This document shows positions 1 through 64,000 of a stretch of DNA of 64,000 bases, piece by piece. Both the position numbers and the translations under genes were made by a program. Origin of the DNA: Natrinema salinisoli (lineage in GTDB: Archaea; Halobacteriota; Halobacteria; Halobacteriales; Natrialbaceae); NCBI RefSeq assembly GCF_020405205.1, contig NZ_CP084469.1, forward strand, positions 2,170,001 to 2,234,000, in the 5' to 3' direction. How positions within the stretch are numbered: the stretch's first letter is position 1; each line of letters starts with the position of its first letter. The notes under the pieces were generated by a model. The model did no database searches. It saw nothing but the letters and a program-made list of their open reading frames with translations, and was not told the DNA's origin.

Positions 1-71
1 TCGACGCGGCCGTCCTGATCGAGTATCTCGACGCGGTCGATCGAGAAGGTAGCGACCGTGGAACGTGGCAT
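1..71 (-). CDS. 5' end of a gene cut by the window edge; possibly 2-oxoacid dehydrogenase E1 alpha
   Basis: Only the first 23 codons are inside the window, reading leftward from an ATG at 71. The short peptide contains DRVEILDQDGRV. Haloarchaeal pyruvate/2-oxoacid dehydrogenase E1 alpha subunits carry a similar 'DRVQ-LDEDGRV' segment near the N-terminus, which is the only basis for the suggestion. The start is separated by about 160 bp from the 3' end of the L15e gene. The function is a guess from very little sequence. Confidence 0.35.
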   Translation of the reverse strand, partial: MPRSTVATFSIDRVEILDQDGRV

Positions 72-231
72 ACGGCTGGTACCACGCTCGTACACTTAGT
101 GCCGCCCGCGGCTATCGCGGGTCAGAGGCGGCGACGGCCGGTCGATCCGCTATCGGGTCACGGCACGGCGGCTCTCGGCTCGTAACGGGTACAGAAAAAT
201 CGGCGTGAAATCGTTGCGTCGACTGCCCGCG

Positions 232-822
232 TTACTTCGCGCGACCCTGACCGCCGTTGTTGGACGGTCGGACCTTCTCCGCACCCTTGCCGCGGGTGTT
301 GAGCCCACGGTTCGCCTTGCCGGCGTTAGTGAGGCCACGGAACGCGCGGTTCGTGTGATCGTCGCTACAGATCCAGTTGAGGTCGTCGTCGTTCTCGATC
401 GCGGGGTGGTTCGGATCGACGAGGATCATTTCGAACCACTTCTGGCTGCCGTCTTCCCCGACCCAGTAGCTGTTGAGCACGCGCATGTTGGGGTACTTCC
501 GGGAGACGCGCTCTTCGCCGATGCGCTGGATGTTCTTGCGGCGCCCGATGCGGTTGACACCCTGGCGCTTCGAGCGCCGACCGGCTTTGTGTCGCTGCTT
601 CCGGGCGGTCCCTTTCCGGACCGAAACCCGGGTCACGATGATGCCCTGTTTGGCCTTGTAGCCGAGTTCGCGTGCCTTGTCGAGGCGCGTCGGGCGATCG
701 ATCCGTTCGATCGCACCCTGGTCGCGCCACTCCTGCTTGCGCTGCCACTGCAGCTCCCCGAGCTTGCCGTCGTCGGGGTCCTTCCATGCGTCCTTGATGT
801 GGGAATAGAAGCTTTTTGCCAT
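232..822 (-). CDS. rpl15e: 50S ribosomal protein L15e
   Basis: A 196-residue basic protein, the usual length for L15e, a large-subunit ribosomal protein of archaea and eukaryotes. It begins MAKSFYSHIKDAW and carries the family block with RQKHKAGRRSKRQGVNRIG-type basic residues (about 75-95), ending in a Lys/Arg-rich tail. The reading frame extends three codons further upstream (MNT), but the MAKS start at 822 is the family start. The long open frames on the opposite strand are shadows produced by the GC-rich codon usage. No ribosomal operon partners are adjacent, as is common for this gene in haloarchaea. Confidence 0.95.
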   Translation of the reverse strand: MAKSFYSHIKDAWKDPDDGKLGELQWQRKQEWRDQGAIERIDRPTRLDKARELGYKAKQGIIVTRVSVRKGTARKQRHKAGRRSKRQGVNRIGRRKNIQRIGEERVSRKYPNMRVLNSYWVGEDGSQKWFEMILVDPNHPAIENDDDLNWICSDDHTNRAFRGLTNAGKANRGLNTRGKGAEKVRPSNNGGQGRAK

Positions 823-1048
823 TGTATTCACCCGCGGGCGTTTGCTGGTTCAATCCCGACCGGGGCACGTGCCCCGCGGATCACATCCCGACCTGTGACC
901 GGCTGTCGTACAGGTGCCCGCTGATGCCCGCGAACCAGCGAGTCTACTCACTCTTCCCAACTCTCGAGTATAAGGGCTTCGAACTTCGGGGATGTGTCGA
1001 TACGAGAGGTCCGCTTTGGGTGATCGGCCGACCGACTCGCGTGGCTCG

Positions 1049-1579
1049 CTATCGCACCGGTGCGCGTTCGCGGACGCCGCTCGGCGTGATTCCGTTCACC
1101 GTCGCGAAGACGCCACCCAGCACCAGCCCGTAGACGAGGTGCCCGAAGCCGAACAGGAGCGCGCTGAACAGTTCCGCCGTGGTTCCCGCGATCGGCAGGA
1201 ACGGCACCGGTAACGCCGCGACGCCGGCCCGCTCCATCGCCAGCGGGAACAGGACGCCGCCGGCGAAGAGCCCGAGGATCGCACCGAAAACGAGCCCCGC
1301 GATGACGTAGTCGCTGAAATCGTCCATCAGCTGTTGGACCGCGTTCCTCGAGGCGATGGCGGCGAACAGCAGACCGAACCCGATACTCAGCATGAGGTGG
1401 ATGGTCCAGCCGACGCCGACCGCCGTGCCGGGTTCCGTCGCGAGCCCGCCGAGCAGCTCGATCTGGTTCCCGCCGAAGTGAAGGACGAGTCCCATGGCGA
1501 TTCCGGCGACCAGTCCACCGGTGACGCCGCCTCCCCAGACACCGACGCTGTCGAGACTATGCATGTCAGTACCACTCAT
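1049..1579 (-). CDS. Four-helix membrane protein, haloarchaeal hypothetical
   Basis: About 176 residues with four hydrophobic, Gly-rich helices: one after the GVWGGGVTGG segment, then HLMLSIGFGLLFAAIA, a third around DYVIAGLVFGAILG and a C-terminal one around LLFGFGHLVYGLVLGG. Similar proteins occur widely in haloarchaea without a known function, and no catalytic motif is visible. The frame stays open to in-frame ATGs at 1606 and 1618. I chose the ATG at 1579 because MSGTDMHSLDSVGVWGG looks like the usual N-terminus in this group. It stands alone; the 430 bp upstream hold no other gene. Confidence 0.7.
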   Translation of the reverse strand: MSGTDMHSLDSVGVWGGGVTGGLVAGIAMGLVLHFGGNQIELLGGLATEPGTAVGVGWTIHLMLSIGFGLLFAAIASRNAVQQLMDDFSDYVIAGLVFGAILGLFAGGVLFPLAMERAGVAALPVPFLPIAGTTAELFSALLFGFGHLVYGLVLGGVFATVNGITPSGVRERAPVR

Positions 1580-2011
1580 ATGGGTGGGTACGACTTCGAC
1601 TGTCATCAGTCCTACCATTGGCAATTTTCAGTGAGAGTAGAGCGGGCCGATAGGTCTACCGTCGTATCTGCCATCCGTTCGAGCAGTCTCCGCTCTTCGC
1701 GGAACAACGCCCGAATTGGTATATCGTTATGTAATTTATGATATCGATTGTCGCCTGTTCCCGCCGAAGCGAGTGAATACGACTGCTGACTCTCGACACG
1801 CTCGATCCGTGACCGAGGTGGTCGTAGAACTGGAATCTCTGCGCATACGGAGCAGCTAGGGGACGTGAAAGCGGGTGACACGAAACGGGGCCTTTTCAAG
1901 ACAGTTCGAAATGTCGACGCTATCGCTCAACGAACGAAACAGAGAAGACCGCTGTCGATGCAATTCTGCCGGAATCGATGTGCTCCTATGCGGTCTCTCG
2001 AGACAAAGACC
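1580..2011. other. Gene-free stretch, promoter side of the membrane protein
   Basis: No convincing coding region is seen on either strand; the open frames here lack recognisable family features. An AT-rich patch near 1718-1745 (TATATCGTTATGTAATTTATGATATCG-like composition) could hold promoter elements for the leftward membrane protein. The 3' end of the RIO2 gene lies at 2012, so the right half is simply downstream of it. Confidence 0.5.
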
Positions 2012-2920
2012 TCAAACGTGGGCCCCGAGCGATTCGAACGATTCGTCCTCGATAACGCGAGCGAGCTCGTCGCTCTCGAGTTCGTCGGGGACGTGCTGGG
2101 GGTACTTCCGACGGAAGTAGCCCACGATGTTCGTCAGGTCGCGCCGGAGGAACTCGCTCGCGTTCTCGTGATCCGTCGGCACGGCCTGGGGCCAGTCGAA
2201 GATCTTCACTCCCTCCTCGTTGACGAAGACGTTGTACTCGCTCATGTCCGCGTGGACGTACCCCTTCGCGTACGCGCGCGCCATCTCGGAGATCAGCAGT
2301 TCGAGGACGCCCAGCACCTGTTCGTCCTCGAGTCGGGTCTGGGAGAGCTCGACGCCGTCCATCTTCTCCATGACGATGGCGTGGCGGTTCTGGCCGATCG
2401 GCTGGGGCACCGCGACGTCGGGGTAGAGCTCCTCGAGAATGTCGTGTTCGCGCTCGGCGGCCTTCCGCGCGGTGTACATCCAGGAGACGTGATCGTTCTC
2501 GGCGGTGTAATCCCGTTCCTTGTGGACCTTCCGGAAGTTCGTATACCCTTCGCGGTGATACTTCAGTGCCAGCGGTTTGTACGATTTGACCTCGTAGACG
2601 TCGCTTTCCTTGCCGACGCCCAGCGGGGAGCCGAACTCGGAGATCGTGTCCTGTTCGACGAGCGCTCGTAGGGCTAGGACGTCGTACCCCTCGAACTGGA
2701 GGGTGTACCCCTCGTACTGGATCGTCTTCTTCTCGACTAACCCGCGCTTGAGACAGCGCTCGAGCCGATAGTCGACCTCCTCCGCAGTCATGTTGGCGAA
2801 CTTCGGGAGCTTCTCGCGCTGGACCCATTCGGAGAACCGCATTCCCTGTTCGACCCCCGAGAGGAGATAGAAGTCTTCCTCGTCGAGTTCCGGGAGCAAC
2901 CCGGCGACGTTTCGCACCAT
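2012..2920 (-). CDS. rio2: RIO2-type atypical serine/threonine kinase
   Basis: A 302-residue RIO2 kinase, which acts in the last steps of 40S/30S-type ribosomal subunit maturation. The N-terminal winged helix spans about 1-90. The kinase core follows: a P-loop variant GVGKESDV at 101-108, catalytic lysine K120, the HADMSEYN loop at 223-230 with D225 as the catalytic aspartate, and the metal-binding FDWPQ motif at 241-245 (D242 where protein kinases have DFG). The frame remains open upstream to 3202, but the MVRNVAGLLPELDEED start at 2920 is the family start. A T-rich, TATA-like stretch lies 20-30 bp upstream, fitting a nearly leaderless transcript. Confidence 0.95.
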   Translation of the reverse strand: MVRNVAGLLPELDEEDFYLLSGVEQGMRFSEWVQREKLPKFANMTAEEVDYRLERCLKRGLVEKKTIQYEGYTLQFEGYDVLALRALVEQDTISEFGSPLGVGKESDVYEVKSYKPLALKYHREGYTNFRKVHKERDYTAENDHVSWMYTARKAAEREHDILEELYPDVAVPQPIGQNRHAIVMEKMDGVELSQTRLEDEQVLGVLELLISEMARAYAKGYVHADMSEYNVFVNEEGVKIFDWPQAVPTDHENASEFLRRDLTNIVGYFRRKYPQHVPDELESDELARVIEDESFESLGAHV

Positions 2921-3239
2921 AGGCGTGGGTAGCCGGTGAGTACGTAAAAACGGCGTGACGGGCGGCGGCGAAACCGCGCTGTGGAGGTTGCCGCGACTCA
3001 TAGACCTCCCGGGGGACCCCTGTCTCGTTTTGTTGTCGACTCGAGGCAGACCAACGTGATCGAAACGCACTAATAAATCATATACTACTATATCGAAGGT
3101 GGGGTTGCAGCACACTTCTTCGAAGGGGAGTCCCTCGCGCCCACTACGGACGACTCGCAGCAAATTTGCAGGAGCTCTGAGCAGACAGTAACAGACCGCC
3201 ATTTATTTCGAATCGGTTTTGGTTCAGTAGAAACCTTGG
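2921..3239. other. Intergenic region between divergent RIO2 and a small membrane protein
   Basis: About 320 bp with no gene. It holds a TATA-like run near 2941-2951 suitable for the RIO2 promoter and an AT-rich patch near 3068-3095. A further A/T-rich segment just before 3240 could serve the rightward small gene. The open frame that crosses it is only the upstream extension of RIO2. Confidence 0.5.
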
Positions 3240-3479
3240 ATGAACGTGCCTCATTCAGCCCTTCGCCGAACGATACGGCGTTGTACAGCGATTCTCGTGA
3301 TCGTTCTCGTGTCGATACTGTTTCAGCTTCAGGACTTCTCGGGATATTATGGAGAAGGTTCTAACCCGTTACCGGCGGCCCTCTTTCTTGCTGCTCTCCT
3401 CTATCTGTTCGTAAGCTTCGCATTGTCCGTTTTTCGTCGCGTCGAGTCACTCCCTGACCCTGCAGAGCAACGGCTGTAA
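3240..3479 (+). CDS. Small two-helix membrane protein
   Basis: A 79-residue hypothetical protein with a basic N-terminus (RRTIRRC) followed by a hydrophobic helix (AILVIVLVSILF), a short Gly/Asn/Pro-rich loop and a second helix (ALFLAALLYLFVSFAL), ending in a charged tail. The hydrophobic pattern and positive-inside N-terminus support a real inner-membrane miniprotein. I do not recognise a family, and the codon usage is less GC-biased than in its neighbours, so confidence is moderate. Confidence 0.5.
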   Translation: MNVPHSALRRTIRRCTAILVIVLVSILFQLQDFSGYYGEGSNPLPAALFLAALLYLFVSFALSVFRRVESLPDPAEQRL

Positions 3480-3716
3480 TCGGTGATGCCGTCCGAATGG
3501 GTTGTGGGAGCGTATCGATCGAAGAATCGAGCCCCGATATCGGAGTGGCCCACGCCGCGAGCACTTGTCCCTGACAACTGCCTCGATGACATCTTAGCGG
3601 ATCCGTCAGTGCTATCCGCCTAGACGATCGATCCTGTGTAGTCAGGTACCCCTCCGAACGGCCGTCCGCGGCACAGCGACGGAATCACTTTCAGCCTCGT
3701 CCGCATGGACTCGCAT

Positions 3717-4553
3717 ATGACAGCACTGACGGACCGGGACTGGCGGCTGATCCGGGACGAGCCTCGCGACGGAGCGACGCAGATGGCACTCGAGGAAGTC
3801 GCCGCGCGAACGGTGCTCGAGGACGACGTTCGAACCGTCCGTACGTACTCGTGGGAGCCGAGCACGCTCTCGCTGGGGTATCGACAGGACGCCGATACCG
3901 TCGACTGGGAGTTTTGCGAACGGGAGGGGATCGACGTTACCCGGCGGCAGACCGGCGGCGGCGGGATCTATCACGACCGCTACGCCGACATTTCCTACAC
4001 CATCGTCGCCCCGGCCGACGAGGTCCCGGGGAACCTGATGGATTGTTACGAACTGTTCTGCGAACCGATCCTCGAGGCGTTCGACCGGCTGGGCGTCGAC
4101 GCCGCCTTCGCGTCGGCCGAACAGGAGGCTATCTACCAGCCTTCCTGCTATCTGCGGGACATCAACCCGGCTCACGACATCGTCGGTCCGTCGGATGCGG
4201 ACGGGGAAGCCGAGAAGATCAGCGGCAACGCGCAGTATCGCCAGCGCGACGTCGTCATCCAGCACGGTTCGATCAGTTACGCCCTCGAGCCGCGGGCGCA
4301 CGTCGGGGTCTTCGACGCGGCTATCGACGAATCGACGTTCGTCGATCGAGTGACGAGCATCCGCGACGAAGCGGGGATCGACCGCGCCGACGCGGTGGAG
4401 ACGATCGCGGGGGCGCTGCGGGAGTGGTGTGACGCGGACGAATCGAGCTGGAAGGGCGACGAACTCGAGGCCGCTCGCGAGCTCGCCGACCGGAAGTTCG
4501 GCGCCGACGCGTGGGTTCGGGATCGGGAGGTGCTCGAGACTGGCGAGCAGTGA
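3717..4553 (+). CDS. Lipoate-protein ligase A family protein (biotin/lipoate ligase fold)
   Basis: A 278-residue protein of the BPL/LplA ligase family, which attaches lipoate to 2-oxoacid dehydrogenase E2 or glycine cleavage H proteins, or acts as an octanoyl transferase. The family motif RRQTGGGGIYHD is at about 76-87 and the catalytic lysine region EKISGNAQYRQ at about 166-176 (K167). An in-frame ATG at 3705 would add MDSH; the MTALTDRDWRLI start is preferred because it resembles the usual N-terminus. Haloarchaea carry several paralogues, so the exact substrate cannot be assigned from sequence. Confidence 0.85.
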   Translation: MTALTDRDWRLIRDEPRDGATQMALEEVAARTVLEDDVRTVRTYSWEPSTLSLGYRQDADTVDWEFCEREGIDVTRRQTGGGGIYHDRYADISYTIVAPADEVPGNLMDCYELFCEPILEAFDRLGVDAAFASAEQEAIYQPSCYLRDINPAHDIVGPSDADGEAEKISGNAQYRQRDVVIQHGSISYALEPRAHVGVFDAAIDESTFVDRVTSIRDEAGIDRADAVETIAGALREWCDADESSWKGDELEAARELADRKFGADAWVRDREVLETGEQ

Positions 4554-4600
4554 CTCGGTCGAACGATTCCCGCCGGCTCATACCCCTTCGAGTGTCCGCT

Positions 4601-4704
4601 GCGGTGGCGCGTGCTGAGTGACGGTTCGTCGACGACGGACCGTCGCTCGAACGCGCGCGAGGGACGAGGGAGCGAAGCGACCGAGTCGGTTGGGGAGGGC
4701 GTGG
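4601..4704 (+). repeat. Dispersed repeat, copy A
   Basis: A 104-bp noncoding element that begins GCGGTGGCGCGTGCTG and ends CGGTTGGGGAGGGCGTGG. The same ends and overall plan occur at 47579-47690 in the same orientation (copy C) and, inverted, at 4797-4912 (copy B). Between the conserved ends lies a variable imperfect palindrome (ACGGTTCGTC..GACGGACCGT), followed by a conserved GCGAGGGAYGAG block. No open frame of its own is plausible. It looks like a short structured repeat or MITE-like element. Confidence 0.75.
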
Positions 4705-4796
4705 TTTTACTCGTTGTCAAAAGTAGATGTCCCGATTGTCTCGCTGACGGTTTGACGGATACGGTCGGCTCCGTTCTTGCTGGCAACGGGGAGTAG

Positions 4797-4912
4797 CCAC
4801 TTCCTCCCCAGCCGACTCGCTCCCCGCGGTCGCTCACTCGCCCCTCGCACGAATTCGCGCTGCGGTTCACTCGCCGTTCACCGCAGCACAGCGCGCGCCA
4901 CTGTACGGCTAT
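4797..4912 (-). repeat. Dispersed repeat, copy B, inverted relative to copy A
   Basis: On the minus strand this reads CAGTGGCGCGCGCTGTGCTG, an internal imperfect palindrome framed by GCGGT and ACCGC, a GCGAGGGGCGAGTGAGCG block and an end GGCTGGGGAGGAAGTGG. It thus matches copy A in the conserved blocks while the centre differs. Copies A and B form an inverted pair separated by 92 bp, which could fold as a large cruciform or arise from two insertions. Confidence 0.7.
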
Positions 4913-4982
4913 TCGATGGAGATACCGGCCGGATGCACGTCGCTCCGACATACCTATCACGAACCGGTACTGACGAGTGGCC

Positions 4983-5855
4983 ATGAAGGTCGGCGCACAC
5001 GTTTCGATCTCCGGTTCGCGCGTCTCGTCCGACGAGGAAACACCGCCGTACGACGACATCCGTAACGCGGTCCACCGCCAGCTCGCGTTCGGCGGGAACT
5101 GCGGACAGGTGTTTACCACCTCGCCGCAGGTCTGGGCACAGCCCGAGATCAGCGACGAGGCGGCCGAGGGCTTTCGAGAAGAGACCGACGAGCGACTCGA
5201 GGGGCCGTGGGTGATCCACTCTTCCTACCTCGTGAACCTCTGTACGCCCAAGGACGACCTCCGGCGGAAGTCCAAAGAGAGCATGCAAGCGGAACTCGAC
5301 GCCGCGGACCGGCTCGGGATTCCGTACGTAAACGTCCACCTCGGCGCCCATACCGGCGCCGGCGTCGACGGCGGCCTCGACAACGCCGCGAGCCTCGTCG
5401 ACGAACTCGAGGTTCCCGACGACGTGCGGATCCTCATCGAGTCTGACGCGGGCAGCGGGACGAAACTGGGCGGCGAGTTCGAACACCTCGCGGGGATCAT
5501 CGACCGAACGGATACGGACATCGGCATCTGTATCGACACCGCCCACACGCTGGTCGCCGGCAACGATCTCACGACGCCCGAGGCGGTCGACGAGACCGTC
5601 GGCCGCTTCGACGACGAGGTCGGGCTGGAGTACCTCGAGTACATCCACCTCAACGATTCGAAACACGACGTCGGCACTCACAAGGACGAACACGCCCACA
5701 TCGGCGAGGGCTACATCGGCGAGGACGGCATGAAGGCGATCGTCAACCATCCCGATCTGCGTGACCTGCCCTTCGCCCTCGAGACGCCCACGGAGGACGG
5801 TCGCGGCTTCGCGTGGAACATCGAGAAAGTCAGGGAACTGCGAGACGACGAGTAA
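4983..5855 (+). CDS. nfo: Deoxyribonuclease IV (endonuclease IV, AP endonuclease)
   Basis: A 290-residue TIM-barrel AP endonuclease that cleaves the backbone 5' of abasic sites in base-excision repair. The trinuclear zinc ligands are visible: H79 (IHSSY), H119 (VHLGAHTG), E153 (ESDAG), D185 and H188 (IDTAH), H222 (IHLNDSK), D235 and H237 (KDEHAHIG) and E267 (ALETP). The [11 protein letters not shown] start at 4983 is the family start; two extra in-frame codons upstream are not used. Length is normal. Confidence 0.95.
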
Positions 5856-5919
5856 CGGTGCGGAGATCTCGTCTCGAGAAACCGACCCGTTTTTACTCGA
5901 GACGCCGCTACTGAGCCCC

Positions 5920-6717
5920 GTGCGCGAGTTCTCCGAATCCTACCTCAGTCGGACCCGCGAGGGGATGTGGGCCGACTCCCGCGACGCGCTCGAGCCGCTG
6001 GCACTCGAGTCCCGCGACCGAATTCTCGACGTGGGCTGTGGGACCGGCGAACTGAGCCGCGTCCTCGCGGCGGAGTCGCCGGGCGAGGTGATCGGCTGCG
6101 ACGCCGATACCGACCTGCTCGGAGCCGCCGGCGAACACGTCCCGGTCGTCGCCGGAGATGCCTTTCAACTCCCCTTCCCCGACGACACCTTCGATCTCGT
6201 CGTCTGTCAGGCGCTGCTGATCAACCTGCCCGAGCCGGCGGCCGCGCTCACCGAGTTCGCTCGCGTCTCGAGGGACCTCGTCGCGGCCGTCGAACCGAAC
6301 AACGCCGCCGTCGAGATCGACTCGAGCGTCGACGCGGAACGGGCCCTCGAGCGTCGGGCGCGCCGGGCCTACCTCGACGGCGTGAATACCGACGTTGCGC
6401 TCGGTGCCGACGCCGGCGACGCCTTCGAGACCGCCGGGCTCGAAGTGATCCAAACCCGCCGGTACGACCACGTTCGGACGATCGAACCGCCGTACGGCAA
6501 ACTCGCACTGGTCGCGGCCCGCCGCAAAGCGACCGGTGCGGGGCTGACTGACGATCGGGAGACGCTGCTCTCGGGCGGGCTGACCGAGACGGAGTACGAC
6601 GAGCTCCGGAGTTCGTGGCGGGAGATGGGACGGACCGTCGTCGACCAGATGGAAACGCGGGAGTACCGCCGCGAGGAAGCGGTCCCGTTTTTCGTTACCG
6701 TCGGTCGAGTCGACTGA
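5920..6717 (+). CDS. Class I SAM-dependent methyltransferase
   Basis: About 265 residues from a GTG start at 5920 (VREFSESYLSRTREGMW). SAM-binding motif I ILDVGCGTGEL is at about 35-45, the acidic end of strand 2 is GCDADTD, and motif II/III FDLVVCQALLINLP follows. The second half is less conserved and gives no substrate. No ATG fits the beginning; the frame is open upstream into the end of nfo, but the conserved fold begins near the GTG. The gene lies 64 bp after nfo and may be co-transcribed. Confidence 0.8.
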   Translation: MREFSESYLSRTREGMWADSRDALEPLALESRDRILDVGCGTGELSRVLAAESPGEVIGCDADTDLLGAAGEHVPVVAGDAFQLPFPDDTFDLVVCQALLINLPEPAAALTEFARVSRDLVAAVEPNNAAVEIDSSVDAERALERRARRAYLDGVNTDVALGADAGDAFETAGLEVIQTRRYDHVRTIEPPYGKLALVAARRKATGAGLTDDRETLLSGGLTETEYDELRSSWREMGRTVVDQMETREYRREEAVPFFVTVGRVD

Positions 6718-6760
6718 TCCGCCGTCGATTCGACGGAGATGAACGGTCGGAGACGCTCCG

Positions 6761-7222
6761 TCACCACGGACGGAGGGCACGCAATACGCTGCCGACGACT
6801 CCGCCGACGAGGCCGTCGACGGCGGTCAACAGCGAGAAGGCAAGTACGATCAGGAGGACACTCGGCAATCCGAGTCCCGACAGCATCGGACTGATCGGGC
6901 CGATGGAGGAAAACACCAGCAGCGGCGGTTCGTTGTACAGGCCGAGCAGGGCGCCGAGGAAGGCCGTTATCGTCCCTGCGACCGCGCCGACGAGCGCACT
7001 CGCGATCACGGCGTGAACGATGCCGGACGTGATCCGTCTGGCGGCGTACGCGCCGATAAACCCGGCGACGACGCCGCCGCCGATGCGAGTGAGCAGCGGG
7101 ACCATCAGCGCGTTGAGATTCACGAGGACCCCGGCGACAGTGGCTCCGAGAACGATCCACGTGTCGATCGCATCAGCCGACAGCGTCCCCGCGTCGACAT
7201 CGATCACCTCGTAGTCGCTCAT
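6761..7222 (-). CDS. DUF5518-like membrane protein
   Basis: A 153-residue protein with an acidic N-terminus (about 1-20) and four Gly/Ala-rich membrane helices. The segment RIGGGVVAGFIGAYAARR and the C-terminal VDGLVGGVVGSVLRA resemble the haloarchaeal DUF5518 family of small membrane proteins of unknown function. It is convergent with the methyltransferase on its left. No enzymatic residues are evident. Confidence 0.75.
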   Translation of the reverse strand: MSDYEVIDVDAGTLSADAIDTWIVLGATVAGVLVNLNALMVPLLTRIGGGVVAGFIGAYAARRITSGIVHAVIASALVGAVAGTITAFLGALLGLYNEPPLLVFSSIGPISPMLSGLGLPSVLLIVLAFSLLTAVDGLVGGVVGSVLRALRPW

Positions 7223-7513
7223 GGCTGTGTTCGGTCGGTCACCGACCTCCCGTGTCGATGGCCGGGGTCTCCACTACTGGGTGGCCTCGGTCCCTCTCCG
7301 TACGGTTTTGGACGAACACCGGTGGGAGGCAGTTCACAGCGTTCGTCGCCGGGTTCGGACCCGAGAACGCACTCGAGGGAGTGGCGTTCGATCACGGATA
7401 CACGAGACGCATCGCTGTCCGACGTGCGTCGACCGCGGATATCGACGGTGCGAGCGAGCCGACGGACTCGTATCATGTCTTAGACCGTTCGTTCGGGGTC
7501 GGTTGGTTCGGTG

Positions 7514-8104
7514 TCACTCGTCGGATTCCCTTCCGGTAATGGCCTCGACGCTGGTTCGAAGACGGCTACTGACCGCCCCGGCGACGTCACGCAACTGCTC
7601 GAGCAGACGGCTACGGGCGGTCTCCACTTTGCCCGGTTCCGACGCGTCGTCTTCGTCGTCGCGGTCGCCGGCCGGCTTCCACGCGAAACAGAGGTTGCCG
7701 CCGATGATGCCGAACAGCATGCCGAACAACAGCCCGCCGAGCGACCCGAACAGCGAGAGAATCGACAGAACCACGCCGACGACGCCGGCTTCCCGGGAGT
7801 GTTCGGGCTTGTACAGCGCGTATACTCCGGAGAGGAAGACGAACACGCCGAAGGTTGTTCCAATCACGAGAAAGCCCGTCATCCCTCCGCCGATAAAGAG
7901 GAGATCGGGGAGGATCTGCATCGGTACCCAGGCGATGAGTATGCCGGCCAGACAGAGCAAGACGCCGCCCAGAAACGGACGCTGGGAGCGCCAGACGTTG
8001 AATCGGTTCCATCGGGTACCGAAGCCGGTGGTGAGCTGATCCCACTGGCTCTCGAATCGGGTCGGTTGATTTCCAGCGTCGTCCTGGCCGTTTTGTGTGG
8101 CCAT
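7514..8104 (-). CDS. DUF6114 membrane protein
   Basis: A 196-residue protein: a hydrophilic N-terminus with RWNRFNVWRSQRPFLGG, then four hydrophobic helices between about 45 and 140 and an acidic, charged C-terminus. The 'RWRRSRPFWGG' type entry and helix pattern match DUF6114. In actinobacteria and haloarchaea this family is encoded next to DUF6230, and exactly that partner lies upstream here with only 6 bp between the genes, so the two form an operon. The molecular role is unknown; a membrane complex with the secreted partner is an inference. Confidence 0.8.
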   Translation of the reverse strand: MATQNGQDDAGNQPTRFESQWDQLTTGFGTRWNRFNVWRSQRPFLGGVLLCLAGILIAWVPMQILPDLLFIGGGMTGFLVIGTTFGVFVFLSGVYALYKPEHSREAGVVGVVLSILSLFGSLGGLLFGMLFGIIGGNLCFAWKPAGDRDDEDDASEPGKVETARSRLLEQLRDVAGAVSSRLRTSVEAITGRESDE

Positions 8105-8110
8105 CGGTAG

Positions 8111-8716
8111 TCACCCGTCGGGGTTGTAGTCCAGATCGACGCTGAGACCGGGGAGGCTGATCTCGTTCGAAGCGAGATAGACCATCTCGATCTCGACGTC
8201 TTCCTGCACCATGCCGGGGCTCTCTCCTTCGATATCGGTGAGATAGCCGTCTTCGGGATCTGCGTTCTCGCCGGCGGTCTGGACGAACTGTCGTTCGGGA
8301 TTCTCGTGTGGTTGAGCGTTAATGACCTGGCCGTTGAACTTCGCGTTCTCCGCGTGCAGGCCGGTGAGTTTGATATACTGTTGATCAGCCTCGACCGTCT
8401 CGTCGGCGGTAAACGAAATCTCCATCGTGCCCTCCATCATCGGTACCGCCTGTTCTCTCGTTAATCGGAGTCCGTCGATCTCGACGCCGCGCTGTTCGGC
8501 GACCATCACTGGAGTCGAGCCCGCATCGTTCTCTCCGGCACTCGGGTAAAAGCGGAATTCGTCGGATCTGATCTCGTCGGCCTCGACGGTAAATCCGTTG
8601 CCGCTTGCAAGTGGTGCGGCGTACGCCGTTCCCGACGACAGAATAACGGCCCCGACTAACGCGACGACGAAAAGTGACACACCGGTCCCACCCGCTAACC
8701 GTTTCGTATCGTACAT
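8111..8716 (-). CDS. DUF6230 secreted or membrane-anchored protein
   Basis: A 201-residue protein with one N-terminal hydrophobic segment (GVSLFVVALVGAVILSSGTAYA) that serves as signal peptide or anchor, followed by an acidic extracellular beta-rich domain. It matches the DUF6230 family, known mainly from Streptomyces and haloarchaea and without an established activity. It is the first gene of a two-gene operon with the DUF6114 membrane protein. Start ATG at 8716 precedes a typical MYDTKRLAGGTGVSL N-terminus. Confidence 0.8.
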   Translation of the reverse strand: MYDTKRLAGGTGVSLFVVALVGAVILSSGTAYAAPLASGNGFTVEADEIRSDEFRFYPSAGENDAGSTPVMVAEQRGVEIDGLRLTREQAVPMMEGTMEISFTADETVEADQQYIKLTGLHAENAKFNGQVINAQPHENPERQFVQTAGENADPEDGYLTDIEGESPGMVQEDVEIEMVYLASNEISLPGLSVDLDYNPDG

Positions 8717-9035
8717 CTGTTATTTTCTCTCAGTGCGTCGTTCTCCGGTCTCTGATCGTTTCCCCGGACGCTGCCCAGTATTCGTTTCGAATCGGCGCAA
8801 GCGGTGTCGTATCATGCGTGTCACAGAAACACACCCAACACGGTTTCCAATCATTTTAGCTCCTCGTATGCGGGGGCATTTATACGAAGGCTGACCGCAA
8901 TAATCGTCTCAGGGATACTGTTCCGACTCGGCGTCTCTCAACGGACCTGATCGCAAACCGAGCGAACCGTTCGTCAATAAAGCCGCGTGGAAACGCGGGA
9001 AAAGTACTATTGGCGGATGCCGCACCTGTCGGATC
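8717..9035. other. Divergent intergenic region
   Basis: About 320 bp between the leftward DUF6230 operon and the rightward methyltransferase relic. No gene is supported. T-rich segments at 8717-8726 and 8848-8855 may be promoter material. Nothing else is seen. Confidence 0.5.
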
Positions 9036-9593
9036 ATGCATACACGACGGTTCGATACCGACGAGATCGTCGCCTTCTACAACGATACCGCGTGGGAATA
9101 TCGCGTCCTCTGGAGCGATTCGAATCTCCACTACGGGTTCTACGACGACGACTCCACGTCCCATCAGAGAGCCATGGAGAACTCCAACAGCGTGTATGCC
9201 GACAAACTCGAGGTCGACGAGACGGCGACGGTGTTGGATATCGGGACCGGACGCGGCGGATTTCCGACCCGCGTCGCGGCCGAATACGGCGCCGAGGTTC
9301 ACGGCATCGACATCGTCCCCCATCTCGCGCACGTCAGCGAGTTTCGGGCGATGCTCGAGGACCTCGGATTCGCGAACGTGACGTTCGAGGATCACTACGA
9401 GCGAATCATTCCGTCGTCGCGACGCCAGCGGTGGCTCTCGCGTGCCGTGACACCCCTACTCAGGATCGCGTCCGCAACCGGTCTCAAGAACGACTCGTCG
9501 GTCGAGCAGGGCGTCACGCTCTACTATCAGTACGAAATCATCGAACGGGGTATCGCCGTCCACGGCGACTTTACTGCCGACCTTCCCGAATAG
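9036..9593 (+). pseudogene. SAM methyltransferase (tocopherol/cyclopropane type) with a large internal deletion
   Basis: The 185-codon frame starts like a gamma-tocopherol or MPBQ-type methyltransferase: an N-terminal FYNDTAWEYRVLWSDSNLHYG segment and SAM motif I VLDIGTGRGGF at about 66-76, strand 2 GAEVHGIDI. Directly after residue 94 it jumps to PHLAHVSEFRAMLEDLGF and FEDHYERIIPSSRRQ, which in full-length relatives (about 270-290 aa) lie some 100 residues further on. The missing piece holds the rest of the Rossmann domain, including the motif II-III core. The frame is kept, so a short protein could still be made, but catalysis is unlikely. Confidence 0.7.
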
Positions 9594-9750
9594 ACCGTTC
9601 CGACGACAGTCTTACTCACGCTTTCGAACAGCAATCGTATCGAAATTAGCCGTCTGTATCCGGCTCTATTTTAATATGCTATCGTATATTTATAACATTA
9701 ATTATGGACGATACGAAAAAGCACGTTCACACTGTGGAGGTCGTCGTACG

Positions 9751-10401
9751 ATGAGATACGCGAAGTGCATCATTATTCCTGATGATGCGGGACTCCATCC
9801 CGTCGATCGGCGGATCGCGAACCACCCGGATATCAGCCGTGACCTTCTGCACAACGTCAATCTCCTCGCCGACGAATCGATCGTCACGATTTACCAATTC
9901 TCGGGCGACAGGGGTGCCCTCGAGTCGATCCTGGAGGAATCACCGATGGTACACAAGTACCAGCTCTCGGGAGTAGACGACGCCATACACGCCTACATGC
10001 ACGTCGAGGCCGACGACAGGCTCGTCAGCCTGTTGAGCATGCTCAAGAAGTTCGAGTTCATATTCGATACGCCGATGGAGTTCACGCGGCGCGGGGGATT
10101 ACGTGTCACGGTGATCGGCGACGTCCAAAGCTTTCAGAAGGCGATTCCCGACGTTCCTGATGGGATTCGACTCAAACTGCTCAAAACCGGGAGTTACGAA
10201 CCGAATACGGATCGACTGTTCTCTCAGCTCACCGACCGCCAACAGGAGATTCTGCAGACCGCCGTCGATATGGGCTACTACGACGTGCCGCGGGCGGTGA
10301 CGCACGACGATATCGGTGACGAACTCGGCTGTACCGGGGGGACGGTCGGCGGCCACCTGCGGAAAATCGAGTCGACGCTGCTCTCACAGATCGTTCCGTG
10401 A
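9751..10401 (+). CDS. Bat-type HTH_10 transcription regulator
   Basis: A 216-residue regulator of the bacterio-opsin activator family. The N-terminal half (about 1-150) is a sensor-like domain of unknown ligand. The C-terminal HTH_10 domain begins LTDRQQEILQTAVDMGYYDVPR at its conserved entry and ends with a GCTGGTVGGHLRKIE recognition region. The ATG at 9751 (MRYAKCIIIPDD) is chosen; the frame is open 25 codons further up but that part is AT-rich promoter DNA. It lies 136 bp before the acyl-CoA ligase, which it may control (inference). Confidence 0.85.
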   Translation: MRYAKCIIIPDDAGLHPVDRRIANHPDISRDLLHNVNLLADESIVTIYQFSGDRGALESILEESPMVHKYQLSGVDDAIHAYMHVEADDRLVSLLSMLKKFEFIFDTPMEFTRRGGLRVTVIGDVQSFQKAIPDVPDGIRLKLLKTGSYEPNTDRLFSQLTDRQQEILQTAVDMGYYDVPRAVTHDDIGDELGCTGGTVGGHLRKIESTLLSQIVP

Positions 10402-10537
10402 GGGGCAGTTCTCACCGCACGGGGCTCGAACGTCGCGAAAAGGACCTCGCCACACCGGACGAATCGGTGATCCCGTTTGTCAACGACCCAGTATGCCAGC
10501 GAGTACGTTTTACCGGGATCGGGGGGTACGAGAACCA

Positions 10538-12220
10538 ATGTCTCGAGACGAACCACTCTGGTCGGAGACCTACGACCGGTTCGGGATTTCCGAGACGCTC
10601 GAGCCCTATCCCGACCAGCCGGTCCACTGCTTCCTCGAGGACGCCGCGAGCGAATACACAGAGCAGGGTCTCGTCCAGTTCGGCGAGCGGTACCGCTATC
10701 CCGAGGTGCTGGCGGACGTCGACCGACTGGCGACGGCACTGCGCGAGCGCGGCGTCGAGAAGGGGCGTCGCGTCGCGACGATCCTGCCGACGTCCGTCCA
10801 GTTCGTCGTCGCCTCGAACGCCGTCTCGCGGGCCGGCGGCGTCCACGTCCCGAACGATTTCCTCGACGCCGAAGCGGACCTCCGCGACCGGCTCGAGCGA
10901 AGCGACCCAGACGTATTGATCAGCCGCGGCGAACACCGCGAACTCGTTTGTTCGCTCGCGGAGGACCTCGATATCGGTGACGTCATCCTCACGTCGCTGG
11001 CTGATTACTCGGCGGATCCGCCGGCCGACCACGAGACCGTCGACGGAGCCGAGTGGCTACCGTCGGTCCTCGAGGGAACCGAACGAGCGCCCCCGGACGT
11101 CGATTTCGACGTCGAGAACGACGTCCACACGTTGCTCTTCACCGGCGGCACGACCGGCCGGCCGAAAGGGTGTCTCCTGACGCACCGAAACCTGGTGGCC
11201 AACGCCTTGCAGGCTGTCGCCGTGCAGTCCCAGCTCGCGGAGATACTCCGCGGCAGCGAGGCGGCGGTGATGGCGCTGCCGATGTATCACGCCTACGGCT
11301 ACTCGATCACGAACTGTCTGCTCGAGCTCGCCCTCGACGTGTTGCTCGTCCCCGACGCGCGGAATACGGCGCTGATGGGCGACCTGATCGAGACCCACGA
11401 GCCGCTGGTCGTGTTCGGCGTTCCGACCCAGTTCACGGACCTCGTCGACGAGGAGCTGCCGGCGGGCGTGTTCGGCATCGCCGGCTCCGCACCTCTGGCG
11501 AACGAAACGAAATCAGCCTTCGAGCGCGAGGCCGGCGGCATCTCTCAGGGGTACGGCCTCTCCGAGATGTCCCCGCTCACTCACTTCGACGTCCACGGCG
11601 TTTACGGCCTTCTGACGAGCTCGTCGGACGAGAGCGGTCTCGACCATCCGTCCGTCGGCGTTCCCGTTCCGGACACGGACGTCCAGCTCCGCGACGTGGA
11701 CTCGGGTGCGGAGATCCCCCTCGAGCGGGCTGCAGCGAAAGAACTCGAGGGCGAGCTGCTGGTAACCGGTCCGCAGCGGATGAAGGGGTATCTCGACGCC
11801 GATTCGGAGCCGTTCGACGAAGAAGGCTACGTCGCCACCGGCGACGTCGCGAAAGTCGATTCGTCAGGACGGTTCTACGTCGTCGACCGCGTCAAGCACA
11901 TGATCAACGTCTCCGGATTGAAGGTGTATTCCGAGACAGTCGACGAGGTCCTGTACGGTCTCGAGGGCGTCAGACGACCCGCGACGATCGGCGTCCCAGA
12001 CCCGGAGCGGCCCGGGAGCGAACGGGTCCACGTCGTCATCGAACCGGAACCCGACGCCGACCTTACCGCCGCCGACGTCGTCGACCACCTCGAGGGGGCG
12101 GTCCCGGAGCACGCGATGCCGGCCGAGGTGACCTTCCTGGAGTCGATTCCTCTGACTGATATGAAAAAGACGGACAAGGAGGTGTTGCGAAAGCGCGTGA
12201 TGGCGACCAAAGACGCGTGA
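10538..12220 (+). CDS. Fatty-acid/aryl-CoA ligase, ANL superfamily
   Basis: A 560-residue acyl-adenylating enzyme that activates a carboxylic acid with ATP and transfers it to CoA. The P-loop LLFTGGTTGRPKG is at about 199-211, the A5 motif GYGLSEMSP at about 338-346, the hinge/A8 region VDRVKHMINVSG near 448-460, and a C-terminal TDMKKTDKEVLRK with the A10 lysine near 545. The substrate is not readable from sequence. The surrounding genes (SCP2 proteins, acyl-CoA dehydrogenase) point to lipid or branched-chain acid metabolism. Start ATG at 10538 fits the family N-terminus. Confidence 0.9.
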   Translation: MSRDEPLWSETYDRFGISETLEPYPDQPVHCFLEDAASEYTEQGLVQFGERYRYPEVLADVDRLATALRERGVEKGRRVATILPTSVQFVVASNAVSRAGGVHVPNDFLDAEADLRDRLERSDPDVLISRGEHRELVCSLAEDLDIGDVILTSLADYSADPPADHETVDGAEWLPSVLEGTERAPPDVDFDVENDVHTLLFTGGTTGRPKGCLLTHRNLVANALQAVAVQSQLAEILRGSEAAVMALPMYHAYGYSITNCLLELALDVLLVPDARNTALMGDLIETHEPLVVFGVPTQFTDLVDEELPAGVFGIAGSAPLANETKSAFEREAGGISQGYGLSEMSPLTHFDVHGVYGLLTSSSDESGLDHPSVGVPVPDTDVQLRDVDSGAEIPLERAAAKELEGELLVTGPQRMKGYLDADSEPFDEEGYVATGDVAKVDSSGRFYVVDRVKHMINVSGLKVYSETVDEVLYGLEGVRRPATIGVPDPERPGSERVHVVIEPEPDADLTAADVVDHLEGAVPEHAMPAEVTFLESIPLTDMKKTDKEVLRKRVMATKDA

Positions 12221-12377
12221 AGGAAGCCACTCTATTCACTCGCTTTCAGTCGGCCGGGGAAAACGGTGACGTAGCATCTTATTACCCTTTAATTCGACTG
12301 CATATATGATTTCTATATACTAATAACAACAATATAAAACTATTACTCGAGGCACTCCGTTGAACGAGACGACCGGA

Positions 12378-13040
12378 ATGACCAAACCGCTTCGTGAGTC
12401 TCCAGCGACGATCGGCTTTCTCACGCTCGTCTGGTCGCTGTACGGGATCCGGCTACTCGTGGAGTCGCGGGTTGGACACGGGGTCGCCTCGTCCGTATTC
12501 GTCGTGCAGTACACGAATCTGGAGTACGTCTGGACGTGGTTCACAGCCCCGTTCGGCCACGTGAACGTCGTCCATCTCCTCGTCAACAGTCTGCTCGCAC
12601 TCTATATTATTCCGGAGTCCGAGCGAACGTTCGGATTCAAAACGACGGGCGTAGGCTTTGTACTCGGTGGTGCGATGACGGCCGTCCTCGGAACCGTTTT
12701 CGTGGGTATGGTTCGGAGTCCGTTCCTCACTGCTGTTTCCGCGTCCGGTATGGGCTCGAGCATGGGGCTGTTCGTTCTGCTGGGGATGATTCTGGAACGG
12801 TATCGATCGTATCGGGTTCCGATTCGCGGTATCAGGCGTCTTCGTATACGGAACTCGACGTACTTCGTTGTGTTACTGTTGGTGAGTCTGTTCGGTGTCG
12901 GATTCGATATCTGGCGAGAGGTAACCGAGTTCAGCTTTCCCGGTTTGGGGCACGGATATCACGTTGTCGGTCTACTCATCGGATGGGCGTTCAGTCGTCT
13001 TCTCGACGGTAGCTACGCTATTCGGACTCTACGGTTGTAA
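12378..13040 (+). CDS. Rhomboid-family intramembrane serine protease
   Basis: A 220-residue, six-helix membrane protein. The rhomboid signatures are present: the TM2 segment HVNVVHLLVN (about 61-70), the catalytic serine in SASGMGSSMG (S123; the usual GASG has Ser in its first position here) and the TM6 histidine in GYHVVGLLIG (H195). Between TM4 and TM6 is a basic loop. An in-frame TTG at 12360 could add six residues; I use the ATG at 12378. The upstream 140 bp are strikingly AT-rich and probably the promoter. Confidence 0.8.
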   Translation: MTKPLRESPATIGFLTLVWSLYGIRLLVESRVGHGVASSVFVVQYTNLEYVWTWFTAPFGHVNVVHLLVNSLLALYIIPESERTFGFKTTGVGFVLGGAMTAVLGTVFVGMVRSPFLTAVSASGMGSSMGLFVLLGMILERYRSYRVPIRGIRRLRIRNSTYFVVLLLVSLFGVGFDIWREVTEFSFPGLGHGYHVVGLLIGWAFSRLLDGSYAIRTLRL

Positions 13041-13275
13041 TCAGTACCTCCACAGTAGCACGAGTCCGTTGGCTGTCAGTTTCTGCTGAAGTAGCAGCGA
13101 AATCACACTCGCAATTTTCGGGATCGACGCTCCTCGTGTATCGAGACGGTACCGATCCGCCGCCAGCCACGGCACACATTATAAACCTCCGCGCATTCCA
13201 CGGATCAAACTGTTCGACGCGCTTCTCGTCGTCACTCACGACGGGACTCACCATCGTGAGCCCGAGTCGAGAGCT

Positions 13276-13848
13276 ATGACCGACGACCAACTCGTACGGC
13301 GGATCGACGCATCGCTCGAGAAACCCGACGCGGAACTCGAAGCCGACCTGCCGGACTTGCTCGACGAAATGGCCGGCCGAACCGATGACCTCGTCCGGGT
13401 GTATCCGGAGACGTTCGGTCGGGTGACCGATCGAATGGAGACGATGGACATCGCGTCGTTCGTCGCCGCGAATCCCGACACCGCCGACCAGTTTCAGGAG
13501 TTGCTCTGGGCCGGCATGAACGTCCTCGTCGAGACCTCGCCCGAGGTCCGGGAAGAAATCGACGACGACATCACCGTCACCTTCGAGGCCGAAGACTGCC
13601 CGATGGTGGGTCACCTCGAGGTCGACGCGGACGAGCGGACGATCCGCGGCGGTGCGGGTCGGCTGGACGACGCGATGCTCGAGATTACAGGCCCGGCGGA
13701 GACGCTCGTCGGCCTCATCGTCGGGAGCGTCGATCCGATTCAGGGCTACATCCAGCAGCGCTACGAGATGGACGGGCCGGTTCACAAGGGGACCCGCCTC
13801 GCCCCGATCATGACCTCGCTGTCGGAGCAGGTCCCCGCGGAGTCCTAG
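13276..13848 (+). CDS. SCP2 sterol-binding-like domain protein
   Basis: A 190-residue acidic protein. The C-terminal half (about 85-190), with DDDITVTFEAEDCPMVGHLEVD and GPAETLVGLIVGSVDPIQGYIQQRYEMDG, resembles the SCP2 lipid-carrier fold, where a hydrophobic tunnel binds acyl chains or isoprenoids. The N-terminal part is helical. It ends 1 bp before the acyl-CoA dehydrogenase start, so the two are an operon and probably share a lipid substrate. Confidence 0.75.
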   Translation: MTDDQLVRRIDASLEKPDAELEADLPDLLDEMAGRTDDLVRVYPETFGRVTDRMETMDIASFVAANPDTADQFQELLWAGMNVLVETSPEVREEIDDDITVTFEAEDCPMVGHLEVDADERTIRGGAGRLDDAMLEITGPAETLVGLIVGSVDPIQGYIQQRYEMDGPVHKGTRLAPIMTSLSEQVPAES

Positions 13849-13849
13849 G

Positions 13850-15055
13850 ATGCGCCTGACGGACGATCAACGGGCGTTTCGCGACGACCTCCGGGCGTAC
13901 CTCGAGGACGAGATCGACCCGGTCGTCGACGAGCTGGATCGGAACGGACCGATGGTGCGCGACGAGCTGGAGGGCTATCTCGACGATCTGGCTTCCCTCG
14001 GGATCGGCTTCGCGCCCGACACCGTCGATCGGTACTTCGGCGACGTCCGGCGGTTCGCGATCGCCTCGGAGGAGATCAGCCGCGTGTGGCCGAGCCTGAA
14101 CGTCGCCCTCCAGATGTCCTCTCCTTCGCTGTTCGTCCGGTTTGCGGCCGACGAGACGCGTCGGGCGCTGCTGCCGAAACTCGAGAACAACCGCTGTATC
14201 GGCTGTCTCGCGGTGACCGAACCCGACGGCGGCTCCGATACGGCCCGTCCCAACACCGTCGCGAGACGGGACGGCGACGAGTTCGTCCTCGACGGCGAGA
14301 AGGTCTGGGTGGGGAACGCGGGGATCGCCGACGTCGCGCTCGTCGTCGCACGCGACGAATCCGCGGACGCTCGAGACCTGTTCCTGGTCGATCGCGAGAA
14401 CGCCACGTACGAGACCGAGGCGATGGACACGCTCGGGTGGAAGGGCGTCCCGAACGGTCGAGTCATACTCGACGACGTCCGGATCCCGGTCGAGAACCGG
14501 TTCTCGACCATCTTCAGCGAGGCCATCGCCGAGGGGTACGACGTCCACGAGATCGTTCCCTTCCCCGAGGGCGTCAGCCAGCTGTTCCTCGAGCACACGC
14601 CGCTCAACGTCACGTTCTCGTTCATGCGGACGGGGATGGCGTTCATGGCCGTCGGGATCATGCGGGCGGCGTTCGAGGACGCGCTGGAGTACGCACGGGA
14701 CCGGGAGACTTTCGGGGACCCGATCGGCAAACACCAGCTCGTCCAGGAGAAACTCTACGACGTCCGGGCGGCGATCGAGGCCTCCCGCGGTCTCGCTCGC
14801 AGTGCCGCCGAAGCCCTGGTCGACGGGGATCCCGACGCTCGATTGCTCTCCTCGCTCGCGAAGGGATACGCCTGCGAGCGCTCGATCGAGGCGACCGGCG
14901 ACGCGCTGCAGGTCCTCGGCGCTGCGGGGCTCGACCCCGAAAACCGCATGGAGCGCTACTATCGCGACGCTCGCGTGATGACGATTCCGGACGGCACCAC
15001 CGAGATCCAGAAGCTCATCGTTGGCAAGGAACTGACCGGGTTGAGCGCCTACTGA
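13850..15055 (+). CDS. Acyl-CoA dehydrogenase family flavoprotein
   Basis: A 401-residue acyl-CoA dehydrogenase fold: N-terminal helical domain, the FAD/substrate segment CLAVTEPDGGSDTARPNT, the ETFGDPIGKHQLVQ helix and a C-terminal IPDGTTEIQKLIVGKEL. In medium-chain enzymes the residue just before that GT is the catalytic glutamate; here it is D381. Some family members use another base, so activity cannot be excluded. It follows the SCP2 gene directly (stop TAG, one base, ATG). A role in oxidising a CoA thioester made by the nearby ligase is inferred from context only. Confidence 0.9.
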   Translation: MRLTDDQRAFRDDLRAYLEDEIDPVVDELDRNGPMVRDELEGYLDDLASLGIGFAPDTVDRYFGDVRRFAIASEEISRVWPSLNVALQMSSPSLFVRFAADETRRALLPKLENNRCIGCLAVTEPDGGSDTARPNTVARRDGDEFVLDGEKVWVGNAGIADVALVVARDESADARDLFLVDRENATYETEAMDTLGWKGVPNGRVILDDVRIPVENRFSTIFSEAIAEGYDVHEIVPFPEGVSQLFLEHTPLNVTFSFMRTGMAFMAVGIMRAAFEDALEYARDRETFGDPIGKHQLVQEKLYDVRAAIEASRGLARSAAEALVDGDPDARLLSSLAKGYACERSIEATGDALQVLGAAGLDPENRMERYYRDARVMTIPDGTTEIQKLIVGKELTGLSAY

Positions 15056-15204
15056 GCGGTCGATTCGATCGGGATCGCAGTCGAGCCGTGGGAAACCCGC
15101 ATCTCCCGGCTTCGGAGTCGGCCAGTCGGCGGTCCGCTTTATAAATCACCTCGGATACGCGGAACAATATTGAGGCATGCCACCACAGAACACGTCGGCA
15201 TCAG

Positions 15205-15822
15205 ATGCCAGATCCCGACGCCAGCACGGACACCGATGCCGGTTCCGACGGAGATCCCGACGAACCACCCTATCGGGTCGCGCTGGCGCCGCTCTTCGAG
15301 ACGATCGACTCGATCGACGGCCGAGGGTTCGAAGCCGCCATCGCGGGCGGACTCGCCGGGGGATTTCAGGCGGCGCTACTGATCCAGTTGTACGACACCG
15401 ACGCGATCAGGCGGGTCGGTGCGGCCGTCGGCACATCCACTCTGGACGGCGGCTGGCTCGTGATGTTCGCCCTCGGTGCGCTGGTCGCACTGCCGTTTCA
15501 CGTCCTCGCCTCGAGCTCGACCGACGCGTTCGTCTCGAGGGTGCTGACCCTCTCGAGTCGTCACGAAATTCTCCGGAAGCCCCTCGTGCCGTTGCTTCGA
15601 CGGTCCGCGTTTACGACGACGATGGTCGGGCTCGGCAACGTGTACGGGGCCGCGGTGGGTGTGGTCGTTTCCCTCTTCGCGCTACCGATCTGGTTGGCGG
15701 TCACGACGAGTGTCCCATCGGCCGTTCCCACCCACCCGGCCGCGGTACTCGTCGAAGTCATCACGTGGACGGTTTACGGTGGCACGCTCGGGCTGGTGTA
15801 CGGGCTCGTTCTCGACCAGTGA
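15205..15822 (+). CDS. Haloarchaeal membrane protein of unknown function
   Basis: A 205-residue protein with an acidic, Asp-rich first 25 residues and about five hydrophobic segments, including GGLAGGFQAALLIQLY, GGWLVMFALGALVALPF and ITWTVYGGTLGLVYGLVL. No conserved catalytic residues are seen. It stands between the acyl-CoA dehydrogenase and a convergent SCP2 gene. The ATG at 15205 gives a typical halophilic acidic N-terminus. Confidence 0.7.
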   Translation: MPDPDASTDTDAGSDGDPDEPPYRVALAPLFETIDSIDGRGFEAAIAGGLAGGFQAALLIQLYDTDAIRRVGAAVGTSTLDGGWLVMFALGALVALPFHVLASSSTDAFVSRVLTLSSRHEILRKPLVPLLRRSAFTTTMVGLGNVYGAAVGVVVSLFALPIWLAVTTSVPSAVPTHPAAVLVEVITWTVYGGTLGLVYGLVLDQ

Positions 15823-15953
15823 GACCATCCGAGACTGCCGTTGCTGTTCGTGGTCGAGGACGGTCCCGGACCCACGGAAACGCAATCTCGAGCGATATCC
15901 CCGCCGGCTCACTACCGACGACTGGTGGCTGATAGCCCGGTTGCCGGCGGTAA

Positions 15954-16682
15954 TCAGAAGAGAAACCGCGAGTCGACGTTCCCGGAGATCTCGCCGAGAC
16001 GGGCCGCCGCGTCGGAGTACTGGAGGATCTTCTGCATGTAGCCATCGATCTCGAAGTCGCCGGCCATCAGCATGTCGATGACATCACCCTCGCCGCGGAC
16101 GAGCGTCTTCCACCGCTCGTAGTCCCCGACGAGTCGGAATCCGTACTCCAGCTCGTCTCTCTCCGTGACCGTTTCGACGCCCCGACACTCGCCGTCGTGG
16201 AGATCCAGATACGCGTAGACCGTGTCGCCGTCGGCGACGTTCTCCTCGAGTTGCGCGATCAGTGCTGCGAGGAGGTCAGGCAGTTCCGCCCGGAGTTCCG
16301 GCCACAGCCGATCCGGGAGGTCCGCCATCGCCGTCGCCAGAATCTCGTCGGTGACCCGCTCTTCCAGCGACCCGTTGCGGGAGTCGACGCTCTCGCGGAC
16401 GTCCGTCGGTGCGTCCGCGAGGAGGGATTCGATTTCCGCCTCGGAGCGCTCGGCGAGCATCTCCTCGACCGCTGCGACGATCTCCGGCGGCAGATCGCCG
16501 ACGGTATTGGTCTCGAGCGGAACGTTCTCGATCTGGAAAACGAACGAGCCGTCGAACTCTATCCCCCATCCGGCGGACTCCGCCGCGTATTCGTCGTCCG
16601 CGTTGATCGCATTCCGGTACGCCTCGAGCCACGGCTGTGTCGGAAAGTACTGTTCGATCGGTCGCAGTCGTTGCGTGCTCAT
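15954..16682 (-). CDS. SCP2 lipid-transfer-like protein
   Basis: A 242-residue acidic protein. The C-terminal part (about 150-230) has the SCP2 look: DGDTVYAYLDLHDGECRGVE, a central FRLVGDYERWKTLVRGEGDVIDMLMAGDFEIDG block and a final helix. Such domains bind hydrophobic ligands. It is transcribed away from the R2lox operon that starts 263 bp to the right, so the two may share a regulatory region. It is the second SCP2 protein within 3 kb. Confidence 0.75.
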   Translation of the reverse strand: MSTQRLRPIEQYFPTQPWLEAYRNAINADDEYAAESAGWGIEFDGSFVFQIENVPLETNTVGDLPPEIVAAVEEMLAERSEAEIESLLADAPTDVRESVDSRNGSLEERVTDEILATAMADLPDRLWPELRAELPDLLAALIAQLEENVADGDTVYAYLDLHDGECRGVETVTERDELEYGFRLVGDYERWKTLVRGEGDVIDMLMAGDFEIDGYMQKILQYSDAAARLGEISGNVDSRFLF

Positions 16683-16945
16683 GTGTGATGGTCGGGCGTC
16701 GGCACCCGATATACGACACTGGTCTGTGTGAACGACTGTTGTGATTTCGCCGGTTATACGGGGGTGTTCATGAGGGGCTCCTCCGATGGTGAGTCGGTTG
16801 CAACGATCTCACGAAATGGAAGGCCTCCAAACCCTGACCGGCCAAATCATACCGTGACTGTGAGCGGTCGACTTCAAGAGCCGGTTATCCGAGAAGGTAC
16901 GCTCATTGTCAACACACCCAAACCACTGGTATCTCACGAGGTATC

Positions 16946-17992
16946 ATGACGGACGGATTTCAGGCGGAACGGATCGACACGACGAGCAAGTGGTACGACC
17001 TCTTCCAGAAGGGGGTCGAACTCGGCACCTGGAACGTCGAGAAGCTGTTCGAGGAGGTCGGCTTCGAGGAGGATCGCGAGATCTGGGCGTCGCTCGAGCC
17101 CGGCGAACGGACACAGCTCCGATATCTGCTCTCGGGCTTTCTCGACGGGGAGTTCGCGGTCGGCGAGGACGCGAGTCATCATCTCCAGCGCATCATGGGA
17201 GCTCCGTGTTTCGACGACAACGAGGAGATGGAGATGTACATGACGATGTTTACGCTGACCGAGCACAAGCACACGCAGTTCCTCGACGTCTACATGCACG
17301 AGGTGATGGGCGAACAGGACACGTTCGCCGAACAGAATCCGAAACGCGGCGGTGCCCGGATTCCGATCGTGCAGGCGACCGGATTAGGCGAGGTGTACGA
17401 TCGGCAGGGCCAGCTGACCGCCAGGGCGGCCCACTCGCAGGATCCCGTCGACATCGCGAAGGCGCTGACGGTGTATCACATGATCGTGGAAGGGCTCCTC
17501 GCCCGGGGCGGCTTTTACTCGATCAACAAACTGTCGCGGAACGCGCCGCTGCCGCTGTTGAATCACGGCTTCAAGTTCATCAGCACCGACGAAGGACGTC
17601 ACATCACGCACGGCGTCGAGGCGCTGAGCGAACTGATCGCGAAGGAACGCGCCGGCGAACCGGAGTTCCAGGGCGTCAGTCAGGCCATCGTCGACGTCCT
17701 CTACGAGAACGTGGGATCGGTGGCGGACTTCGGATATATGTTCACCGACGCCGTCGACGACCCCCTCGAGATCGAGTTCGACGACCTCCTGATGCGGGTC
17801 GGGCGTCTCATCGACGGACAGTTCAACGAGGCGCTCGACCTCGACGTCGACCACCACAGGATCATCGGCATCGTCGCCGACCGCCATCGGGAGTGTCTCG
17901 AGACGGACATCGACGCGGAGCTTCGGGAGTACCGGGAGCGCTACGAGCGCACACGCGGTGTCGCCGCCGACGGAGGTGGGGACCGTGACTGA
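16946..17992 (+). CDS. R2-like ligand-binding oxidase (R2lox-type Mn/Fe or diiron protein)
   Basis: A 348-residue ferritin-fold protein commonly labelled ribonucleotide reductase beta. The metal ligands are E69 (FLDGEFAV), E106 and H109 (LTEHKHTQ), E182 (YHMIVEGLL), and E216 and H219 (STDEGRHI). V72 and Y177 sit where R2lox enzymes form their Val-Tyr ether cross-link, and no radical-transfer C-terminus of true R2 subunits is seen. This favours R2lox, a two-electron oxidase that binds a long-chain fatty acid in known structures. It heads an operon with a small acidic protein and a 2Fe-2S ferredoxin. The substrate is unknown; lipid-related neighbours fit. Confidence 0.85.
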   Translation: MTDGFQAERIDTTSKWYDLFQKGVELGTWNVEKLFEEVGFEEDREIWASLEPGERTQLRYLLSGFLDGEFAVGEDASHHLQRIMGAPCFDDNEEMEMYMTMFTLTEHKHTQFLDVYMHEVMGEQDTFAEQNPKRGGARIPIVQATGLGEVYDRQGQLTARAAHSQDPVDIAKALTVYHMIVEGLLARGGFYSINKLSRNAPLPLLNHGFKFISTDEGRHITHGVEALSELIAKERAGEPEFQGVSQAIVDVLYENVGSVADFGYMFTDAVDDPLEIEFDDLLMRVGRLIDGQFNEALDLDVDHHRIIGIVADRHRECLETDIDAELREYRERYERTRGVAADGGGDRD

Positions 17993-18272
17993 CGATCCCG
18001 ATCTGAACGAACTGTCCCGGGGTGCGGCGTTTACCGCCTCGGAGGACGAGGTGATCGAGGCGATCGAAGACGCCGCCGACGAACTCGAGCAGAGTTTCGA
18101 GGAGGTCCGGGAGAACGTCGCCTACATCATGGACTCGACGTTCGACGACGACGGCGTCAGTACGTCGTTCAACGAGAGCGTCAGCGGTGCCAGCCTCGAG
18201 CACGACGCGGTCGGTACGGGCGACCCGCGTCTGGAGGCGCTGGAACTGTACAAACTCCGCCAGCGACTGTAG
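17985..18272 (+). CDS. Small acidic helical protein of the R2lox operon
   Basis: A 95-residue protein read from a GTG at 17985 that overlaps the R2lox stop by 8 bp, so translation is coupled. The sequence is acidic and mostly helical (SEDEVIEAIEDAADELEQSFEEVREN) with a C-terminal LEALELYKLRQRL helix. No family is recognised. Its tight position between an oxidase and its likely electron donor suggests an assembly, coupling or regulatory subunit; this is inference. Confidence 0.75.
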   Translation: MTDDPDLNELSRGAAFTASEDEVIEAIEDAADELEQSFEEVRENVAYIMDSTFDDDGVSTSFNESVSGASLEHDAVGTGDPRLEALELYKLRQRL

Positions 18273-18581
18273 ATGTACGAGGTAACATTTCATTTCGAGA
18301 GCGGGACGGAAACAGTCGACATCGATCCGGACGAGTACGTCCTCGAGGCCGCCGAGCGCGCCGGTCTCGACCTGCCGCACTCCTGTCGAAACGGGATGTG
18401 CACGTCGTGTGCCGGGGAGTTGCTCGACGGTGAACTCGACGGCAGCGAGGGGACGGCGCTCTCCGCCGACCAGGCGGCTGACGGCTACGTCCTGCTGTGT
18501 TGTTCGTACCCGCGAGCGGACAGCGAGATCCGGGTCGGCGAACGGATCCAGAACGAACTGCTCGGTCTCGACGCGCTCTGA
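18273..18581 (+). CDS. 2Fe-2S plant-type ferredoxin
   Basis: A 102-residue ferredoxin with the plant-type cluster cysteines C38-x4-C43-x2-C46 (HSCRNGMCTSCAG) and a fourth, C76, in VLLCCSYP; C77 is an extra neighbour. Length is close to that of standard plant-type ferredoxins and lacks the long insertion typical of the main haloarchaeal ferredoxin. Its ATG abuts the previous stop codon. It is probably the electron donor of the R2lox-type oxidase, or an acceptor in the acyl-CoA dehydrogenase context. Confidence 0.9.
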   Translation: MYEVTFHFESGTETVDIDPDEYVLEAAERAGLDLPHSCRNGMCTSCAGELLDGELDGSEGTALSADQAADGYVLLCCSYPRADSEIRVGERIQNELLGLDAL

Positions 18582-18654
18582 CGTCCCTCCATCGAGTTCG
18601 GTCGCGGCCGCTCGCGACCACCACAGCAATGGTGTCACGCCGCCAATGGGAGGT

Positions 18655-19659
18655 ATGGCCGCGATCGAACTCGAGGGACTGACGAAGGATTACGGCGAGG
18701 TGCTTGCCAACGATGACGTCACGTTCGACGTCGAGCGCGGGGAGATCTTCGGGTATCTCGGGCCAAACGGGGCGGGGAAGACGACGACGATCCGAACGCT
18801 GCTGGGATTGCTCTCGCCGACTGCCGGAACGGCGCGGCTGCTGGGCCACGACGTCACCGACGGCGAGGAACTCCTTTCGGTCAAGCGCCGGCTCGGCTAC
18901 CTCCCCGACAGCCCGGCGTTCGACGAGACGGCAACCGGACGAGAGATCCTCGATCTGCACGCGTCGATCAAGGGCGACGAACGCAGCGCGGAGTTGCTCG
19001 AGCTGTTCGATCCGCCGCTGGATCGCGAGATCCGCGAGTATTCGCGGGGAAACGTCCAGAAGCTGGGGCTCGTGACGACGTTTATGCACGATCCCGACCT
19101 GGTGATCCTGGACGAGCCGACCAGCGGACTCGATCCGCTGTTGCAACAGCGGTTCAACGAGTTCGTCCGGGCCGAACGGGAGCGGGGGCTGACGGTGTTT
19201 TTCTCCTCGCACATCCTGAGCGAGGTGCGTCGACTCTGCGATCGGGTCGGCATCATCCGGAACGGACGGCTGGTCACGGTCGAACCCGTCGAATCGCTGC
19301 TGGACAGGAGCGGCAAGCTCGTTCGCCTGCGCACCGCGGAGCCGATCCCGCCGGCGGCCCTCGCGATCGACGGCGTTCACGACCTCGAGACGGACGCCGG
19401 TGCGGACCCGGAGACGGACGACGTCTCTCGGGGGAGCGAACGCGCGTTTACGTTCACCGGCGACGTCAACGTCCTGCTCGACCGGCTCCGAGAGTATCGA
19501 TTACTGGATCTCTCGATCGAGGAAGCGCCGCTCGAGGAGGTATTCATGCGGTTTTACGGCGACGACGGTGATGACGTCGACGACGGGGGCGACGATGGAT
19601 CGGTCGGGGCCGATCGCGGGGCCGCCGGTACCGACGCGAGCGGTGAGAGCGATGCTTGA
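18655..19659 (+). CDS. ABC transporter ATP-binding protein
   Basis: A 334-residue ATPase of the CcmA/DRA exporter type: Walker A GPNGAGKTTT at 36-45, a signature motif SRGNVQKL (the usual SGGQ is altered), Walker B LVILDEPTSGLDP and an H-loop SSHILSEV. The last 100 residues form an accessory domain and a very acidic tail. A GGGAGGT Shine-Dalgarno sits 1 bp before the ATG at 18655; another ATG at 18646 is possible. Its end overlaps the permease gene by 8 bp. Confidence 0.9.
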   Translation: MAAIELEGLTKDYGEVLANDDVTFDVERGEIFGYLGPNGAGKTTTIRTLLGLLSPTAGTARLLGHDVTDGEELLSVKRRLGYLPDSPAFDETATGREILDLHASIKGDERSAELLELFDPPLDREIREYSRGNVQKLGLVTTFMHDPDLVILDEPTSGLDPLLQQRFNEFVRAERERGLTVFFSSHILSEVRRLCDRVGIIRNGRLVTVEPVESLLDRSGKLVRLRTAEPIPPAALAIDGVHDLETDAGADPETDDVSRGSERAFTFTGDVNVLLDRLREYRLLDLSIEEAPLEEVFMRFYGDDGDDVDDGGDDGSVGADRGAAGTDASGESDA

Positions 19660-20440
19660 ACTGACTCGGTACGACGGCAGCCGCCGGATTCGCGGCAGCG
19701 TCTATCTCTCGATCGGCCTGTCTCTGCTCGCCGCGATGGTCATCTGGGTCTATCCCTCGTTCGAGGCGGAGGTCGATCTCGACCAGTTGCTCGCGGCCTA
19801 TCCGGAGCCAATCTTGCAGGTGATGGGCGTCCGGACGATGGCGAGCCTCGGCGGATTCCTCTCGTTCGAACTCTACACGTTCGGCTGGATCATCCTGCTC
19901 GGGCTCTATCTGGCCTACGCCACGGCGGGAACGATCGCCGACGACGTCGATCGCGGGCGGATGGACGTGCTGCTCGCGATGCCGATCTCCCGATCGCGAG
20001 TGGTCGGCGAGCGATTCGCCGCGATGGCGGTCCCGATCGTCGGGGCGAACCTCCTGCCGCCGATCGTCGTCTACGTCGGCGCTCGCCTGATCGACCACCC
20101 CATCGCCGCCGCGGACGTGCTCGCGGTCCACCTGCTTTCGATCCCCTATCTGTTCGCCTGCGCCGGGATCGGCCTGCTCGCGTCGGTGGTTTTCGATCGG
20201 GCGGCGATCGCCCAGCGCGTTGCGCTGGGCGTCACGTTTGCACTGTTCCTCTCCGAATCGTTGCTCACCGGGACCGACGCCGAGGCGATCGGCGCGATCG
20301 CACCGATGCGCTACTACGATCCCAACGCGGTCCTCATCGACGGGAGCTACGACCTCGCCGGCGCGGGAATCCTCCTCGCCATGACCGTCGGCTTCCTCGT
20401 CGCAGCCCAGTTCTGGTTTCGGCGGATCGACATCTCCTGA
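19652..20440 (+). CDS. ABC-2 family transporter permease
   Basis: A 262-residue integral membrane protein with six predicted helices and the ABC-2 permease hallmark DDVDRGRMDVLLAMPISRSRVVGER in the cytoplasmic loop after TM2. It begins MLELTRYDGSRRIRGS at 19652, inside the end of the ATPase gene, so the two are translationally coupled. The exported substrate is unknown. Confidence 0.85.
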   Translation: MLELTRYDGSRRIRGSVYLSIGLSLLAAMVIWVYPSFEAEVDLDQLLAAYPEPILQVMGVRTMASLGGFLSFELYTFGWIILLGLYLAYATAGTIADDVDRGRMDVLLAMPISRSRVVGERFAAMAVPIVGANLLPPIVVYVGARLIDHPIAAADVLAVHLLSIPYLFACAGIGLLASVVFDRAAIAQRVALGVTFALFLSESLLTGTDAEAIGAIAPMRYYDPNAVLIDGSYDLAGAGILLAMTVGFLVAAQFWFRRIDIS

Positions 20441-20585
20441 TCCGTTGACCCTGTCCCCGGGACCGTCGCTCGCGACTCCGGCAGCGAACGGTCGGCCGAG
20501 GCCCTCCGCCACGCGTCGTCTGCGCCATCGTTCGAATCCGTGTAGGACCGCGGCTGATTTACGATCACGTCCCGATACTCGGATA

Positions 20586-21587
20586 ATGCGTTCGACGGAG
20601 TGGATACAACGCCACCAGATCGCTATGTACGCGGTCGCGGTTGCCCTCGCCGTCGGAATCGGCGGGGGGAAACCGGCGACGGCACCGCTCTTCGAGCGAC
20701 TCATCACTCCCGTCCTGGCGGTACTGCTGTACGTGACCTTCCTCGAGATCCCGTTCATCCGATTTCGCGAGGCGTTCACGAACGGTCGGTTCATGGCCGG
20801 CGCACTCGGGATGAACTTCCTCGTCGTCCCGGTCGTCGTCTACGCACTCACCCGCTTCCTCCCGCGGGAGCCGGTGCTTCTCGTCGGCGCGTTCATGGTG
20901 TTGCTGACGCCCTGTATCGACTACGTGATCCCGTTTACCGACCTCGCTGACGGGGACGCCGAGCAGATCACTGCCGCGACGCCGGCGCTCCTGATCCTGC
21001 AGTTCCTCCTCCTGCCGGTCTACCTCTGGCTGTTCATGGGGAGTCAGATCGCTTCCGTCGTCGACCCCGAGCCGTTCCTCGAGGCGTTCCTCACCCTCAT
21101 CGTCCTGCCGCTGACGCTCGCGTGGCTCACCGAACTGGGTGCGACGCGGTCGGGGACCGCCCGCCGATGGCAGTCGGCGATGGGGTGGCTGCCGGTCCCC
21201 ACGATGGCCGCGACCCTGCTGGTCGTGATCGCCTCGCAGTTCCCGCGCGTCCAGGGTTCGATCGGGCAGATCGCAGCGGTCGTCCCGGTGTACGTCGCGT
21301 TTCTCGTCGTCATGCCGCTTCTCGGGCGCGTTGCGGCCGGACTCCTCCGGATGGACGTCGGTGAAAGCCGCGCGCTCGTCTTTACGTCCGTTACGCGGAA
21401 CTCGCTGGTCGTGCTCCCGCTGGCGCTCGCACTGCCGGCGGGCTACGAACTCGCACCGGCGGTCGTCGTCACGCAGACCCTCGTGGAACTGACCGGCATG
21501 GTCGTCCTCACTCGAGTCGTCCCGGCGTGGCTCGTTACCAAGCCCCCAGAGCCGATCTCGATTCCCGGCACCGCACCCGAGGAGTGA
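20586..21587 (+). CDS. ACR3/bile-acid symporter family transporter, possible arsenite exporter
   Basis: A 333-residue, ten-helix membrane protein of the BART superfamily. The conserved cysteine-containing helix reads VLLTPCIDYVIPFTDLADGD (Cys about 116), comparable to the arsenite-site cysteine of ACR3, and a late conserved glutamate is in TLVELTGMVVLTRVVP. Haloarchaeal homologues are usually called arsenic resistance proteins, but substrate is not proven and no arsR or arsM gene is adjacent. The frame is open upstream; the ATG at 20586 starts the first helix properly. Confidence 0.8.
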   Translation: MRSTEWIQRHQIAMYAVAVALAVGIGGGKPATAPLFERLITPVLAVLLYVTFLEIPFIRFREAFTNGRFMAGALGMNFLVVPVVVYALTRFLPREPVLLVGAFMVLLTPCIDYVIPFTDLADGDAEQITAATPALLILQFLLLPVYLWLFMGSQIASVVDPEPFLEAFLTLIVLPLTLAWLTELGATRSGTARRWQSAMGWLPVPTMAATLLVVIASQFPRVQGSIGQIAAVVPVYVAFLVVMPLLGRVAAGLLRMDVGESRALVFTSVTRNSLVVLPLALALPAGYELAPAVVVTQTLVELTGMVVLTRVVPAWLVTKPPEPISIPGTAPEE

Positions 21588-21626
21588 GCGCGGCGGGCGA
21601 CCGTGCCGGCTCACGGGCTGCCGGAC

Positions 21627-22292
21627 CTAGAGCGACCGATCGTCCGGATATACCGTGTTCTCGATGAGCGTTCTGACGCCGCGACGGAACCGCTCCGACG
21701 CCGCGTTCTGGGAGATGCCGAGTCGCTCGCCGAGTTCGGCCAGAGAACAGGCCCGCGGAATGTCGAGATAGCCGGCGTCGACGGCGGTAACGAGCGCCTC
21801 GAGCTGCCGGTCGGTCACCCTGTACTGAGTGTTCGATCCCGAGCCGCCGGTCCCGGATTTATCGTACAACCGTCGGAGCTCGACGTTCAGATCGTTCTCC
21901 ACGAAGAAGGAATGAAACCGCTCGACCGCCTCGTTGCTGGGGAACGCGATGCGGAAGTACCACCCCTCGTGAGTCGCGGTCACCTCCTGTGGGATGCCTC
22001 CTTCTTCGATCACGTTCGGATAGACGCTCGCTTGATGCCCTTCGGGCGTCAGTTCGACATGGTAGAGGCGGCGGCCCTCGACGTCGGTCACTCGTGAGGA
22101 AGCGGTGATGGTCGGATCGGTCTCGAGACCGGCGTCGAACGCGTCGATCTCGTCGCCGTTGACCCAGAAGAGCATCCGGTGGTCGCCGTCCTCCGTCAGA
22201 TCCGACCGTTTCCACGTGATCTCGATGTCGGGGGCGTGCGATAGCGTCTCGCGTAGAACGGGGTAATCGACCCAGAACGTAGTGAGGAGCAT
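21627..22292 (-). CDS. Bat-type HTH_10 transcription regulator
   Basis: A 221-residue member of the HTH_10 family. The N-terminal domain (about 1-150) is the variable sensor portion. The HTH starts at VTDRQLEALVTAVDAGYLDIPR and continues to LGISQNAASERFRRGVRTLI. The ATG at 22292 (MLLTTFWVDYPVL) is chosen over an upstream in-frame ATG at 22349. It is convergent with the ACR3-type transporter, 40 bp away. Confidence 0.85.
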   Translation of the reverse strand: MLLTTFWVDYPVLRETLSHAPDIEITWKRSDLTEDGDHRMLFWVNGDEIDAFDAGLETDPTITASSRVTDVEGRRLYHVELTPEGHQASVYPNVIEEGGIPQEVTATHEGWYFRIAFPSNEAVERFHSFFVENDLNVELRRLYDKSGTGGSGSNTQYRVTDRQLEALVTAVDAGYLDIPRACSLAELGERLGISQNAASERFRRGVRTLIENTVYPDDRSL

Positions 22293-22430
22293 AGTGACGA
22301 TTCGTCGGTGATAGGGCTCAATGGGGTTTTCCCGTTTCGGCTTGAGCAAGTACTACGACCACTCTGTTACATAAAGGACGTGAATACTTACGCATCGTAG
22401 CTATCCGACGAACCCGCCGATTAACCGATA

Positions 22431-22802
22431 ATGGGAGACTGGCACATAGCGGACGGCGAGGTACCCGATCCGATTGACACGTCGTTCGACGTGTTGAGCG
22501 ATCCGTATCGTCGCTCGCTCTGTCGGTACGCGATGCGGACGGAAACGGACGCCGTCGCGTGCGAGGAACTCGTCGACTACGTCGTCGATCGAGCGCCGGA
22601 GACGGCTGCGGACGACCTCGATAAGCAGACGACCGCGACGAAGCTCCGCCACGTCCACCTGCCGAAACTGGACGGGGCCGGTATGGTCGAGTACGATCGT
22701 CGAAACGGGACCGTTCGCGTCGATCGCTCGACGATCGCGGAGCGACTCGAGCGGGTTCGTGCGGCGGTCGCGGACTTACGAGACGCGAAGGTCGATCGGT
22801 GA
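22431..22802 (+). CDS. DUF7344-like winged-helix protein
   Basis: A 123-residue protein built like the haloarchaeal DUF7344 wHTH family: SFDVLSDPYRRSLCRYAM at the first helix, LRHVHLPKLDGAGMVEYDRR at the recognition helix and wing, then a short C-terminal coiled segment. These proteins are small DNA-binding regulators. It is divergent from the Bat-type gene and could share the 138-bp promoter region with it. Confidence 0.8.
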   Translation: MGDWHIADGEVPDPIDTSFDVLSDPYRRSLCRYAMRTETDAVACEELVDYVVDRAPETAADDLDKQTTATKLRHVHLPKLDGAGMVEYDRRNGTVRVDRSTIAERLERVRAAVADLRDAKVDR

Positions 22803-22815
22803 GGGACCGACCGGA

Positions 22816-23514
22816 TCAGACCACGTCCCCGCGAACCGTCGCACCGTCTTGCTGTTCTCGCCACGCGTGGAGTTCCCGGGCCGCCGTCTCGGCCTCGTCG
22901 TCGTCCATGCCGAGCATCTCGAGCGCGGCGGACAGGGTCGGCAGGGCCAGTTCGCCCTCGCGGAGCTTCCGGAACGCCTCGTCGCTTCTGGTGCCTTCGG
23001 CCCAGAGGCAGACGCCGCGCGGATCGAGCAACTGGGTGTAGTCGTCCCGCAGTTGTGCGCCGCGCAACCGCTGGGTGACGTTATCCTCGAACGGCGCGTT
23101 ACAGACCTCGAGGTGGACCGGTTCGTCGTCCGCGAGGAGGTGGGCAGCGAGACACTGCTCGGGCGCGGCGTGGCCGTTCGCGTTGGCCCGGAGGTAGTCG
23201 GGATGGTCACGGGCCCAATCCGCTCGAACGGATTTCCCGACGCCCTCGATCCCGTGCGACTCGCGGAATTCGGTTTCGGGGTCCACTGGTTCCGATTCGC
23301 CAGGAGCGGTGTTCGCGGACGAGGGCTCGCTGTCGTCTCGCATGAGGATATCCTTCGTCACGTAGACGTCCAGTCGCTCGACGGGGTCGAGTCCGAGCGC
23401 GACGTCGCCGAAGGCCCAGACCTCGCGGACGGGCACCGGCATCCGCTTGTTCGCGACGGTGTCGACGATCTCCTCGAGGCGGTCGACCGCGTCACTGCGG
23501 TCAAATCCACTCAT
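22816..23514 (-). CDS. Conserved haloarchaeal protein (DUF7095-like)
   Basis: A 232-residue acidic protein from the ATG at 23514 (MSGFDRSDAVDRLEEIVDT). The N-terminal part has VREVWAFGDVALGLDPVERLDVYVTKDI, followed by a variable acidic linker and a C-terminal domain with DNVTQRLRGAQLRDDY and LDPRGVCLWAEG. It is found across haloarchaea with no known function. A nucleotidyltransferase-like look of the first strand pair is noted but no complete motif is present. Confidence 0.7.
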   Translation of the reverse strand: MSGFDRSDAVDRLEEIVDTVANKRMPVPVREVWAFGDVALGLDPVERLDVYVTKDILMRDDSEPSSANTAPGESEPVDPETEFRESHGIEGVGKSVRADWARDHPDYLRANANGHAAPEQCLAAHLLADDEPVHLEVCNAPFEDNVTQRLRGAQLRDDYTQLLDPRGVCLWAEGTRSDEAFRKLREGELALPTLSAALEMLGMDDDEAETAARELHAWREQQDGATVRGDVV

Positions 23515-23694
23515 TGGTCGCCGTTGGACGTCGACGTGCAAATCGTTTTCAGTTGTATTGCGTGTCGGTTCCGACAGCAGCCCAGCGTGGAGCGACCGAT
23601 CCGGATGTGCGACCCGCTCTCTCGTAGCCCCGATCGTCTCGATCGCCGTGTTTAGAGATCAGGTTTTTTAGTAGTTCGCGGTGAACGGAATCCT

Positions 23695-24414
23695 ATGCGA
23701 CACCGGATCTTCAACGAGGACGGTGACGAGGAGCTCGTCTTCGTCATGGGTTGGGGCAACCGCTGGACCCACGAAAACGTGAGCTGGCTCATCGGGCAGT
23801 TGACCGAGGCCGGCTACCGCGTCCACGCGTTCGAACTCCCCACGAACATCGACGATTTCAAGGCCGACTGGCTCGAGCCGGTCGCCGAGTACGTCCGCGA
23901 CCTCGAGGAATACCAGCTGCTGGGCCACAGCGCGGGGTCGCTCGTCGCCCAGGCCCTCGACGGTGCGGACAACCACGTCTACCTGAGTCCGTGGTGGGGC
24001 TACGGCGAGGGCTTCCCGGAGCCGGTTCTCGAGGCGGTGTCGAAACTCCCGACCACGTTCCCGTGTCTCCCGGTCGGCGACCTCGATCGCGAGGCCCTCG
24101 GCGAGCGGGCGACCGACCACCAGATCGAGACGACGCCGTCGTGGATCTCGCCGGCGTTCGTCCGGGAAACCCGCCGCGCCCAGTCAGAACTACTGACGAT
24201 CGACCACGACGCGGTCGTCTTCTGCTCGCTTCGCGATCCCGTCGTCAGCCTGCGGCCGATCGGCGAGCGAGTCCCCGCCGAACACGTCGTCCTCTACAAC
24301 GGCGGCCACGAACTGTTCTCCGCTCCCGGACGCGACCGCTACGTCGACCTTTTGCTCGCCGCACTCGAGGACGGGTCCGACGCCGTCGAGGAGCGAAAAC
24401 CGATCCCCGCCTGA
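23695..24414 (+). CDS. Alpha/beta hydrolase
   Basis: A 239-residue alpha/beta hydrolase. The nucleophile elbow is LGHSAGS with S79, the acid is likely D181 in CSLRDPVV and the base H205 in NGGHELF. There is no signal peptide, so it is cytoplasmic. Substrate cannot be told. A TATA-like stretch (TTTTTTAGTAG) lies about 30 bp before the ATG, consistent with a leaderless start. Confidence 0.85.
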   Translation: MRHRIFNEDGDEELVFVMGWGNRWTHENVSWLIGQLTEAGYRVHAFELPTNIDDFKADWLEPVAEYVRDLEEYQLLGHSAGSLVAQALDGADNHVYLSPWWGYGEGFPEPVLEAVSKLPTTFPCLPVGDLDREALGERATDHQIETTPSWISPAFVRETRRAQSELLTIDHDAVVFCSLRDPVVSLRPIGERVPAEHVVLYNGGHELFSAPGRDRYVDLLLAALEDGSDAVEERKPIPA

Positions 24415-24446
24415 CTCCGTTCGCCGTCGCATCGACGGCGACCCGT

Positions 24447-25145
24447 TCAGAGCGCGTCGACCAGCGCGCGTAGTTGGGAGCCGCCCTCGAGCAGAGCACG
24501 CGGGAACCCGGGTCGTGCTGTCGCGAGCGCCTCGCCGAGGACTGTCGCGGCATCGGTGAAGACGCCGGTTCCGTGGCCGAGGAGTATCCGTTCGGGCGCG
24601 ATTCCCTCGAAGACGCCCGTCGGCACGACCGGCCGAAGCAACAGGTACACGGCGAGCCGTTCGTCGCCGGCGAGATACGGCGGCGCGGTTCCGAGGAGAT
24701 CGGGGACGTACAGCGTGCTATCGGACCGTCGGTACGCGATCGCCTCGGACCAGCCCGGGACCGGGCTCACCTCGCGGACCCGAACCCCCGAGTCCGCGAG
24801 TCCGCCCTCGAACCGCTCGAGCGGTGCGTCGATCCGCCCGGACACCCGTTCGAGCCACGCCGGAACGAAGACGGGAACGTCGAACCGGCGAGCGAACCGA
24901 TCGGCGTCGCGAGCGTGGTAGGCCGAACAGACGACGACGCCGGCGACCTCGCCGAGGGATTCGATCTCGTCGTCGATTCCGGGCGCCTCGAGCGGATCGA
25001 ACAGCCAGACGCCGCCCTCGTCGCCGCGGAGTGCGTGACTCGCCCGTAGCCCGGCTTCGTCGGGATGGGCGAGCCAGCCGACCCCGCCGTCGAACTCGTC
25101 GATGCGCCGGTAACCCGTCGACGACGTTCGCTCGTAGATTACCAT
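24447..25145 (-). CDS. MBL-fold-like hypothetical protein
   Basis: A 232-residue protein whose pattern (VGWLAHPDEAG, VVVCSAYHARDADRFARRFDVPVFVPAW, ERILLGHGTGVFTD) resembles metallo-beta-lactamase-type folds, with H in SAYHARDAD and GHGTG in places of metal ligands, but the classic HxHxDH motif is incomplete. It may be a non-hydrolytic relative. It is convergent with the alpha/beta hydrolase and divergent from ncsA. The MVIYERTSSTGYRR start at 25145 is used. Confidence 0.65.
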   Translation of the reverse strand: MVIYERTSSTGYRRIDEFDGGVGWLAHPDEAGLRASHALRGDEGGVWLFDPLEAPGIDDEIESLGEVAGVVVCSAYHARDADRFARRFDVPVFVPAWLERVSGRIDAPLERFEGGLADSGVRVREVSPVPGWSEAIAYRRSDSTLYVPDLLGTAPPYLAGDERLAVYLLLRPVVPTGVFEGIAPERILLGHGTGVFTDAATVLGEALATARPGFPRALLEGGSQLRALVDAL

Positions 25146-25302
25146 GCGTCGACATCTCGCGGACGGCCGTAAGACGTTTCGACTGACACGAGTTCCTCTC
25201 AGTCTCGAGCGATCGAACTCGAGTCGGGTACCGGGGTCTCGGGGGGCGGAACTGCCGTGGAGACGAAACGGACATACGCGTCCGACGGCAATCCATCCGC
25301 TA

Positions 25303-26262
25303 ATGGACTGTAACCGGTGCAACGAGGAGGCGGTCATGCACGCCGCCTACTCCGGGGCACACCTCTGTGACGATCACTTCCGCGAGTCGGTCGAGAAGCG
25401 GGTGCGCCGCCGAGTCCGACGGGACGATCTCGTCCCTCACGACGCGACGCCCGAGAACCCACAGACCTGGGTGATCGGGCTCTCCGGCGGCAAGGACAGC
25501 GTCGTCCTCACGCAGATCCTCCACGACACGTTCGACGACGATCCCCGCATCGAACTCGTCGGACTGACGATTCACGAGGGGATCGAGGGCTACCGCGACA
25601 AGTCCGTCGAGGCCTGCGTCGACCTGACCGAGGACCTCGGAATCCGCCACGAACTCGTCAGCTACGAGGACGAATTCGGTGTCCGAATGGACGACGTCGT
25701 CGAAGACGATCCCGAAAACATGGCCGCCTGCGCCTACTGCGGCGTGTTCCGTCGCGATCTCCTCTCGAAGTACGCCGAGGAACTCGAGGCGGACCTCCTC
25801 CTGACGGGCCACAACCTCGACGACGAGGCCCAGACCGCGCTGATGAATATCCTCGAAGGCGACGTCGAGCAGATGGCGAAACACTTCGACGCCAGCCTCG
25901 GCCCGATTTCCGAGCGCGAGGAGCAAGACGAGTTCGTCCCCCGGGCGAAACCGTTACGGGACGTTCCCGAGAAGGAGGTGGCCCTCTACGCACACATCGA
26001 CGACCTCCCCGCACACATCACCGAGTGCCCCCACGCGAGCGAAGCCTACCGCGGCGAGATCCAGCAGCTCATCTACGACCTCGAGGAGAACCACCCCGGG
26101 ACTCGCCACTCGATCCTCTCGGGGTACGAGGAACTGGCAAACATCGCGGCCGAGAAGTACGCCGGCGACGACGGCGCCGACCTCCGGGAGTGCGTCGAGT
26201 GCGGGTCGACGACCACTCGAGAGGTCTGTCGAAAGTGCTCGCTGCTCGAGTCGCTCGTCTGA
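25303..26262 (+). CDS. ncsA: tRNA 2-thiolation protein NcsA (TtuA/Ncs6 family)
   Basis: A 319-residue enzyme that thiolates U34 of Lys, Glu and Gln tRNAs, using SAMP2 as sulfur carrier in haloarchaea. It has an N-terminal zinc finger (C3, C6, H/C about 20-25), the PP-loop SGGKDS at 61-66, the cluster cysteines C143, C146 (CAYC) and C242 (TECPHA) and a C-terminal zinc ribbon (CVECG...CRKC). The frame runs on upstream, but the ATG at 25303 starts with the expected MDCNRCNEEAV. Confidence 0.93.
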   Translation: MDCNRCNEEAVMHAAYSGAHLCDDHFRESVEKRVRRRVRRDDLVPHDATPENPQTWVIGLSGGKDSVVLTQILHDTFDDDPRIELVGLTIHEGIEGYRDKSVEACVDLTEDLGIRHELVSYEDEFGVRMDDVVEDDPENMAACAYCGVFRRDLLSKYAEELEADLLLTGHNLDDEAQTALMNILEGDVEQMAKHFDASLGPISEREEQDEFVPRAKPLRDVPEKEVALYAHIDDLPAHITECPHASEAYRGEIQQLIYDLEENHPGTRHSILSGYEELANIAAEKYAGDDGADLRECVECGSTTTREVCRKCSLLESLV

Positions 26263-26508
26263 CTCGGTGCTGTCCAATCCCTCACTTCATCACGCTGTTC
26301 TGGGCCGTTTGTCTGCCGTATACAGTCGTAAACGTCGCTGAGACGCAGCGCGTCTCGACGTCTCGGTTTCCGGCGGTCCGACGCGAGTAGAGCGTGGCGG
26401 CTATCGGTAGTTGCGACGCGAATCGATGAAAAGCGGGACCGGCAGACGGATACCGACCGAAACGCCAGCGGTGTGTCCGTGCGACGATCGATCGCCGCCG
26501 CGATCCGA

Positions 26509-27699
26509 TTACCGGATCACGTCGACGCCGTTCTGTTTATCGACTTCGTTGTGGCCACCGTCGCTCTGTGCGCCGTACTCGGGGGTCGCGTTTTCGACGT
26601 TCTTGCTCGCGTCGAACTCCGCGTCGTTCACTCCCTCAATGCTCTGGCGGGACTTGTCGGCCTGCTTCTGGGTCGTCGGTCCGAGCACCTGCGCGCTCTG
26701 GACGCCGGTCATGATCGCCATGACCCGCACCTTGCCCTTGTAGCTCTCCTGGATTCGGGCGCCCCAGATGACGTTCGCCGAGGCCTCGAGGCGCTCGGTG
26801 ATGTTGTCGGCGATGCCCTCGGCCTCTTTGAGCGTGAGGTCGGGGCCGCCGGTGATGTGGACGAGTCCGCCCGACGCACCGCGGTAGTCGACGTCGAGTA
26901 GCGGGTGATTCATCGCGTCCTTGACGACCTCGTCGGTCTTGTTCGTGTCCTGCGTTTCGCCGACGAGCATCACTGCGACGCCGCCCTGATTCATGATCGT
27001 GGACATGTCCGCGTAGTCCAGGTTGATCAGCGACGGCTGGGTGATCGTCTCCGAGATCCCCTTGACGGTCTCGGCGATGATCTGGTCCATCACCGAGAAC
27101 GCCTTCCCGATCGGCAGATTCGGGACGTAATCGAGCAGTCGGTTGTTGTCCAGCACGATGATCGAGTCGGCCTGCTCGCGCAGCTTCTCGAGCCCTTCCT
27201 CGGCTTTCACCGTGCGGGCGCGCTCGACGTTGAACGGCGTCGAGACCATTCCGACGACGATCGCACCCTGCTCTTTCGCGATCTCCGAGACGACGGGGGC
27301 GGCACCCGTGCCGGTGCCACCGCCCATCCCGGCGGTCACGAAGACGAGGTCCGCGTCGCCGAGGACCTCCTTGATCGTTCCCTGGGCCATTTCGGTCGCG
27401 CGCTCGCCCATCGAGGGGTCGCCGCCGGCACCGAGCCCGTTGGTGAGGGATTTGCCGACGAGGATCTTCGTGTCGGCCTCGATCATCTTGAGGTGCTGCT
27501 TGTCCGTGTTGATCGCAACGGTGTCAGCACCGTCGACGCCGATGTTGTACAACCGATTGATCGTGTTGTTTCCGGCACCGCCGCAACCGACGATAACGAT
27601 TCGGGGTTCGCCGAACTCGTCGTCGTCCATCGAGACGTCGCCCATGTCTCGGGACTCTTCCTCCGCGTTCTCTAAGGCGTCCTGAACGATATCCTGCAT
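26509..27699 (-). CDS. ftsZ2: Cell division protein FtsZ2
   Basis: A 396-residue archaeal tubulin homologue, the FtsZ2 type that acts in constriction of the haloarchaeal division ring. The GTP-binding signature GGGTGTG is at 126-132, and the T7 synergy loop NLDYAD at 226-231 keeps both aspartates. The segment [20 protein letters not shown] separates it from FtsZ1. The C-terminus (about 350-396) is an acidic variable tail. It starts 2 bp after the stop codon of the small RHH gene cdrS, so the two are one transcript. Confidence 0.96.
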
Positions 27700-27701
27700 T
27701 G

Positions 27702-27881
27702 TTACACCTTGGCCCAGTTGCGTTTGCCGGACTGCTCGTTCGGCGCGTCCTGTTGTTCGTTGATCATCTCACGGACGGCCGACCGGATCGCTTCGCTCCG
27801 GTTCGGAAACTCGCCCGAGTCGACCAGTTGCTCTACTTCTTCGATCTGCTGTTTCGGGATTCGCAGTGTCACACGCTCCAT
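27702..27881 (-). CDS. cdrS: Ribbon-helix-helix regulator CdrS
   Basis: A 59-residue protein with the RHH fold: strand ERVTLRIP, helix [13 protein letters not shown], then [16 protein letters not shown]. In Halobacterium and Haloferax the small RHH protein CdrS is co-transcribed with ftsZ2 and controls division genes (established). Order, spacing and size match here. Its promoter carries repeated GTAAGAC heptamers that are likely binding sites for itself or CdrL. The gene ends 2 bp before ftsZ2. Confidence 0.9.
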
Positions 27882-27900
27882 GGTTTGTATTCCCCGTTGG

Positions 27901-28040
27901 GTAAGACGGTGGCGCGCCCCTGTCAGACGCGGCGTGTCTTACGACGAAACCGCCCGACATCGGGCGATTCTCCGTCTCGTCGACGGGTGTAAGACAATCC
28001 GTCTTACGCGAATAGTGGGATGTCCTCCCTAGATAATAAA
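27901..28040 (-). promoter_or_regulatory. cdrS-ftsZ2 promoter with GTAAGAC operator array
   Basis: On the minus strand a TATA box TTTATTATC lies at 28040-28032, placing transcription start near 28009. Directly there is a perfect inverted repeat GTAAGAC-5-GTCTTAC at 27989-28007. Further heptamers occur at 27936-27942 and 27901-27907 within the leader, and one at 28066-28072 upstream. Such inverted repeats are typical for ribbon-helix-helix repressors, and two RHH genes (cdrS, cdrL) flank the region. Binding is inferred, the repeats are seen. Confidence 0.75.
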
Positions 28041-28077
28041 GCTTTCGTCGGACGTGACTTTCTTCGTCTTACACTGG

Positions 28078-28707
28078 TCAGTACTGGGTACCGTTCGACT
28101 CGAGGACATCCGCCGCGGGCGTCCGACGACCACAGCCTGGACAGAACGACCAGTCCGAGCGGATTTCGTCGCCGCAGTCACAGAACAGGCGTCGCGACGC
28201 CTTCTCACCGCAGTTGGGACAGTAGACGTGATTTCCGTTCATGTGATCGCCACACTGGTTGCACTGCACGCCGCCCTCGCCCGCTGCGTCCGCTGGTCCG
28301 TCCGACTGTCTCGACCCCTGATGTCCGTCACTCGTCTCACGCGCGTGGCCGCTGTCGACCCGAACCTGTTCCTCCGATTGGGTCGTCGCCCCCTCGAGCG
28401 AGATCGTGACGTTGACGTCCTGTGGATCGCGCGCTGGGCCCGAATCGTGCGCACGCGAGCGCGCACCGTCGAGTCCGAGCTCCCGAAGCCGGGTCGCGAT
28501 CCGCTCGTCGACCCGTTCGCGAACCAGTTCGTCGATCACGCCCTCGTCGTCACGCTCCGTATCCGACCCCGACGCACTGCTCTGGACCGCACCCCCGTCC
28601 TCGAGATAGGAGCGAAGCGCCTCCCGCATCGCTTCGCTCTTGGAGATCTCGAGCTCCTCGAGTTGCTCGACGAGGTCGTCGTCGGCACGGAACGTGATCT
28701 TGCTCAT
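28078..28707 (-). CDS. cdrL: RHH and double zinc-ribbon protein, CdrL-like
   Basis: A 209-residue protein with an N-terminal ribbon-helix-helix (SKITFRADDDLVEQLEELE..SKSEAMREAL, about 1-40), an acidic disordered middle and a C-terminal double zinc ribbon (CNQCG, YCPNCG, FCDCG, FCPGCG; about 147-192). Gene order next to cdrS-ftsZ2 fits the long cell-division regulator CdrL of haloarchaea. It probably binds the cdrS promoter. It is transcribed in the same direction, but the 196-bp gap with a separate TATA box means an independent cdrS promoter. Confidence 0.85.
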   Translation of the reverse strand: MSKITFRADDDLVEQLEELEISKSEAMREALRSYLEDGGAVQSSASGSDTERDDEGVIDELVRERVDERIATRLRELGLDGARSRAHDSGPARDPQDVNVTISLEGATTQSEEQVRVDSGHARETSDGHQGSRQSDGPADAAGEGGVQCNQCGDHMNGNHVYCPNCGEKASRRLFCDCGDEIRSDWSFCPGCGRRTPAADVLESNGTQY

Positions 28708-28832
28708 AGGCGAGTTACCCCCGTATTATCACGCCTCCTTTATCAATCATTCTGCCGTTCGTAGTTCTTGACACGTCAGTGTCGTCCCGAATAATAACCC
28801 TTATGTGCACCACGGCGGCTACGTTTGAGTGC

Positions 28833-28906
28833 CCGCCCTTAGCTCAGACTGGTAGAGCAGTCGACTGTAGATCGACTTGCCCCCCGTTCAAATCGGGGAG
28901 GGCGGA
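28833..28906 (+). tRNA. tRNA-Tyr (GTA)
   Basis: A complete cloverleaf: acceptor CCGCCCT/AGGGCGG, D-arm GCTC..GAGC, anticodon stem GTCGA/TCGAC with loop CTGTAGA (anticodon GTA at 28867-28869), T-arm CCCCG-TTCAAAT-CGGGG and discriminator A at 28906. C1-G72 with A73 is the archaeal tRNA-Tyr identity set. There is no intron and no encoded CCA. It marks the left edge of an AT-richer island, as tRNA genes often do. Confidence 0.97.
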
Positions 28907-28908
28907 CT

Positions 28909-29163
28909 TCCTACCCTTGCTATCCAGATTCACAGGATAGCGCCCGATTCGGCGCTATACTGCTCCGAAAACGCCTCGGGGTTCACTTGGTCATCAAGTC
29001 CGGTCGTAGCCATCTGGTAGTTCATCGTGGCCGAAGAGGGGAGCGCGCTTAGACCTTAGCGTAGTAGATGAGTCGTGTTGAATGAGTCTTGACTCCATGA
29101 GACTCAGCGATTTCCCAAAGGAATAGGTTTCCTGATAGAGAGGACCGAATCAGAGACTAACAT
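28909..29163. other. Left flank of the island, no clear gene
   Basis: About 255 bp downstream of tRNA-Tyr where base composition changes from GC-rich to AT-richer. A 31-codon leftward frame (28930-29025, beginning MNYQMATTGLDDQVNPEAF) might be the tail or relic of an island gene, but cannot be assigned. A 12-bp sequence AGCGCGCTTAGA at 29042 recurs at 30372. An A/T-rich promoter-like stretch precedes the gene at 29164. Confidence 0.45.
29042..29053 (+). repeat. 12-bp direct repeat, left copy
   Basis: AGCGCGCTTAGA, identical to 30372-30383, the two copies bracketing the membrane nuclease gene. The sequence contains the palindrome AGCGCGCT. It may mark a 1.3-kb inserted module, or be coincidence. 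Confidence 0.4.
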
Positions 29164-30261
29164 ATGGGTGACGAAGACGGAGATAATGTTGGTCTACTCC
29201 ACGAGGAAGCCAAAGGGGTAGTCGACAAGCAACTCTCCAGAACTGAGACCATAGAATCCCGCGCCGGGCGGATTCTCCGAGTCACAATGCTTACTGTTGG
29301 TGTGATTCTCACCGCTCTATCTATTGGTATCCGCTGGACTCAGAATTCCCAGCAGTCATTAACGCAAATCCCGGACAACGGAGCAGCTGTCTATTTTACC
29401 GGAGCCCTTTTCGCGATAGGTGGTGCCGCGATTTTCTCTGCTATGGCATATACAGCGGCTCCCATTCGATTTGGACCAAGTGGTCGAGATATCCGTCGAC
29501 TCTTTGAGAATGAGGGAGAGAGTGCAACCAGAAAGGAACTTCTCGCTGGCTATTCGCTGTGGAGCGATATCAATCGAGAGCCACTCGAAAAGGGCCGGTT
29601 TTGGATTACCAGCAGTATGGCTTGTATCGCTCTGGCTCCTATCTATATCGGTGTTGGCTTGCTGATTTCATTTACCCCTATTTTCCCGTCAGCTTTAGCA
29701 CACTCTCTCGTGGCGATAATAATCGCGGTCTGTATGGGTTGGGTCATGGGAATCCACTCTACTTTTCGGTCATACAGATATGCGAAGTGGCAGTCCGATG
29801 AAGCCCAAGATGACTTCTGGAAAGTGATGGACGAGAGACAGATTGAGCACGTTTTAGAAGGTGCATCATTCGGTGGGGAAAAAGAAGAGAACCAGAGCAA
29901 ACTTCGCCAGATGGTCTTAGGCGAGGCGTTGGAAAACTGGATATCCCATCACTTTGACGAGATAGTCCCCGATTTTGATAGAGTCGTTGAATCTCAGGAG
30001 ATTGGTGGTAGGGGAGTTGATTTCATCGTGACTCAGAAAGACGGGACACAAGTCGGGGTAGAGGCAAAAACCCGAGTTGACCGACGAACTGCTGAAGAAA
30101 TTACAAAAATACTAAAGGATTCATTTGACCCTCAGGCGGACCTCTACGTAGTCGGTTTTGACTTTAGGGAGTCTGGTCGTCAAATCTTGGAGAAAAGAGA
30201 TGATATTCATCTCAAGGAAATCGATAAAGAGCGTGTGAAGAATTTTTCAAATCAAGAATAG
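29164..30261 (+). CDS. Membrane-anchored PD-(D/E)XK nuclease-like protein (candidate defence gene)
   Basis: A 365-residue protein with two pairs of membrane helices (about 38-57, 76-98, 147-170, 179-199) followed by a cytosolic C-terminal domain. That domain has the restriction-endonuclease core: GRGVDFIV with D286 and GVEAKTRV with E300 and K302, matching D-(x)n-ExK of Mrr/PD-(D/E)XK enzymes. The N-terminal helical pairs resemble SLATT/2TM effector arrangements only loosely. AT-richer than the core genome, it lies right after tRNA-Tyr. A role in anti-phage or anti-plasmid defence is inferred. Confidence 0.7.
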   Translation: MGDEDGDNVGLLHEEAKGVVDKQLSRTETIESRAGRILRVTMLTVGVILTALSIGIRWTQNSQQSLTQIPDNGAAVYFTGALFAIGGAAIFSAMAYTAAPIRFGPSGRDIRRLFENEGESATRKELLAGYSLWSDINREPLEKGRFWITSSMACIALAPIYIGVGLLISFTPIFPSALAHSLVAIIIAVCMGWVMGIHSTFRSYRYAKWQSDEAQDDFWKVMDERQIEHVLEGASFGGEKEENQSKLRQMVLGEALENWISHHFDEIVPDFDRVVESQEIGGRGVDFIVTQKDGTQVGVEAKTRVDRRTAEEITKILKDSFDPQADLYVVGFDFRESGRQILEKRDDIHLKEIDKERVKNFSNQE

Positions 30262-30371
30262 CAACTTGTCAATTAGATATTTCTCTCGCTCCTCTTCACT
30301 CCTTTCAGGCGATTTTAGAACTATCGAGTAGACGATGTTTTCTACTATTGAATCGCTTCCTAGCGGCGAAT

Positions 30372-30383
30372 AGCGCGCTTAGA
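30372..30383 (+). repeat. 12-bp direct repeat, right copy
   Basis: Second copy of AGCGCGCTTAGA (first at 29042-29053), situated in the 177-bp gap between the two convergent island genes. Confidence 0.4.
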
Positions 30384-30438
30384 ATAGTTCCTTATTCGGA
30401 ATCAGACTCATACTCTCCCCAGGCATCCAATTCCCAAG

Positions 30439-32271
30439 CTATGCGAGAGACCACCTGTCCAGGATAAATGGAACTAAATCCCCGTCCTCACGCCGTGTAA
30501 TGGCTTCTTCTCCCCATTCATCTCTATCAGCTACTTTATCCCTATTTAGCCGATAACTCGAGTTCGCAAACTCTGGTTGTTTTTCGTCGAACAGCTTGTT
30601 CTGTAGATCCTCTTTGTTGTACTCGTCGCTAACAAAGGTAAGGTTCCCAAGGCGGTGAATCAGTGAGTCGTAATCCTCCTCATCAATTGGATACCGCACC
30701 GGCGTTTGGGGCCAAATATGCTCAACCTCGTAGTTATCCCCCATGACTGCACCAAAGTCAGGAACATCTGGCTCACCATCTTCTTCGCATAGGTGTTTTT
30801 CGTAGAAGTACAGTAGATACCGGATTTGCTTGCTCTGCTGGTCGCTGTAGAAGTCTTGACTCTTCAGAACACGTCGGAAGGAGTCATCATCTTCGAAATC
30901 AGCAACTGCCTCCGAAATCTTCTCTCGCCAAGTTTGTATGGAGGCCTCTGAAGTAGTGTCCCGAGCGATTCTATGGAATCTTGGGCGTTTAGCATGACTC
31001 GGATGGCCACCAATTGCGTACAGGCGAATGATTGCGGTTTCAATGATCTCAAGTAGACTTTTGATCGAATTCGGCTCTTCTTCGTAGCCTTCCCAGGCTA
31101 GGATTAGGAGAGGATAGAATCTTGCTACGTTGCCAAGTGTGTATATCCGCCGTAGGCGATCATGAACCACATCTTCATCGGTGTGATTGAGAAGACGATC
31201 TAAATTCTGGAAAGCAAGTTCTAGTGAGTTGATGTAATCCTTGATAAGTGCTATGCACTGATCCCTATCTTCCTGGTGGGTTTGCCGAATTTGACTCTTC
31301 AAATTGTCCAGTAGAGACTCGCCTTGGTATTCGTCTCGCGTCCCCCAATCGGCATAGGTAATGTAGTGATACCGTTGTATCCCGTCTTCCGATAGATTAT
31401 CTCGTTTAGCATCCTCAATAGACTGCATATGCTGGTAGATTCGAGCAAAGGAGGACTGGACCTGGTTGATGGTCCTCTTGTAGGATCCGTCATCTTCCTC
31501 AGCAGAGCGATAGGTCATATACATAAGGAAGCTCTTCGTGCGCTCCAGCATAGAGAGGCTCTTTCCCCGGTCGTTTTCGGATTCGAAGATCCGTGTCGCC
31601 TTCTCCTTGTCCTCCGCTCCCACGTAGTGGATCATCAATTCCAAGCTAGATATCTGCTTTCGAATTTTCTGGCATTCCTCGACAAAGCCCTCTGATGTTG
31701 TTTCTTCACGGAGAACCCTGAATTGTTCCCGAAAGAAATCCTTGGCTTGGGCTAATTTCCTCTCAGAGGGGGTATCTGGGTCGATATACTCCTTCTTCTC
31801 AACTACATATTCATGGAAGAAACCCCCATCTCCTTTCTGTAAATGAAGCCGGTACAAACCCTCATCCACGAGCCACTTTTGCTCGATCTCCGTTATTGAC
31901 TTCCTCCACTCTTCAGGTTCATCTAGACATTCGACGGCTACGCCAAGTTCTTCCAACATGATTTGGAGAAGGATCGATATAGTTGTGATCCGTTGCTGGC
32001 CGTCGATTATGTGATGCTTCTCCTGTTCCTCCGCCATCACCCGTTCAGGTGTTTTATTTGCGGCTTCCGATGTCTCTTGAAGGATAATAGTACCAAAATA
32101 GTGGTCCTTCTCAGGAGGAAGCGTTTGTAAATCAGTCCAGAGGTCTTCTAATTGTTCTCTGTCCCATGAGTAGTATCGCTGGTATTCCGGTACCTCAAAG
32201 AAGAAACCCTCAAATAACTCTCCTAATGATTCTGGTCCTGATTGTCGCCTAGCAGCCATACAGTAACTCAT
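30439..32271 (-). CDS. GmrSD-type DUF262/HNH (DUF1524) protein
   Basis: A 610-residue single-chain type IV restriction-like protein. The N-terminal DUF262 domain (ParB/Srx fold) has VPEYQRYYSW and the signature IIDGQQRITT (DGQQR at 90-94). The C-terminal DUF1524 HNH nuclease has VEHIWPQTP near 517 and HRLGNLTFVS. This is the GmrS-GmrD combination that cuts modified DNA in characterised systems. The frame runs 128 codons further up; the MSYCMAARRQ start at 32271 has a TATA-like AATAAACTTATC about 20-25 bp upstream. An alternative ATG is at 32259. Confidence 0.88.
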   Translation of the reverse strand: MSYCMAARRQSGPESLGELFEGFFFEVPEYQRYYSWDREQLEDLWTDLQTLPPEKDHYFGTIILQETSEAANKTPERVMAEEQEKHHIIDGQQRITTISILLQIMLEELGVAVECLDEPEEWRKSITEIEQKWLVDEGLYRLHLQKGDGGFFHEYVVEKKEYIDPDTPSERKLAQAKDFFREQFRVLREETTSEGFVEECQKIRKQISSLELMIHYVGAEDKEKATRIFESENDRGKSLSMLERTKSFLMYMTYRSAEEDDGSYKRTINQVQSSFARIYQHMQSIEDAKRDNLSEDGIQRYHYITYADWGTRDEYQGESLLDNLKSQIRQTHQEDRDQCIALIKDYINSLELAFQNLDRLLNHTDEDVVHDRLRRIYTLGNVARFYPLLILAWEGYEEEPNSIKSLLEIIETAIIRLYAIGGHPSHAKRPRFHRIARDTTSEASIQTWREKISEAVADFEDDDSFRRVLKSQDFYSDQQSKQIRYLLYFYEKHLCEEDGEPDVPDFGAVMGDNYEVEHIWPQTPVRYPIDEEDYDSLIHRLGNLTFVSDEYNKEDLQNKLFDEKQPEFANSSYRLNRDKVADRDEWGEEAITRREDGDLVPFILDRWSLA

Positions 32272-32651
32272 TGAAGTGAATCTGATAAGTTTATTGATGG
32301 CCACGTTTTGATAGATAACCGAGAACAGATTGAGGAGGAATTTGAAGTGAAAGACATCTTCGATTGGTGAAAAAGAGCTCGGATGGCGTTGGTGGATACC
32401 TCTACTATCTTGATGAGGAACCAGAGAACTCGTAAGATGACTGGAAGAAAAATGCAGAGGGGTAATGGAGACCTCTGAAGAGTGGTTCAGGGCGACGGAA
32501 ACCGTCCGTAATTGAATCCAAAAAAGAGGTTGTGCTTCTAATACTTCCTCAGCGCCATCCTTAGCGGTACTCATGGAGATTCGAAGATTCCCTGTTGCCA
32601 GCGGGAGAGTATGGGCTCTAAGTGGCGAGGAGGAGCGAGAAGGGCAATAGA
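32272..32651 (-). other. Spacer, possibly with a decayed fragment of the neighbouring gene
   Basis: About 380 bp between the DUF262 gene and the wHTH/HEPN-like gene. It stays open in the DUF262 frame but has no family features. A segment at 32537-32580 (plus strand CTTCTAATACTTCCTCAGCG) resembles CTTCTAATAACTCCTCAACG at 33150 inside the neighbour; the encoded peptides are AKDGAEEVLEAQPL and GKDGVEELLEDGAL. This suggests an old partial duplication of the winged-helix end. A TATA-like element for the DUF262 gene lies near 32285-32295. Confidence 0.45.
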
Positions 32652-33431
32652 TCAATCTGAGGAGTTATTCGAGTTCTGGACTCCTTTCCAGACCTCGTAG
32701 ATGACCTCGGCCAAGTGAGTAGCGTCGTCAGATAGCGCCTCTACTTCTCCTTCCTCAAAATCGACCCGAATAGAGTGCGCTCCCTTGTTCCCCTTCTCTT
32801 TCAGGTCACGGATGTCCTCCACCATCTCTCGGTCCAAACCCTCCTTAGTGAATCGCTTAAGATCCGGAACTCCGATTTTGAGATTGTTAAGAAGTTCATC
32901 AAAGCTGTAGTGTCGCTGGTTCTCTTGGTCAAAGAACATTTGGGTGTTTTCTCCCGAATATTCCCCTCTAAGGATCTCAAAGACCAGATTCTCGAAGAAT
33001 TTTCGAGTGAGAACCATCGCTCCGTCGTAGATGTGATAGCGGTATGATTCGTTAATGTCCTCGATCAACTTCTCATAGCGATGCTCCTCAAAGATATTAG
33101 AGTCGATGAACCGCTCATCTTCGTTCCGAGGAGTGTCGAGAGCGCCATCTTCTAATAACTCCTCAACGCCGTCCTTACCGTCATGGGTCAGGATATAACT
33201 GTTCCCGTTTGATTCAGATATCCAATCTCCCTTGAGACGCGAGAAATAGGAAGATACACCACTCGTACTGACGGCAGAGCGAGAGTTCCGGATAACCTCC
33301 TTCACCTCTGCTTGGGTTACGCCTCCAGTCGTCCCCTCTTCTGTGTTCTCAAGATAGTAGATGAGGAGGGCGACTTCCTCCTTCTGTCCGGCATCATCGT
33401 CAAAATGGTCGATAAGGTAGTCAACGTCCAT
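32652..33431 (-). CDS. Winged-helix plus HEPN/DUF4145-like protein
   Basis: A 259-residue protein. The first 95 residues look like a winged helix (SSYFSRLKGDWISES..SYILTHDGKDGVEELL). The C-terminal half is helical with RYHIYDGAMVLTRKFFENLVFEILRGEY and a KEKGNKGAHS motif near 215-222, as in DUF4145/HEPN-like domains where such a G-N-x-x-A-H precedes the last helices. HEPN proteins often act as RNases in defence or toxin systems; activity here is not proven. It follows the frameshifted gene by 3 bp, so they are an operon. Confidence 0.65.
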   Translation of the reverse strand: MDVDYLIDHFDDDAGQKEEVALLIYYLENTEEGTTGGVTQAEVKEVIRNSRSAVSTSGVSSYFSRLKGDWISESNGNSYILTHDGKDGVEELLEDGALDTPRNEDERFIDSNIFEEHRYEKLIEDINESYRYHIYDGAMVLTRKFFENLVFEILRGEYSGENTQMFFDQENQRHYSFDELLNNLKIGVPDLKRFTKEGLDREMVEDIRDLKEKGNKGAHSIRVDFEEGEVEALSDDATHLAEVIYEVWKGVQNSNNSSD

Positions 33432-33434
33432 TGC

Positions 33435-34093
33435 TTATCCGTCCAGCTTTTCATCCAGCTCCTGAATGAGGTCCCGAGCGTGATTCTTACCTTTCCCTAC
33501 TAAGTAGATGTTCGAACCATCGGATTCGAACCAATCACTCGCATCATTTGAGAAAGCTTGACCCATCGCATCCCTTCTTTCGGTTTCAACATCCGAAGAA
33601 ACAAGAGCCTGATTTAGCCTCTCGTAGTCAATTCTCTTCTCATCGAGGCACTCCTCCCATACGTATAGAAGGAGGGATGATGCCTGCGCTTGTCTCTGAT
33701 TTCTGGCGCTACCAAGGGTAAGAACCCCATCCTCGAAGTGGTACATATTCAGACTGGGTACGCCTTCTTCATCATCTGGTAATTCAAAGAACTGCTCGAG
33801 TGTTCCTTCATCACACCCGTTTTGGTAGAGAGAGAGGCAAATTCAGTACTGACGTCCTTAGACTCCTGCGATGGTGGTGACGGCTTTGAGTCTTCCCAGC
33901 CGCTTAGAGGTGCCTGTGTTCCTCCATCTTCGGATACAGTATTCGCTTCTGGCGTCGGAAGATTCGAGAGAGTTTCCTTCTCTTCTCCGATGAACTCAAC
34001 GAACTCGATTAATTCGTCTTGAAGCTCTTCTCGGTTCTCACCCGTGAATTCGGCGTCGAGAGGTCCGTAATCGAGAGTGAGTGTAATTTCCAT
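33435..34093 (-). pseudogene. Island gene interrupted by a 2-bp shift at a CT repeat
   Basis: The frame from ATG 34093 (MEITLTLDYGPLDAEF) reads well up to TEFASL near 33833, then leaves frame and stops at 33749. A second frame (33435 to about 33830) carries on with GCDEGTLEQFFELPDDEEGVP and MYHFEDGVLTLGSARN. The switch lies on (CT)5, seen as AG x5 at 33829-33838. Removing one CT unit restores one 218-residue protein, A-S-L-Y-Q-N-G. So it is either phase-variable by slippage or dead. No family is recognised; the C-terminal part looks like a small winged helix. Confidence 0.75.
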
Positions 34094-34160
34094 GTGATAT
34101 GCTATTTCTCCTCACTATAACATCATATTTCTTACGCTGAAAGCTGCGAGAAGAGTCAGC

Positions 34161-34553
34161 TTAGATTCCGTCGAGGTAGCCTCGCCGTTGCTCGACCTTC
34201 ACCTCCTCTGTCCGTCAGTCATAGTGCTTATCGAGAACCTCCTGCCCCACATCTATCTAGTCGGAGACGACCTTCTTGGGCACGTCCTCGGTCAGGAAAT
34301 GGGTGATGGCTCTTCTCCGGATTGAATGGGGACTGACGCTCGAAGGGCACTTGCTACGATATCCGTATTTGGTCACCTCGCATTCCCGTTCTCGTCGATC
34401 ATGCGGGCAATGGTCCCCGTAGTAGCAGGGGCGAGTGACTGTATAGACCCCGGCGACCTCGTTCGAGCGGCGATCACCTCGTCGGTTCGGATTCGGAGCT
34501 TCGCAGGGAGACTCTCGGGTCGAAATAGCGAGTGCAGGGTCTACGAACAGCAC
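34161..34553 (-). pseudogene. Tyrosine integrase remnant (XerC/D type)
   Basis: The frame encodes the C-terminal part of a haloarchaeal phage-type integrase: TRPCYYGDHCPHDRRERECE, SKCPSSVSPHSIRRRAITH (box II H-x-x-R) and DVPKKVVSD. It then hits TAG at 34259 but continues in the same frame as IDVGQEVLDKHYD with the catalytic tyrosine, hits TGA at 34217 and ends EEVKVEQRRGYLDGI at TAA 34163. The N-terminal catalytic arginine region is absent. Thus two nonsense changes and a 5' truncation have killed it. It marks the right side of the tRNA-Tyr island. Confidence 0.88.
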
Positions 34554-34617
34554 GGCTGGAGGTGTGGTCGTTTAAAAAAACCGAAGTCGGTAGTCGTCGC
34601 TGTGAGCGACGGGTGTG

Positions 34618-34827
34618 TTACTCTTGGCGAACGACGTTCGCCGCGCGGGGTCCCTTGGGTGAGGACTCGATATCGAACTCGACCTCCGTCCCTTCTGTCA
34701 GATCCTCGCCGCCGACGTCCTCCATGTGGAAGAAGACGTCCTCGTCGTCGTCGAGATCGCCGTCGTCAGTCGAAATGAAACCGTAGCCGCCTGTGTCGTT
34801 GAAGAAATCAACTTTACCGTGTGCCAT
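34618..34827 (-). CDS. cspA: Cold shock protein, CspA family
   Basis: A 69-residue cold-shock domain protein that binds single-stranded nucleic acids. It starts MAHGKVDFFNDTGGYGFI, containing RNP1-like GYGFI and RNP2-like DVFFHMEDV, with an acidic DDGDLDDDED insertion between. The ATG at 34827 gives the family start. A paralogue lies at 62242. Both have the same promoter layout (see separate entries). It borders the integrase relic. Confidence 0.93.
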   Translation of the reverse strand: MAHGKVDFFNDTGGYGFISTDDGDLDDDEDVFFHMEDVGGEDLTEGTEVEFDIESSPKGPRAANVVRQE

Positions 34828-34867
34828 TACAAACGAATGTAGATCCGGATGCGGGATAACCCTTCCG
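34828..34867 (-). promoter_or_regulatory. Promoter of the first cold-shock gene
   Basis: Minus strand: CGGAAG (34867-34862), two bases, TTATCCC (34859-34853) and a TTCGTTTGTAATGGC block over the start codon. The first T of TTATCCC is 32 bp before the A of the ATG. The other csp gene has the same elements with exactly the same distances, which argues for a conserved, short-leader promoter. Confidence 0.65.
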
Positions 34868-35091
34868 AAATCCGAGTTACAACCACCATTCTCGGCCATT
34901 CGGACACGCACTTACCGCGAGTATCTTGCGGGCACGAGGGTCCAGCGGACGTGGGATCGTCGCATTCACGCACCGATCTCGAGCAGTGTGTCGTATGGTA
35001 ATCACTGCAGGGCAATGCCCACCCGATCGCACGACAACTGTGCGGTCAGTGAGTGAATAGTTGCAGAGACTGCTAACGCTCATCTTCGTGG

Positions 35092-36306
35092 TCAGATGCC
35101 GAAGACGGGAACGAACCGGAAGGTCAGGTACGCACCCCCCGTCGCGATCACCGGGACGACGTTCTGCATCAGGACGACTCGAGCGGTCGTCGCCGGATTG
35201 AACAGATCCGCTGCGCTTGGGATGTCGGCGGGGGTCTCTTCGCCGATCGGCGGAATCGACTCGCCCTCCTCGTCGGCGGTCAGTGCGCCGACCGAAACCG
35301 GTGTCCGTTCCTCGCCGCGCACGGCTTCCGAAACCGTGACCGGGCGGGTCGCGCGACCCCATCCGAGGCCGATGATGGACATCGTCGCGATGATGACGAA
35401 GCTCGCAGGAATGCCGATAAACGACAGGAACGTGACGAGCGTGGCGCTCACGGTCGCGACGACGATGGCGGCCGTCAGCGGGAGCTCGGTGAGGTCGTTT
35501 CCCATCGTCTCGAGGGTGCGTCGGGCGATGGTGAACGTCCCGATACCGACGGCGAGACAGCCGATGATGATTGCGGGGTTCATCTCGATTGCACCGCTGC
35601 CGACCAGCGGGGCGATCGCGTTCGCGATGTTCGAGGTGCCGGAACTGAACGCCATCACACAGCCGATCACGATGACGGTCGTCACGCCGCCGAGTTCGCG
35701 CCGGGTCGTGGTCTGACTCGGAACGGGCAGTGGGACGATTCTGGAGCGATCGAGCTCGAGCAGGGGGCCCTCGCTCCGCACCATCGCGACCCGCCGGTTG
35801 AGGAACGCGTAGAAGTACCGGCCGATGATCAGCGAGACCCAGAAGCCGATGAAGGGGGCGACGATCCACCAGATGGCGATTTCGCCCATAACGGTAAGGT
35901 TGAGTTCCCCGCCCGCGAACGCGAGCCCCGCGATCGCACCGACGGCCGTCATCGACGTCGAGGCCGGGACCCCGAAGAAGTTGCCGACGAACAGCGCCAG
36001 CCCGATGAAAAAGAGGACGCCGATACTGGCTTCCAGCGTGAAGATGCCGGGATCGGTGACCAGATCGCGCCCGAGCGTGTCGACGACGCGGCGGCCGATC
36101 GTCCACGCGCCGACGAAGAAGAAGACGGTCATCAGTGCCGCAGCGCCCGACTTGGATATTGCGTCGGCGCCGACCGCCGGGCCGAACGCCGGTCCCGTGG
36201 TAGCGCCGCCGATGTTGTACCCGACGAAGATCGCGACGAAGACGCCGACGAAAAGCAGCACCGTGACCATACTATCTACTCGCTGACGTACGATGGTGAG
36301 GCCCAT
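35092..36306 (-). CDS. PiT-family inorganic phosphate transporter
   Basis: A 404-residue membrane permease with two PiT half-repeats: GYNIGGATTGPAFGPAVGADAIS near the N-terminus and FSSGTSNIANAIAPLVGSGAI in the middle. About ten helices, and a hydrophilic loop of about 45 residues before the last helix. It probably couples phosphate uptake to cations. An SD-like GGAGG lies 9 bp upstream of the ATG at 36306; the other possible start is 36270. The substrate (phosphate) is by family. Confidence 0.88.
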   Translation of the reverse strand: MGLTIVRQRVDSMVTVLLFVGVFVAIFVGYNIGGATTGPAFGPAVGADAISKSGAAALMTVFFFVGAWTIGRRVVDTLGRDLVTDPGIFTLEASIGVLFFIGLALFVGNFFGVPASTSMTAVGAIAGLAFAGGELNLTVMGEIAIWWIVAPFIGFWVSLIIGRYFYAFLNRRVAMVRSEGPLLELDRSRIVPLPVPSQTTTRRELGGVTTVIVIGCVMAFSSGTSNIANAIAPLVGSGAIEMNPAIIIGCLAVGIGTFTIARRTLETMGNDLTELPLTAAIVVATVSATLVTFLSFIGIPASFVIIATMSIIGLGWGRATRPVTVSEAVRGEERTPVSVGALTADEEGESIPPIGEETPADIPSAADLFNPATTARVVLMQNVVPVIATGGAYLTFRFVPVFGI

Positions 36307-36444
36307 AAGATTGTGCCTCCCGGATCGTCGTGAGAACCGCTCGTGGCGCTTCCACGAACCGGTAGCGGCTTTCGGGGCAAATACGACAGCGGATGTTCGG
36401 TGCGAATGTTGATCGTGACGCGTGCACGACCTAGCGACGTCGGC

Positions 36445-36822
36445 TCAGGTATCGGACCGACCGGGCGCGTCGCTGTCAGCGGTTTCCTCGATGAGTTCCT
36501 CGATCTCGTCTTCGCGCGGCCGTCGGTCGACCCGTTGTTCGACCGTTTCCACGTGCTCCTGTACCGGTTCCACCTGCTTTCTGACGGTTTCCTCGATCGT
36601 CTGCTCGACCGTCTCTTCGACCGTTTCCTCGACGGCCGTCGTCATCCAGTCCGGATCGAACCGAGCCATCTTCCAGACGACGTGGAGCGCGTAGGAGACC
36701 AAGACGCCGAACCCGAACGCGAGGCCGATCTCGGTCCCGGCGTACACGATCAGGACGATAGAGACGAAGATCAACACCCCGTACGCGAGGTCGATGGCAG
36801 CGTCGACGTAGCGTGGATTCAT
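36445..36822 (-). CDS. Small membrane protein with acidic coiled-coil tail
   Basis: A 125-residue protein with two N-terminal helices (YGVLIFVSIVLIVYAG, LAFGFGVLVSYALHVVW) and a C-terminal coiled region rich in repeats of VEETVE/VEQT type (about 62-98). The tail is probably cytoplasmic and oligomeric. No family function is known to me. It lies downstream of the phosphate transporter's promoter region but on the same strand, 138 bp before it. Confidence 0.7.
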   Translation of the reverse strand: MNPRYVDAAIDLAYGVLIFVSIVLIVYAGTEIGLAFGFGVLVSYALHVVWKMARFDPDWMTTAVEETVEETVEQTIEETVRKQVEPVQEHVETVEQRVDRRPREDEIEELIEETADSDAPGRSDT

Positions 36823-37320
36823 GGACGGGAAATCGGGGCGGCGTCGGCCGCTGGCGGGTCCGGTTCTGGAGACGGGGATATCGGCCTCCGTTCGGTCCGC
36901 TCGATCGAGGTCGTGTGTGCCACCATCTCATTGCTCGTCTTCGACGTGCCCGTGGAAATCGTTTGGGTCAGTAACGGCTGCATTTCAGGACTGCTGGTCC
37001 CCAGCAGCGTCTTCGTCTCGAGTCTGAGCCGGCAACCGTCTCGCCGAATCGGATACGGTGGCGAGTCGACGTGATCGGTCGCTAACGTGTACGCGCTCGT
37101 TTCAGCGCCGGTTCAGCACGCAACGCGTCCCTACCGTAGCGGTGCCCCCTCGAGCGCTCGAATGCGGTTCGACGGGAGGGACAGTCGCTGACTCCACACT
37201 ATCGCTGTCGGCTGTGATCCGCTCGTGATCGCAGGAAACCGGTTAGCAGTCGTCTGAGTGGGGTAACCGGGTCGAAACAATGAGTCAGTGTGGCGTTCGA
37301 TCGGAGTGAGACCGTTGGGG
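36823..37320. other. Gene-free stretch
   Basis: About 500 bp between the leftward coiled-coil protein and the rightward ABC operon. The open frames lack halophilic composition and family features. No repeat, tRNA or structured element was seen. It presumably contains the two divergent promoters. Confidence 0.5.
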
Positions 37321-38082
37321 ATGTTCAACTACACAGTACGCGGTTCGCGATCGCCGGTGCGGGATCGGGCGGGTGAACGCGAATCGACGACGGCCGTTCG
37401 GCTCGACGGGGTAACCCACGAATACGGAGCGAGCGGCGGCCGACTCCGCTCGAGTGACGAGCGGACGGTGACTGCGCTTCGCGACGTCTCGATCGAGGTC
37501 CCGATGGGGACGACGATCGGGCTCGAGGGGCCGAGCGGAAGCGGGAAGTCGACGGTGTTACACGCGGTCGCGGGGCTGCTCGTCCCGACGGCAGGCAGGG
37601 TGGAACTGCGGGGGACCGACATCGCGGCGCTGTCGGACGCGGAACGGACGCGAGTGCGGCGACACCACATCGGAATCGTGTTCCAGCGGTTCCACCTCCT
37701 GCCGTCGCTGTCCGCGCGCGCGAACGTCGCGTTGCCCCTCGTCCAGTCCGGCCTCCCGCGATCGGACCGGCGAGAGCGCGCGACGAACCTGCTGCACGAC
37801 GTCGGTCTCGGTGATCGCATTACGCACCGTCCCGGCGAGCTCAGCGGCGGCGAACGACAGCGAGTCGCGATCGCACGAGCGCTGGCCACGGACCCGGACG
37901 TGATCGTGGCCGACGAGCCGACGGGCGAGCTCGACACGGCGACCGGAACGGCGGTCCTCGAGTTGTTGACCGACATCGGACGCGATCGGGCGGTGGTGGT
38001 CGCGTCGCACGACGAGGCGACGCTCGACGTCGCGGATCGCGTGATCACGCTGTGTGACGGACGGGTGGACGATGTCAGATGA
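37321..38082 (+). CDS. ABC transporter ATPase, MacB/LolD type
   Basis: A 253-residue ATPase: Walker A GPSGSGKST at 70-78, signature LSGGERQRVAIARAL, Walker B VIVADEPTGELD and H-loop SHDEATLD. The family partners FtsX-like permeases, two of which follow. The ATG at 37321 is used; the N-terminus carries about 25 extra hydrophilic residues before the first strand. Its end overlaps the next gene by 11 bp. Confidence 0.9.
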   Translation: MFNYTVRGSRSPVRDRAGERESTTAVRLDGVTHEYGASGGRLRSSDERTVTALRDVSIEVPMGTTIGLEGPSGSGKSTVLHAVAGLLVPTAGRVELRGTDIAALSDAERTRVRRHHIGIVFQRFHLLPSLSARANVALPLVQSGLPRSDRRERATNLLHDVGLGDRITHRPGELSGGERQRVAIARALATDPDVIVADEPTGELDTATGTAVLELLTDIGRDRAVVVASHDEATLDVADRVITLCDGRVDDVR

Positions 38083-39355
38083 GGGCGACGAACTGCCCGA
38101 CGACGTCGGTTCGGGCCGCCGGGCGCGCTGGCGGGGCATCGTCGGATTGACGCTCTCCAGATGGTGGCAGCGAGCGACGCGAACGACGGTGAGCCGAATC
38201 GCATCGACGATCGCCGCCGTCGCGCTGACGATCGCGCTGCTGGTCGTCGTGACGGGGATCGCACTGGCGCTCGCCGACGGTGGCGTAGCGAACCAGGACG
38301 ACGCCGACGTCCGTATTACGCCCGAAGAGGGCGGTACGCTCTCGTCCGTCGACGGAGTCGAAGGACCGCGCCTCGGCGCGACCAACGACCGGGCCGCGAC
38401 GATTCGGTCACACGACGGCGTCGAGCACGCATCGCCGGTGTTGCTCGAGACGGGACAGCTCGAGTCCTCGGACGGCGACCCCCGAACCGTCCGTCTGGTC
38501 GGTGTCGTTCCGGACGACGAGCCGCGGACCATCGCCGGCCTGTCGACGGCCGATCTCGAGTCGGGTGATCCCCACTACGCGAACGGGTCGTACAGCGGTC
38601 CACGGACCGGTGAAATCGTACTCTCTTCGACCGCGGCGGAGCGGCTCGATGCGTCTCCGGGCGACGAGCTCGCGGTTTCGACGGGTCCGGGCGGGCGGAC
38701 GAGTAGTGCCGCTCCCTCGGTGCGGGTGACGGCCGTCGCGGACGAGGGGGCGAGCGGATCCGACGCGCCGATCGCACTGGTTCACCTGAGCGAACTCCAG
38801 TCCGTGTCGGGTGCCGACGACGGGCAACTCGCCGATCGGGTGCTCGTCTGGGGCGAACCCCGGGCGGCCCAGTCGGCGGCTACCGACGCGTATCCGGCCG
38901 CCGCAGTCGAGGTCGCTGGGGGAACCGATCCGTCGTCGCTGTTCGACGACGGGCTGGCGTTCGCGACGAGCGTGATCGCCCTGCTGGTCAGCGTGACGAT
39001 CTGTGCGTCGTTCGTCGCGACGACCATGGGGATGACCGTCGACGAGGACCGGCAAATGCTCGCCGTCCTCGAGTCGGTCGGCTTTCCGACCTACAGCCGC
39101 CTCGCCGTCGTCGCAGTGTCGACGGGAATCACGACGTTGGGAGGGTCGATCGTCGGAATCGGTGTCGGGATGATCGGAATCGTCGGGATCAATACGATCG
39201 CCGGCGGGACCGTCGCGCCGGGGGCGGTCGCCCACTTCCATCCGCTGTTCGTGCCGTACGCGATCGCCGTCGCGCTCCTCTCGGGACTGGTCGCCGTTCC
39301 GTACCCGCTTGCCGTCGCCGCGCGAACGTCCGTCCTCGAGGAGGTGAACCGATGA
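38072..39355 (+). CDS. FtsX-like (MacB-type) ABC permease
   Basis: A 427-residue permease with one N-terminal helix (TIAAVALTIALLVVVTGIALAL), a large extracellular domain of about 230 residues and three C-terminal helices, the MacB/FtsX topology. MSDEGDELPDDVG at 38072 is the start, inside the ATPase gene. MacB-type systems are mechanotransmitters or exporters rather than classical transporters. It overlaps the next permease gene by 4 bp (ATGA). Confidence 0.85.
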   Translation: MSDEGDELPDDVGSGRRARWRGIVGLTLSRWWQRATRTTVSRIASTIAAVALTIALLVVVTGIALALADGGVANQDDADVRITPEEGGTLSSVDGVEGPRLGATNDRAATIRSHDGVEHASPVLLETGQLESSDGDPRTVRLVGVVPDDEPRTIAGLSTADLESGDPHYANGSYSGPRTGEIVLSSTAAERLDASPGDELAVSTGPGGRTSSAAPSVRVTAVADEGASGSDAPIALVHLSELQSVSGADDGQLADRVLVWGEPRAAQSAATDAYPAAAVEVAGGTDPSSLFDDGLAFATSVIALLVSVTICASFVATTMGMTVDEDRQMLAVLESVGFPTYSRLAVVAVSTGITTLGGSIVGIGVGMIGIVGINTIAGGTVAPGAVAHFHPLFVPYAIAVALLSGLVAVPYPLAVAARTSVLEEVNR

Positions 39356-40584
39356 CGGGACGCGGGCTGGCGATCCGAACGCGGGCGGTCGTCGGAATCG
39401 CCGTCGCACAGCTCCGGCAGTCGCCCGGTCGAACCGCGCTGACCGTCCTCGCGGTCGCGCTGGCCGTGCTCTCGGTGACGGTGCTCGCGAGTCTCGGCGT
39501 CGGCGTCGTCGAGAAGGGAGAGCAGGGATTAGACAGTGCCGACCGGGACATCTGGATCTCGAGCGACCCGGTCGATCCGGCCGCGAGCGGAACCGAAAAC
39601 CCCATCGTGGGTGCCCACAGCAAGTCCACGGCGATTACTGCCCGGGACGACATTCAGAGCGCCTCTCCGATCGCGATGTACGACGTTTACGTCGGCCCGA
39701 ACGGATCGGCGCTGGAACGCAGGCCCGCAGTCGGCGTTCAGGAGACCCACGACGGGTTCGACTTTCAGGAGGGACGGGGATTCCAGGTCGACGCGGAGAC
39801 CGCCGCCAGTCCACCGCCAGAGGAGCCGGAGATGGGCGAAATCGTAATCGATCCGCGAGTCGCCGACGCGCTGAACGTCTCGGTCGGCGACACGATACAC
39901 GTCGGAACCAGCAGGCAAACGGCACTGACACACGAGTTCACCGTCGTCGGGATCTCCAGCTACTACTCGCAATATCTCGGGTCGCCGACGGTGACGGTAC
40001 CTCTCGGGGACCTACAGGCCGTCGCCGGCACGTCGGGCACCGACCGGGCGACGTTCATCACCGCCGACGTGACGGACGACGTCGATCGAGCCGTCGTCGC
40101 GAGCGAGTTGCGCGAGGAGTATCCCGAATACGACGTCAGAACCAGCGACGAACAGGTCTCGTCGATGATCGAGGAGCGAACGATCGTCCTCGCCAGCGGT
40201 GCCACGCTGGTCGGCCTCGCCGTCGTCGGCGGCGTCGTCCTGACCGCGAACCTGTTCGCGCTCGTGGCCCGCCAACAGCGCGAGCAACTCGCGGCACTCC
40301 GGGCGATCGGCCTCTCTCGGCCGCTCCTCGCCGGGACGATCGGGTCGCAGGGCCTCGCCATCGGCCTGCTCGGCGGCCTCGTCGGCCTCGCGGCGACGCC
40401 CGCGATCGTGTTCGCCCTCAACGGGTTCGCGGCGTCCGTCCTCGGCTTCGAGCGGCTGCTCCGGACGACGCCAGCGGTCTATCTCGGCGGATTCGCGCTC
40501 GCGCTCGTCGTCGGGACCGCCGTCGCGCTCGTCGCCGGGTGGCGAGCCGGCCGCTACGCCCGTATCGAGCACCTCGAGATCTAG
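39352..40584 (+). CDS. FtsX-like (MacB-type) ABC permease
   Basis: A 410-residue permease with the same plan as its partner: first helix TALTVLAVALAVLSVTVLASLG, extracellular domain to about 270, and three further helices with the FtsX-type RQQREQLAALRAIGLSR cytoplasmic segment. Together with the preceding ATPase and permease it makes a heterodimeric MacB-type complex. The substrate is unknown. Confidence 0.87.
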   Translation: MTGRGLAIRTRAVVGIAVAQLRQSPGRTALTVLAVALAVLSVTVLASLGVGVVEKGEQGLDSADRDIWISSDPVDPAASGTENPIVGAHSKSTAITARDDIQSASPIAMYDVYVGPNGSALERRPAVGVQETHDGFDFQEGRGFQVDAETAASPPPEEPEMGEIVIDPRVADALNVSVGDTIHVGTSRQTALTHEFTVVGISSYYSQYLGSPTVTVPLGDLQAVAGTSGTDRATFITADVTDDVDRAVVASELREEYPEYDVRTSDEQVSSMIEERTIVLASGATLVGLAVVGGVVLTANLFALVARQQREQLAALRAIGLSRPLLAGTIGSQGLAIGLLGGLVGLAATPAIVFALNGFAASVLGFERLLRTTPAVYLGGFALALVVGTAVALVAGWRAGRYARIEHLEI

Positions 40585-40711
40585 CGCGCGACCGGCGGGC
40601 GTCGCCGTCGCTCGAGAGACGGACCGAGTCGTATTCCGGCACCGTTTCGGTCGATTCGTGCCGGCCTGAGCACCCCGAACCCACTTCCCATCTGAACGCG
40701 TACGGCTACTA

Positions 40712-41284
40712 ATGAGAGTTCGAACACCGGCCGGCGATCGAGCGCGCTCGGCGTCCGAAACGGGATCCGCGGCCGACGGTTCGTCCGGGTGGCATCTCGT
40801 CAGACACATCCTCGGAGCAGTCGGGGTTCTCGTGGTTACCTACCTCGTTATGCGAGTACTCGGTCCGCGGGACGACGTCCCCATCCAGTCCGTCGACGAG
40901 GTTCGAGCCGAAATGGGAGACATCGTTCCCGACGACGTTCAGAGGCTGGCTGCGGACGCCGTTCCCGACGATCGATCGATCGATACGATTCGGAATCGAA
41001 CCGGTGGTGCCGTCCCGACCGATATCACGGACCTCACCGACGCGATCGAGGGCAACGACGAAAGCGAGAGTACTGCACTCGACGAGGCGGCACCCAACGC
41101 CGACTACGCCGACGACCGATCGGACCACGAGATCGCAGAGCGCACCGAGCCCGACGTTCGAGAGGAACCGCCAGCACCGGGGGAGATGACGGTCGACGAA
41201 GACCTCCCGGAGGACCTCACTGACGCCGATACCGAGACGATGGACGAATCCGACGACGAGACCGACACCGAGTCCGAGGAGTGA
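40712..41284 (+). CDS. Acidic single-helix membrane protein
   Basis: A 190-residue protein with one membrane helix (HILGAVGVLVVTYLVMRVLG, about 31-50), then a helical segment repeating VPDDVQRLAADAVPDD-type units and a strongly acidic C-terminal tail ending DDETDTESEE. No known domain. Tail and anchor suggest a surface or membrane-associated linker. It lies 69 bp upstream of the Lhr helicase. Confidence 0.65.
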   Translation: MRVRTPAGDRARSASETGSAADGSSGWHLVRHILGAVGVLVVTYLVMRVLGPRDDVPIQSVDEVRAEMGDIVPDDVQRLAADAVPDDRSIDTIRNRTGGAVPTDITDLTDAIEGNDESESTALDEAAPNADYADDRSDHEIAERTEPDVREEPPAPGEMTVDEDLPEDLTDADTETMDESDDETDTESEE

Positions 41285-41352
41285 GCCGAGCCCCCGCGCC
41301 GAAGACAGCGGAAACGTGGCCCTTATCCGCCGTTCGTCCCTAGCGCGTTCCG

Positions 41353-44193
41353 ATGACTGACGGGGACGTCGCGGCGTTTACGCACCTCGGCTCGACGGTT
41401 CGAGGCGCGCTCTCCGAACGCGGGTTCTCCCAGCCGACGGCACCGCAGCGACTGGCGATTCCGCCGCTGTCGGCAGGCGAAAACACGCTCGTGATCGCGC
41501 CCACCGGGAGCGGCAAGACCGAGACGGCGATGTTGCCCGTCTTCGATCACCTCGTGGCAGGTGACGGCCCCCCGGAGGGCTTCGGCGCGCTCTACGTCAC
41601 CCCGCTGCGAGCGCTCAACCGCGACATGCGCGAGCGCCTCGAGTGGTGGGGCGACTATCTCGATCTCGAGGTCGACGTCCGCCACGGCGACACGACCCAG
41701 TACCAGCGCGGGAAGCAGGCCGAGGACCCCCCGGACGTGCTGGTCACGACGCCCGAAACCCTCCAGGCGATGCTCACGGGCGAGCGGCTCCGCGAGGCGC
41801 TCGAAGACGTCTCCCACGTCGTGATCGACGAAGTTCACGAACTCGCGGCGTCGAAGCGAGGCGCGCAACTGGCGATCGGCCTCGAGCGACTCCACGACCT
41901 CGCCGGGCGGTTCCAGCGGATCGGGCTCTCGGCAACCGTGGGCGATCCCGGAGAAGTGGGGCAGTTTCTCACGGGCGGCCGGCCCTGCGAGATCCGGGAG
42001 ATCGACGTGGGGAGCAACGTCGACGTGACGGTCCGCGAGCCTGAAATCACGACGGAAGACGAGCGATTGGCGGGCGAGCTCATGACCGAAGCCGACACGG
42101 CGAGCCACGTCCGGCAGATCCGAGATCTGGTCGAAGAACACGAGTCGACGCTGATCTTCGTCAATACGCGGCAGACGGCGGAGGCGCTGGGATCGCGGTT
42201 CAAGGAACTCGGCCTCCCGATCGGCGTGCACCACGGCTCGCTCTCGAAGGAGGCCCGGATCGACGTCGAGGACCGGTTCAAGGCCGGCGAGATAGACGGT
42301 CTGTTGTGTACGTCCTCGATGGAGCTCGGGATCGACGTGGGGCAGGTCGATCACGTGATCCAGTACAAGAGCCCGCGGCAGGTCACTCGGCTGCTCCAGC
42401 GGATCGGTCGCGCGGGTCACCGACAGGACGAGGTTTCGAGCGGCACGATCGTGACGACCCGTCCCGACGATACGTTCGAGGCGCTGGCGATCGCTCGTCG
42501 GGCCCGCGACGGCGAGGTCGAGCCGGCGGCGATCCACGAGGGGAGTCTGGACGTGGTCGCGAATCAGTTGCCGGCGATCGTCCAGAGCCGCGGGGACACG
42601 TACGTCGAAGAGGCCGTCGAGACCGTGACGCGGTCGTACCCGTTCCGCAACGTTCCGGAGGGAACGATCCGCGAGATCATCTCCGAACTGGATCGGAATC
42701 GGATCCTGTGGTTCGACGAGAGCGAGGATCGCATCGAGACCACCGGCGGTACCTGGCAGTACGTCTACGCCAACCTCTCGATGATCCCCGACGAGGAGAC
42801 CTACGAGGTCCACGACATCGCCTCGGGGGGGCAGATCGGGACGCTGGACGAGCGGTTCGTCGTGAATTTCGCCCAGCCCGGGGAAGTGTTCATCCAGCGC
42901 GGCGAGATGTGGCGGATCGCCGAGATCGACGACGAGGAGGCCCGGGTCAAAGTCAGCCCGATCGAGGACCCCGCCGGCGAGGTGCCGTCGTGGATCGGCC
43001 AGGAGATCCCCGTCCCCGCCGCGGTCGCGGGTGAGGTCGGCGAGATCCGGGCCGTTGCGGAACCGCAACTCGAGACGGGAGCCGACGCCGCTGCAGTGGG
43101 TCGGGAACTCGCACACCGGTACCCGTCCGACGAGTACACGCTCACGGAAGCCTGCACGCAACTCGAGGACCAGATCGACAGCGAGTCGCCGATGCCGACG
43201 GCCGATCGACTCGTGCTCGAGCGACAGGGGCGAACGATCGTGCTCAACGCACCCTTCGGTCACACGGCGAACGAGACGCTCGGTCGGATACTCTCCGCAC
43301 TGCTGGGTCAGCGCGCGGGGTCGTCGGTCGGGCTCGAGACCGATCCCTACCGGATCGAACTCGAGGTGCCGAACTCGATCGCGACCAGCGAGGTGGTCGA
43401 GGTGCTCGAGGAGACCGATCCCGACCACGTCGAGGCCATCGTCGAACTCGGGCTCAAGCGCTCCGACGCCCTGGCGTTCCGCCTCGCCCAGGTCTCCGCG
43501 AAGTTCGGCGCGCTCAAGCGGTGGCAGAACCAGGGATCGGGCCGCATCTCGAACGACCGGTTGCTGTCGGCGCTCGAGGACACGCCGATGTACGAGGAGG
43601 CGATCCGGGAGGTGTTCCACGAGGATCTGGACGTCGACCGCGCGAGTTCGGTGCTCGAGGGGATTCAGTCGGGCGCGCTCGAGTTGGTGACCCACCGCGG
43701 GCGGACGCCGATCGGGCTCGGTGGGCGATCGTCGGGCGGGAAGGAGCTGCTCGCGCCCGAGAACGCCGACGCGAGCGTCATCAAGACGGTTCGGGAGCGG
43801 ATTCAGAACGATCGGGTCATCCTGCTCTGTACCCACTGCACGGACTGGAAGGTGAAGACGAAGGTCAAGCGGGTCCGCGACCAGCCGGAGTGTCCGGAGT
43901 GCGGCTCGACTCGGATCGCGTCGCTGAACCCGTGGGCCGACGAGGTCGTCCGGGCCGTCAGGGCTCAGGAGAAAGACGACGAGCAACGGGAGATGACCGA
44001 ACGCGCTTTCCGGGCCGCGAGCCTCGTCCAGAGCCACGGGAAGCAGGCCGTGATCGCGATGGCCGCCCGCGGCGTCGGTCCGCACAACGCCGCACAGATC
44101 ATCAACAAGCTCCGAGAGGACGAAGACGAGTTCTACCGGGACATCCTCTCGAAAGAACGCGAGTACGCGCGGACGCAATCGTTCTGGGACTGA
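41353..44193 (+). CDS. lhr: Lhr-type superfamily 2 DNA/RNA helicase
   Basis: A 946-residue helicase: Q-motif region QPTAPQRLAIP, Walker A APTGSGKTE at 49-57, motif II DEVH (VIDEVHEL), motif III LSATVG, motif IV-VI with TRLLQRIGRAGH. The Lhr-specific winged-helix and beta domains follow, and a CxxC...CxxC zinc site is near 826-850 (CTHCTDW, CPECGS). Lhr proteins unwind DNA:RNA and forked DNA and are linked to repair. The ATG at 41353 fits the family. Confidence 0.93.
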   Translation: MTDGDVAAFTHLGSTVRGALSERGFSQPTAPQRLAIPPLSAGENTLVIAPTGSGKTETAMLPVFDHLVAGDGPPEGFGALYVTPLRALNRDMRERLEWWGDYLDLEVDVRHGDTTQYQRGKQAEDPPDVLVTTPETLQAMLTGERLREALEDVSHVVIDEVHELAASKRGAQLAIGLERLHDLAGRFQRIGLSATVGDPGEVGQFLTGGRPCEIREIDVGSNVDVTVREPEITTEDERLAGELMTEADTASHVRQIRDLVEEHESTLIFVNTRQTAEALGSRFKELGLPIGVHHGSLSKEARIDVEDRFKAGEIDGLLCTSSMELGIDVGQVDHVIQYKSPRQVTRLLQRIGRAGHRQDEVSSGTIVTTRPDDTFEALAIARRARDGEVEPAAIHEGSLDVVANQLPAIVQSRGDTYVEEAVETVTRSYPFRNVPEGTIREIISELDRNRILWFDESEDRIETTGGTWQYVYANLSMIPDEETYEVHDIASGGQIGTLDERFVVNFAQPGEVFIQRGEMWRIAEIDDEEARVKVSPIEDPAGEVPSWIGQEIPVPAAVAGEVGEIRAVAEPQLETGADAAAVGRELAHRYPSDEYTLTEACTQLEDQIDSESPMPTADRLVLERQGRTIVLNAPFGHTANETLGRILSALLGQRAGSSVGLETDPYRIELEVPNSIATSEVVEVLEETDPDHVEAIVELGLKRSDALAFRLAQVSAKFGALKRWQNQGSGRISNDRLLSALEDTPMYEEAIREVFHEDLDVDRASSVLEGIQSGALELVTHRGRTPIGLGGRSSGGKELLAPENADASVIKTVRERIQNDRVILLCTHCTDWKVKTKVKRVRDQPECPECGSTRIASLNPWADEVVRAVRAQEKDDEQREMTERAFRAASLVQSHGKQAVIAMAARGVGPHNAAQIINKLREDEDEFYRDILSKEREYARTQSFWD

Positions 44194-44325
44194 CCGACGG
44201 GAGGCGGTCGCCGAACGGCGGCGATGCTCCGACCCGATCCCAACCCTTTCGAGTCGCTAATTGAAAGAAAACGGACTTCTCGGGCAGTCACAGCCCTTAT
44301 CTACGCTACCACCGAAGCCACGACG

Positions 44326-46353
44326 ATGGAACGAGGTCCGCCAACCGACCCGTCCGCCACCGAGGACGGGGACTCCTCCGGTTCGGTCCCCGGCCGGACG
44401 CGAGGACTGCTCGAGGCGGCCGACGTCGCGTGGTTCCGAGCGACGGCGGCCGGGTCGATCGTCGCGGCCAACGACGCGTTCACCCGATTGACGGGGTACA
44501 CGCCGACTGACCTCCGCGAGCGGTCGCTCGACGCGCTGTTCGACGACGCGACCCTCGAATCGCTCCTCGCGAACGCCGAGTGCGACTCGCCGACGTCGGA
44601 ACCGGTCTCGATCCGGACGAAGACGGACAGGGTCCCCTGTACGGTCCACCTCGAGCGACGATCCCGGGACGACACCGACGGTGAGCCGTCGATCACCGGT
44701 ATCGTCCGCCGTCGAGACGTCACGGCCCGGTCGGCGGTGGGGTCCGAGTCGGACCTCACGTACGGCCGAACGTTCGAGGCGCTCGCCGACGCGCTCCCGG
44801 ACGGCATCATCGTCCTCGATACGAACAGCGACGTCCAGTACGCCAACCCCGCCGTCGAACGCATCCTCGGCTACGACCCGGACGAACTCGTCGGTTCGAG
44901 CAAGGTCAAGATCATTCCGGAGCGCCTGCGCCAGACCCACCTCTCGGCGCTCCAGCGGTACCTCGAGACCGGCGAGCGACACATCAACTGGACCTACGTC
45001 GAACTCCCGGGCCAGCACACCGACGGGCACGAGGTTCCGCTCGGCGTCTCGCTGAACGATTTCACGTACGACGGCGACCGCTATTTCGTCGGCCTCTTCC
45101 GGGACATCTCCCCGCGGAAGGAGGCCGAACGCACCCTCACGGAGAAGGTCGTGCAGCTCGAATCGGTCTCCTACCTCGGCCGCCACGCCCTCGAGAGCAC
45201 CGACATCGACGACTTGCTGGGGAAGGCGTCCGATCTCGTCGCGGCCGCGCTCGACGCGCAGTACGCGGCCGTCTTCGAACACGAGGGGGCGGCTCCCGAC
45301 GGGGAGGCGCTCCGGCTTCGAGCCGGTGCCGGATTCGAAACCCCGGACGGCGCGACCGCGTCCGTGACGGACTCGATCGCCGCCGCTACGCTGGCGGGCG
45401 AAGGCCCCGTCGTGATCGAGGATTTCGAATCCGACGAGCGGTTCGACGGACCGTCGCTGTCCGACGATCGCGACGTCCGGAGCGGCATCACCGTCACTAT
45501 CGGACCGGCGACGGATCCGTGGGGCGTCCTCGACGTCTACGACACCCGGACGCGGGAGTTCGCCGACCACGACGTCGACTTCCTCGAGAGCGTCGCGACG
45601 ATCCTCGCGACGGCGATCGAACGGCAGGGATACGAGCGCCGGCTCAACGAAACGGTCGCGGAGCTCGAGGCCTCGAACGAACGGCTCGAGCAGTTCGCCT
45701 ACGCCGCCTCTCACGACCTCCAGGAGCCGCTGCGGATGGTTTCGAGCTACCTGCGACTGATCGAGGACCGCTACGCCGAGGACCTCGACGCGGACGGCCG
45801 CGAGTTCATCGACTACGCCGTCGACGGAGCCCAGCGGATGCGCGAGATGATCGACGGCCTGCTCGAGTTCTCCCGGATCGACTCGCAGGGCGATCCCTTC
45901 GAACCCGTGGACCTCGACGCCGTCCTCGAGGACGTCCTGACGGATCTTCAGATGATGATCGATCAATCTGACGCCGAGATCGCGGTGGATCCGTTGCCCG
46001 AGATTCGGGGCGACGCGAGCCAACTGCGCCAGCTGTTCCAGAACCTGCTCTCCAACGCGATCGAGTACAGCGGCGACGGGTCGCCGCGGGTCCGCGTCGC
46101 CGCCGAGCGGACGGGCGGGGAGTGGGAGATTTCGGTCGCGGACGACGGCATCGGCATCGACCCCGACGATCAGGATCGCGTTTTCCAGGTGTTTCAGCGA
46201 CTGCACAGCCGCGAGGAGTACGACGGGACCGGAATCGGGCTCGCGATCTGTCGGCGCATCGTCGAGCGCCACGGCGGCCGCATCCGGGTCGACTCCGAAC
46301 CCGGGGAGGGCACGACGTTCACGTTCACGATTCCGGCCGCTGGTTCGCGATAG
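44326..46353 (+). CDS. PAS-PAS-GAF sensor histidine kinase
   Basis: A 675-residue cytoplasmic kinase. PAS domains lie at about 25-130 and 145-270 (the second with YGRTFEALADALPDGIIVLD), a GAF domain at about 285-430, then HisKA with the phospho-acceptor H463 in ASHDLQEPLRM and a HATPase domain (NLLSNAIEYSGDG, DDGIGIDPDDQ, GTGIGLAICRRIVERHGG). There are no membrane helices. No response regulator is adjacent, as usual in haloarchaea. The kinase half is very similar to that at 48675. The start is the ATG at 44326. Confidence 0.9.
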   Translation: MERGPPTDPSATEDGDSSGSVPGRTRGLLEAADVAWFRATAAGSIVAANDAFTRLTGYTPTDLRERSLDALFDDATLESLLANAECDSPTSEPVSIRTKTDRVPCTVHLERRSRDDTDGEPSITGIVRRRDVTARSAVGSESDLTYGRTFEALADALPDGIIVLDTNSDVQYANPAVERILGYDPDELVGSSKVKIIPERLRQTHLSALQRYLETGERHINWTYVELPGQHTDGHEVPLGVSLNDFTYDGDRYFVGLFRDISPRKEAERTLTEKVVQLESVSYLGRHALESTDIDDLLGKASDLVAAALDAQYAAVFEHEGAAPDGEALRLRAGAGFETPDGATASVTDSIAAATLAGEGPVVIEDFESDERFDGPSLSDDRDVRSGITVTIGPATDPWGVLDVYDTRTREFADHDVDFLESVATILATAIERQGYERRLNETVAELEASNERLEQFAYAASHDLQEPLRMVSSYLRLIEDRYAEDLDADGREFIDYAVDGAQRMREMIDGLLEFSRIDSQGDPFEPVDLDAVLEDVLTDLQMMIDQSDAEIAVDPLPEIRGDASQLRQLFQNLLSNAIEYSGDGSPRVRVAAERTGGEWEISVADDGIGIDPDDQDRVFQVFQRLHSREEYDGTGIGLAICRRIVERHGGRIRVDSEPGEGTTFTFTIPAAGSR

Positions 46354-46467
46354 CGCGGCCGATGTCGTCTCCTCGATTCCCGATGAGCGAGGTCCACAGC
46401 GCGGAGCCGGGGTCATTGGGGCCCGCCGTGGACAGCGATCCCGATCTACAGGCGGAGCAGGCCGAGT

Positions 46468-46497
46468 GCCTCGGGGCTTGACCCCGAGGCGGTTCAC
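46468..46497 (+). other. Strong hairpin, possible IS200/IS605-type end or terminator
   Basis: A perfect 9-bp hairpin GCCTCGGGG-CTTGA-CCCCGAGGC at 46468-46490, followed by GGTTCAC. From memory, similar sequence occurs at the right ends of haloarchaeal IS1341/TnpB elements; no transposase is present here. It lies 115 bp after the kinase gene, where it could also act as a transcript end. Confidence 0.45.
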
Positions 46498-46614
46498 GAC
46501 GCCCCACGGGGACGGTGACCTCTGTTACTCACCGAGACTCATACTGTCGGAACGCCGTTCGCTCACCGCAAGTGATCCGTAACGGCCATACGATTCGCTC
46601 TCGTTACTGCCCCT

Positions 46615-47421
46615 ATGAACTTCGCGCCGGGGGCCTGGAAGTACGCCGTCATTCCGTTGCTCGCAGCCCCGTTCGCACTGATCATCAGCGTCACAGCGAG
46701 CCTCATCGCGCTCGCGGCCGGCGTCGGAACCCTCGCCTTCTTCCGCGACCCCGAGCGCACCCCGCCGCCGACCGGCGTCGTCTCGCCGGCCGACGGGACC
46801 GTCTCCGTCCTCCGGGAGGAGGGCGACCGCGTCCGGCTGGGCGTCTTCATGAACGTCTGGCACGTCCACGTCGTCCGCGCGCCCTTCGAGGGTCGCGTCA
46901 CCGACGTCGAGCACGTCTCCGGCGCGAATCGCCCCGCCTTCTCGAAGGAGTCCGATCGGAACGAGCGCGTCCACGTCCGCCTCGAGACCGAGTCGCCGAA
47001 CCTGCCGTCCGCCGACGACGAGGCGGTGACGAGTGCGGACGACAGCGAGGAACCGATCGCGGACGGTGACGAACCAACCGCGGACCGCGACGAGCTGACC
47101 GCGGAGGACGGCCCGACCGCCCACCCCGACGAACCGGACTCCGACGCCGAAGTCACGCTGATCGCCGGCGCGTTCGCCCGCCGCATCCACCCCTACGCCG
47201 AACGCGGCGACGACCTCGAGCGCGGCGAGCGCATCGGCCACATCGCCTTCGGCAGCCGCGTCGACCTGCTCTTCCCGCCCGCTGTGGATCTCGAGGATAT
47301 CGCGGTCGAAACGGGCGACTCGATGACCGCTGGGGAGACCGTGGTGCTCGAGTCCGGTGCCGGTGGGATCGGTGGTGGGTTCGACCTCGAAACCGGGTCC
47401 GATTCCGGGCTCGAAAGTTGA
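46615..47421 (+). CDS. Archaetidylserine decarboxylase (PssD/Asd type)
   Basis: A 268-residue pyruvoyl-dependent decarboxylase that makes archaetidylethanolamine. It has two N-terminal helices, the FFRDPER and VVSPADG motifs, FMNVWHVHVVRAP, and the self-cleavage site FGSRVDLLFP with S214. In Haloferax this enzyme is needed for archaeosortase-dependent protein lipidation. Unusually, an acidic insertion of about 50 residues (about 127-178, with DEPTA/DELTA-like repeats) interrupts the core before IAGAFARRI. Start ATG at 46615. Confidence 0.88.
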   Translation: MNFAPGAWKYAVIPLLAAPFALIISVTASLIALAAGVGTLAFFRDPERTPPPTGVVSPADGTVSVLREEGDRVRLGVFMNVWHVHVVRAPFEGRVTDVEHVSGANRPAFSKESDRNERVHVRLETESPNLPSADDEAVTSADDSEEPIADGDEPTADRDELTAEDGPTAHPDEPDSDAEVTLIAGAFARRIHPYAERGDDLERGERIGHIAFGSRVDLLFPPAVDLEDIAVETGDSMTAGETVVLESGAGGIGGGFDLETGSDSGLES

Positions 47422-47578
47422 CGAAGTAGTACTGCCTGTCCGAATCTTCACCTCCGGAAGCTTTCGGTCGTATCAAGATCCGCAGCCTCCTCGAAGGCCG
47501 TCCGTTCGCGTTCGATCTCCCCGAACGGTTCGACGACGGTTTACGGACTACGTCTCTTTCTAGACCGATTAATCGGCG

Positions 47579-47690
47579 TGCGGTGGCGCGCGCTGTGTCG
47601 CGGTTCGCCAACGGCGAACCGCAGAACGAACCTGCGCGAGGGATGAGCGAACGCCGGTAGGCGTGAGCGAATCGGTTGGGGAGGGCGTGG
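47579..47690 (+). repeat. Dispersed repeat, copy C
   Basis: A 112-bp element with the same ends as copies A and B: TGCGGTGGCGCGCGCTG at the left and CGGTTGGGGAGGGCGTGG at the right. Inside are a perfect 10-bp hairpin GCGGTTCGCC-AAC-GGCGAACCGC (47600-47622) and a small one ACGCC-GGTA-GGCGT (47651-47664). The palindromes differ between copies while pairing is partly kept, which points to a structured element. It lies in the gap after the archaetidylserine decarboxylase gene. Confidence 0.75.
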
Positions 47691-47874
47691 CGATTCCTTG
47701 CAGCCAGTGTGAGCAGAATATTCGTCTCAATCAGATCGATCCATCAGACTTCTCCTGTTCACCAAGCCCATCGAGCAGATTTCAAACACGGACCTGCACC
47801 GGATTTCCCTGGAGCCAGCGGAATAAATCCACCACCGAAAACAATAGTTATAAGTGATAACGAGGTGACGATTA

Positions 47875-47980
47875 ATCCGGAGGCCACGTCTCCGATAGGG
47901 GGCGTGCGTAAACGCCCCGGGTGCTGATGACACCCGAGACTGGCTTCCAAACCCAACACACGGGTTTCCGGAAGCATGAT
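47875..47980 (+). ncRNA. Candidate structured RNA, or leader of the zinc microprotein genes
   Basis: A TATA-like GTTATAAGTG near 47847-47856 would start RNA near 47875-47880. The stem GTCTC/GAGAC (47888-47892 with 47936-47940) encloses two perfect hairpins: GGGGCGT-ACGCCCC (47899-47918) and CGGGTG-CTGATGA-CACCCG (47918-47936). A 12-bp bulged hairpin follows (47943-47975, GCTTCC AAACCC ... GGGTTT cc GGAAGC). The CTGATGA loop resembles box C/K-loop sequences bound by L7Ae, so an H/ACA-like guide RNA is possible. The next gene starts only about 100 bp on, so a cis-leader is equally possible. Confidence 0.55.
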
Positions 47981-48078
47981 TCCGTACATTCTACCGGGAT
48001 ATAAACGTCCCGCACGACAGCCGAATCGCCAGACGCGACTAATCCCGATGCCGAGCACTGGCTTGAGGCGCGATCACG

Positions 48079-48270
48079 ATGGCTGACGAGTCCGACCCGC
48101 TCGAGGACCGCCCGTCGTCCCAGCCGGACTGTCCCACCTGCGGCGAGCCCGTCAGCATCGTGACCGCCAGCAGCCCGCACAGGGGCACCGCCTACCCCTG
48201 TGGCTGTGCGGTGGATCCGGTACTGCTCACGACCGACCACGAGGACCGCGGGCTGGGGACGGGGAACTGA
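48079..48270 (+). CDS. Zinc-finger microprotein
   Basis: A 63-residue protein with C18-x2-C21 (DCPTCG) and C41-x-C43 (YPCGC), probably binding one zinc. Such small CPxCG proteins are abundant in haloarchaea, and several in Haloferax influence biofilm or growth. It overlaps the next microprotein by one base (TGATG), so both are made from one mRNA. Confidence 0.75.
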   Translation: MADESDPLEDRPSSQPDCPTCGEPVSIVTASSPHRGTAYPCGCAVDPVLLTTDHEDRGLGTGN

Positions 48271-48413
48271 TGACCGGTCCTCGAGCCGATGAACCGAAGC
48301 GCTGTCCCGACTGCGGTGCAGTGCTCCCGCTCCGCGATCCGATCGTCGGCTGGTGGCTCTGTGACGATTGCGAACTCGGAATCGACGAGAACGGCGAGCG
48401 AGTCACGGAATAA
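48270..48413 (+). CDS. Second zinc-finger microprotein
   Basis: A 47-residue protein, MTGPRADEPKRCPDCGAVL at the start, with C12-x2-C15 and C31-x2-C34 (CDDC), a compact zinc ribbon. Its ATG shares a base with the stop of the preceding microprotein gene. It ends GERVTE. Function unknown; translation coupling suggests a heterodimer or joint regulation. Confidence 0.75.
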   Translation: MTGPRADEPKRCPDCGAVLPLRDPIVGWWLCDDCELGIDENGERVTE

Positions 48414-48674
48414 CCATCATTCGCGCCTTTTCGTGTAACGATCTGGGTGAATGTACTGCTTATACGCGTTCAGCCCGAACCGGTATCCGAGCGGTTTTGC
48501 ACAGTCTGTCTCCCGTCTGCCGAGGGAAGGAGAGACGTGTCGTGGGACGGTCAGCGGCCGATCACAGAATCAAATCCATGATATCCACCATGTCCGACCG
48601 TCGCGTCCGAACGAGTCCCGACGGCCTGCTGGAATTCGTCCCGTCGAAAACACCCCCGTCAGCATGGAGGTGTC

Positions 48675-49769
48675 ATGGACTCCCCGGATCCTGAGGCGTT
48701 CGTCCCCGCAGCGGTCGATACGCTCCCGATCAACTTCGCGATCCTCGACGAGGAGGGGACGATCCTGCACACGAACCAGGCGTGGCAGCAGTTCGGCGAA
48801 GCGAACGCCGTCGAACCTCGACCGGATTTCATCGGCACCAACTACCTCGAGATCACCGAGCAAGCAGAAACCGAACCCGGACGGGCCGCCGCCGTCGGGT
48901 TGTCCGAGATCATCGCGGGCGAACGGGACCTGTTCGAGCTCGAATATCCGTGTCACTCCCCCGACGAGCGACGGTGGTTCCTCATGCGAGCGGCACCGTT
49001 TACCGCCGGCGACCGACGGTACGTCGCCGTCGCACATTTCGATATCACCGACCGACACGAGTACCAGCGTCGGCTGGAACGGTCCAACGAGCGGCTCGAG
49101 CAGTTCGCGTACGCGGTTTCCCACGACCTGCAGGAGCCGTTGCGCATGGTCACGAGCTACCTGCAACTGCTCGAGCACAACTACGGCGACGACTTCGACG
49201 AGGACGCCGCGGAGTTCGTCGAGTTCGCCGTCGACGGGGCCGAACGGATGCGGGAGATGATCGACGGCCTGCTCGAGTACTCGCGGATCGAAACCCAGGA
49301 CGACCCGGACGAGGCGGTCGATCTCGAAGCCGTGCTGGACGACGTCCTGACGGATCTCGGTTTGCGGATCGAGACCGCCGACGCCGACATCACCAGCGAA
49401 TCGCTGCCGACCGTCACGGGCGATGCCGGCCAACTCCGGCACGTCTTTCAGAACCTGCTGGACAACGCCATCGAGTACAGCGGCGAAGGGGCGCCTCGAG
49501 TGCGGATTTCCGCGACGCTCGAGGGGGAGGAGTGGGTCGTCTCGGTCAGCGACGAGGGGATCGGGATCGACCCGGCGGACGCGGATCAGGTATTCGAGAT
49601 GTTCCAGCGCCTCCACAGCCAGGAGGAACACGCCGGGACGGGGATCGGTCTCGCGCTGTGTAAGCGCATCGTCGAACGCCACGGCGGCGAGATCTGGGTC
49701 GAATCCGACCTCGAAGACGGAGCGACGTTTTCGTTTACGTTACCTGCGGAACGCGATCGTACCGAGTGA
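48675..49769 (+). CDS. PAS sensor histidine kinase
   Basis: A 364-residue cytoplasmic kinase: one PAS domain (about 10-125, with PINFAILDEEGTILHTNQAW), HisKA with H150 in VSHDLQEPLRMV and a HATPase domain (NLLDNAIEYSGEG, DEGIGIDPADAD, GTGIGLALCKRIVERHGG). The kinase half closely parallels residues 445-670 of the kinase at 44326, including the ERLEQFAYA linker, so the two are recent paralogues or share segments by gene conversion. Sensor ligand unknown. Confidence 0.9.
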   Translation: MDSPDPEAFVPAAVDTLPINFAILDEEGTILHTNQAWQQFGEANAVEPRPDFIGTNYLEITEQAETEPGRAAAVGLSEIIAGERDLFELEYPCHSPDERRWFLMRAAPFTAGDRRYVAVAHFDITDRHEYQRRLERSNERLEQFAYAVSHDLQEPLRMVTSYLQLLEHNYGDDFDEDAAEFVEFAVDGAERMREMIDGLLEYSRIETQDDPDEAVDLEAVLDDVLTDLGLRIETADADITSESLPTVTGDAGQLRHVFQNLLDNAIEYSGEGAPRVRISATLEGEEWVVSVSDEGIGIDPADADQVFEMFQRLHSQEEHAGTGIGLALCKRIVERHGGEIWVESDLEDGATFSFTLPAERDRTE

Positions 49770-49897
49770 CGATCGCGTCCCGATCAGCCACACGGCGTTC
49801 CGAACGAGATCGACGCCAGCTCTGCCCCTCTGCGTATTCGCGATTCGAAAAGCGGCCGGGTCCAAACAGATATTCGGACGCAATCCTACGTGTTCGT

Positions 49898-50587
49898 ATG
49901 GTCCTTCCGCTCGAGATGGGGTGGCGGCAGCTGTTGTTCGAGAACTGGCCGGTTGATCCGGCCGTGATGGACGCCCACCTTCCCGAGGGGCTGGAGCCCG
50001 ACGAGTACGACGGCTCGGCGTGGCTCTCGATCGTTCCGTTCACCAACGTCGCCGTTCGACCGAAGAGACTCCCCGAATCGCTCGGTATCCGGCTCCCCGA
50101 GCTCAACGTCAGAACGTACGTCACTCGCGACGGGGTCCCCAGCGTCTACTTCTTCAGCCTCGACGCACAGGGTATCGCGAGCGTGCTCGGCGCACGGGTT
50201 TTCCACCACCTGCCCTACTACTACGCGCGCATCTCGCTGGCGTGGGAGGACGGACGGGTCAGGTTCAGGAGTCGCCGTCGCCATCCGGGTTCGCGGCCGG
50301 CTCACTACGAGGCGACGTACTGGCCGACCGGCGAGCCGTTCTCGGCACCCGAAGATCCGTTCGGGAACTTCCTCGTCGAGCGCTATCGGTTTTACACGGA
50401 GGCACAGGACGGATCGATTCGGTACACGGACGTCGATCACGACCCCTGGACACTGTATCCGGCCGCCGCGGAAATCGAGACGAACACCCTGTGGTCGGCA
50501 CACGGGTTCGACCGACCGGACGCGGACCCGGTGTACTACTACAGTCCGGGCCTCGACGTGGTCGCATCGCGGAGCAACCGGCTGTAA
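49898..50587 (+). CDS. DUF2071 (YqjF-like) protein
   Basis: A 229-residue protein of the DUF2071 family: it begins MGWRQLLFENWPVDP after MVLPLE, has LPELNVRTYVTRDGVPSVYFFSLDA in the centre and a C-terminal YYSPGLDVVASRSNRL. The fold is acetoacetate-decarboxylase-like, but the catalytic lysine is not clear. The start ATG is at 49898. A TATA-like element could sit in the stretch AACAGATATTCGG upstream. Confidence 0.85.
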   Translation: MVLPLEMGWRQLLFENWPVDPAVMDAHLPEGLEPDEYDGSAWLSIVPFTNVAVRPKRLPESLGIRLPELNVRTYVTRDGVPSVYFFSLDAQGIASVLGARVFHHLPYYYARISLAWEDGRVRFRSRRRHPGSRPAHYEATYWPTGEPFSAPEDPFGNFLVERYRFYTEAQDGSIRYTDVDHDPWTLYPAAAEIETNTLWSAHGFDRPDADPVYYYSPGLDVVASRSNRL

Positions 50588-50619
50588 CCTCCTACTCACG
50601 CTTCCCGACGTACCCGAGA

Positions 50620-51831
50620 TCAGGCGAGCACGTCGACCTCGTACCCCGCTTCGCGGAGATCCGAGAGGAAGGCGTCGACGTGGTCCGGGCCGCGCATCTC
50701 GAGTTCGATCTCGACTTCGGTGTCGCTCATCTCGACCTCGCGGGAGGTCCGGTCGTGGTGAATCGCGTAGATGTTCGCGCGGTGAGCGGTGAAGATGTCC
50801 AGCAGGTCCTCGAGCGCGCCCGGTCGATCCTTCAGCACGGTCCTGATCTTCAGGTACCGGCCGGTCTCGACGAGGCCGCGGACGATGACGTTGGTGAGCG
50901 TGTTGAGGTCGATGTTACCGCCGCAGAGCGCCGGGACGATGACCTCGTCCTCCTCGTAGTCGAAGTGCTCGAAGAGGACGGCGGCGAGCGCGACTGCACC
51001 CGCGCCCTCGACGAGGGTCTTCGAGCGCTCGAGCAGGTAGACCAGAGCGACGGCGATTTCGGGGTCGGAGACGGTGACGACTTCGTCGACGTACTCCTGA
51101 ATGTAGGGGAAGGTCTGCTCGCCGACGCTGCGGGTCGCGATGCCGTCCGCGATGGTATCGACGCCGTCGAGGGAGACCCGTTCGCCCTTTTCGAGGGACG
51201 CCGCGGCACTCGAGGCTCCCTCGGCCTGGACGCCGATGACGCGCGCCTCGGGTTTCTGCTCCTTGATAGCGGTCGCGATGCCACTGATGAGGCCGCCGCC
51301 GCCGATCGGGACGACGACGGTTTCCACGTCGGGACAGTCGTCGAGGATCTCGAGGCCGATCGTGCCCTGTCCGGCCATAATATATTCGTCGTCGAACGCG
51401 TGGACGTAGGTGCGGCCTTCCTCGCGTTCGATCTCGTGGGCGCGCTCGGCGGCCTCGTTGTAGTCCCGCCCGGAGAGGACGACCTCCGCGCCGTAGCTCT
51501 TGGTCGCCTTGACCTTCGAGATCGGCGCGTGTTCGGGCATGACGATCTTCGAGTCGACGCCGGACCGGGTGGCCGCGAGCGCGACGCCCTGGGCGTGGTT
51601 GCCCGCGCTCGCGGTGACGACGCCCGCGTCCTTCTGGGCCTCCGAGAGCGTCGCGATCCTGTTCGTCGCGCCCCGGATCTTGAACGCGCCCGTCCGCTGG
51701 AAGTTCTCCAGTTTCAGGCGAATATCGGCACCGGTCATCGACGAATAGGTGTGCGAGTGCTCGAGCGGCGTGTGTCGGGACGTCTCCCGGACCCGCTCGC
51801 GCGCCTCGAGAATATCGGCGAGTTCGAGCAT
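50620..51831 (-). CDS. ilvA: Threonine ammonia-lyase (threonine dehydratase)
   Basis: A 403-residue PLP enzyme that converts threonine to 2-oxobutanoate, the first step toward isoleucine or threonine breakdown. PLP lysine K51 is in AFKIRGATN, the phosphate loop is VPIGGGGLISG, and a C-terminal ACT domain (about 325-403, KDRPGALEDLLDIF) is the allosteric site. Length and ACT domain fit the shorter archaeal/TdcB-like form. It is preceded by a leader of about 150 nt with alternative hairpins. Confidence 0.92.
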   Translation of the reverse strand: MLELADILEARERVRETSRHTPLEHSHTYSSMTGADIRLKLENFQRTGAFKIRGATNRIATLSEAQKDAGVVTASAGNHAQGVALAATRSGVDSKIVMPEHAPISKVKATKSYGAEVVLSGRDYNEAAERAHEIEREEGRTYVHAFDDEYIMAGQGTIGLEILDDCPDVETVVVPIGGGGLISGIATAIKEQKPEARVIGVQAEGASSAAASLEKGERVSLDGVDTIADGIATRSVGEQTFPYIQEYVDEVVTVSDPEIAVALVYLLERSKTLVEGAGAVALAAVLFEHFDYEEDEVIVPALCGGNIDLNTLTNVIVRGLVETGRYLKIRTVLKDRPGALEDLLDIFTAHRANIYAIHHDRTSREVEMSDTEVEIELEMRGPDHVDAFLSDLREAGYEVDVLA

Positions 51832-51980
51832 ATTGCCGTCTACTCACCGGACAGTGTAAGGATTACTGTCGGAGACTGGGAAGGGCCATCGGCTGGCCCC
51901 ACCCGACCCCGACAGCGATGTGCTGTCAAACCTGGACAGCACGACAGGGAATACAGGGAATGCACGGCGTGTGACGTGCA
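51832..51980 (-). promoter_or_regulatory. Structured leader of threonine ammonia-lyase, attenuator- or riboswitch-like
   Basis: A TATA box TTTATATAG on the minus strand (52010-52002) puts the RNA start near 51980. The leader has four complementary segments in order: GCTGTC (51940-51935), GACAGC (51927-51922), GCTGTC (51916-51911) and the GACAG end of CCGACAG (51872-51866). So 1:2 (8 bp with flanks) plus 3:4 (7 bp), or 2:3, can form but not together. Inside 3:4 is a 6-bp hairpin GGGCCA/TGGCCC. This layout is typical of switching leaders; a ligand is unknown. Confidence 0.6.
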
Positions 51981-52088
51981 ACTGGAGAAGGGTACCGGGA
52001 CTATATAAATCTCATGCACCCGCGGCGGAAGTGAAACCGCAAGACTGCGACGGGGTGACGCCGGTGTCTGACGGAGGGAAGACGGGCG

Positions 52089-52505
52089 TCATTCGAGCGT
52101 TTGTCCGACAGTAACGTCCTGTGAAACGAATCTCCGAACGCGGTCCCGAAGCTGACCGTCTCCCGGCCACGTCACGTCGACCTCGAGTTCGTCCGGATCA
52201 CCGACGTAGATCCAGCAGGGTTCACCCGTTATTTCGGTCGCGGCCGGGACCTCGATTCGGACGTAGAGCCCCCTATCGACCCCCTCGTAGCGATCGAGTC
52301 GAGCGAGAGCCGTCTCGTCGACCGTGAGCAGTCGCCCGTCGACGCTGCCGCCGGGCGCGAGCGTCGGATACCGACCGTCGACCCGGTGCAGTCCCTCGAG
52401 CGTCGCAGGACCGACGAACGCGTCCGCTGCGGTCGATCGCGTCGTCTCGAGGACGGAGGAGACCCGTTCCGGCTCAGTCAGGGTGCCGTAGACGAAGACG
52501 AACAC
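52089..52505 (-). CDS. Gamma-glutamylcyclotransferase-like (AIG2) protein
   Basis: A 138-residue protein of the GGCT/AIG2 fold with the N-terminal FVYGTLTEPE motif and the acid region LDRYEGVDRGLYVR. A GTG at 52505 gives a start directly before FVFVYGTL; the frame extends up to 52604 but that part is not conserved. These enzymes cleave gamma-glutamyl amine compounds; gamma-glutamylcysteine is the major thiol in haloarchaea, but the substrate here is unknown. Confidence 0.82.
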   Translation of the reverse strand: MFVFVYGTLTEPERVSSVLETTRSTAADAFVGPATLEGLHRVDGRYPTLAPGGSVDGRLLTVDETALARLDRYEGVDRGLYVRIEVPAATEITGEPCWIYVGDPDELEVDVTWPGDGQLRDRVRRFVSQDVTVGQTLE

Positions 52506-52618
52506 GCTAGCCCGTTTTCCGTCCGGCCCCTTGCTCGTGGTGCTTCGATCGCGCTGTCGGCCGATCGTTCCGCGCGAATTACACAAAGCACTTATAGGGA
52601 ACATTAGAGGAATCTTTC

Positions 52619-53671
52619 ATGAACCGCGAGTCCCTCCTGGCCGTTGCGACGCTCGTGGTCGTGATCGGTGCGGTCACGACCCTCGCCCTCGCCGGGGCCG
52701 TGTCCGACCCCGCCGACTCCGAGACGGCGGCCGACGTCGAGCCCACCGGTCACGTGTCGCTGACGGAGATCACGATCAGTGCCGACGAGGTTACCGGTGG
52801 TACCGCCACACTCGCCGTCGATACGCACCTCGCGCACCGCGGCGACCCCGCCGAGAACGTGACCGTCGTCCACCGGGCGACCGACACGAAGACCGGCCTC
52901 GTGGAGAACACCACGAAACGCGCGGTCCAGACGATGGACGACGACGCCGAGGTCGTCGTCTCGGATCGGCTCTCGATCCCCCGGGAGAGCAGTTACGAGA
53001 TCGAGACGTTCGTCTATCGGGACGGAACGCGGACCGAGTCGGCCAGCCGCTCCGTCGACGGCGTCGATGCGCTGACGCCCGCTTATGCCGATACTGACGT
53101 CGAGTTCCACCGCTTCGGAGGCAGCGCCGGCGGGAGTCTCGCCGACGTCCCGGCGATCGGCTACTCCATCGCGTCGACGACCGACGACACGGCGACGCTG
53201 GAGGTCGACAGCTACCTCACGAATACGGGCGACGACACCGAATCCGATCTCGAACTCGAGGTGAGCGCTCGCCAGTCGGGTTCGAACGTCGTCGCCGACA
53301 CCGCGACCGTCGACCTCTCGGCGATCGAGCCCGGGAAGACCGCGTTGCCGACGGTCGAACTCGAGGTTCCCCAGGAGTACGACTACTACCTGGACGCGGT
53401 GCTCTGGCGGGACGGCACCATCGTCGGCACGAACCGCGCGGTCGCCAACCTCGGGCCGGGTTCGCTGTCCGTCGACGAAACGGCCAGCGACGGCGGACTC
53501 GAGGTGAGCGACTTCGAGGGCGGTTCGGATCGGCGGGCGGACGACGGCGCGGCAGGTGACGATTCCGAAGATAGCGGGGCCTCGAGCGCCGACGGAACAC
53601 CCGGCTTCGGCGTCGGCGTCGCCGTCGCTGCACTGCTCGCGACACTCGCGCTCGCACGGAGGTACCAATGA
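52619..53671 (+). CDS. DUF7490-like surface protein with PGF-CTERM sorting signal
   Basis: A 350-residue exported protein: N-terminal signal helix (LLAVATLVVVIGAVTTLAL), two similar beta-rich domains (about 45-145 and 155-280), a Ser/Asp/Gly-rich stalk and a C-terminal TPGFGVGVAVAALLATLALARRYQ-like tripartite signal with the PGF motif, recognised by archaeosortase A. The protein should be cut and lipid-anchored on the cell surface. Its stop overlaps the next gene (ATGA). Confidence 0.85.
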   Translation: MNRESLLAVATLVVVIGAVTTLALAGAVSDPADSETAADVEPTGHVSLTEITISADEVTGGTATLAVDTHLAHRGDPAENVTVVHRATDTKTGLVENTTKRAVQTMDDDAEVVVSDRLSIPRESSYEIETFVYRDGTRTESASRSVDGVDALTPAYADTDVEFHRFGGSAGGSLADVPAIGYSIASTTDDTATLEVDSYLTNTGDDTESDLELEVSARQSGSNVVADTATVDLSAIEPGKTALPTVELEVPQEYDYYLDAVLWRDGTIVGTNRAVANLGPGSLSVDETASDGGLEVSDFEGGSDRRADDGAAGDDSEDSGASSADGTPGFGVGVAVAALLATLALARRYQ

Positions 53672-54048
53672 CTGATACACCCACATCGACACCGACGGAG
53701 ACCGAGACGACGACCGACATCGAGGACGGATGGACGACCGACCAGCCGGACCAGCAGGAGGAAGAGGAGACGACATCGACACCAACCGGGTCGAACGTCA
53801 CCGCTGGGATCGATCCCCGCTCCGAGACGATTCGCCGCTATCTCGCCTGGGGCGGACTCGGTATCTGCTCGCTGCTGGCCGTCTTCGCGCTGATCCAGTT
53901 TTACGGAAGCGTCGGCGCGACCATCGACCTCTGGGTCGATCCAAAGTACCAGCCGATCATCCGCGCCGCGTTCAACCTCGCGGTCCTGCTGACGTCCCTG
54001 ATCGGCGTGTCGCTGCTGGTCCGAGAGCTGAGCGGCCAGGGCGACTGA
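53668..54048 (+). CDS. Two-helix membrane protein, partner of the PGF-CTERM protein
   Basis: A 126-residue protein with a Thr/Glu-rich hydrophilic N-terminus (about 1-55, many TPT/TET units) and two helices (YLAWGGLGICSLLAVFALI, AAFNLAVLLTSLIGVSLLV). It overlaps the surface-protein gene by 4 bp, so the two are coupled. No known function; it resembles haloarchaeal DUF8060-like small proteins. Confidence 0.72.
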   Translation: MTDTPTSTPTETETTTDIEDGWTTDQPDQQEEEETTSTPTGSNVTAGIDPRSETIRRYLAWGGLGICSLLAVFALIQFYGSVGATIDLWVDPKYQPIIRAAFNLAVLLTSLIGVSLLVRELSGQGD

Positions 54049-54157
54049 CCGTCGCGAGGCTCCATCCCACTGCGGTTCGATCGCCGTCGCTCGAGTCGCG
54101 GACGGCTTCTGCCGACGAGTGACGAAAAAACGGACGAGGGACGCGGATGGAGGGCAG

Positions 54158-55306
54158 TTACCGGTCTTCCAGCGGGACGAACTCCTGATCCTGCGGGCCG
54201 GTGTAGCGGGCTCGCGGGCGGATCAGGCGGTTGTCCTCCTGGTACTCGAGGACGTGAGCGATCCAGCCGCCGACGCGGCTCATGGCGAAGATGGGCGTGT
54301 ACATGTCGATCGGGATGCCGAGCTGGTAGTAGACCGAGCCGGAGTAGAAGTCGACGTTCGGGGCGATCCCCTTCTCGACTAAGCCCTTCTCCTCGGTGAG
54401 GAACTGTTCGATGGTGGTCGTGTAGTTGTACCACTTGTCCTCGCCGTTCTCGGCGAGTTCCTTGCTGCGCTCCTGGAGGATCGCCGCGCGGGGGTCTTTG
54501 ACGTTGTAGACGCGGTGGCCGAAGCCGGGGATGCGCCGGCCTTCGGCGGTCGCCTGCTCGACCCACTCGCGGTGGTCCAGCCCGCTCTCGTCGATCTCGA
54601 TGAGGACCTCCATGACGTCCTGATTCGCGCCGCCGTGGAGCGGCCCCGAGAGGGCGCTGATGCCGCCGGTCACGGCGCTGTAGATGTCGGCCATCGTCGA
54701 GCCGATGACCATCGAGGTGAACGTCGACGCGTTCAGCCCGTGGTCGGCGTGCAGGATCAGGGCCTGATCGAAGGTTTCGGCGGCGATGTCGTCGGGCTCC
54801 TCGCCGGTCAGCATGTAGAGGAAGTTGGCAGCGAGACCGAGATCGGGGTTGGGATCGACCGGCTCCTCGCCGAGTCGGTAGCGCTCGAAGGCCGCGAGCG
54901 CGGTCGGGATCTTGGCCGTGATGCGACGCCCCTTCCGGAGCGTCGCGTCGAGATCCTCGGGATCGGCGTCGTCTTCGGGTTCGTAGGCCGAGAACATCGA
55001 GACGGCAGTCCGGAGGGCAGCCATCGGCCGCTCGTCGGCGTCGGCGAGTTTCTCCATCGTCTCGAGCACGTCGGCGTCGACCTCGCGCTCGTCCATGAGC
55101 GCGTCGGTAAACGGCTCGAGCTCGTCCTCGGTCGGGAGGTGACCGTGCCAGAGCAGGTACAGCACTTCCTCGTAGCTCGCCCCGCGAGCCAGATCCTCGA
55201 TCGTGTAGCCGCGGTAGATCAGTCGACCGGCGTCACCGTCGATCGAGCTGAGCTCCGATTCGGCAACCAACACGCCCTCGAGCCCTTTCTTGAGGTCGTC
55301 AGACAT
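54158..55306 (-). CDS. citZ: Citrate synthase
   Basis: A 382-residue citrate synthase, the first enzyme of the citric-acid cycle. The catalytic residues are in HADHGLNAST, SGPLHGGAN and GFGHRVY. N-terminus MSDDLKKGLEGVLVAESELS at 55306 is typical; the frame continues upstream. A TATA-like ATAATACTTTT about 30 bp before the ATG (minus strand near 55343-55333) suggests a near-leaderless mRNA. Confidence 0.95.
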   Translation of the reverse strand: MSDDLKKGLEGVLVAESELSSIDGDAGRLIYRGYTIEDLARGASYEEVLYLLWHGHLPTEDELEPFTDALMDEREVDADVLETMEKLADADERPMAALRTAVSMFSAYEPEDDADPEDLDATLRKGRRITAKIPTALAAFERYRLGEEPVDPNPDLGLAANFLYMLTGEEPDDIAAETFDQALILHADHGLNASTFTSMVIGSTMADIYSAVTGGISALSGPLHGGANQDVMEVLIEIDESGLDHREWVEQATAEGRRIPGFGHRVYNVKDPRAAILQERSKELAENGEDKWYNYTTTIEQFLTEEKGLVEKGIAPNVDFYSGSVYYQLGIPIDMYTPIFAMSRVGGWIAHVLEYQEDNRLIRPRARYTGPQDQEFVPLEDR

Positions 55307-55657
55307 AGTCGTGGATTTCGGACGCCAATGGAAAAGTATTATCGTTTGGCCGGTGCCGCCGGTCGGCACATTAGATGTGTTTGTTTTGCCGCTATCTCGA
55401 ACACGTACGGGTGGTATTTTGCCGTTCAAACGAACACATAGTCAGTCGATACCCGGGCCAGTTACTGTAATCGTTTTTCGTTGAGATTCACTCGGATACG
55501 GTATCCGGTTGGAAGACCGAACGGACGCTGCGAGCGCCTCGTATTGAAACCCGAGAAAACGCCGGCGAGGAAAACGGTGCGGCGGACTCCGTGCTGGCCG
55601 CACTCGCGCCGTCCGCCGCCACTCTTTTTGAACCACTTCGCCAAGAGCGACCGGGTG
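55307..55657. other. Divergent intergenic region between citrate synthase and the MFS gene
   Basis: About 350 bp, with a citrate synthase promoter at its left end. No coding region is convincing; the open frames are extensions of neighbours. An AT-rich segment near 55478-55490 (GTTTTTCGTTGAG) may serve the rightward gene. Nothing else is seen. Confidence 0.5.
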
Positions 55658-56863
55658 ATGGATCGGTCCTACTGGCGAACGGTGTCGCTCGTCACGACGT
55701 GGCAGATCTCCGCGAGCATCTGTTATTACGCGGTCTTCGCCGCGACGCCGTTCTTTCGCGACGCGTTCGGACTCTCCCGGTTTTCGGTCGGACTCGTGGT
55801 CACCACGCTCACCCTCGGCTACGCGCTCTTTCTGCTACCGTTCGGGGCGTTGACCGACCGATTCGGCGAACGACTGACGCTGACGCTCGGTCTCGTCGGC
55901 CTCGCGACGGGGACGCTCCTCGTCGCGGGAGCGCCGACGTACGCGCTGTTGCTCGCAGCAGTGTTCGTCCTGGGGTCCATGTACGGAACTGCGATCCCCG
56001 GGACGAACAAGGCGGTCTTCGATGCCATCGACCCGGGCCGCCAGAACTTCGCGATGGGGATCAAGCAGGTCGGGGTGACCGGCGGAAGCGGTATCAGCGC
56101 GCTCCTGGTCACCGGCCTCGCGGGGCTCCTCTTCTGGCAGGCCGGTTTTCTCGTCGCCGCCGGCGTCGGTATCACCGTCGCCATTGGCTTCTACCTGCTC
56201 TATGCGAGCGACAGCGACGGTGACGCCGCCGACTACCCCGATTTCCGAGCGCTGCTCTCGAACCGGCCGTACGTCGTGTTGGCGACCGCCGGACTTTTTC
56301 TCGGCGCAGCCCTGTTCACGACGACCGGGTACACCGTGCTGTACGTCGAGGAGTCGATCGGGGCGTCCGTCGGGTTCGCCGGCGTCGTCCTCGCGCTCGT
56401 CCAACTGTTCGGCAGCGTCGGCCGCGTACTGACCGGCTGGCTGAGCGACGTCCTGCCCGGCGAACCCCGCGTCAGAATCGGGTTACTGCTCGTCGCGCAG
56501 TCGCTGGGCAGCGCCGTCATGTTCGTCGTCGTCGCCTCGACGACCACCGAACTCGGTGCCGCGATCGCGTTCTCGGCCCTCGGCTTCTTCGTCCTCGGCT
56601 ACACCGGCGTCTACTACTCCGTCATGGCGACGCTCGTCCGGGCCGACGAGATGGGCGGTGCCACCGCAGGCGGCCAGCTCGCGCTCACCAGCGGCGCACT
56701 CGTCGCCCCGCCGACGTTCGGCTACCTCGCCGATACGGTCGGCTACCGCGGCTCCTGGCTCTTCCTGGCCGCCGTCGTGACGATCGCGGCCGGCCTCCTG
56801 ATCCAGGTCGTTCGGACGCAGCCGACCGTCGCAGACCCCGCCGCAGCCGAAACCGAAACGTAA
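55658..56863 (+). CDS. Major facilitator superfamily transporter
   Basis: A 401-residue, twelve-helix MFS permease. The loop 2-3 signature is GALTDRFGERLTLTLG, and GWLSDVLPGEPRVRIG repeats it in the second half. The helix ending GSMYGTAIPGTNKAVFDAIDPGRQNFAMGIKQ resembles the NarK/CynX-like and anion/organic acid groups. Substrate unknown. The ATG at 55658 is chosen as the first before helix 1; the open frame extends up without membrane features. Confidence 0.87.
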   Translation: MDRSYWRTVSLVTTWQISASICYYAVFAATPFFRDAFGLSRFSVGLVVTTLTLGYALFLLPFGALTDRFGERLTLTLGLVGLATGTLLVAGAPTYALLLAAVFVLGSMYGTAIPGTNKAVFDAIDPGRQNFAMGIKQVGVTGGSGISALLVTGLAGLLFWQAGFLVAAGVGITVAIGFYLLYASDSDGDAADYPDFRALLSNRPYVVLATAGLFLGAALFTTTGYTVLYVEESIGASVGFAGVVLALVQLFGSVGRVLTGWLSDVLPGEPRVRIGLLLVAQSLGSAVMFVVVASTTTELGAAIAFSALGFFVLGYTGVYYSVMATLVRADEMGGATAGGQLALTSGALVAPPTFGYLADTVGYRGSWLFLAAVVTIAAGLLIQVVRTQPTVADPAAAETET

Positions 56864-56900
56864 CGATCGCAGCGGTAACTCCCGCCGCGTCTTCGGTGCG

Positions 56901-57275
56901 TTACTCGAGTTCTTCGACCAGTTCGACGACGTAGCCGTCCGGATCCTCGACGAACGCGACGCGAACCCCGAGGTCGGCCATCGTCGTCGGCTCGGTGTGG
57001 ACCGCCGGATCCTCCCGTTCGACCAGCCGCTCGAAGGTCTCGTCGGTACTGTCGACGCCGACCGCGACGTGAGCCATCGATCCCGAATCGATTTCCGGCC
57101 CGCCCTCGGGGTCGTACTTGAACTGGAACTCGCCGTGTTCCCCGCCGATGTACACGTTTTCGACGCCGTCGTCGGCGGTGAACGACCAGTTTTCGTCCAG
57201 TCCGAGCGCGTCGATGTAGAACTCGCGCGTCCGCTCGAGGTCCGATACCCACAGGGCCGTGTGAATGACGTCCAT
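56901..57275 (-). CDS. VOC (glyoxalase/dioxygenase-fold) protein
   Basis: A 124-residue protein with two beta-alpha-beta-beta-beta units: MDVIHTALWVSDLERTREFY at the start, HVAVGVDSTDETFERL, and FVEDPDGYVVELVEEL at the end. Metal ligands fit H5 (IHTALWV), H68 (MAHVAVGV) and E near 120 (VELVEEL). It is annotated as lactoylglutathione lyase-like in many genomes; the real substrate is not known. Confidence 0.88.
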   Translation of the reverse strand: MDVIHTALWVSDLERTREFYIDALGLDENWSFTADDGVENVYIGGEHGEFQFKYDPEGGPEIDSGSMAHVAVGVDSTDETFERLVEREDPAVHTEPTTMADLGVRVAFVEDPDGYVVELVEELE

Positions 57276-57380
57276 GGCCTGTAAAGAACGCCGGCCGTCA
57301 AAGGGCTACTGGCACGGCTCGAGGAGAGTGCGATTCGAAGGGGCTCGTTCGGTCCGGTGTCGTCGCGACGGCGCGGCTCG

Positions 57381-58067
57381 CTACTGGCGTCGGTCGTCTT
57401 CGAGAATCGCGTCCATCAGCTTCGTCTGGGCGGCCGCCAGATGTTCGGTGAACGTCGACCTGGCGACGCCGAGTTCGTCGGCGACGTCCGTCGCGTTCGC
57501 ACCCTTGGGATAGTCGAAGTAGCCCATCTCGTGGGCCGTCTCGAGGATCTCCCGTTGTCTGCTCGTGAGTTCGTCCCTGTCGACGACGACCGGATCGGCC
57601 GAGCTATCCTCGTGATCCTGTGAGAGTTCCTCGACGATGACGCCGTCGAAGTACGCGCGCAGTTCGTCGACGATCTCGGCGATTTCGGCCAGCTCGAGCG
57701 TGCGAAAGGAGAGGAGCAGCGAGCCGTTCTGGGCACGGACCGACGAGAGCGGGGTTCCCGTTCGCTCGATGATTTCGCAGGCGCAGTCGGCCGTGCCATC
57801 GCGTTCGAATCGGTAGATCGACTCCCGGTCGTTGGACTGGACCGGCGTCAACTCGACGTCGTACTCCCCCTCGATCGAGGCGTCGGCGGAGACGCCGAAC
57901 TCCTCGACGACCGTTCCGTCCGCCGTCGTCTGCGACGACCGAGAGACGGAGTCGACCGGTTCGTCGGCACGCGCGGAGACGTCGGCCACCGGACAGTCCC
58001 CCGGTTCGTCGACGACGACCGTTGCACGAAAGTCCGTCATATCGGTCCGTACGATGACACGCAGCAT
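57381..58067 (-). CDS. Bat-type HTH_10 transcription regulator
   Basis: A 228-residue regulator. The N-terminal 150 residues form the variable sensor part with DCACEIIERTGTPLSSVRAQNG. The HTH_10 domain starts at LTSRQREILETAHEMGYFDYPKG and contains LGVARSTFTEHLAAAQTKLMD. The ATG at 58067 gives MLRVIVRTDMTDFRA; an alternative at 58040 (MTDFRATVVV) is equally possible. It is transcribed in parallel with, and downstream of, the sulfite reductase pair. Confidence 0.85.
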   Translation of the reverse strand: MLRVIVRTDMTDFRATVVVDEPGDCPVADVSARADEPVDSVSRSSQTTADGTVVEEFGVSADASIEGEYDVELTPVQSNDRESIYRFERDGTADCACEIIERTGTPLSSVRAQNGSLLLSFRTLELAEIAEIVDELRAYFDGVIVEELSQDHEDSSADPVVVDRDELTSRQREILETAHEMGYFDYPKGANATDVADELGVARSTFTEHLAAAQTKLMDAILEDDRRQ

Positions 58068-58170
58068 AACAGGGGGCGAGAATTCCCGCCGGATGAAAAT
58101 TCTTCACACGGGTGGCGCACCGATCAGCGGACCGCCGACGGGAGCGGTACGACAGGCCTCCGCCGGTCCC

Positions 58171-59415
58171 TCAACACCACTCCTCGTACTGGTGGACGCG
58201 GGCCGGGTTCAGCGGTTCTGGCTCGCGATCCGTCCCGTCGTACGCCTCGCGGTGCTCCTCGTACGAGATCCCAACGGGCTCCTCGGGGTCGAACTTCCGC
58301 GGGAGGATCGATTCCGCGTGTCGGCGGTTCCAGTCAGCCAGCTTCTCGAGGGCCGCCGGGCGATCGATCGCCGTCGTCTCGAGCTCGGTCGCGGCCTGCG
58401 TCCACGCGGCGTCGCCGGTCTCAGTGCGGACGATCGCGGTCGTATACCCGTCCTCGCTGCCGACGTTGCCGACGCTGATGTCGGCCGCGTCGCCGACGAA
58501 GTCCGCGCACTCGTCGCAGCCGCGCAGTCCCGCCGCGTCGAACGTGTCGACGTCCGCCTCGAGGAGCGTCTCGCCGGTGTCGTCGACCGCACGGAGCCGT
58601 CCTTCGCTGATGTCGAGCGTCTCGACGGCCGCGGGATCGACGTCGAACGACTCGAGGCGCGAGAGCAGGCGGCTGTGCTCGAAGCTACGGGTACACATCA
58701 GGGCGAGCGTGAGCGCGATGGGGTCGGCCGGCTCGTGGTCGTAGCGGTCGAGCGCGGTGGCTCCCTGGATCATACACGGAGTACCGACCAGCGCGAGGTC
58801 CGGATCGTCGGACTCGATATCGCCCTCCGCGAGCAGCGTCTCGATCTGGCCCAGCCCCATCGTCTGATTGTAGATGCTGCCGCCGGCCGCGAGCAGGTCC
58901 TCGCGGGAGGTCGCCAGGAACGCCTCGCCGCGGAGCGGTTCGTCCTCGCGCTCTCGGGCGACGATCGCCCCGTCCAGCTCGCCGGCCTCGATCAGTTCCG
59001 CGAGAAGCGCGGTCACGACGCCGCCGTCCTGACCGGTAGCCGCGGCTTCCTCGTCCGCCCGCGCGGCGTAGGTGGCCGGCTCCTCGAGCCCGCGTTCCTC
59101 CCGCGCGAGCTCGAGGTGACGCTCGTATCGAAGCCCGCTGCGGGGACAGAAGTCCCAGCAGCGCGAGCAACCGGTACACATCTTGACGAGGGTGGGTCGC
59201 CCCTCGTCCTCGTCGATGCCGATCGAGTCGGAGGGACAGGCGGCGACACAGGAGGCACACTGGATACAGCGGTCGGCCTCGATGACGGCCTCGTCCAGAT
59301 CGCGGAACCAGATCTTGCCGGGGGCTTCGGCGACGTCGCGGTCCTGCTCGCGCGGATCGTTACCGACGCCCTTGACGCCCTGCTGAGGGACGCCCGGCTT
59401 GTGTGTACCGCTCAT
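58171..59415 (-). CDS. FrhB/FpoF-like F420H2 dehydrogenase subunit with two 4Fe-4S clusters
   Basis: A 414-residue iron-sulfur flavoprotein. The N-terminal part has two ferredoxin motifs, C50-C53-C56-C60 (CIQCASCVAAC) and C80-C83-C86-C90 (CTGCSRCWDFC). The FrhB domains follow with VGTPCMIQG and GCDECADFVGD cysteines. FrhB-type subunits oxidise F420H2 and pass electrons to iron-sulfur centres. It begins directly after the stop of the siroheme reductase gene, with GGAGGTGA 5 bp before its ATG, so it is probably that enzyme's electron-input subunit. Confidence 0.88.
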   Translation of the reverse strand: MSGTHKPGVPQQGVKGVGNDPREQDRDVAEAPGKIWFRDLDEAVIEADRCIQCASCVAACPSDSIGIDEDEGRPTLVKMCTGCSRCWDFCPRSGLRYERHLELAREERGLEEPATYAARADEEAAATGQDGGVVTALLAELIEAGELDGAIVAREREDEPLRGEAFLATSREDLLAAGGSIYNQTMGLGQIETLLAEGDIESDDPDLALVGTPCMIQGATALDRYDHEPADPIALTLALMCTRSFEHSRLLSRLESFDVDPAAVETLDISEGRLRAVDDTGETLLEADVDTFDAAGLRGCDECADFVGDAADISVGNVGSEDGYTTAIVRTETGDAAWTQAATELETTAIDRPAALEKLADWNRRHAESILPRKFDPEEPVGISYEEHREAYDGTDREPEPLNPARVHQYEEWC

Positions 59416-61821
59416 TCAGCTCACCTCCGTGCCGATCGCGGGCGGGTCGCGCGCCGGCCGGTCCGTGACGATCTCCCGGAGATCCGCGTTCGACGTGCGG
59501 CGAGTCCACTCGGTGAACGACTCGCCGGGCTCGCTGTCGGCGTCGTAGGCGCGCATCGTCGCTTTGACGACCCCAGGGACGTCGTCGATCGGGATCTTCC
59601 CGACGAGCCAGTCGATGAACTCGTCGTTCCCGAGGTCGCCGCCCAGACCGAGGTCGGCCGCGCGCCCGGCGTCGTAATCGTCGCGGTAGACCTCCCCCCG
59701 CAGGCCGAAATCGCCCAGCTGCGGTTGCGCACAGGACGCCGAACAGCCCGACATGTGGATCCGGATCGCCTCGTGATCGTCGGCGATCCCGGCCGCCTCG
59801 GCCCAGTCGTCCAACTCGCGGGCCCACCTGATCGCCCGGTTCTTCGTCTCGATGATCCCGTAGTTACAGAACTCCCGCCCCGTGCAGGTGACGATCCCGC
59901 GCGTGAACGGCCCCGGATCGGGGCTGTACCGCTCGAGGAGCGGGTCCTCGAGAATCGCTTCGAGGCCGTCGTCGGTCAGATGCGGCACGAGGACGTTCTG
60001 GTTCGGCGTCAGGCGCAGTTCGCCGTCGCCGAAGTCGTCGCTCAGGCCGGCGAGGGCGGCGAACTCGTCACCGCCCATTCGGCCCGTCGGGACGTTCAGA
60101 CCCACGTACGAGCGGCCGTCGGCTTGCTCGTGGACGCCGACGTGGTCGCCCCGGTAGTCCATCGTCAGGGTCTCGTCGGGTTCGACGAACGCGAAGTCGG
60201 CGTAGGACTCGAGTTCCTCGCGGAACCCCTCGGGGCCGAACTCGGCGACGAGGAAGCGCAGGCGGTTGACCGCGGTGTCGAGGTAGCTGCCGTGGTCCAC
60301 GAACAGGTCGGCCATCGCGGCAACGAGGTCGTCGACCTGATCGGGTTCGACGAACAGATCGATGTCGCTCGCGACGCGGGGACCGTCGGAGAGCCCGCCA
60401 CCGACTCGCGCGACGAACCCCTCGCGGCCGTCTTTCCGGGCGGGCGTCAGTCCGAGATCCTGGATGCCCGAGCGGGCGCAGTCCTCGTGACAGCCCGTCA
60501 CGCTGACCTTGAACTTCCGGGGGAGGTTCGCGTAGTGTCGATCGCCGAGGAATCGCTGACTCACCCGTTCGACGACGGGTTGGATATCGACGGTTTCGTC
60601 GGGATCCAGTCCGGCGGCCGGGCAGCCCACCACGTTGCGCACCGAGTTCCCGCAGGCCTGCATCGTCGAGAGCCCGACCGCGTCGTAGCGGTCCCAGATT
60701 TCGGCGATGTCCTCGATTTCGATCCAGTGCATCTGGACGTCCTGGCGCGTCGTCACGTCGAGGTAGCCGTCGCCGAAGACGGGGTTCTGGTCGGGTCCGC
60801 CGTACGCCTCCGGAGCGCGGGCGAAGTCGTCGGCCACCTCGCCGATGGTACGAGCCTGTTCGGCAGTGAGGATACCGCCGGGAGCGCGGGTCCGTAGCAT
60901 GAAGTATCCCCGCTGCTTCTGGTGGTAGAGCCCGATCAGCTTCAGCCGACCGAGCACGTCCTCCCCCAGGTCGTCGACCATCGCCTCGAAGCCGCCGTTG
61001 TCCGCGTAGTGGCGGACCTGCGCCTGCAATTCGACGGGGTCCCACTCGGGCGCTTCGGCGCGCACCCAGTCGGTCAGGCTCCCCTCGTAGAACGAGACGT
61101 CCTCGTAACCCAGGTGTCGGAGGGTGACGAACGTGTGACTGAGCCGTCGCGCCGTGTTGCAGTAGAGGACGATCCGTTCGTCGGGCGTGAGCCCGCGCTC
61201 GGCGAGCAGTTCCTCGAGCGTCGCTTCGTCTCTGAGTCGGCCCTCCTCGAGCAGGTCCTCCCAGTCGAGGTGGACGGCACCCGGAACCCGCGACTGCTCG
61301 TACTCGGCGGCGGTACGGGTGTCGACCACGACGGCGTCGCCCTCGACGGCGGCTTCGACCGTCTCGCGGTCGGCGATCGGGGCGTCCGCTCGTAGCTTCG
61401 CTTCATAGGGAGTCGGATCGGGAGACGGACGGTCCGTGCTGAGCGATCCGTCCTCGCCGTCGCGCCACGCCTCGAGGCCGCCATCGAGCAGCGAGAGGCG
61501 GCCCTCGTGGCCGTAGACGAGGGCGGTCAGCAGAAACCGAGCCGCGAGCGCGCCGCCGTCATCGCCGTAGGCGACCACGGTGTCGTCGCGCTCGATGCCG
61601 GCCGCGGACAGGAGGGCCGCGAAGTCGTCGGCGGTCGGAAGTTTGCCGTCGGCGACGCTGCTCGGATCCCGAAACCGATCGGCCGGGACGTTGACCGCAC
61701 CCGGAAGGTGTCCCAGTTCTTCGTAGTCGCGTTCCTCGCGGACGTCGACGACGACCACGGACTCCGCGTCGCAGTGGGCCTCGAGCCACGACGGCGAGAC
61801 GATGTCGAGCTCGGTACTCAC
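59416..61821 (-). CDS. Fusion of two rhodanese domains with a siroheme sulfite/nitrite reductase
   Basis: An 801-residue fusion. Rhodanese 1 (about 5-130) lacks the catalytic Cys (VVAYGDDGG), rhodanese 2 (about 150-260) has C221 in LYCNTARRLS. From about 265 on it is a ferredoxin-type sulfite/nitrite reductase: TTRQDVQMHWIE, LSTMQACGNSVRNVVGCP and the 4Fe-4S/siroheme cysteines C646-x5-C652 and C693-x3-C697. Separate proteins usually hold these modules. With the FrhB-like partner it suggests F420H2-driven reduction of sulfite, possibly from sulfane sulfur handled by the rhodanese. Nitrite cannot be excluded. Confidence 0.9.
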   Translation of the reverse strand: MSTELDIVSPSWLEAHCDAESVVVVDVREERDYEELGHLPGAVNVPADRFRDPSSVADGKLPTADDFAALLSAAGIERDDTVVAYGDDGGALAARFLLTALVYGHEGRLSLLDGGLEAWRDGEDGSLSTDRPSPDPTPYEAKLRADAPIADRETVEAAVEGDAVVVDTRTAAEYEQSRVPGAVHLDWEDLLEEGRLRDEATLEELLAERGLTPDERIVLYCNTARRLSHTFVTLRHLGYEDVSFYEGSLTDWVRAEAPEWDPVELQAQVRHYADNGGFEAMVDDLGEDVLGRLKLIGLYHQKQRGYFMLRTRAPGGILTAEQARTIGEVADDFARAPEAYGGPDQNPVFGDGYLDVTTRQDVQMHWIEIEDIAEIWDRYDAVGLSTMQACGNSVRNVVGCPAAGLDPDETVDIQPVVERVSQRFLGDRHYANLPRKFKVSVTGCHEDCARSGIQDLGLTPARKDGREGFVARVGGGLSDGPRVASDIDLFVEPDQVDDLVAAMADLFVDHGSYLDTAVNRLRFLVAEFGPEGFREELESYADFAFVEPDETLTMDYRGDHVGVHEQADGRSYVGLNVPTGRMGGDEFAALAGLSDDFGDGELRLTPNQNVLVPHLTDDGLEAILEDPLLERYSPDPGPFTRGIVTCTGREFCNYGIIETKNRAIRWARELDDWAEAAGIADDHEAIRIHMSGCSASCAQPQLGDFGLRGEVYRDDYDAGRAADLGLGGDLGNDEFIDWLVGKIPIDDVPGVVKATMRAYDADSEPGESFTEWTRRTSNADLREIVTDRPARDPPAIGTEVS

Positions 61822-62201
61822 GGGCGATCACCCGCGTCGTGATGGTCGGTATCCCAGTCCAATCGCGGCTCGAGCGGAACCCGACTCCCGCTACTCTGTC
61901 GGATATCCGATACTGTCTCGGTCATATCGTAGCTGGCGATAGTGACCGAGACCCCTTTCAGCTACGCGTACGGGTAAGCAGTACCGTAGCTCCCGAACGA
62001 CGGCAGGCGGCCGTCGGCGTTGGTGACAATCTATTTACCCTTCGTATGGACCGCCTTTATTCGTCGCTCGAGACGGAACGAACCGCTGGGAGGTCCTGAC
62101 GGGAGAACAGCTGCTGACGGGGATCGTCGGGGAATACGGCAACAAATTCCGGAGAAACGGCGAACCGGAAGCAACGCCGACGGTCGTGGTACCACGACCC
62201 T
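61822..62201. other. Intergenic region upstream of the sulfite reductase operon and second csp gene
   Basis: About 380 bp, without a credible gene. A TATTTACCC stretch near 62032 and T-rich DNA follow. It must contain the promoter of the leftward siroheme reductase operon, though no clear TATA box stands out close to 61821. The csp promoter begins at 62202. Confidence 0.5.
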
Positions 62202-62241
62202 CGGAAGCCTTATCCCCGAATCGACCTTACGTTTGTTTGTA
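62202..62241 (+). promoter_or_regulatory. Promoter of the second cold-shock gene
   Basis: CGGAAG (62202-62207), CC, TTATCCC (62210-62216) and a GTTTGTTTGTAATGGC block over the ATG at 62242. TTATCCC begins 32 bp before the start codon, the same distance as in the other csp gene at 34618-34827. This conserved arrangement points to a common regulator or promoter type. Confidence 0.65.
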
Positions 62242-62436
62242 ATGGCAGAAGGTAACGTTGATTTCTTCAACGACACAGGCGGCTACGGTTTCATTTCGAC
62301 GGACGACGCGGACGACGACGTTTTCTTCCACATGGAAGATGTTGGCGGTCCGGACCTCGAAGAAGGCACAGACATCGAATTCGACATCGAGCAGGCCCCC
62401 AAGGGTCCGCGCGCAACGAACGTCGTCCGACAGTAA
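62242..62436 (+). CDS. cspA: Cold shock protein, CspA family
   Basis: A 64-residue cold-shock domain protein with GYGFI and DVFFHMEDV, MAEGNVDFFNDTG at the start. It is a close paralogue of the csp at 34618 but lacks its five extra acidic residues. It probably acts as an RNA chaperone. The two genes share upstream sequence. Confidence 0.93.
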   Translation: MAEGNVDFFNDTGGYGFISTDDADDDVFFHMEDVGGPDLEEGTDIEFDIEQAPKGPRATNVVRQ

Positions 62437-62648
62437 GTTCGACGTCAGTTCGTCGCTTCTAGCGACGCTCGACTCACAGTTTTTATCGACACAGTACGCT
62501 CACACCAGCGACAGCGACTCGTCTCGTCAGTCACCGCTACCGTGAGTGTCTTGCAGAATTCGACGGATGCTCGACGACGAGCGGTCTCCGGCCGCCGAAG
62601 CGGCACGCGGCGCTCGGAAGTAGACCACGACGGAGACGGAGGGCCGAT

Positions 62649-63011
62649 CTAGAGCTTCTGGCCGAGTTTTTCGCGGCTGATACGGACGCCGGTCGGGACG
62701 ATCAGGATCTGATCGTCTCCCTTTCGGACGATGTCGCCGTCGACCTCTCGAGCGACCTGTCGGAGTTCGTCGACGATGTGTTCGACGGTGCTGTCCTCGG
62801 TTCGCAACCGCGTGATGTCCGCGACGACGATGTCGCCGTCGTAGACGGCGTCTTTGATATCGATCGCGTCGGCCTGACCGCTGACTTCCGCGATGTGTAC
62901 CTGCATCGCTGCCTCGGCGGAGGCCGTCGAGACGTCATCGATGTTCAGTTCGGCGTAATCCTCGACCGATCTGGACTGGTTCCCGCCGAGAATTTTGCTC
63001 ATGAGTCCCAT
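62649..63011 (-). CDS. sepF: Cell division protein SepF
   Basis: A 120-residue archaeal SepF, the membrane anchor of FtsZ in archaea lacking FtsA (established for Haloferax and methanogens). It has the short N-terminal membrane-targeting helix MGLMSKILGG, a linker and the SepF core (about 35-115) with AIDIKDAVYDGDIVVADITRL. It stands far from ftsZ2 (36 kb) but in the same window. Confidence 0.93.
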   Translation of the reverse strand: MGLMSKILGGNQSRSVEDYAELNIDDVSTASAEAAMQVHIAEVSGQADAIDIKDAVYDGDIVVADITRLRTEDSTVEHIVDELRQVAREVDGDIVRKGDDQILIVPTGVRISREKLGQKL

Positions 63012-63204
63012 TGGCGGTATCCACCGCCGCCGCCAGTATAGTTCTTACGTCAGACACAGTCCCGTCCCCGATACCCTCCGGAACGTCGAGGGGTCGCGGC
63101 CGCGATCGAACCGGTCGCTCGGGACGCGCGACAGCGGGTCGTCGATCGCCGAGCCACACCCGTCGTCCGTAGACTTTTGATTTCGTGAGACCTACGAGCG
63201 AGCG

Positions 63205-63972
63205 ATGACGTTCAGCATCTGTGTTCGCGAAGACTACGAGACCGAGGCCGGCGACCAGCACCGTCGGTTCGGCGTCGCGGTCACGACGCGGCTGCCGGGC
63301 GTCGGGACGCTCTGTCCGTTCGTCAGCGAACACGGTGCCGTCGCGACCCAGAGCCTCGTCAACGTCGACCTCGGCGAGCGCGGGATCGCCTACCTCGACG
63401 ACGGACTGGCCGTGGACGACGCCCTCGAGGCGCTGCTCACCGCCGACGACGGCTCGCCTCAGCGGCAGCTCCACGGGGTCGATAGCGAGACGACCTTCGC
63501 CTTCTCCGGCGACGAGTGCGTCGAGTGGTACGGCCACCGCGAGGGCGACCACTACACCGTCGCGGGGAACATGCTGACCGGTGAGGGCGTGCTCGAGGCG
63601 ACCGACGACGCCTACGCGGCGAACGCCGTCCACGACACCGTCGATCCGTCGACCGGACCGAAGGCCGTGACGGAGGACACAGACACCGATCCGCTCGCGA
63701 AGCGCCTGATCGACGCGCTGGCGGCCGGCGACCTCGAGGGCGGGGACAAACGCGAGGAGTTGTCGGTCCAGAGCGCGGCGGTGGTGGTCGAGACGACGGA
63801 GTCTCACGTCGTGGAACCGCCGTACAACGACCTGCGGATCGACGCGACCGAGACGCCGATCGCTGATCTGCGGGAGACCTACGAGCTCGCGACGCGGGGG
63901 TATCGGGACACGCTCGCGCAGTACGAGGGCGCGTACGAAGCCGACTCGCTGGCGGAATCCGCGGATCGGTAG
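63205..63972 (+). CDS. DUF1028 Ntn-hydrolase-like protein
   Basis: A 255-residue protein of the DUF1028 family with MTFSICVRED start, FGVAVTTRLPGVGTLCPF, GAVATQSLVNVDLGERG and YTVAGNMLTG. The fold is Ntn-hydrolase-like and in bacteria it is often linked to peptidases or amide breakdown. The C-terminal part (SAAVVVETTE..YNDLRIDA) is the normal DUF1028 end. It is complete, ending 29 bp before the window edge. Confidence 0.88.
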   Translation: MTFSICVREDYETEAGDQHRRFGVAVTTRLPGVGTLCPFVSEHGAVATQSLVNVDLGERGIAYLDDGLAVDDALEALLTADDGSPQRQLHGVDSETTFAFSGDECVEWYGHREGDHYTVAGNMLTGEGVLEATDDAYAANAVHDTVDPSTGPKAVTEDTDTDPLAKRLIDALAAGDLEGGDKREELSVQSAAVVVETTESHVVEPPYNDLRIDATETPIADLRETYELATRGYRDTLAQYEGAYEADSLAESADR

Positions 63973-64000
63973 CCCGCTCGAGGCGGGAGCGTCGGAGAAT

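Follow-up and report, generated by a model that had tools for sequence, protein, structure and literature searches.

A three-gene unit of an R2lox-like oxidase, a small conserved protein and a [2Fe-2S] ferredoxin in Natrinema salinisoli and other haloarchaea

Described R2lox proteins and their gene neighborhoods

R2lox proteins, such as those of Mycobacterium tuberculosis, Geobacillus (GkR2loxI) and Sulfolobus (SaR2lox), are reported to modify themselves upon O2 activation (PMC6399176), with the four electrons needed to activate one O2 coming jointly from the Mn/Fe site and the Tyr-Val cross-link (PMC4118035; PMC6399176). Their physiological function was considered unidentified as of 2019 (PMC6399176), and the original prediction for the locus described here likewise treated it as unknown, a view that is partly outdated by a 2024 report of alkane degradation in crude GkR2loxI lysate (PMC10867098). 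According to that report, the activity was only slightly reduced in the E202A/H205A double ligand mutant, the gene cluster also encodes alcohol and aldehyde dehydrogenases as well as beta-oxidation, and Kumar et al. (2020) was cited for a Halorientalis R2lox gene whose expression rises with hexadecane (PMC10867098). Moreover, several haloarchaea are described as growing on long-chain alkanes (PMC11948995).

The locus of Natrinema salinisoli combines an R2lox-like oxidase gene with genes for a 95-aa conserved protein (MID) and a ferredoxin. The oxidase shares with the known R2lox proteins the fold, the six metal ligands, the Val/Tyr pair and a lipid-oxidation context, but unlike them it has a constant MID neighbor and its own [2Fe-2S] ferredoxin. 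As annotated in the deposited records, the neighbors of a Mycobacterium plasmid R2lox include a CoA ligase, an alcohol dehydrogenase, an acyl-CoA dehydrogenase and a P450, with no ferredoxin in the stretch seen, and a Geobacillus plasmid R2lox adjoins an adenylate-forming enzyme. Among six Rhodococcus plasmid records found, the three inspected (L168, L169, L170; annotations as deposited) all place an NDMA-dependent alcohol dehydrogenase, a NAD(P)/FAD oxidoreductase that is probably a ferredoxin reductase, and FdxA beside R2lox, while an aldehyde dehydrogenase and SCP2 occur in two of the three and a fatty acid-CoA ligase in one, within the stretch seen. These operons thus resemble the trio loci in joining R2lox to a ferredoxin and an alcohol dehydrogenase and, in two of three cases, to an aldehyde dehydrogenase and SCP2, but they differ in having an FdxA (Fer4) ferredoxin with its own FAD oxidoreductase, no annotated MID, and an R2lox distant from the trio clade in our tree. 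The trio ferredoxin, originally proposed as the first hint of electron supply to R2lox, is not the only such hint, as the Rhodococcus plasmids also display R2lox with a ferredoxin and a probable reductase.

No description of the trio or of MID was found in the literature searched on R2lox and haloarchaea, alkanes, RNR or ferredoxin, which covered subscription papers to a limited extent. What is considered new is the conservation of the trio, the MID protein and an electron carrier dedicated to the oxidase; the alkane idea had already been published (PMC10867098). For the re-reduction of R2lox and its possible turnover, the trio and its lipid-binding neighbors offer a concrete system to reconstitute.

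The oxidase clade and its two partner genes

The oxidase gene lies at 16946..17992 on the + strand of the window (the whole analyzed stretch of 64,000 nucleotides) and encodes a ferritin-fold di-metal oxidase of 348 aa. Sequence alignment places four Glu and two His at the R2lox ligand positions (E69, E106, H109, E182, E216, H219) and, judged on the residues, the cross-link pair at V72/Y177. The six ligands and the V72/Y177 pair, already noted in the original prediction, are invariant in 22/22 aligned clade members. The other R2lox sequences that were aligned, from haloarchaea and bacteria, carry the identical set, whereas it is absent from E. coli NrdB and NrdF and from a Streptomyces protein annotated as RNR beta. 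The residue following the first ligand is F, R, H, Q or T in the trio clade vs E in known R2lox.

A search of NCBIfam returned R2lox models as the best matches to the oxidase (7.5e-30), with RNR beta models far weaker (2.2e-6), and Geobacillus R2lox was the top phmmer match in the PDB (2.8e-16). However, the protein scored under the curated cut-off of all five NCBIfam R2lox models (best 104.2 bits vs 194); we therefore do not treat it as a standard R2lox but call it R2lox-like, a member of a divergent clade. Structure comparison with its AlphaFold model (pLDDT 84.7, pTM 0.86) gave R2lox in the first 27 rows (Z 28.7 to 26.6, with 3ee4 at 28.7), followed by RNR R2 rows at Z 25.9 and lower; identity to the R2lox structures was about 23% over the fold. 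Phylogenetic analysis grouped 25 trio-clade rows on one branch (100/100) and RNR on another, in a tree with long branches and only two RNR rows from which three near-copies (L080, L083, L084), one gene cut by a contig end (L106) and one remnant (L107) were left out. The deeper position of the clade among the R2lox groups is not secure in this tree. Altogether, the oxidase falls in a separate, divergent clade of R2lox outside RNR R2. The assignment as R2lox-type, which had hinged on the protein not falling inside genuine RNR R2, is thus upheld by residues, fold and tree, but has to be narrowed to a divergent clade by the profile scores.

Haloarchaea have many R2lox-family genes, frequently annotated as ribonucleotide reductase beta subunits. 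The genome of the strain (4.70 Mb) holds three further ones (L077, L078 and L079, at C1 1.74, 2.33 and 3.40 Mb), all carrying the full ligand and V/Y set, and in other haloarchaea the paralogs L151, L153, L154 and L164 have an aldehyde dehydrogenase gene 1.6 to 3.2 kb away.

The gene arrangement was found as originally described: the MID gene (17985..18272, + strand; GTG start at 17985, stop at 18270-18272) overlaps the oxidase gene by 8 bp and abuts the ferredoxin gene. An alternative MID start at 17958 (104 aa) is possible, but the homologs favor 17985. The differences at the three codon positions (0.16/0.12/0.46) indicate that MID is coding and under purifying selection. The protein has a helical N-terminal part, a variable middle and a near-invariant C-terminal helix containing DPRLEA, which is its best-conserved section, and it could be assigned to no known family. 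Its predicted model was poor (pLDDT 62.4); Foldseek with this model gave nothing better than E 2.2, and a PDB sequence search nothing better than E 0.23. Pfam searches with 22 MID members returned weak, scattered matches in which individual members hit unrelated families (best E 1.8e-4), with the MmoB/DmpM-type effector family absent from these matches and from those in the PDB. A role of MID as a docking, effector or assembly subunit of the oxidase may be proposed.

The third gene (18273..18581, + strand) encodes a plant-type [2Fe-2S] ferredoxin of 102 aa that passes the TIGR02008 model (93.9 bits, cut-off 81.15) and fails the YfaE model NF007985 (30.1 bits, cut-off 75). Its cluster cysteines C38, C43, C46 and C76 are invariant in 17/17 sequences, and a C-terminal tail around Q-x-x-L-L-G-L-D is conserved as well. 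The ELLGLD-like tail is absent from the eight other Fer2 proteins of the same genome that match the trio profile (ten were fetched), although one of them, L175, has a partly similar end (VQSELVENPWK); the comparison is no more than suggestive. Of the proteins of this genome, L175 and L179 come closest to the trio ferredoxin profile; they are encoded by closely spaced plant-type ferredoxin genes at C1 2.875-2.878 Mb.

Of 292 sampled genomes of the class, 99 had some match to the oxidase and only 18 had the trio clade; these 18 carry 22 full oxidase copies (E 2.1e-89 or better; the next match, at 2.3e-19, is a fragment). MID is adjacent at 22/22 of these loci and the ferredoxin at 19/22 (the exceptions being L066, L070 and L072). 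One of the alignments (A3) leaves out L056 and L060. A second set, made of genome contigs, one plasmid and the window, and sharing species with the genome sample, comprises 28 intact loci once L106 (contig-end cut) and L107 (remnant) are excluded; in it MID adjoins the oxidase at 28/28 loci and the ferredoxin is adjacent at 26/28, compared with 0/55 for either gene at 55 other R2lox-family loci taken as a control. The named hosts include Natrinema, Natrialba, Haloglomus, Halocatena, Haladaptatus, Actinarchaeum, Halococcus, Halorientalis, an Ordos MAG and Natronococcus. At the 13 of 22 loci where junctions were measured, oxidase and MID genes are separated by -8 to +2 bp and, at the 11 of these with a ferredoxin, MID and ferredoxin genes by -4 to +6 bp. 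Since only 11 Fer2 matches exist in 4.7 Mb of the genome and the trio recurs with tight junctions, the linkage is more than chance, in agreement with the conserved ferredoxin linkage that the original prediction required.

MID itself was detected in 20/292 genomes of the class, namely the 18 with the oxidase clade and two with weak matches that look like chance (G037, E 5.6e-4; G249, E 8.8e-4), and in three genomes of a 392-genome phylum sample, all already known. A scan of genome contigs was pattern-based, so that it does not prove the absence of MID from bacteria. The distance correlation among oxidase, MID and ferredoxin (0.76-0.91, 17 loci) was discounted as evidence because shared descent yields it anyway, and scanning for promoters and terminators yielded no result of use in an archaeal sequence. 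In Natronococcus sp. AD-5, the set of SCP2, oxidase, MID, ferredoxin, aldehyde dehydrogenase and alcohol dehydrogenase (L160) is located on a 1.02-Mb plasmid, so the set may spread between species.

Lipid-related genes around the trio

The SCP2 genes and the acyl-CoA dehydrogenase noted near the oxidase from the outset are real. A long SCP2-like protein of 242 aa (15954..16682, - strand) is encoded divergently from the trio and scores 19.0 bits with PF02036, under the 21.3 cut-off, whereas a short form of 190 aa (13276..13848, + strand) scores 23.1 bits, over it, and is paired with the gene of a 401-aa acyl-CoA dehydrogenase (13850..15055, + strand). An AMP-forming acyl-CoA ligase (10538..12220, + strand) is more loosely linked. 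Among the 28 named loci, the long SCP2-like gene is found within about 3 kb in 25 and any SCP2 in 26; relatives of the dehydrogenases and the ligase within 7 kb number 15 (acyl-CoA dehydrogenase), 7 (aldehyde dehydrogenase), 6 (alcohol dehydrogenase) and 4 (CoA ligase). The 55 control loci gave SCP2 at 1, acyl-CoA dehydrogenase at 2, aldehyde dehydrogenase at 4, alcohol dehydrogenase at 0 and ligase at 3, in a comparison that favors the trio clade, as dehydrogenase and ligase relatives were scored at at least 150 bits with queries from trio-clade loci. These loci served as control because a PF02036 search of the genome itself returned 0 matches, the SCP2 genes scoring too weakly, and thus provided no genome-wide background.

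Most loci have the SCP2-like gene 5' of the trio in the same orientation; in the window it is divergent, and in Halorientalis it stands 3' of the ferredoxin gene. In L066/L095 the acyl-CoA dehydrogenase gene directly precedes the oxidase gene and shares its strand, Natrialbaceae loci additionally have aldehyde and alcohol dehydrogenases, and in the Ordos archaeon SCP2, acyl-CoA dehydrogenase, oxidase, MID and a thioesterase follow on one strand, with the ferredoxin absent. That SCP2 stays linked while order and orientation shift argues for a common function and not for frozen synteny, and its recurrence in rearranged order in archaea as well as in Rhodococcus R2lox operons makes this linkage more telling than originally claimed.

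A bacterio-opsin-activator-like HTH_10 regulator is encoded at 21627-22349 (- strand) of the window. In several Halorientalis loci, genes from a loosely joined cluster of this kind are oriented divergently from the oxidase gene, and they may include a regulator of the trio unit.

Proposed function of the unit and alternative explanations

The genes and their key residues, the fold class, the clade and the conserved linkage are established above. On this basis we favor, with a probability of roughly 0.6, the reading that the trio is one functional unit: an R2lox-family di-metal oxygenase driven by the ferredoxin, with a hydrophobic and probably aliphatic substrate and MID as its small partner. 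Having bound Mn/Fe (or Fe/Fe), the oxidase would use a single O2 activation to make the V72-Y177 ether link. From then on it would turn over as an oxygenase that takes two electrons per cycle, and the SCP2-like protein may help to deliver its hydrophobic substrate, probably an aliphatic (or isoprenoid) compound. Since the cross-link reaction of R2lox accounts for the four electrons that one round of O2 activation requires (PMC4118035), any further turnover would need an outside donor, for which a ferredoxin from the same transcript is a natural candidate. It would give two electrons per turnover, docking perhaps via its conserved C-terminal tail, and MID would bind the oxidase by its near-invariant C-terminal helix and couple, gate or assemble the site. 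The product would then pass to alcohol and aldehyde dehydrogenases, a CoA ligase and an acyl-CoA dehydrogenase. If so, the oxidase is a candidate entry enzyme for the long-chain alkane pathway of haloarchaea (PMC11948995), and R2lox activity may so far have been seen in crude lysate alone (PMC10867098) because a donor and a partner were missing.

Some observations count against parts of this proposal. The ferredoxin is missing at 2/28 named and 3/22 genome-sample loci, two of those three in cobalamin clusters, which suggests that it is not indispensable or is replaced by other donors at these loci. Only a minority of the loci have alcohol and aldehyde dehydrogenases nearby, and the Geobacillus alkane result comes from crude lysate, with a double ligand mutant that lost little activity (PMC10867098). 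The scores of the oxidase under every NCBIfam R2lox cut-off, the lack of any recognizable relative of MID and the poor MID model also weigh on this side.

In a bolder version, which we hold tentatively and against the odds, the unit would be an archaeal multicomponent Mn/Fe (or di-iron) monooxygenase, with MID as an obligatory effector of a new family, convergent with the coupling proteins of methane and toluene monooxygenases, and the ferredoxin as the first dedicated R2lox-type donor known. Soluble methane and toluene monooxygenases would work alike, through a di-metal hydroxylase, an iron-sulfur electron supply and a small cofactor-free partner, but they belong to a different ferritin-like branch, and MID matched none of the known effector families.

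The ferredoxin, and perhaps MID too, could instead form a system for cofactor assembly or repair, the oxidase acting once or rarely. A similar layout is found in E. coli, where the gene right after nrdB is yfaE, which encodes a ferredoxin-like protein for cofactor maintenance, so that an R2-type protein precedes a small [2Fe-2S] ferredoxin as in the trio; the self-modifying reaction of R2lox upon O2 activation would also suit such a role (PMC6399176). However, YfaE maintains a tyrosyl radical cofactor, and both the ferredoxin and the R2 families differ from those of the trio, whose ferredoxin falls far short of the YfaE model yet passes the plant-type one. As catalytic turnover is also better suited to the lipid-oxidation neighborhood and to the ferredoxin-plus-reductase operons of Rhodococcus, assembly or repair is judged an unlikely explanation.

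The unit might also modify a biosynthetic lipid (a quinone, carotenoid or isoprenoid) presented by SCP2, rather than serve hydrocarbon degradation. Bacterial UbiJ and UbiT illustrate such SCP2-type presentation of a lipid. SCP2-like genes are indeed the most constant neighbors (26/28), degradation enzymes being near about half of the loci or fewer, and some oxidase copies sit in cobalamin clusters. Nevertheless, acyl-CoA, aldehyde and alcohol dehydrogenases, CoA ligases and thioesterases recur as neighbors in both archaea and bacteria, and the patchy spread of the clade (18/292 genomes) is typical of accessory catabolism, which leaves a biosynthetic role improbable. Finally, almost no credence is left for the oxidase as an RNR R2 subunit: its Pfam Ribonuc_red_sm match (43.7 bits) and the frequent annotation of its relatives as such are outweighed by an R2lox ligand set and V/Y pair not found in E. 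coli NrdB or NrdF, by R2lox models that outscore RNR beta models by far and by the fold ranking and tree, so this identity was rejected.

In Halorientalis-type loci (L070, L072 and L076/L107), a second oxidase and MID copy is found in a cobalamin cluster, with neither ferredoxin nor SCP2, between cobN and cbiX/cbiH-type genes (L070, 9.0-10.3 kb). The CbiX-like protein beside it has a [2Fe-2S] ferredoxin-like C-terminus, and an O2-dependent corrin step for these copies would be a wild possibility. In H. regularis, the second copy is a remnant in which the first part of the oxidase is fused to the end of MID.

Follow-up and report, generated by a model that had tools for sequence, protein, structure and literature searches.

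What reaction is catalyzed by a siroheme reductase fused to two rhodanese domains and encoded directly upstream of an FrhB-like flavoprotein, and from where would it draw its electrons and its sulfur? This question is raised by a locus of the haloarchaeon Natrinema salinisoli (NZ_CP084469.1, positions 2,170,001 to 2,234,000; these 64,000 nucleotides are the window, within which coordinates are numbered). It touches on the haloarchaeal use of coenzyme F420, called "currently enigmatic" (PMC8305020), and on haloarchaeal sulfide formation, about which "little is known" (PMC3402447). The reading that we favor, with a probability of roughly 0.55, is that the two genes form a translationally coupled operon for an assimilatory sulfite reductase that runs on F420H2 and has a thiosulfate sulfurtransferase (TST) tethered to it; this would provide one testable answer to both questions. 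The features of the locus are as follows:

59416..61821, (-) strand: rhodanese-rhodanese-siroheme reductase fusion, 801 aa, GTG start, aFsr-alpha-like with an N-terminal tandem rhodanese (ORF, Pfam, AF2)
61432..61803, (-) strand: rhodanese domain A of the fusion, residues 7-130, predicted catalytically dead (active-site Cys absent; C17 lies elsewhere)
61054..61374, (-) strand: rhodanese domain B of the fusion, residues 150-256, active loop LYC(221)NTARRLSHT
59464..61038, (-) strand: two-repeat NirA/aSiR-type siroheme-4Fe4S reductase, residues 262-786, predicted sulfite ligands R310, R395, K436 and K438, cluster Cys C646, C652, C693 and C697
58171..59415, (-) strand: FrhB/Fsr-N/FpoF-like flavoprotein (aFsr-beta-like), 414 aa, its ATG right after the stop of the fusion (ORF, Pfam, fold)
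59131..59289, (-) strand: N-terminal ferredoxin domain of the FrhB-like protein, two 4Fe-4S sites (C50, C53, C56, C60; C80, C83, C86, C90)
58363..59076, (-) strand: predicted F420H2-oxidase (FrhB) domain, FAD helix GQDGG (128-132), third 4Fe-4S site C214/C241/C300/C303, isoalloxazine loop DISVGNVGS (312-320), turn ISEGR (269-273) in place of IGKGK in FrhB
57381..58067, (-) strand: DmsR_N/HTH_10 regulator (Pfam and neighbourhood comparison)

As an earlier note on this DNA had proposed, a single 801-aa chain unites two rhodaneses with a full siroheme/4Fe-4S reductase, and Pfam recognizes in it Rhodanese (two stretches, 129.5 bits), NIR_SIR (158 bits) and NIR_SIR_ferr, all above their curated cut-offs. 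The cysteines which that note had singled out, C221 of the second rhodanese and C646, C652, C693 and C697 of the cluster, are invariant in 31/31 orthologues, and the rhodanese loop CNTARR is likewise invariant among them; the first rhodanese, described as inactive and without Cys, indeed lacks the catalytic Cys but does contain C17. With an AF2 model of the fusion at pLDDT 85, structure comparison assigns a TST fold to the tandem part (Z 28.8 and 28.3 against tandem-domain thiosulfate sulfurtransferases), and the tandem sulfurtransferase layout, i.e., two rhodanese domains with the active-site Cys in the second only, is present. The best fold match of the reductase part is Mycobacterium tuberculosis NirA (PDB 1ZJ8; Z 42.3, rmsd 2.8, 518 aligned).

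Regarding the 414-aa protein, Pfam detects a Fer4 dicluster, FrhB_FdhB_N and FrhB_FdhB_C (112.7 bits), over the curated cut-offs, and the nearest families by both sequence and fold are FrhB, FpoF and Fsr. Instead of the two 4Fe-4S motifs initially reported, it carries three 4Fe-4S sites, the third being recognized because C214, C241, C300 and C303 match the cluster ligands of FrhB itself (C104/134/192/195; PMC3591093). As its AF2 model, in which the ferredoxin domain is not resolved, reaches only pLDDT 62, no residue-level statement is drawn from that model.

The two genes abut, the TGA of the fusion being directly followed by the ATG of its partner (gap 0), as first described. Among 392 haloarchaeal genomes, 30 carry the fusion, at 31 loci in total, and the start of the FrhB-like gene lies -11 to +3 nt from the stop of the fusion at every one of these 31 loci, so that the objection foreseen in the earlier note, namely genomes often having the fusion but not its partner, does not apply; among named loci, the partner is present at 78/80. 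Because the identical architecture recurs at 31 loci spread over four family codes, the arrangement is not due to chance. Moreover, the correlation of the mirror trees was r 0.87 when restricted to the fusion clade and r 0.91 overall (Mantel 0/1000): the fusion and the FrhB-like gene are an obligate, co-evolving pair. In the reductase tree, all FrhB-paired sulfite reductases (SiRs) form one clade (SH-aLRT 99) apart from FrhB-less SiRs, within which the fusions are a sister subclade (SH-aLRT 99) to the haloarchaeal and actinobacterial unfused pairs. The fusion is thus a separate ancient lineage, a result which is new here, as are the actinobacterial gene clusters described below. The FrhB-like protein is very probably its electron-input subunit. 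In the window's family, an FrhB-less SiR is kept in 20/64 FrhB+ versus 21/32 FrhB- genomes (Fisher p 0.002; counts tallied by hand with a cut at E 1e-255); a strict swap of one SiR type for the other was rejected, this being a mere tendency in the window's family, while elsewhere both often coexist.

In most neighbourhoods no conserved sulfur gene was found beyond the pair, which counts against the favored reading. One exception (G010) has the fusion as its sole siroheme reductase, adjoining siroheme-synthesis genes and a PAPS_reduct gene. Of the 13 loci that carry the cluster of the DmsR_N/HTH_10 regulator (228-aa representative), 12 have it after the pair; it is a candidate regulator of the pair or just synteny. 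The order sepF-pair-regulator-citrate synthase seen in the window's family appears to reflect synteny, and only one near relative shares a 12-bp palindrome that precedes the start.

The substrate of the reductase and the donor of its electrons can be considered together. The active site is of the sulfite type (R310, R395, K436 and K438, with the four cluster cysteines), the same four sulfite-binding residues being used by Fsr (PMC10229431), and the fusion is, as judged from these residues, in all likelihood a sulfite reductase. It is annotated as NirA, its top NCBIfam match is ferredoxin-nitrite reductase and plant NiRs are the PDB chains matching it with the best E-values; a nitrite reductase is nevertheless highly improbable and was disfavored, since K438 occupies the position of tobacco N226, an Asn in NiR, and the score against that NCBIfam model is 369 bits for a curated cut-off of 594. 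Indeed, in the alignment all FrhB-paired enzymes show KxK and NirAs show KxN, including this genome's own NirA, which adjoins an assimilatory nitrate reductase-like ORF, and the best structural match of the reductase part, M. tuberculosis NirA, functions as a sulfite reductase (Schnell 2005, as cited in PMC11237513). Besides the fusion, the only siroheme reductases of this genome are NirA and an unfused aFsr, no FrhB-less sulfite reductase having been found in it. Against the favored reading stands ANME FsrII, of close design, which with F420H2 reduces nitrite, neither sulfite nor thiosulfate (PMC9295563). As for the donor, the partner belongs to the FrhB family and is not a CysJ-type FAD/FMN subunit, a feature that defines the CysIJ subtype only. 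FrhB-family members are able to use ferredoxin, as does HCAR, which is among the fold matches of the FrhB-like protein. Moreover, the F420-phosphate turn IGKGK of FrhB reads ISEGR here, is unconserved among fusion orthologues and does not keep its lysines, this loss of basic residues across the clade speaking for ferredoxin or NAD(P)H. Such a donor is however unlikely, given that in the fusion clade the FAD and 4Fe-4S residues are conserved along with the loop adjoining the F420 ring, that ferredoxin feeding the reductase directly (as presumably for FrhB-less haloarchaeal SiRs) would need no flavoprotein, and that ANME FsrII still uses F420H2 despite an altered, negatively charged F420 site (PMC9295563). 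The sister bacterial lineage is located in F420 biosynthesis operons: Actinobacteria with the unfused pair possess cofD-cofC-cofE-cysH-SiR-FrhB-sat-apsK clusters, which therefore support F420H2 as the donor of the family, and bacterial partners retain I-x-R-G-K/R at the F420-phosphate turn. F420 synthesis by haloarchaea, already put forward as established, agrees with the CofD and CofE found in this organism. F420H2 is thus probably the donor to the FrhB-like subunit.

Thiosulfate is, by a modest preference, the predicted substrate of the rhodanese, which accords with the tandem TST fold, with the invariant loop and with a free-standing TST located near the aFsr locus of this genome and bearing that loop too. 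The basic loop CNTARR fits thiosulfate as sulfur donor, although this is suggestive only. Natrinema J7-2 grows with sulfate as sole sulfur source, and thiosulfate is therefore no obligate source in the genus. CxTxxR-type rhodanese loops are able to hold persulfides, as in RhdA, a capacity which counts for a role on the product side, where the rhodanese would take S0 or persulfide from a reductase acting on free sulfite, not thiosulfate, and pass the sulfane sulfur to cysteine synthase, tRNA/SAMP thiolation or Fe-S assembly. In addition, assimilatory SiRs have been reported to form S0 first and cysteine synthases to favor persulfide (PMC13188885), and, given the separate TST just mentioned, thiosulfate splitting need not depend on the fusion. 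We consider both this product-side role and the proposed delivery improbable: the classical APS/PAPS route, which generates sulfite, is thought to be missing from haloarchaea (PMC3402447), and a Sat-type ATP sulfurylase was not found in the 23 fusion genomes searched, hence a sulfite source is needed, for which a TST on the same chain is the simplest candidate. All fusion genomes checked for it contain a PAPS_reduct relative of ~325 aa.

According to the favored reading, rhodanese domain B would load its C221 with sulfane sulfur, from thiosulfate or a different sulfane donor, and thereby release sulfite, which would bind at R310/R395/K436/K438, a site assigned from sequence, and be reduced by six electrons to sulfide on the siroheme-4Fe4S center. 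These electrons would pass from F420H2 to FAD and on through three 4Fe-4S clusters, all within the FrhB-like subunit; this subunit would be to the fusion what CysJ is to CysI, and the sulfide would serve for cysteine in organisms reported to be without the classical APS/PAPS route. More tentatively, and rather doubtfully, the complex might be a complete F420H2:thiosulfate reductase, sulfite passing straight from the rhodanese to the fused siroheme site. If true, both sulfurs of thiosulfate would be assimilated without sulfate activation, an activity not previously described as one enzyme.

Among known systems, the unfused SiR-FrhB pairing is not new: it goes back to a proposal by Susanti and Mukhopadhyay (2012; PMC3448663), in which it figures as aFsr, a putative haloarchaeal sulfite reductase of the assimilatory type that would depend on F420H2, and no biochemistry of any aFsr was found in the literature searched. 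There too, an aSiR-type reductase gene adjoins an Fsr-N/FpoF-like subunit gene, in one clade with the window's enzyme, of which aFsr is a separate sister lineage; unlike the fusion, it has no rhodanese, and in haloarchaea its FrhB partner is considerably extended at the N terminus. An mSystems study of 2024 (PMC11237513) tallied, for Halobacteria, rhodanese-NirA fusions (19/529) that are very likely the same family, the parts of that study consulted connecting them with neither an FrhB-like partner nor F420 nor sulfite-type active-site residues. Methanogen Fsr (group I, PDB 7NP8/7NPA) likewise combines an FrhB-like part (two ferredoxin clusters, FAD and one further cluster) with the four sulfite-binding residues. 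It is however one chain, whose Dsr-like single-repeat reductase half has an inserted ferredoxin domain, whereas here two chains, a two-repeat aSiR and added rhodaneses are found; the reading as an Fsr split over two genes was hence rejected on account of the two NIR_SIR repeats and the NirA/aSiR fold. M. tuberculosis NirA is ferredoxin-dependent, with neither rhodanese nor FrhB partner. M. tuberculosis CysA2/3 and Azotobacter vinelandii RhdA share the dead N domain and active C domain but are free-standing, the loop of the fusion being CNTARR. A TST-then-SiR route was earlier proposed for haloarchaea only as separate enzymes (PMC3402447), two steps which the fusion physically joins. Finally, the actinobacterial clusters (cofDCE-cysH-SiR-FrhB-sat-apsK) constitute independent evidence for FrhB-paired reductases as F420 enzymes and extend the 2012 aFsr proposal to a bacterial sulfate-assimilation operon.

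ORF analysis of the window returned both genes at the coordinates that the earlier note had assigned to them:

58171-59415, minus strand, FrhB-like partner (414 aa; ORF and Pfam)
59416-61821, minus strand, rhodanese-siroheme reductase fusion (801 aa), GTG start after an in-frame stop

As had been claimed, the second gene starts immediately, the partner ATG lying directly 3' of the fusion TGA. The fusion matches two Rhodanese, two NIR_SIR and the NIR_SIR_ferr domains; in the partner, FrhB_FdhB_N and FrhB_FdhB_C come after a ferredoxin domain with two clusters. All of these matches lie above Pfam cut-offs. The earlier description has to be amended, however, for the cysteines. The first rhodanese domain, said to contain none, does lack the catalytic residue but possesses C17, and the FrhB-like protein, credited with two 4Fe-4S motifs, has a third 4Fe-4S site (C214, C241, C300 and C303), where FrhB has the ligands of its own cluster (comparison with PMC3591093). 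A perfect 12-bp palindrome (TCGGATATCCGA, window 61899-61910), 78-89 bp upstream of the fusion GTG and common to the window and its closest relative only, is a possible operator. In another part of the window, positions 28001-36000 have a GC content of 51-54% vs ~65% elsewhere, possibly marking a mobile or foreign segment.

Among 392 haloarchaeal genomes, the full fusion occupies 31 loci in 30 genomes of four family codes, named carriers including Natrinema, Natrarchaeobius, Natronoglomus, Natronobiforma, Natronomonas, Halorhabdus and Halovenus. The co-occurrence proposed for the two genes holds throughout, with a partner downstream of the fusion at 31/31 loci; its ATG always sits at -11 to +3 nt from the fusion stop (-1 to +1 in most), a spacing which points to translational coupling of the pair. 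FrhB-like genes (E 1e-15 or better) are found in 133 of the 392 genomes, and all 11 sampled unfused sulfite reductases (SiRs) with E under 1e-150 have an adjoining one. In the named collection, 78 of 80 loci have an FrhB-like gene beside the reductase, the two exceptions (L226 and L234) sitting near the locus end. Unfused haloarchaeal FrhB-like partners, such as that at L009:8320-10147, have open frames that extend ~120-270 residues further at the N terminus than that of the window's protein; locus L009 holds the window genome's own unfused pair (aFsr):

G000:C1:3223813-3227134 (L009), unfused aFsr pair of the window genome

Quick SiR and FrhB trees were built without bootstrap. In the SiR tree, all FrhB-paired reductases form one clade (SH-aLRT 99) separate from the FrhB-less haloarchaeal SiRs. 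Inside this group the fusions are themselves a clade (SH-aLRT 99), sister to haloarchaeal unfused and bacterial pairs. The three groups of the SiR tree recur in the FrhB tree, and the two distance matrices are correlated (r 0.87 in the fusion clade, 0.91 overall; Mantel 0/1000), which argues that the fusion is no recent derivative of haloarchaeal aFsr but an old lineage, the third that the pair has.

Regarding the reductase half, it belongs by sequence and fold with the NirA/assimilatory SiR (aSiR) enzymes. Its best structural match, from an AlphaFold2 model of the fusion (mean pLDDT 85), is M. tuberculosis NirA (Z 42.3, rmsd 2.8, 518 aligned), followed by plant NiR, maize SiR and CysI. Alignment to tobacco NiR gives R310, R395, K436 and K438 as anion-binding residues; the structure paper on methanogen Fsr describes this Arg, Arg, Lys, Lys set as conserved across sulfite reductases (PMC10229431), whereas plant NiR has Asn in the place of K438. 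When haloarchaeal enzymes are aligned, the four cluster cysteines are invariant, K-x-K is present in every FrhB-paired reductase, and K-x-N in the NirA enzymes, including the window genome's own:

G000:C1:2909676-2910902, NirA of the window genome, K-x-N (alignment)

The active site of the fusion is hence predicted to be of the sulfite type. Another class of haloarchaeal sulfite-type reductases (L112-L139), mostly KWK, whose fetched flanks contain no FrhB partner, is presumably ferredoxin-dependent.

The partner's nearest described families are FrhB, FpoF and Fsr-N, and in alignments it retains the cluster of FrhB together with the FAD helix and a loop close to the ring of F420. The window genome encodes CofD (345 bits vs a cut-off of 257) and CofE. 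Moreover, in Rubrobacter and other Actinobacteria, the unfused pair lies in a cluster, cofD-cofC-cofE-cysH-SiR-FrhB-(~116 aa)-sat-apsK-TauE, that unites F420 synthesis and sulfate assimilation and of which we found no earlier report in the literature searched:

L178, L189 and L208, ~0.7-9.7 kb, complete order
L181, L186, L207 and L217, some genes not called or differing

At L189, CofD, CofC, CofE, CysH, Sat and ApsK are all above NCBIfam cut-offs, with Pfam in agreement, and CofE is present in 10 of 12 bacterial genomes with such pairs, the remaining two being MAGs. Against an F420 donor counts the F420-phosphate turn, proposed to be IGKGK in FrhB (PMC3591093), which reads ISEGR in the window's partner and is poorly conserved across the fusion clade; bacterial partners retain basic residues there. 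This apparent degradation lowers our confidence in F420, which would remain an admissible donor because the ANME variant FsrII, with an altered F420 site, still uses F420H2 (PMC9295563).

The rhodanese part, which matches M. tuberculosis CysA2 in fold with Z 28.8, is a full tandem thiosulfate-sulfurtransferase (TST) module, its first domain predicted to be dead and its second active, with an LYCNTARRLS loop identical in 31/31 fusions examined. Some 9-10 kb from its unfused pair, the window genome has further rhodaneses:

G000:C1:3235963-3237824 (L146), two free-standing rhodaneses, one with the CNTARR loop

The tandem one, at G000:C1:3237069 and ~10 kb from the pair, is ~52% identical to that of the fusion, CNTARR being common to both. 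Besides the fusion, this genome has just two siroheme reductases, an unfused aFsr and NirA; in another genome, G010, the fusion is the sole one:

L094:7555-15413, G010 fusion neighborhood, divergent PAPS_reduct-family gene and siroheme-pathway genes

The latter encode a CysG N-terminal type dehydrogenase, a uroporphyrinogen-III methyltransferase and a CbiX chelatase, a setting that fits the fusion acting as an aSiR. The Natrinema J7-2 genome paper reported the APS/PAPS route to be absent from sequenced haloarchaea and suggested that separate enzymes might convert thiosulfate to sulfite (TST) and then to sulfide (SiR) (PMC3402447); in the fusion, both steps would sit in one chain. Since J7-2 grows with sulfate as sole sulfur source (PMC3402447), thiosulfate need not be the only one. 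The main rival to thiosulfate cleavage is a rhodanese acting on the product side of the reductase, conceivable because aSiRs were reported in 2026 to set free zero-valent sulfur first (PMC13188885). A haloarchaeal ~325-aa PAPS_reduct/CysD-like protein (L153-L164) is 67-75% identical across genomes, in which no Sat-type ATP sulfurylase was found.

In haloarchaea, aFsr-alpha/beta had already been named and put forward as a putative assimilatory sulfite reductase that depends on F420H2 (Susanti and Mukhopadhyay, 2012; PMC3448663). A 2024 survey, in which 19 of 529 NirA proteins from Halobacteria were fused to a rhodanese, proposed that the fusion functions in sulfur metabolism (PMC11237513). In the available text, neither source links fusion, partner and donor together. 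The functions that we propose for the fusion, its partner and the clusters are deduced from sequence and context. Compared with these known systems, the new points are that the fusion and the FrhB-like gene form an obligate pair and co-evolve, that the fusion is a lineage of its own, that its active site is predicted to be of the sulfite type, and that an actinobacterial cluster combines F420 synthesis with sulfate assimilation.
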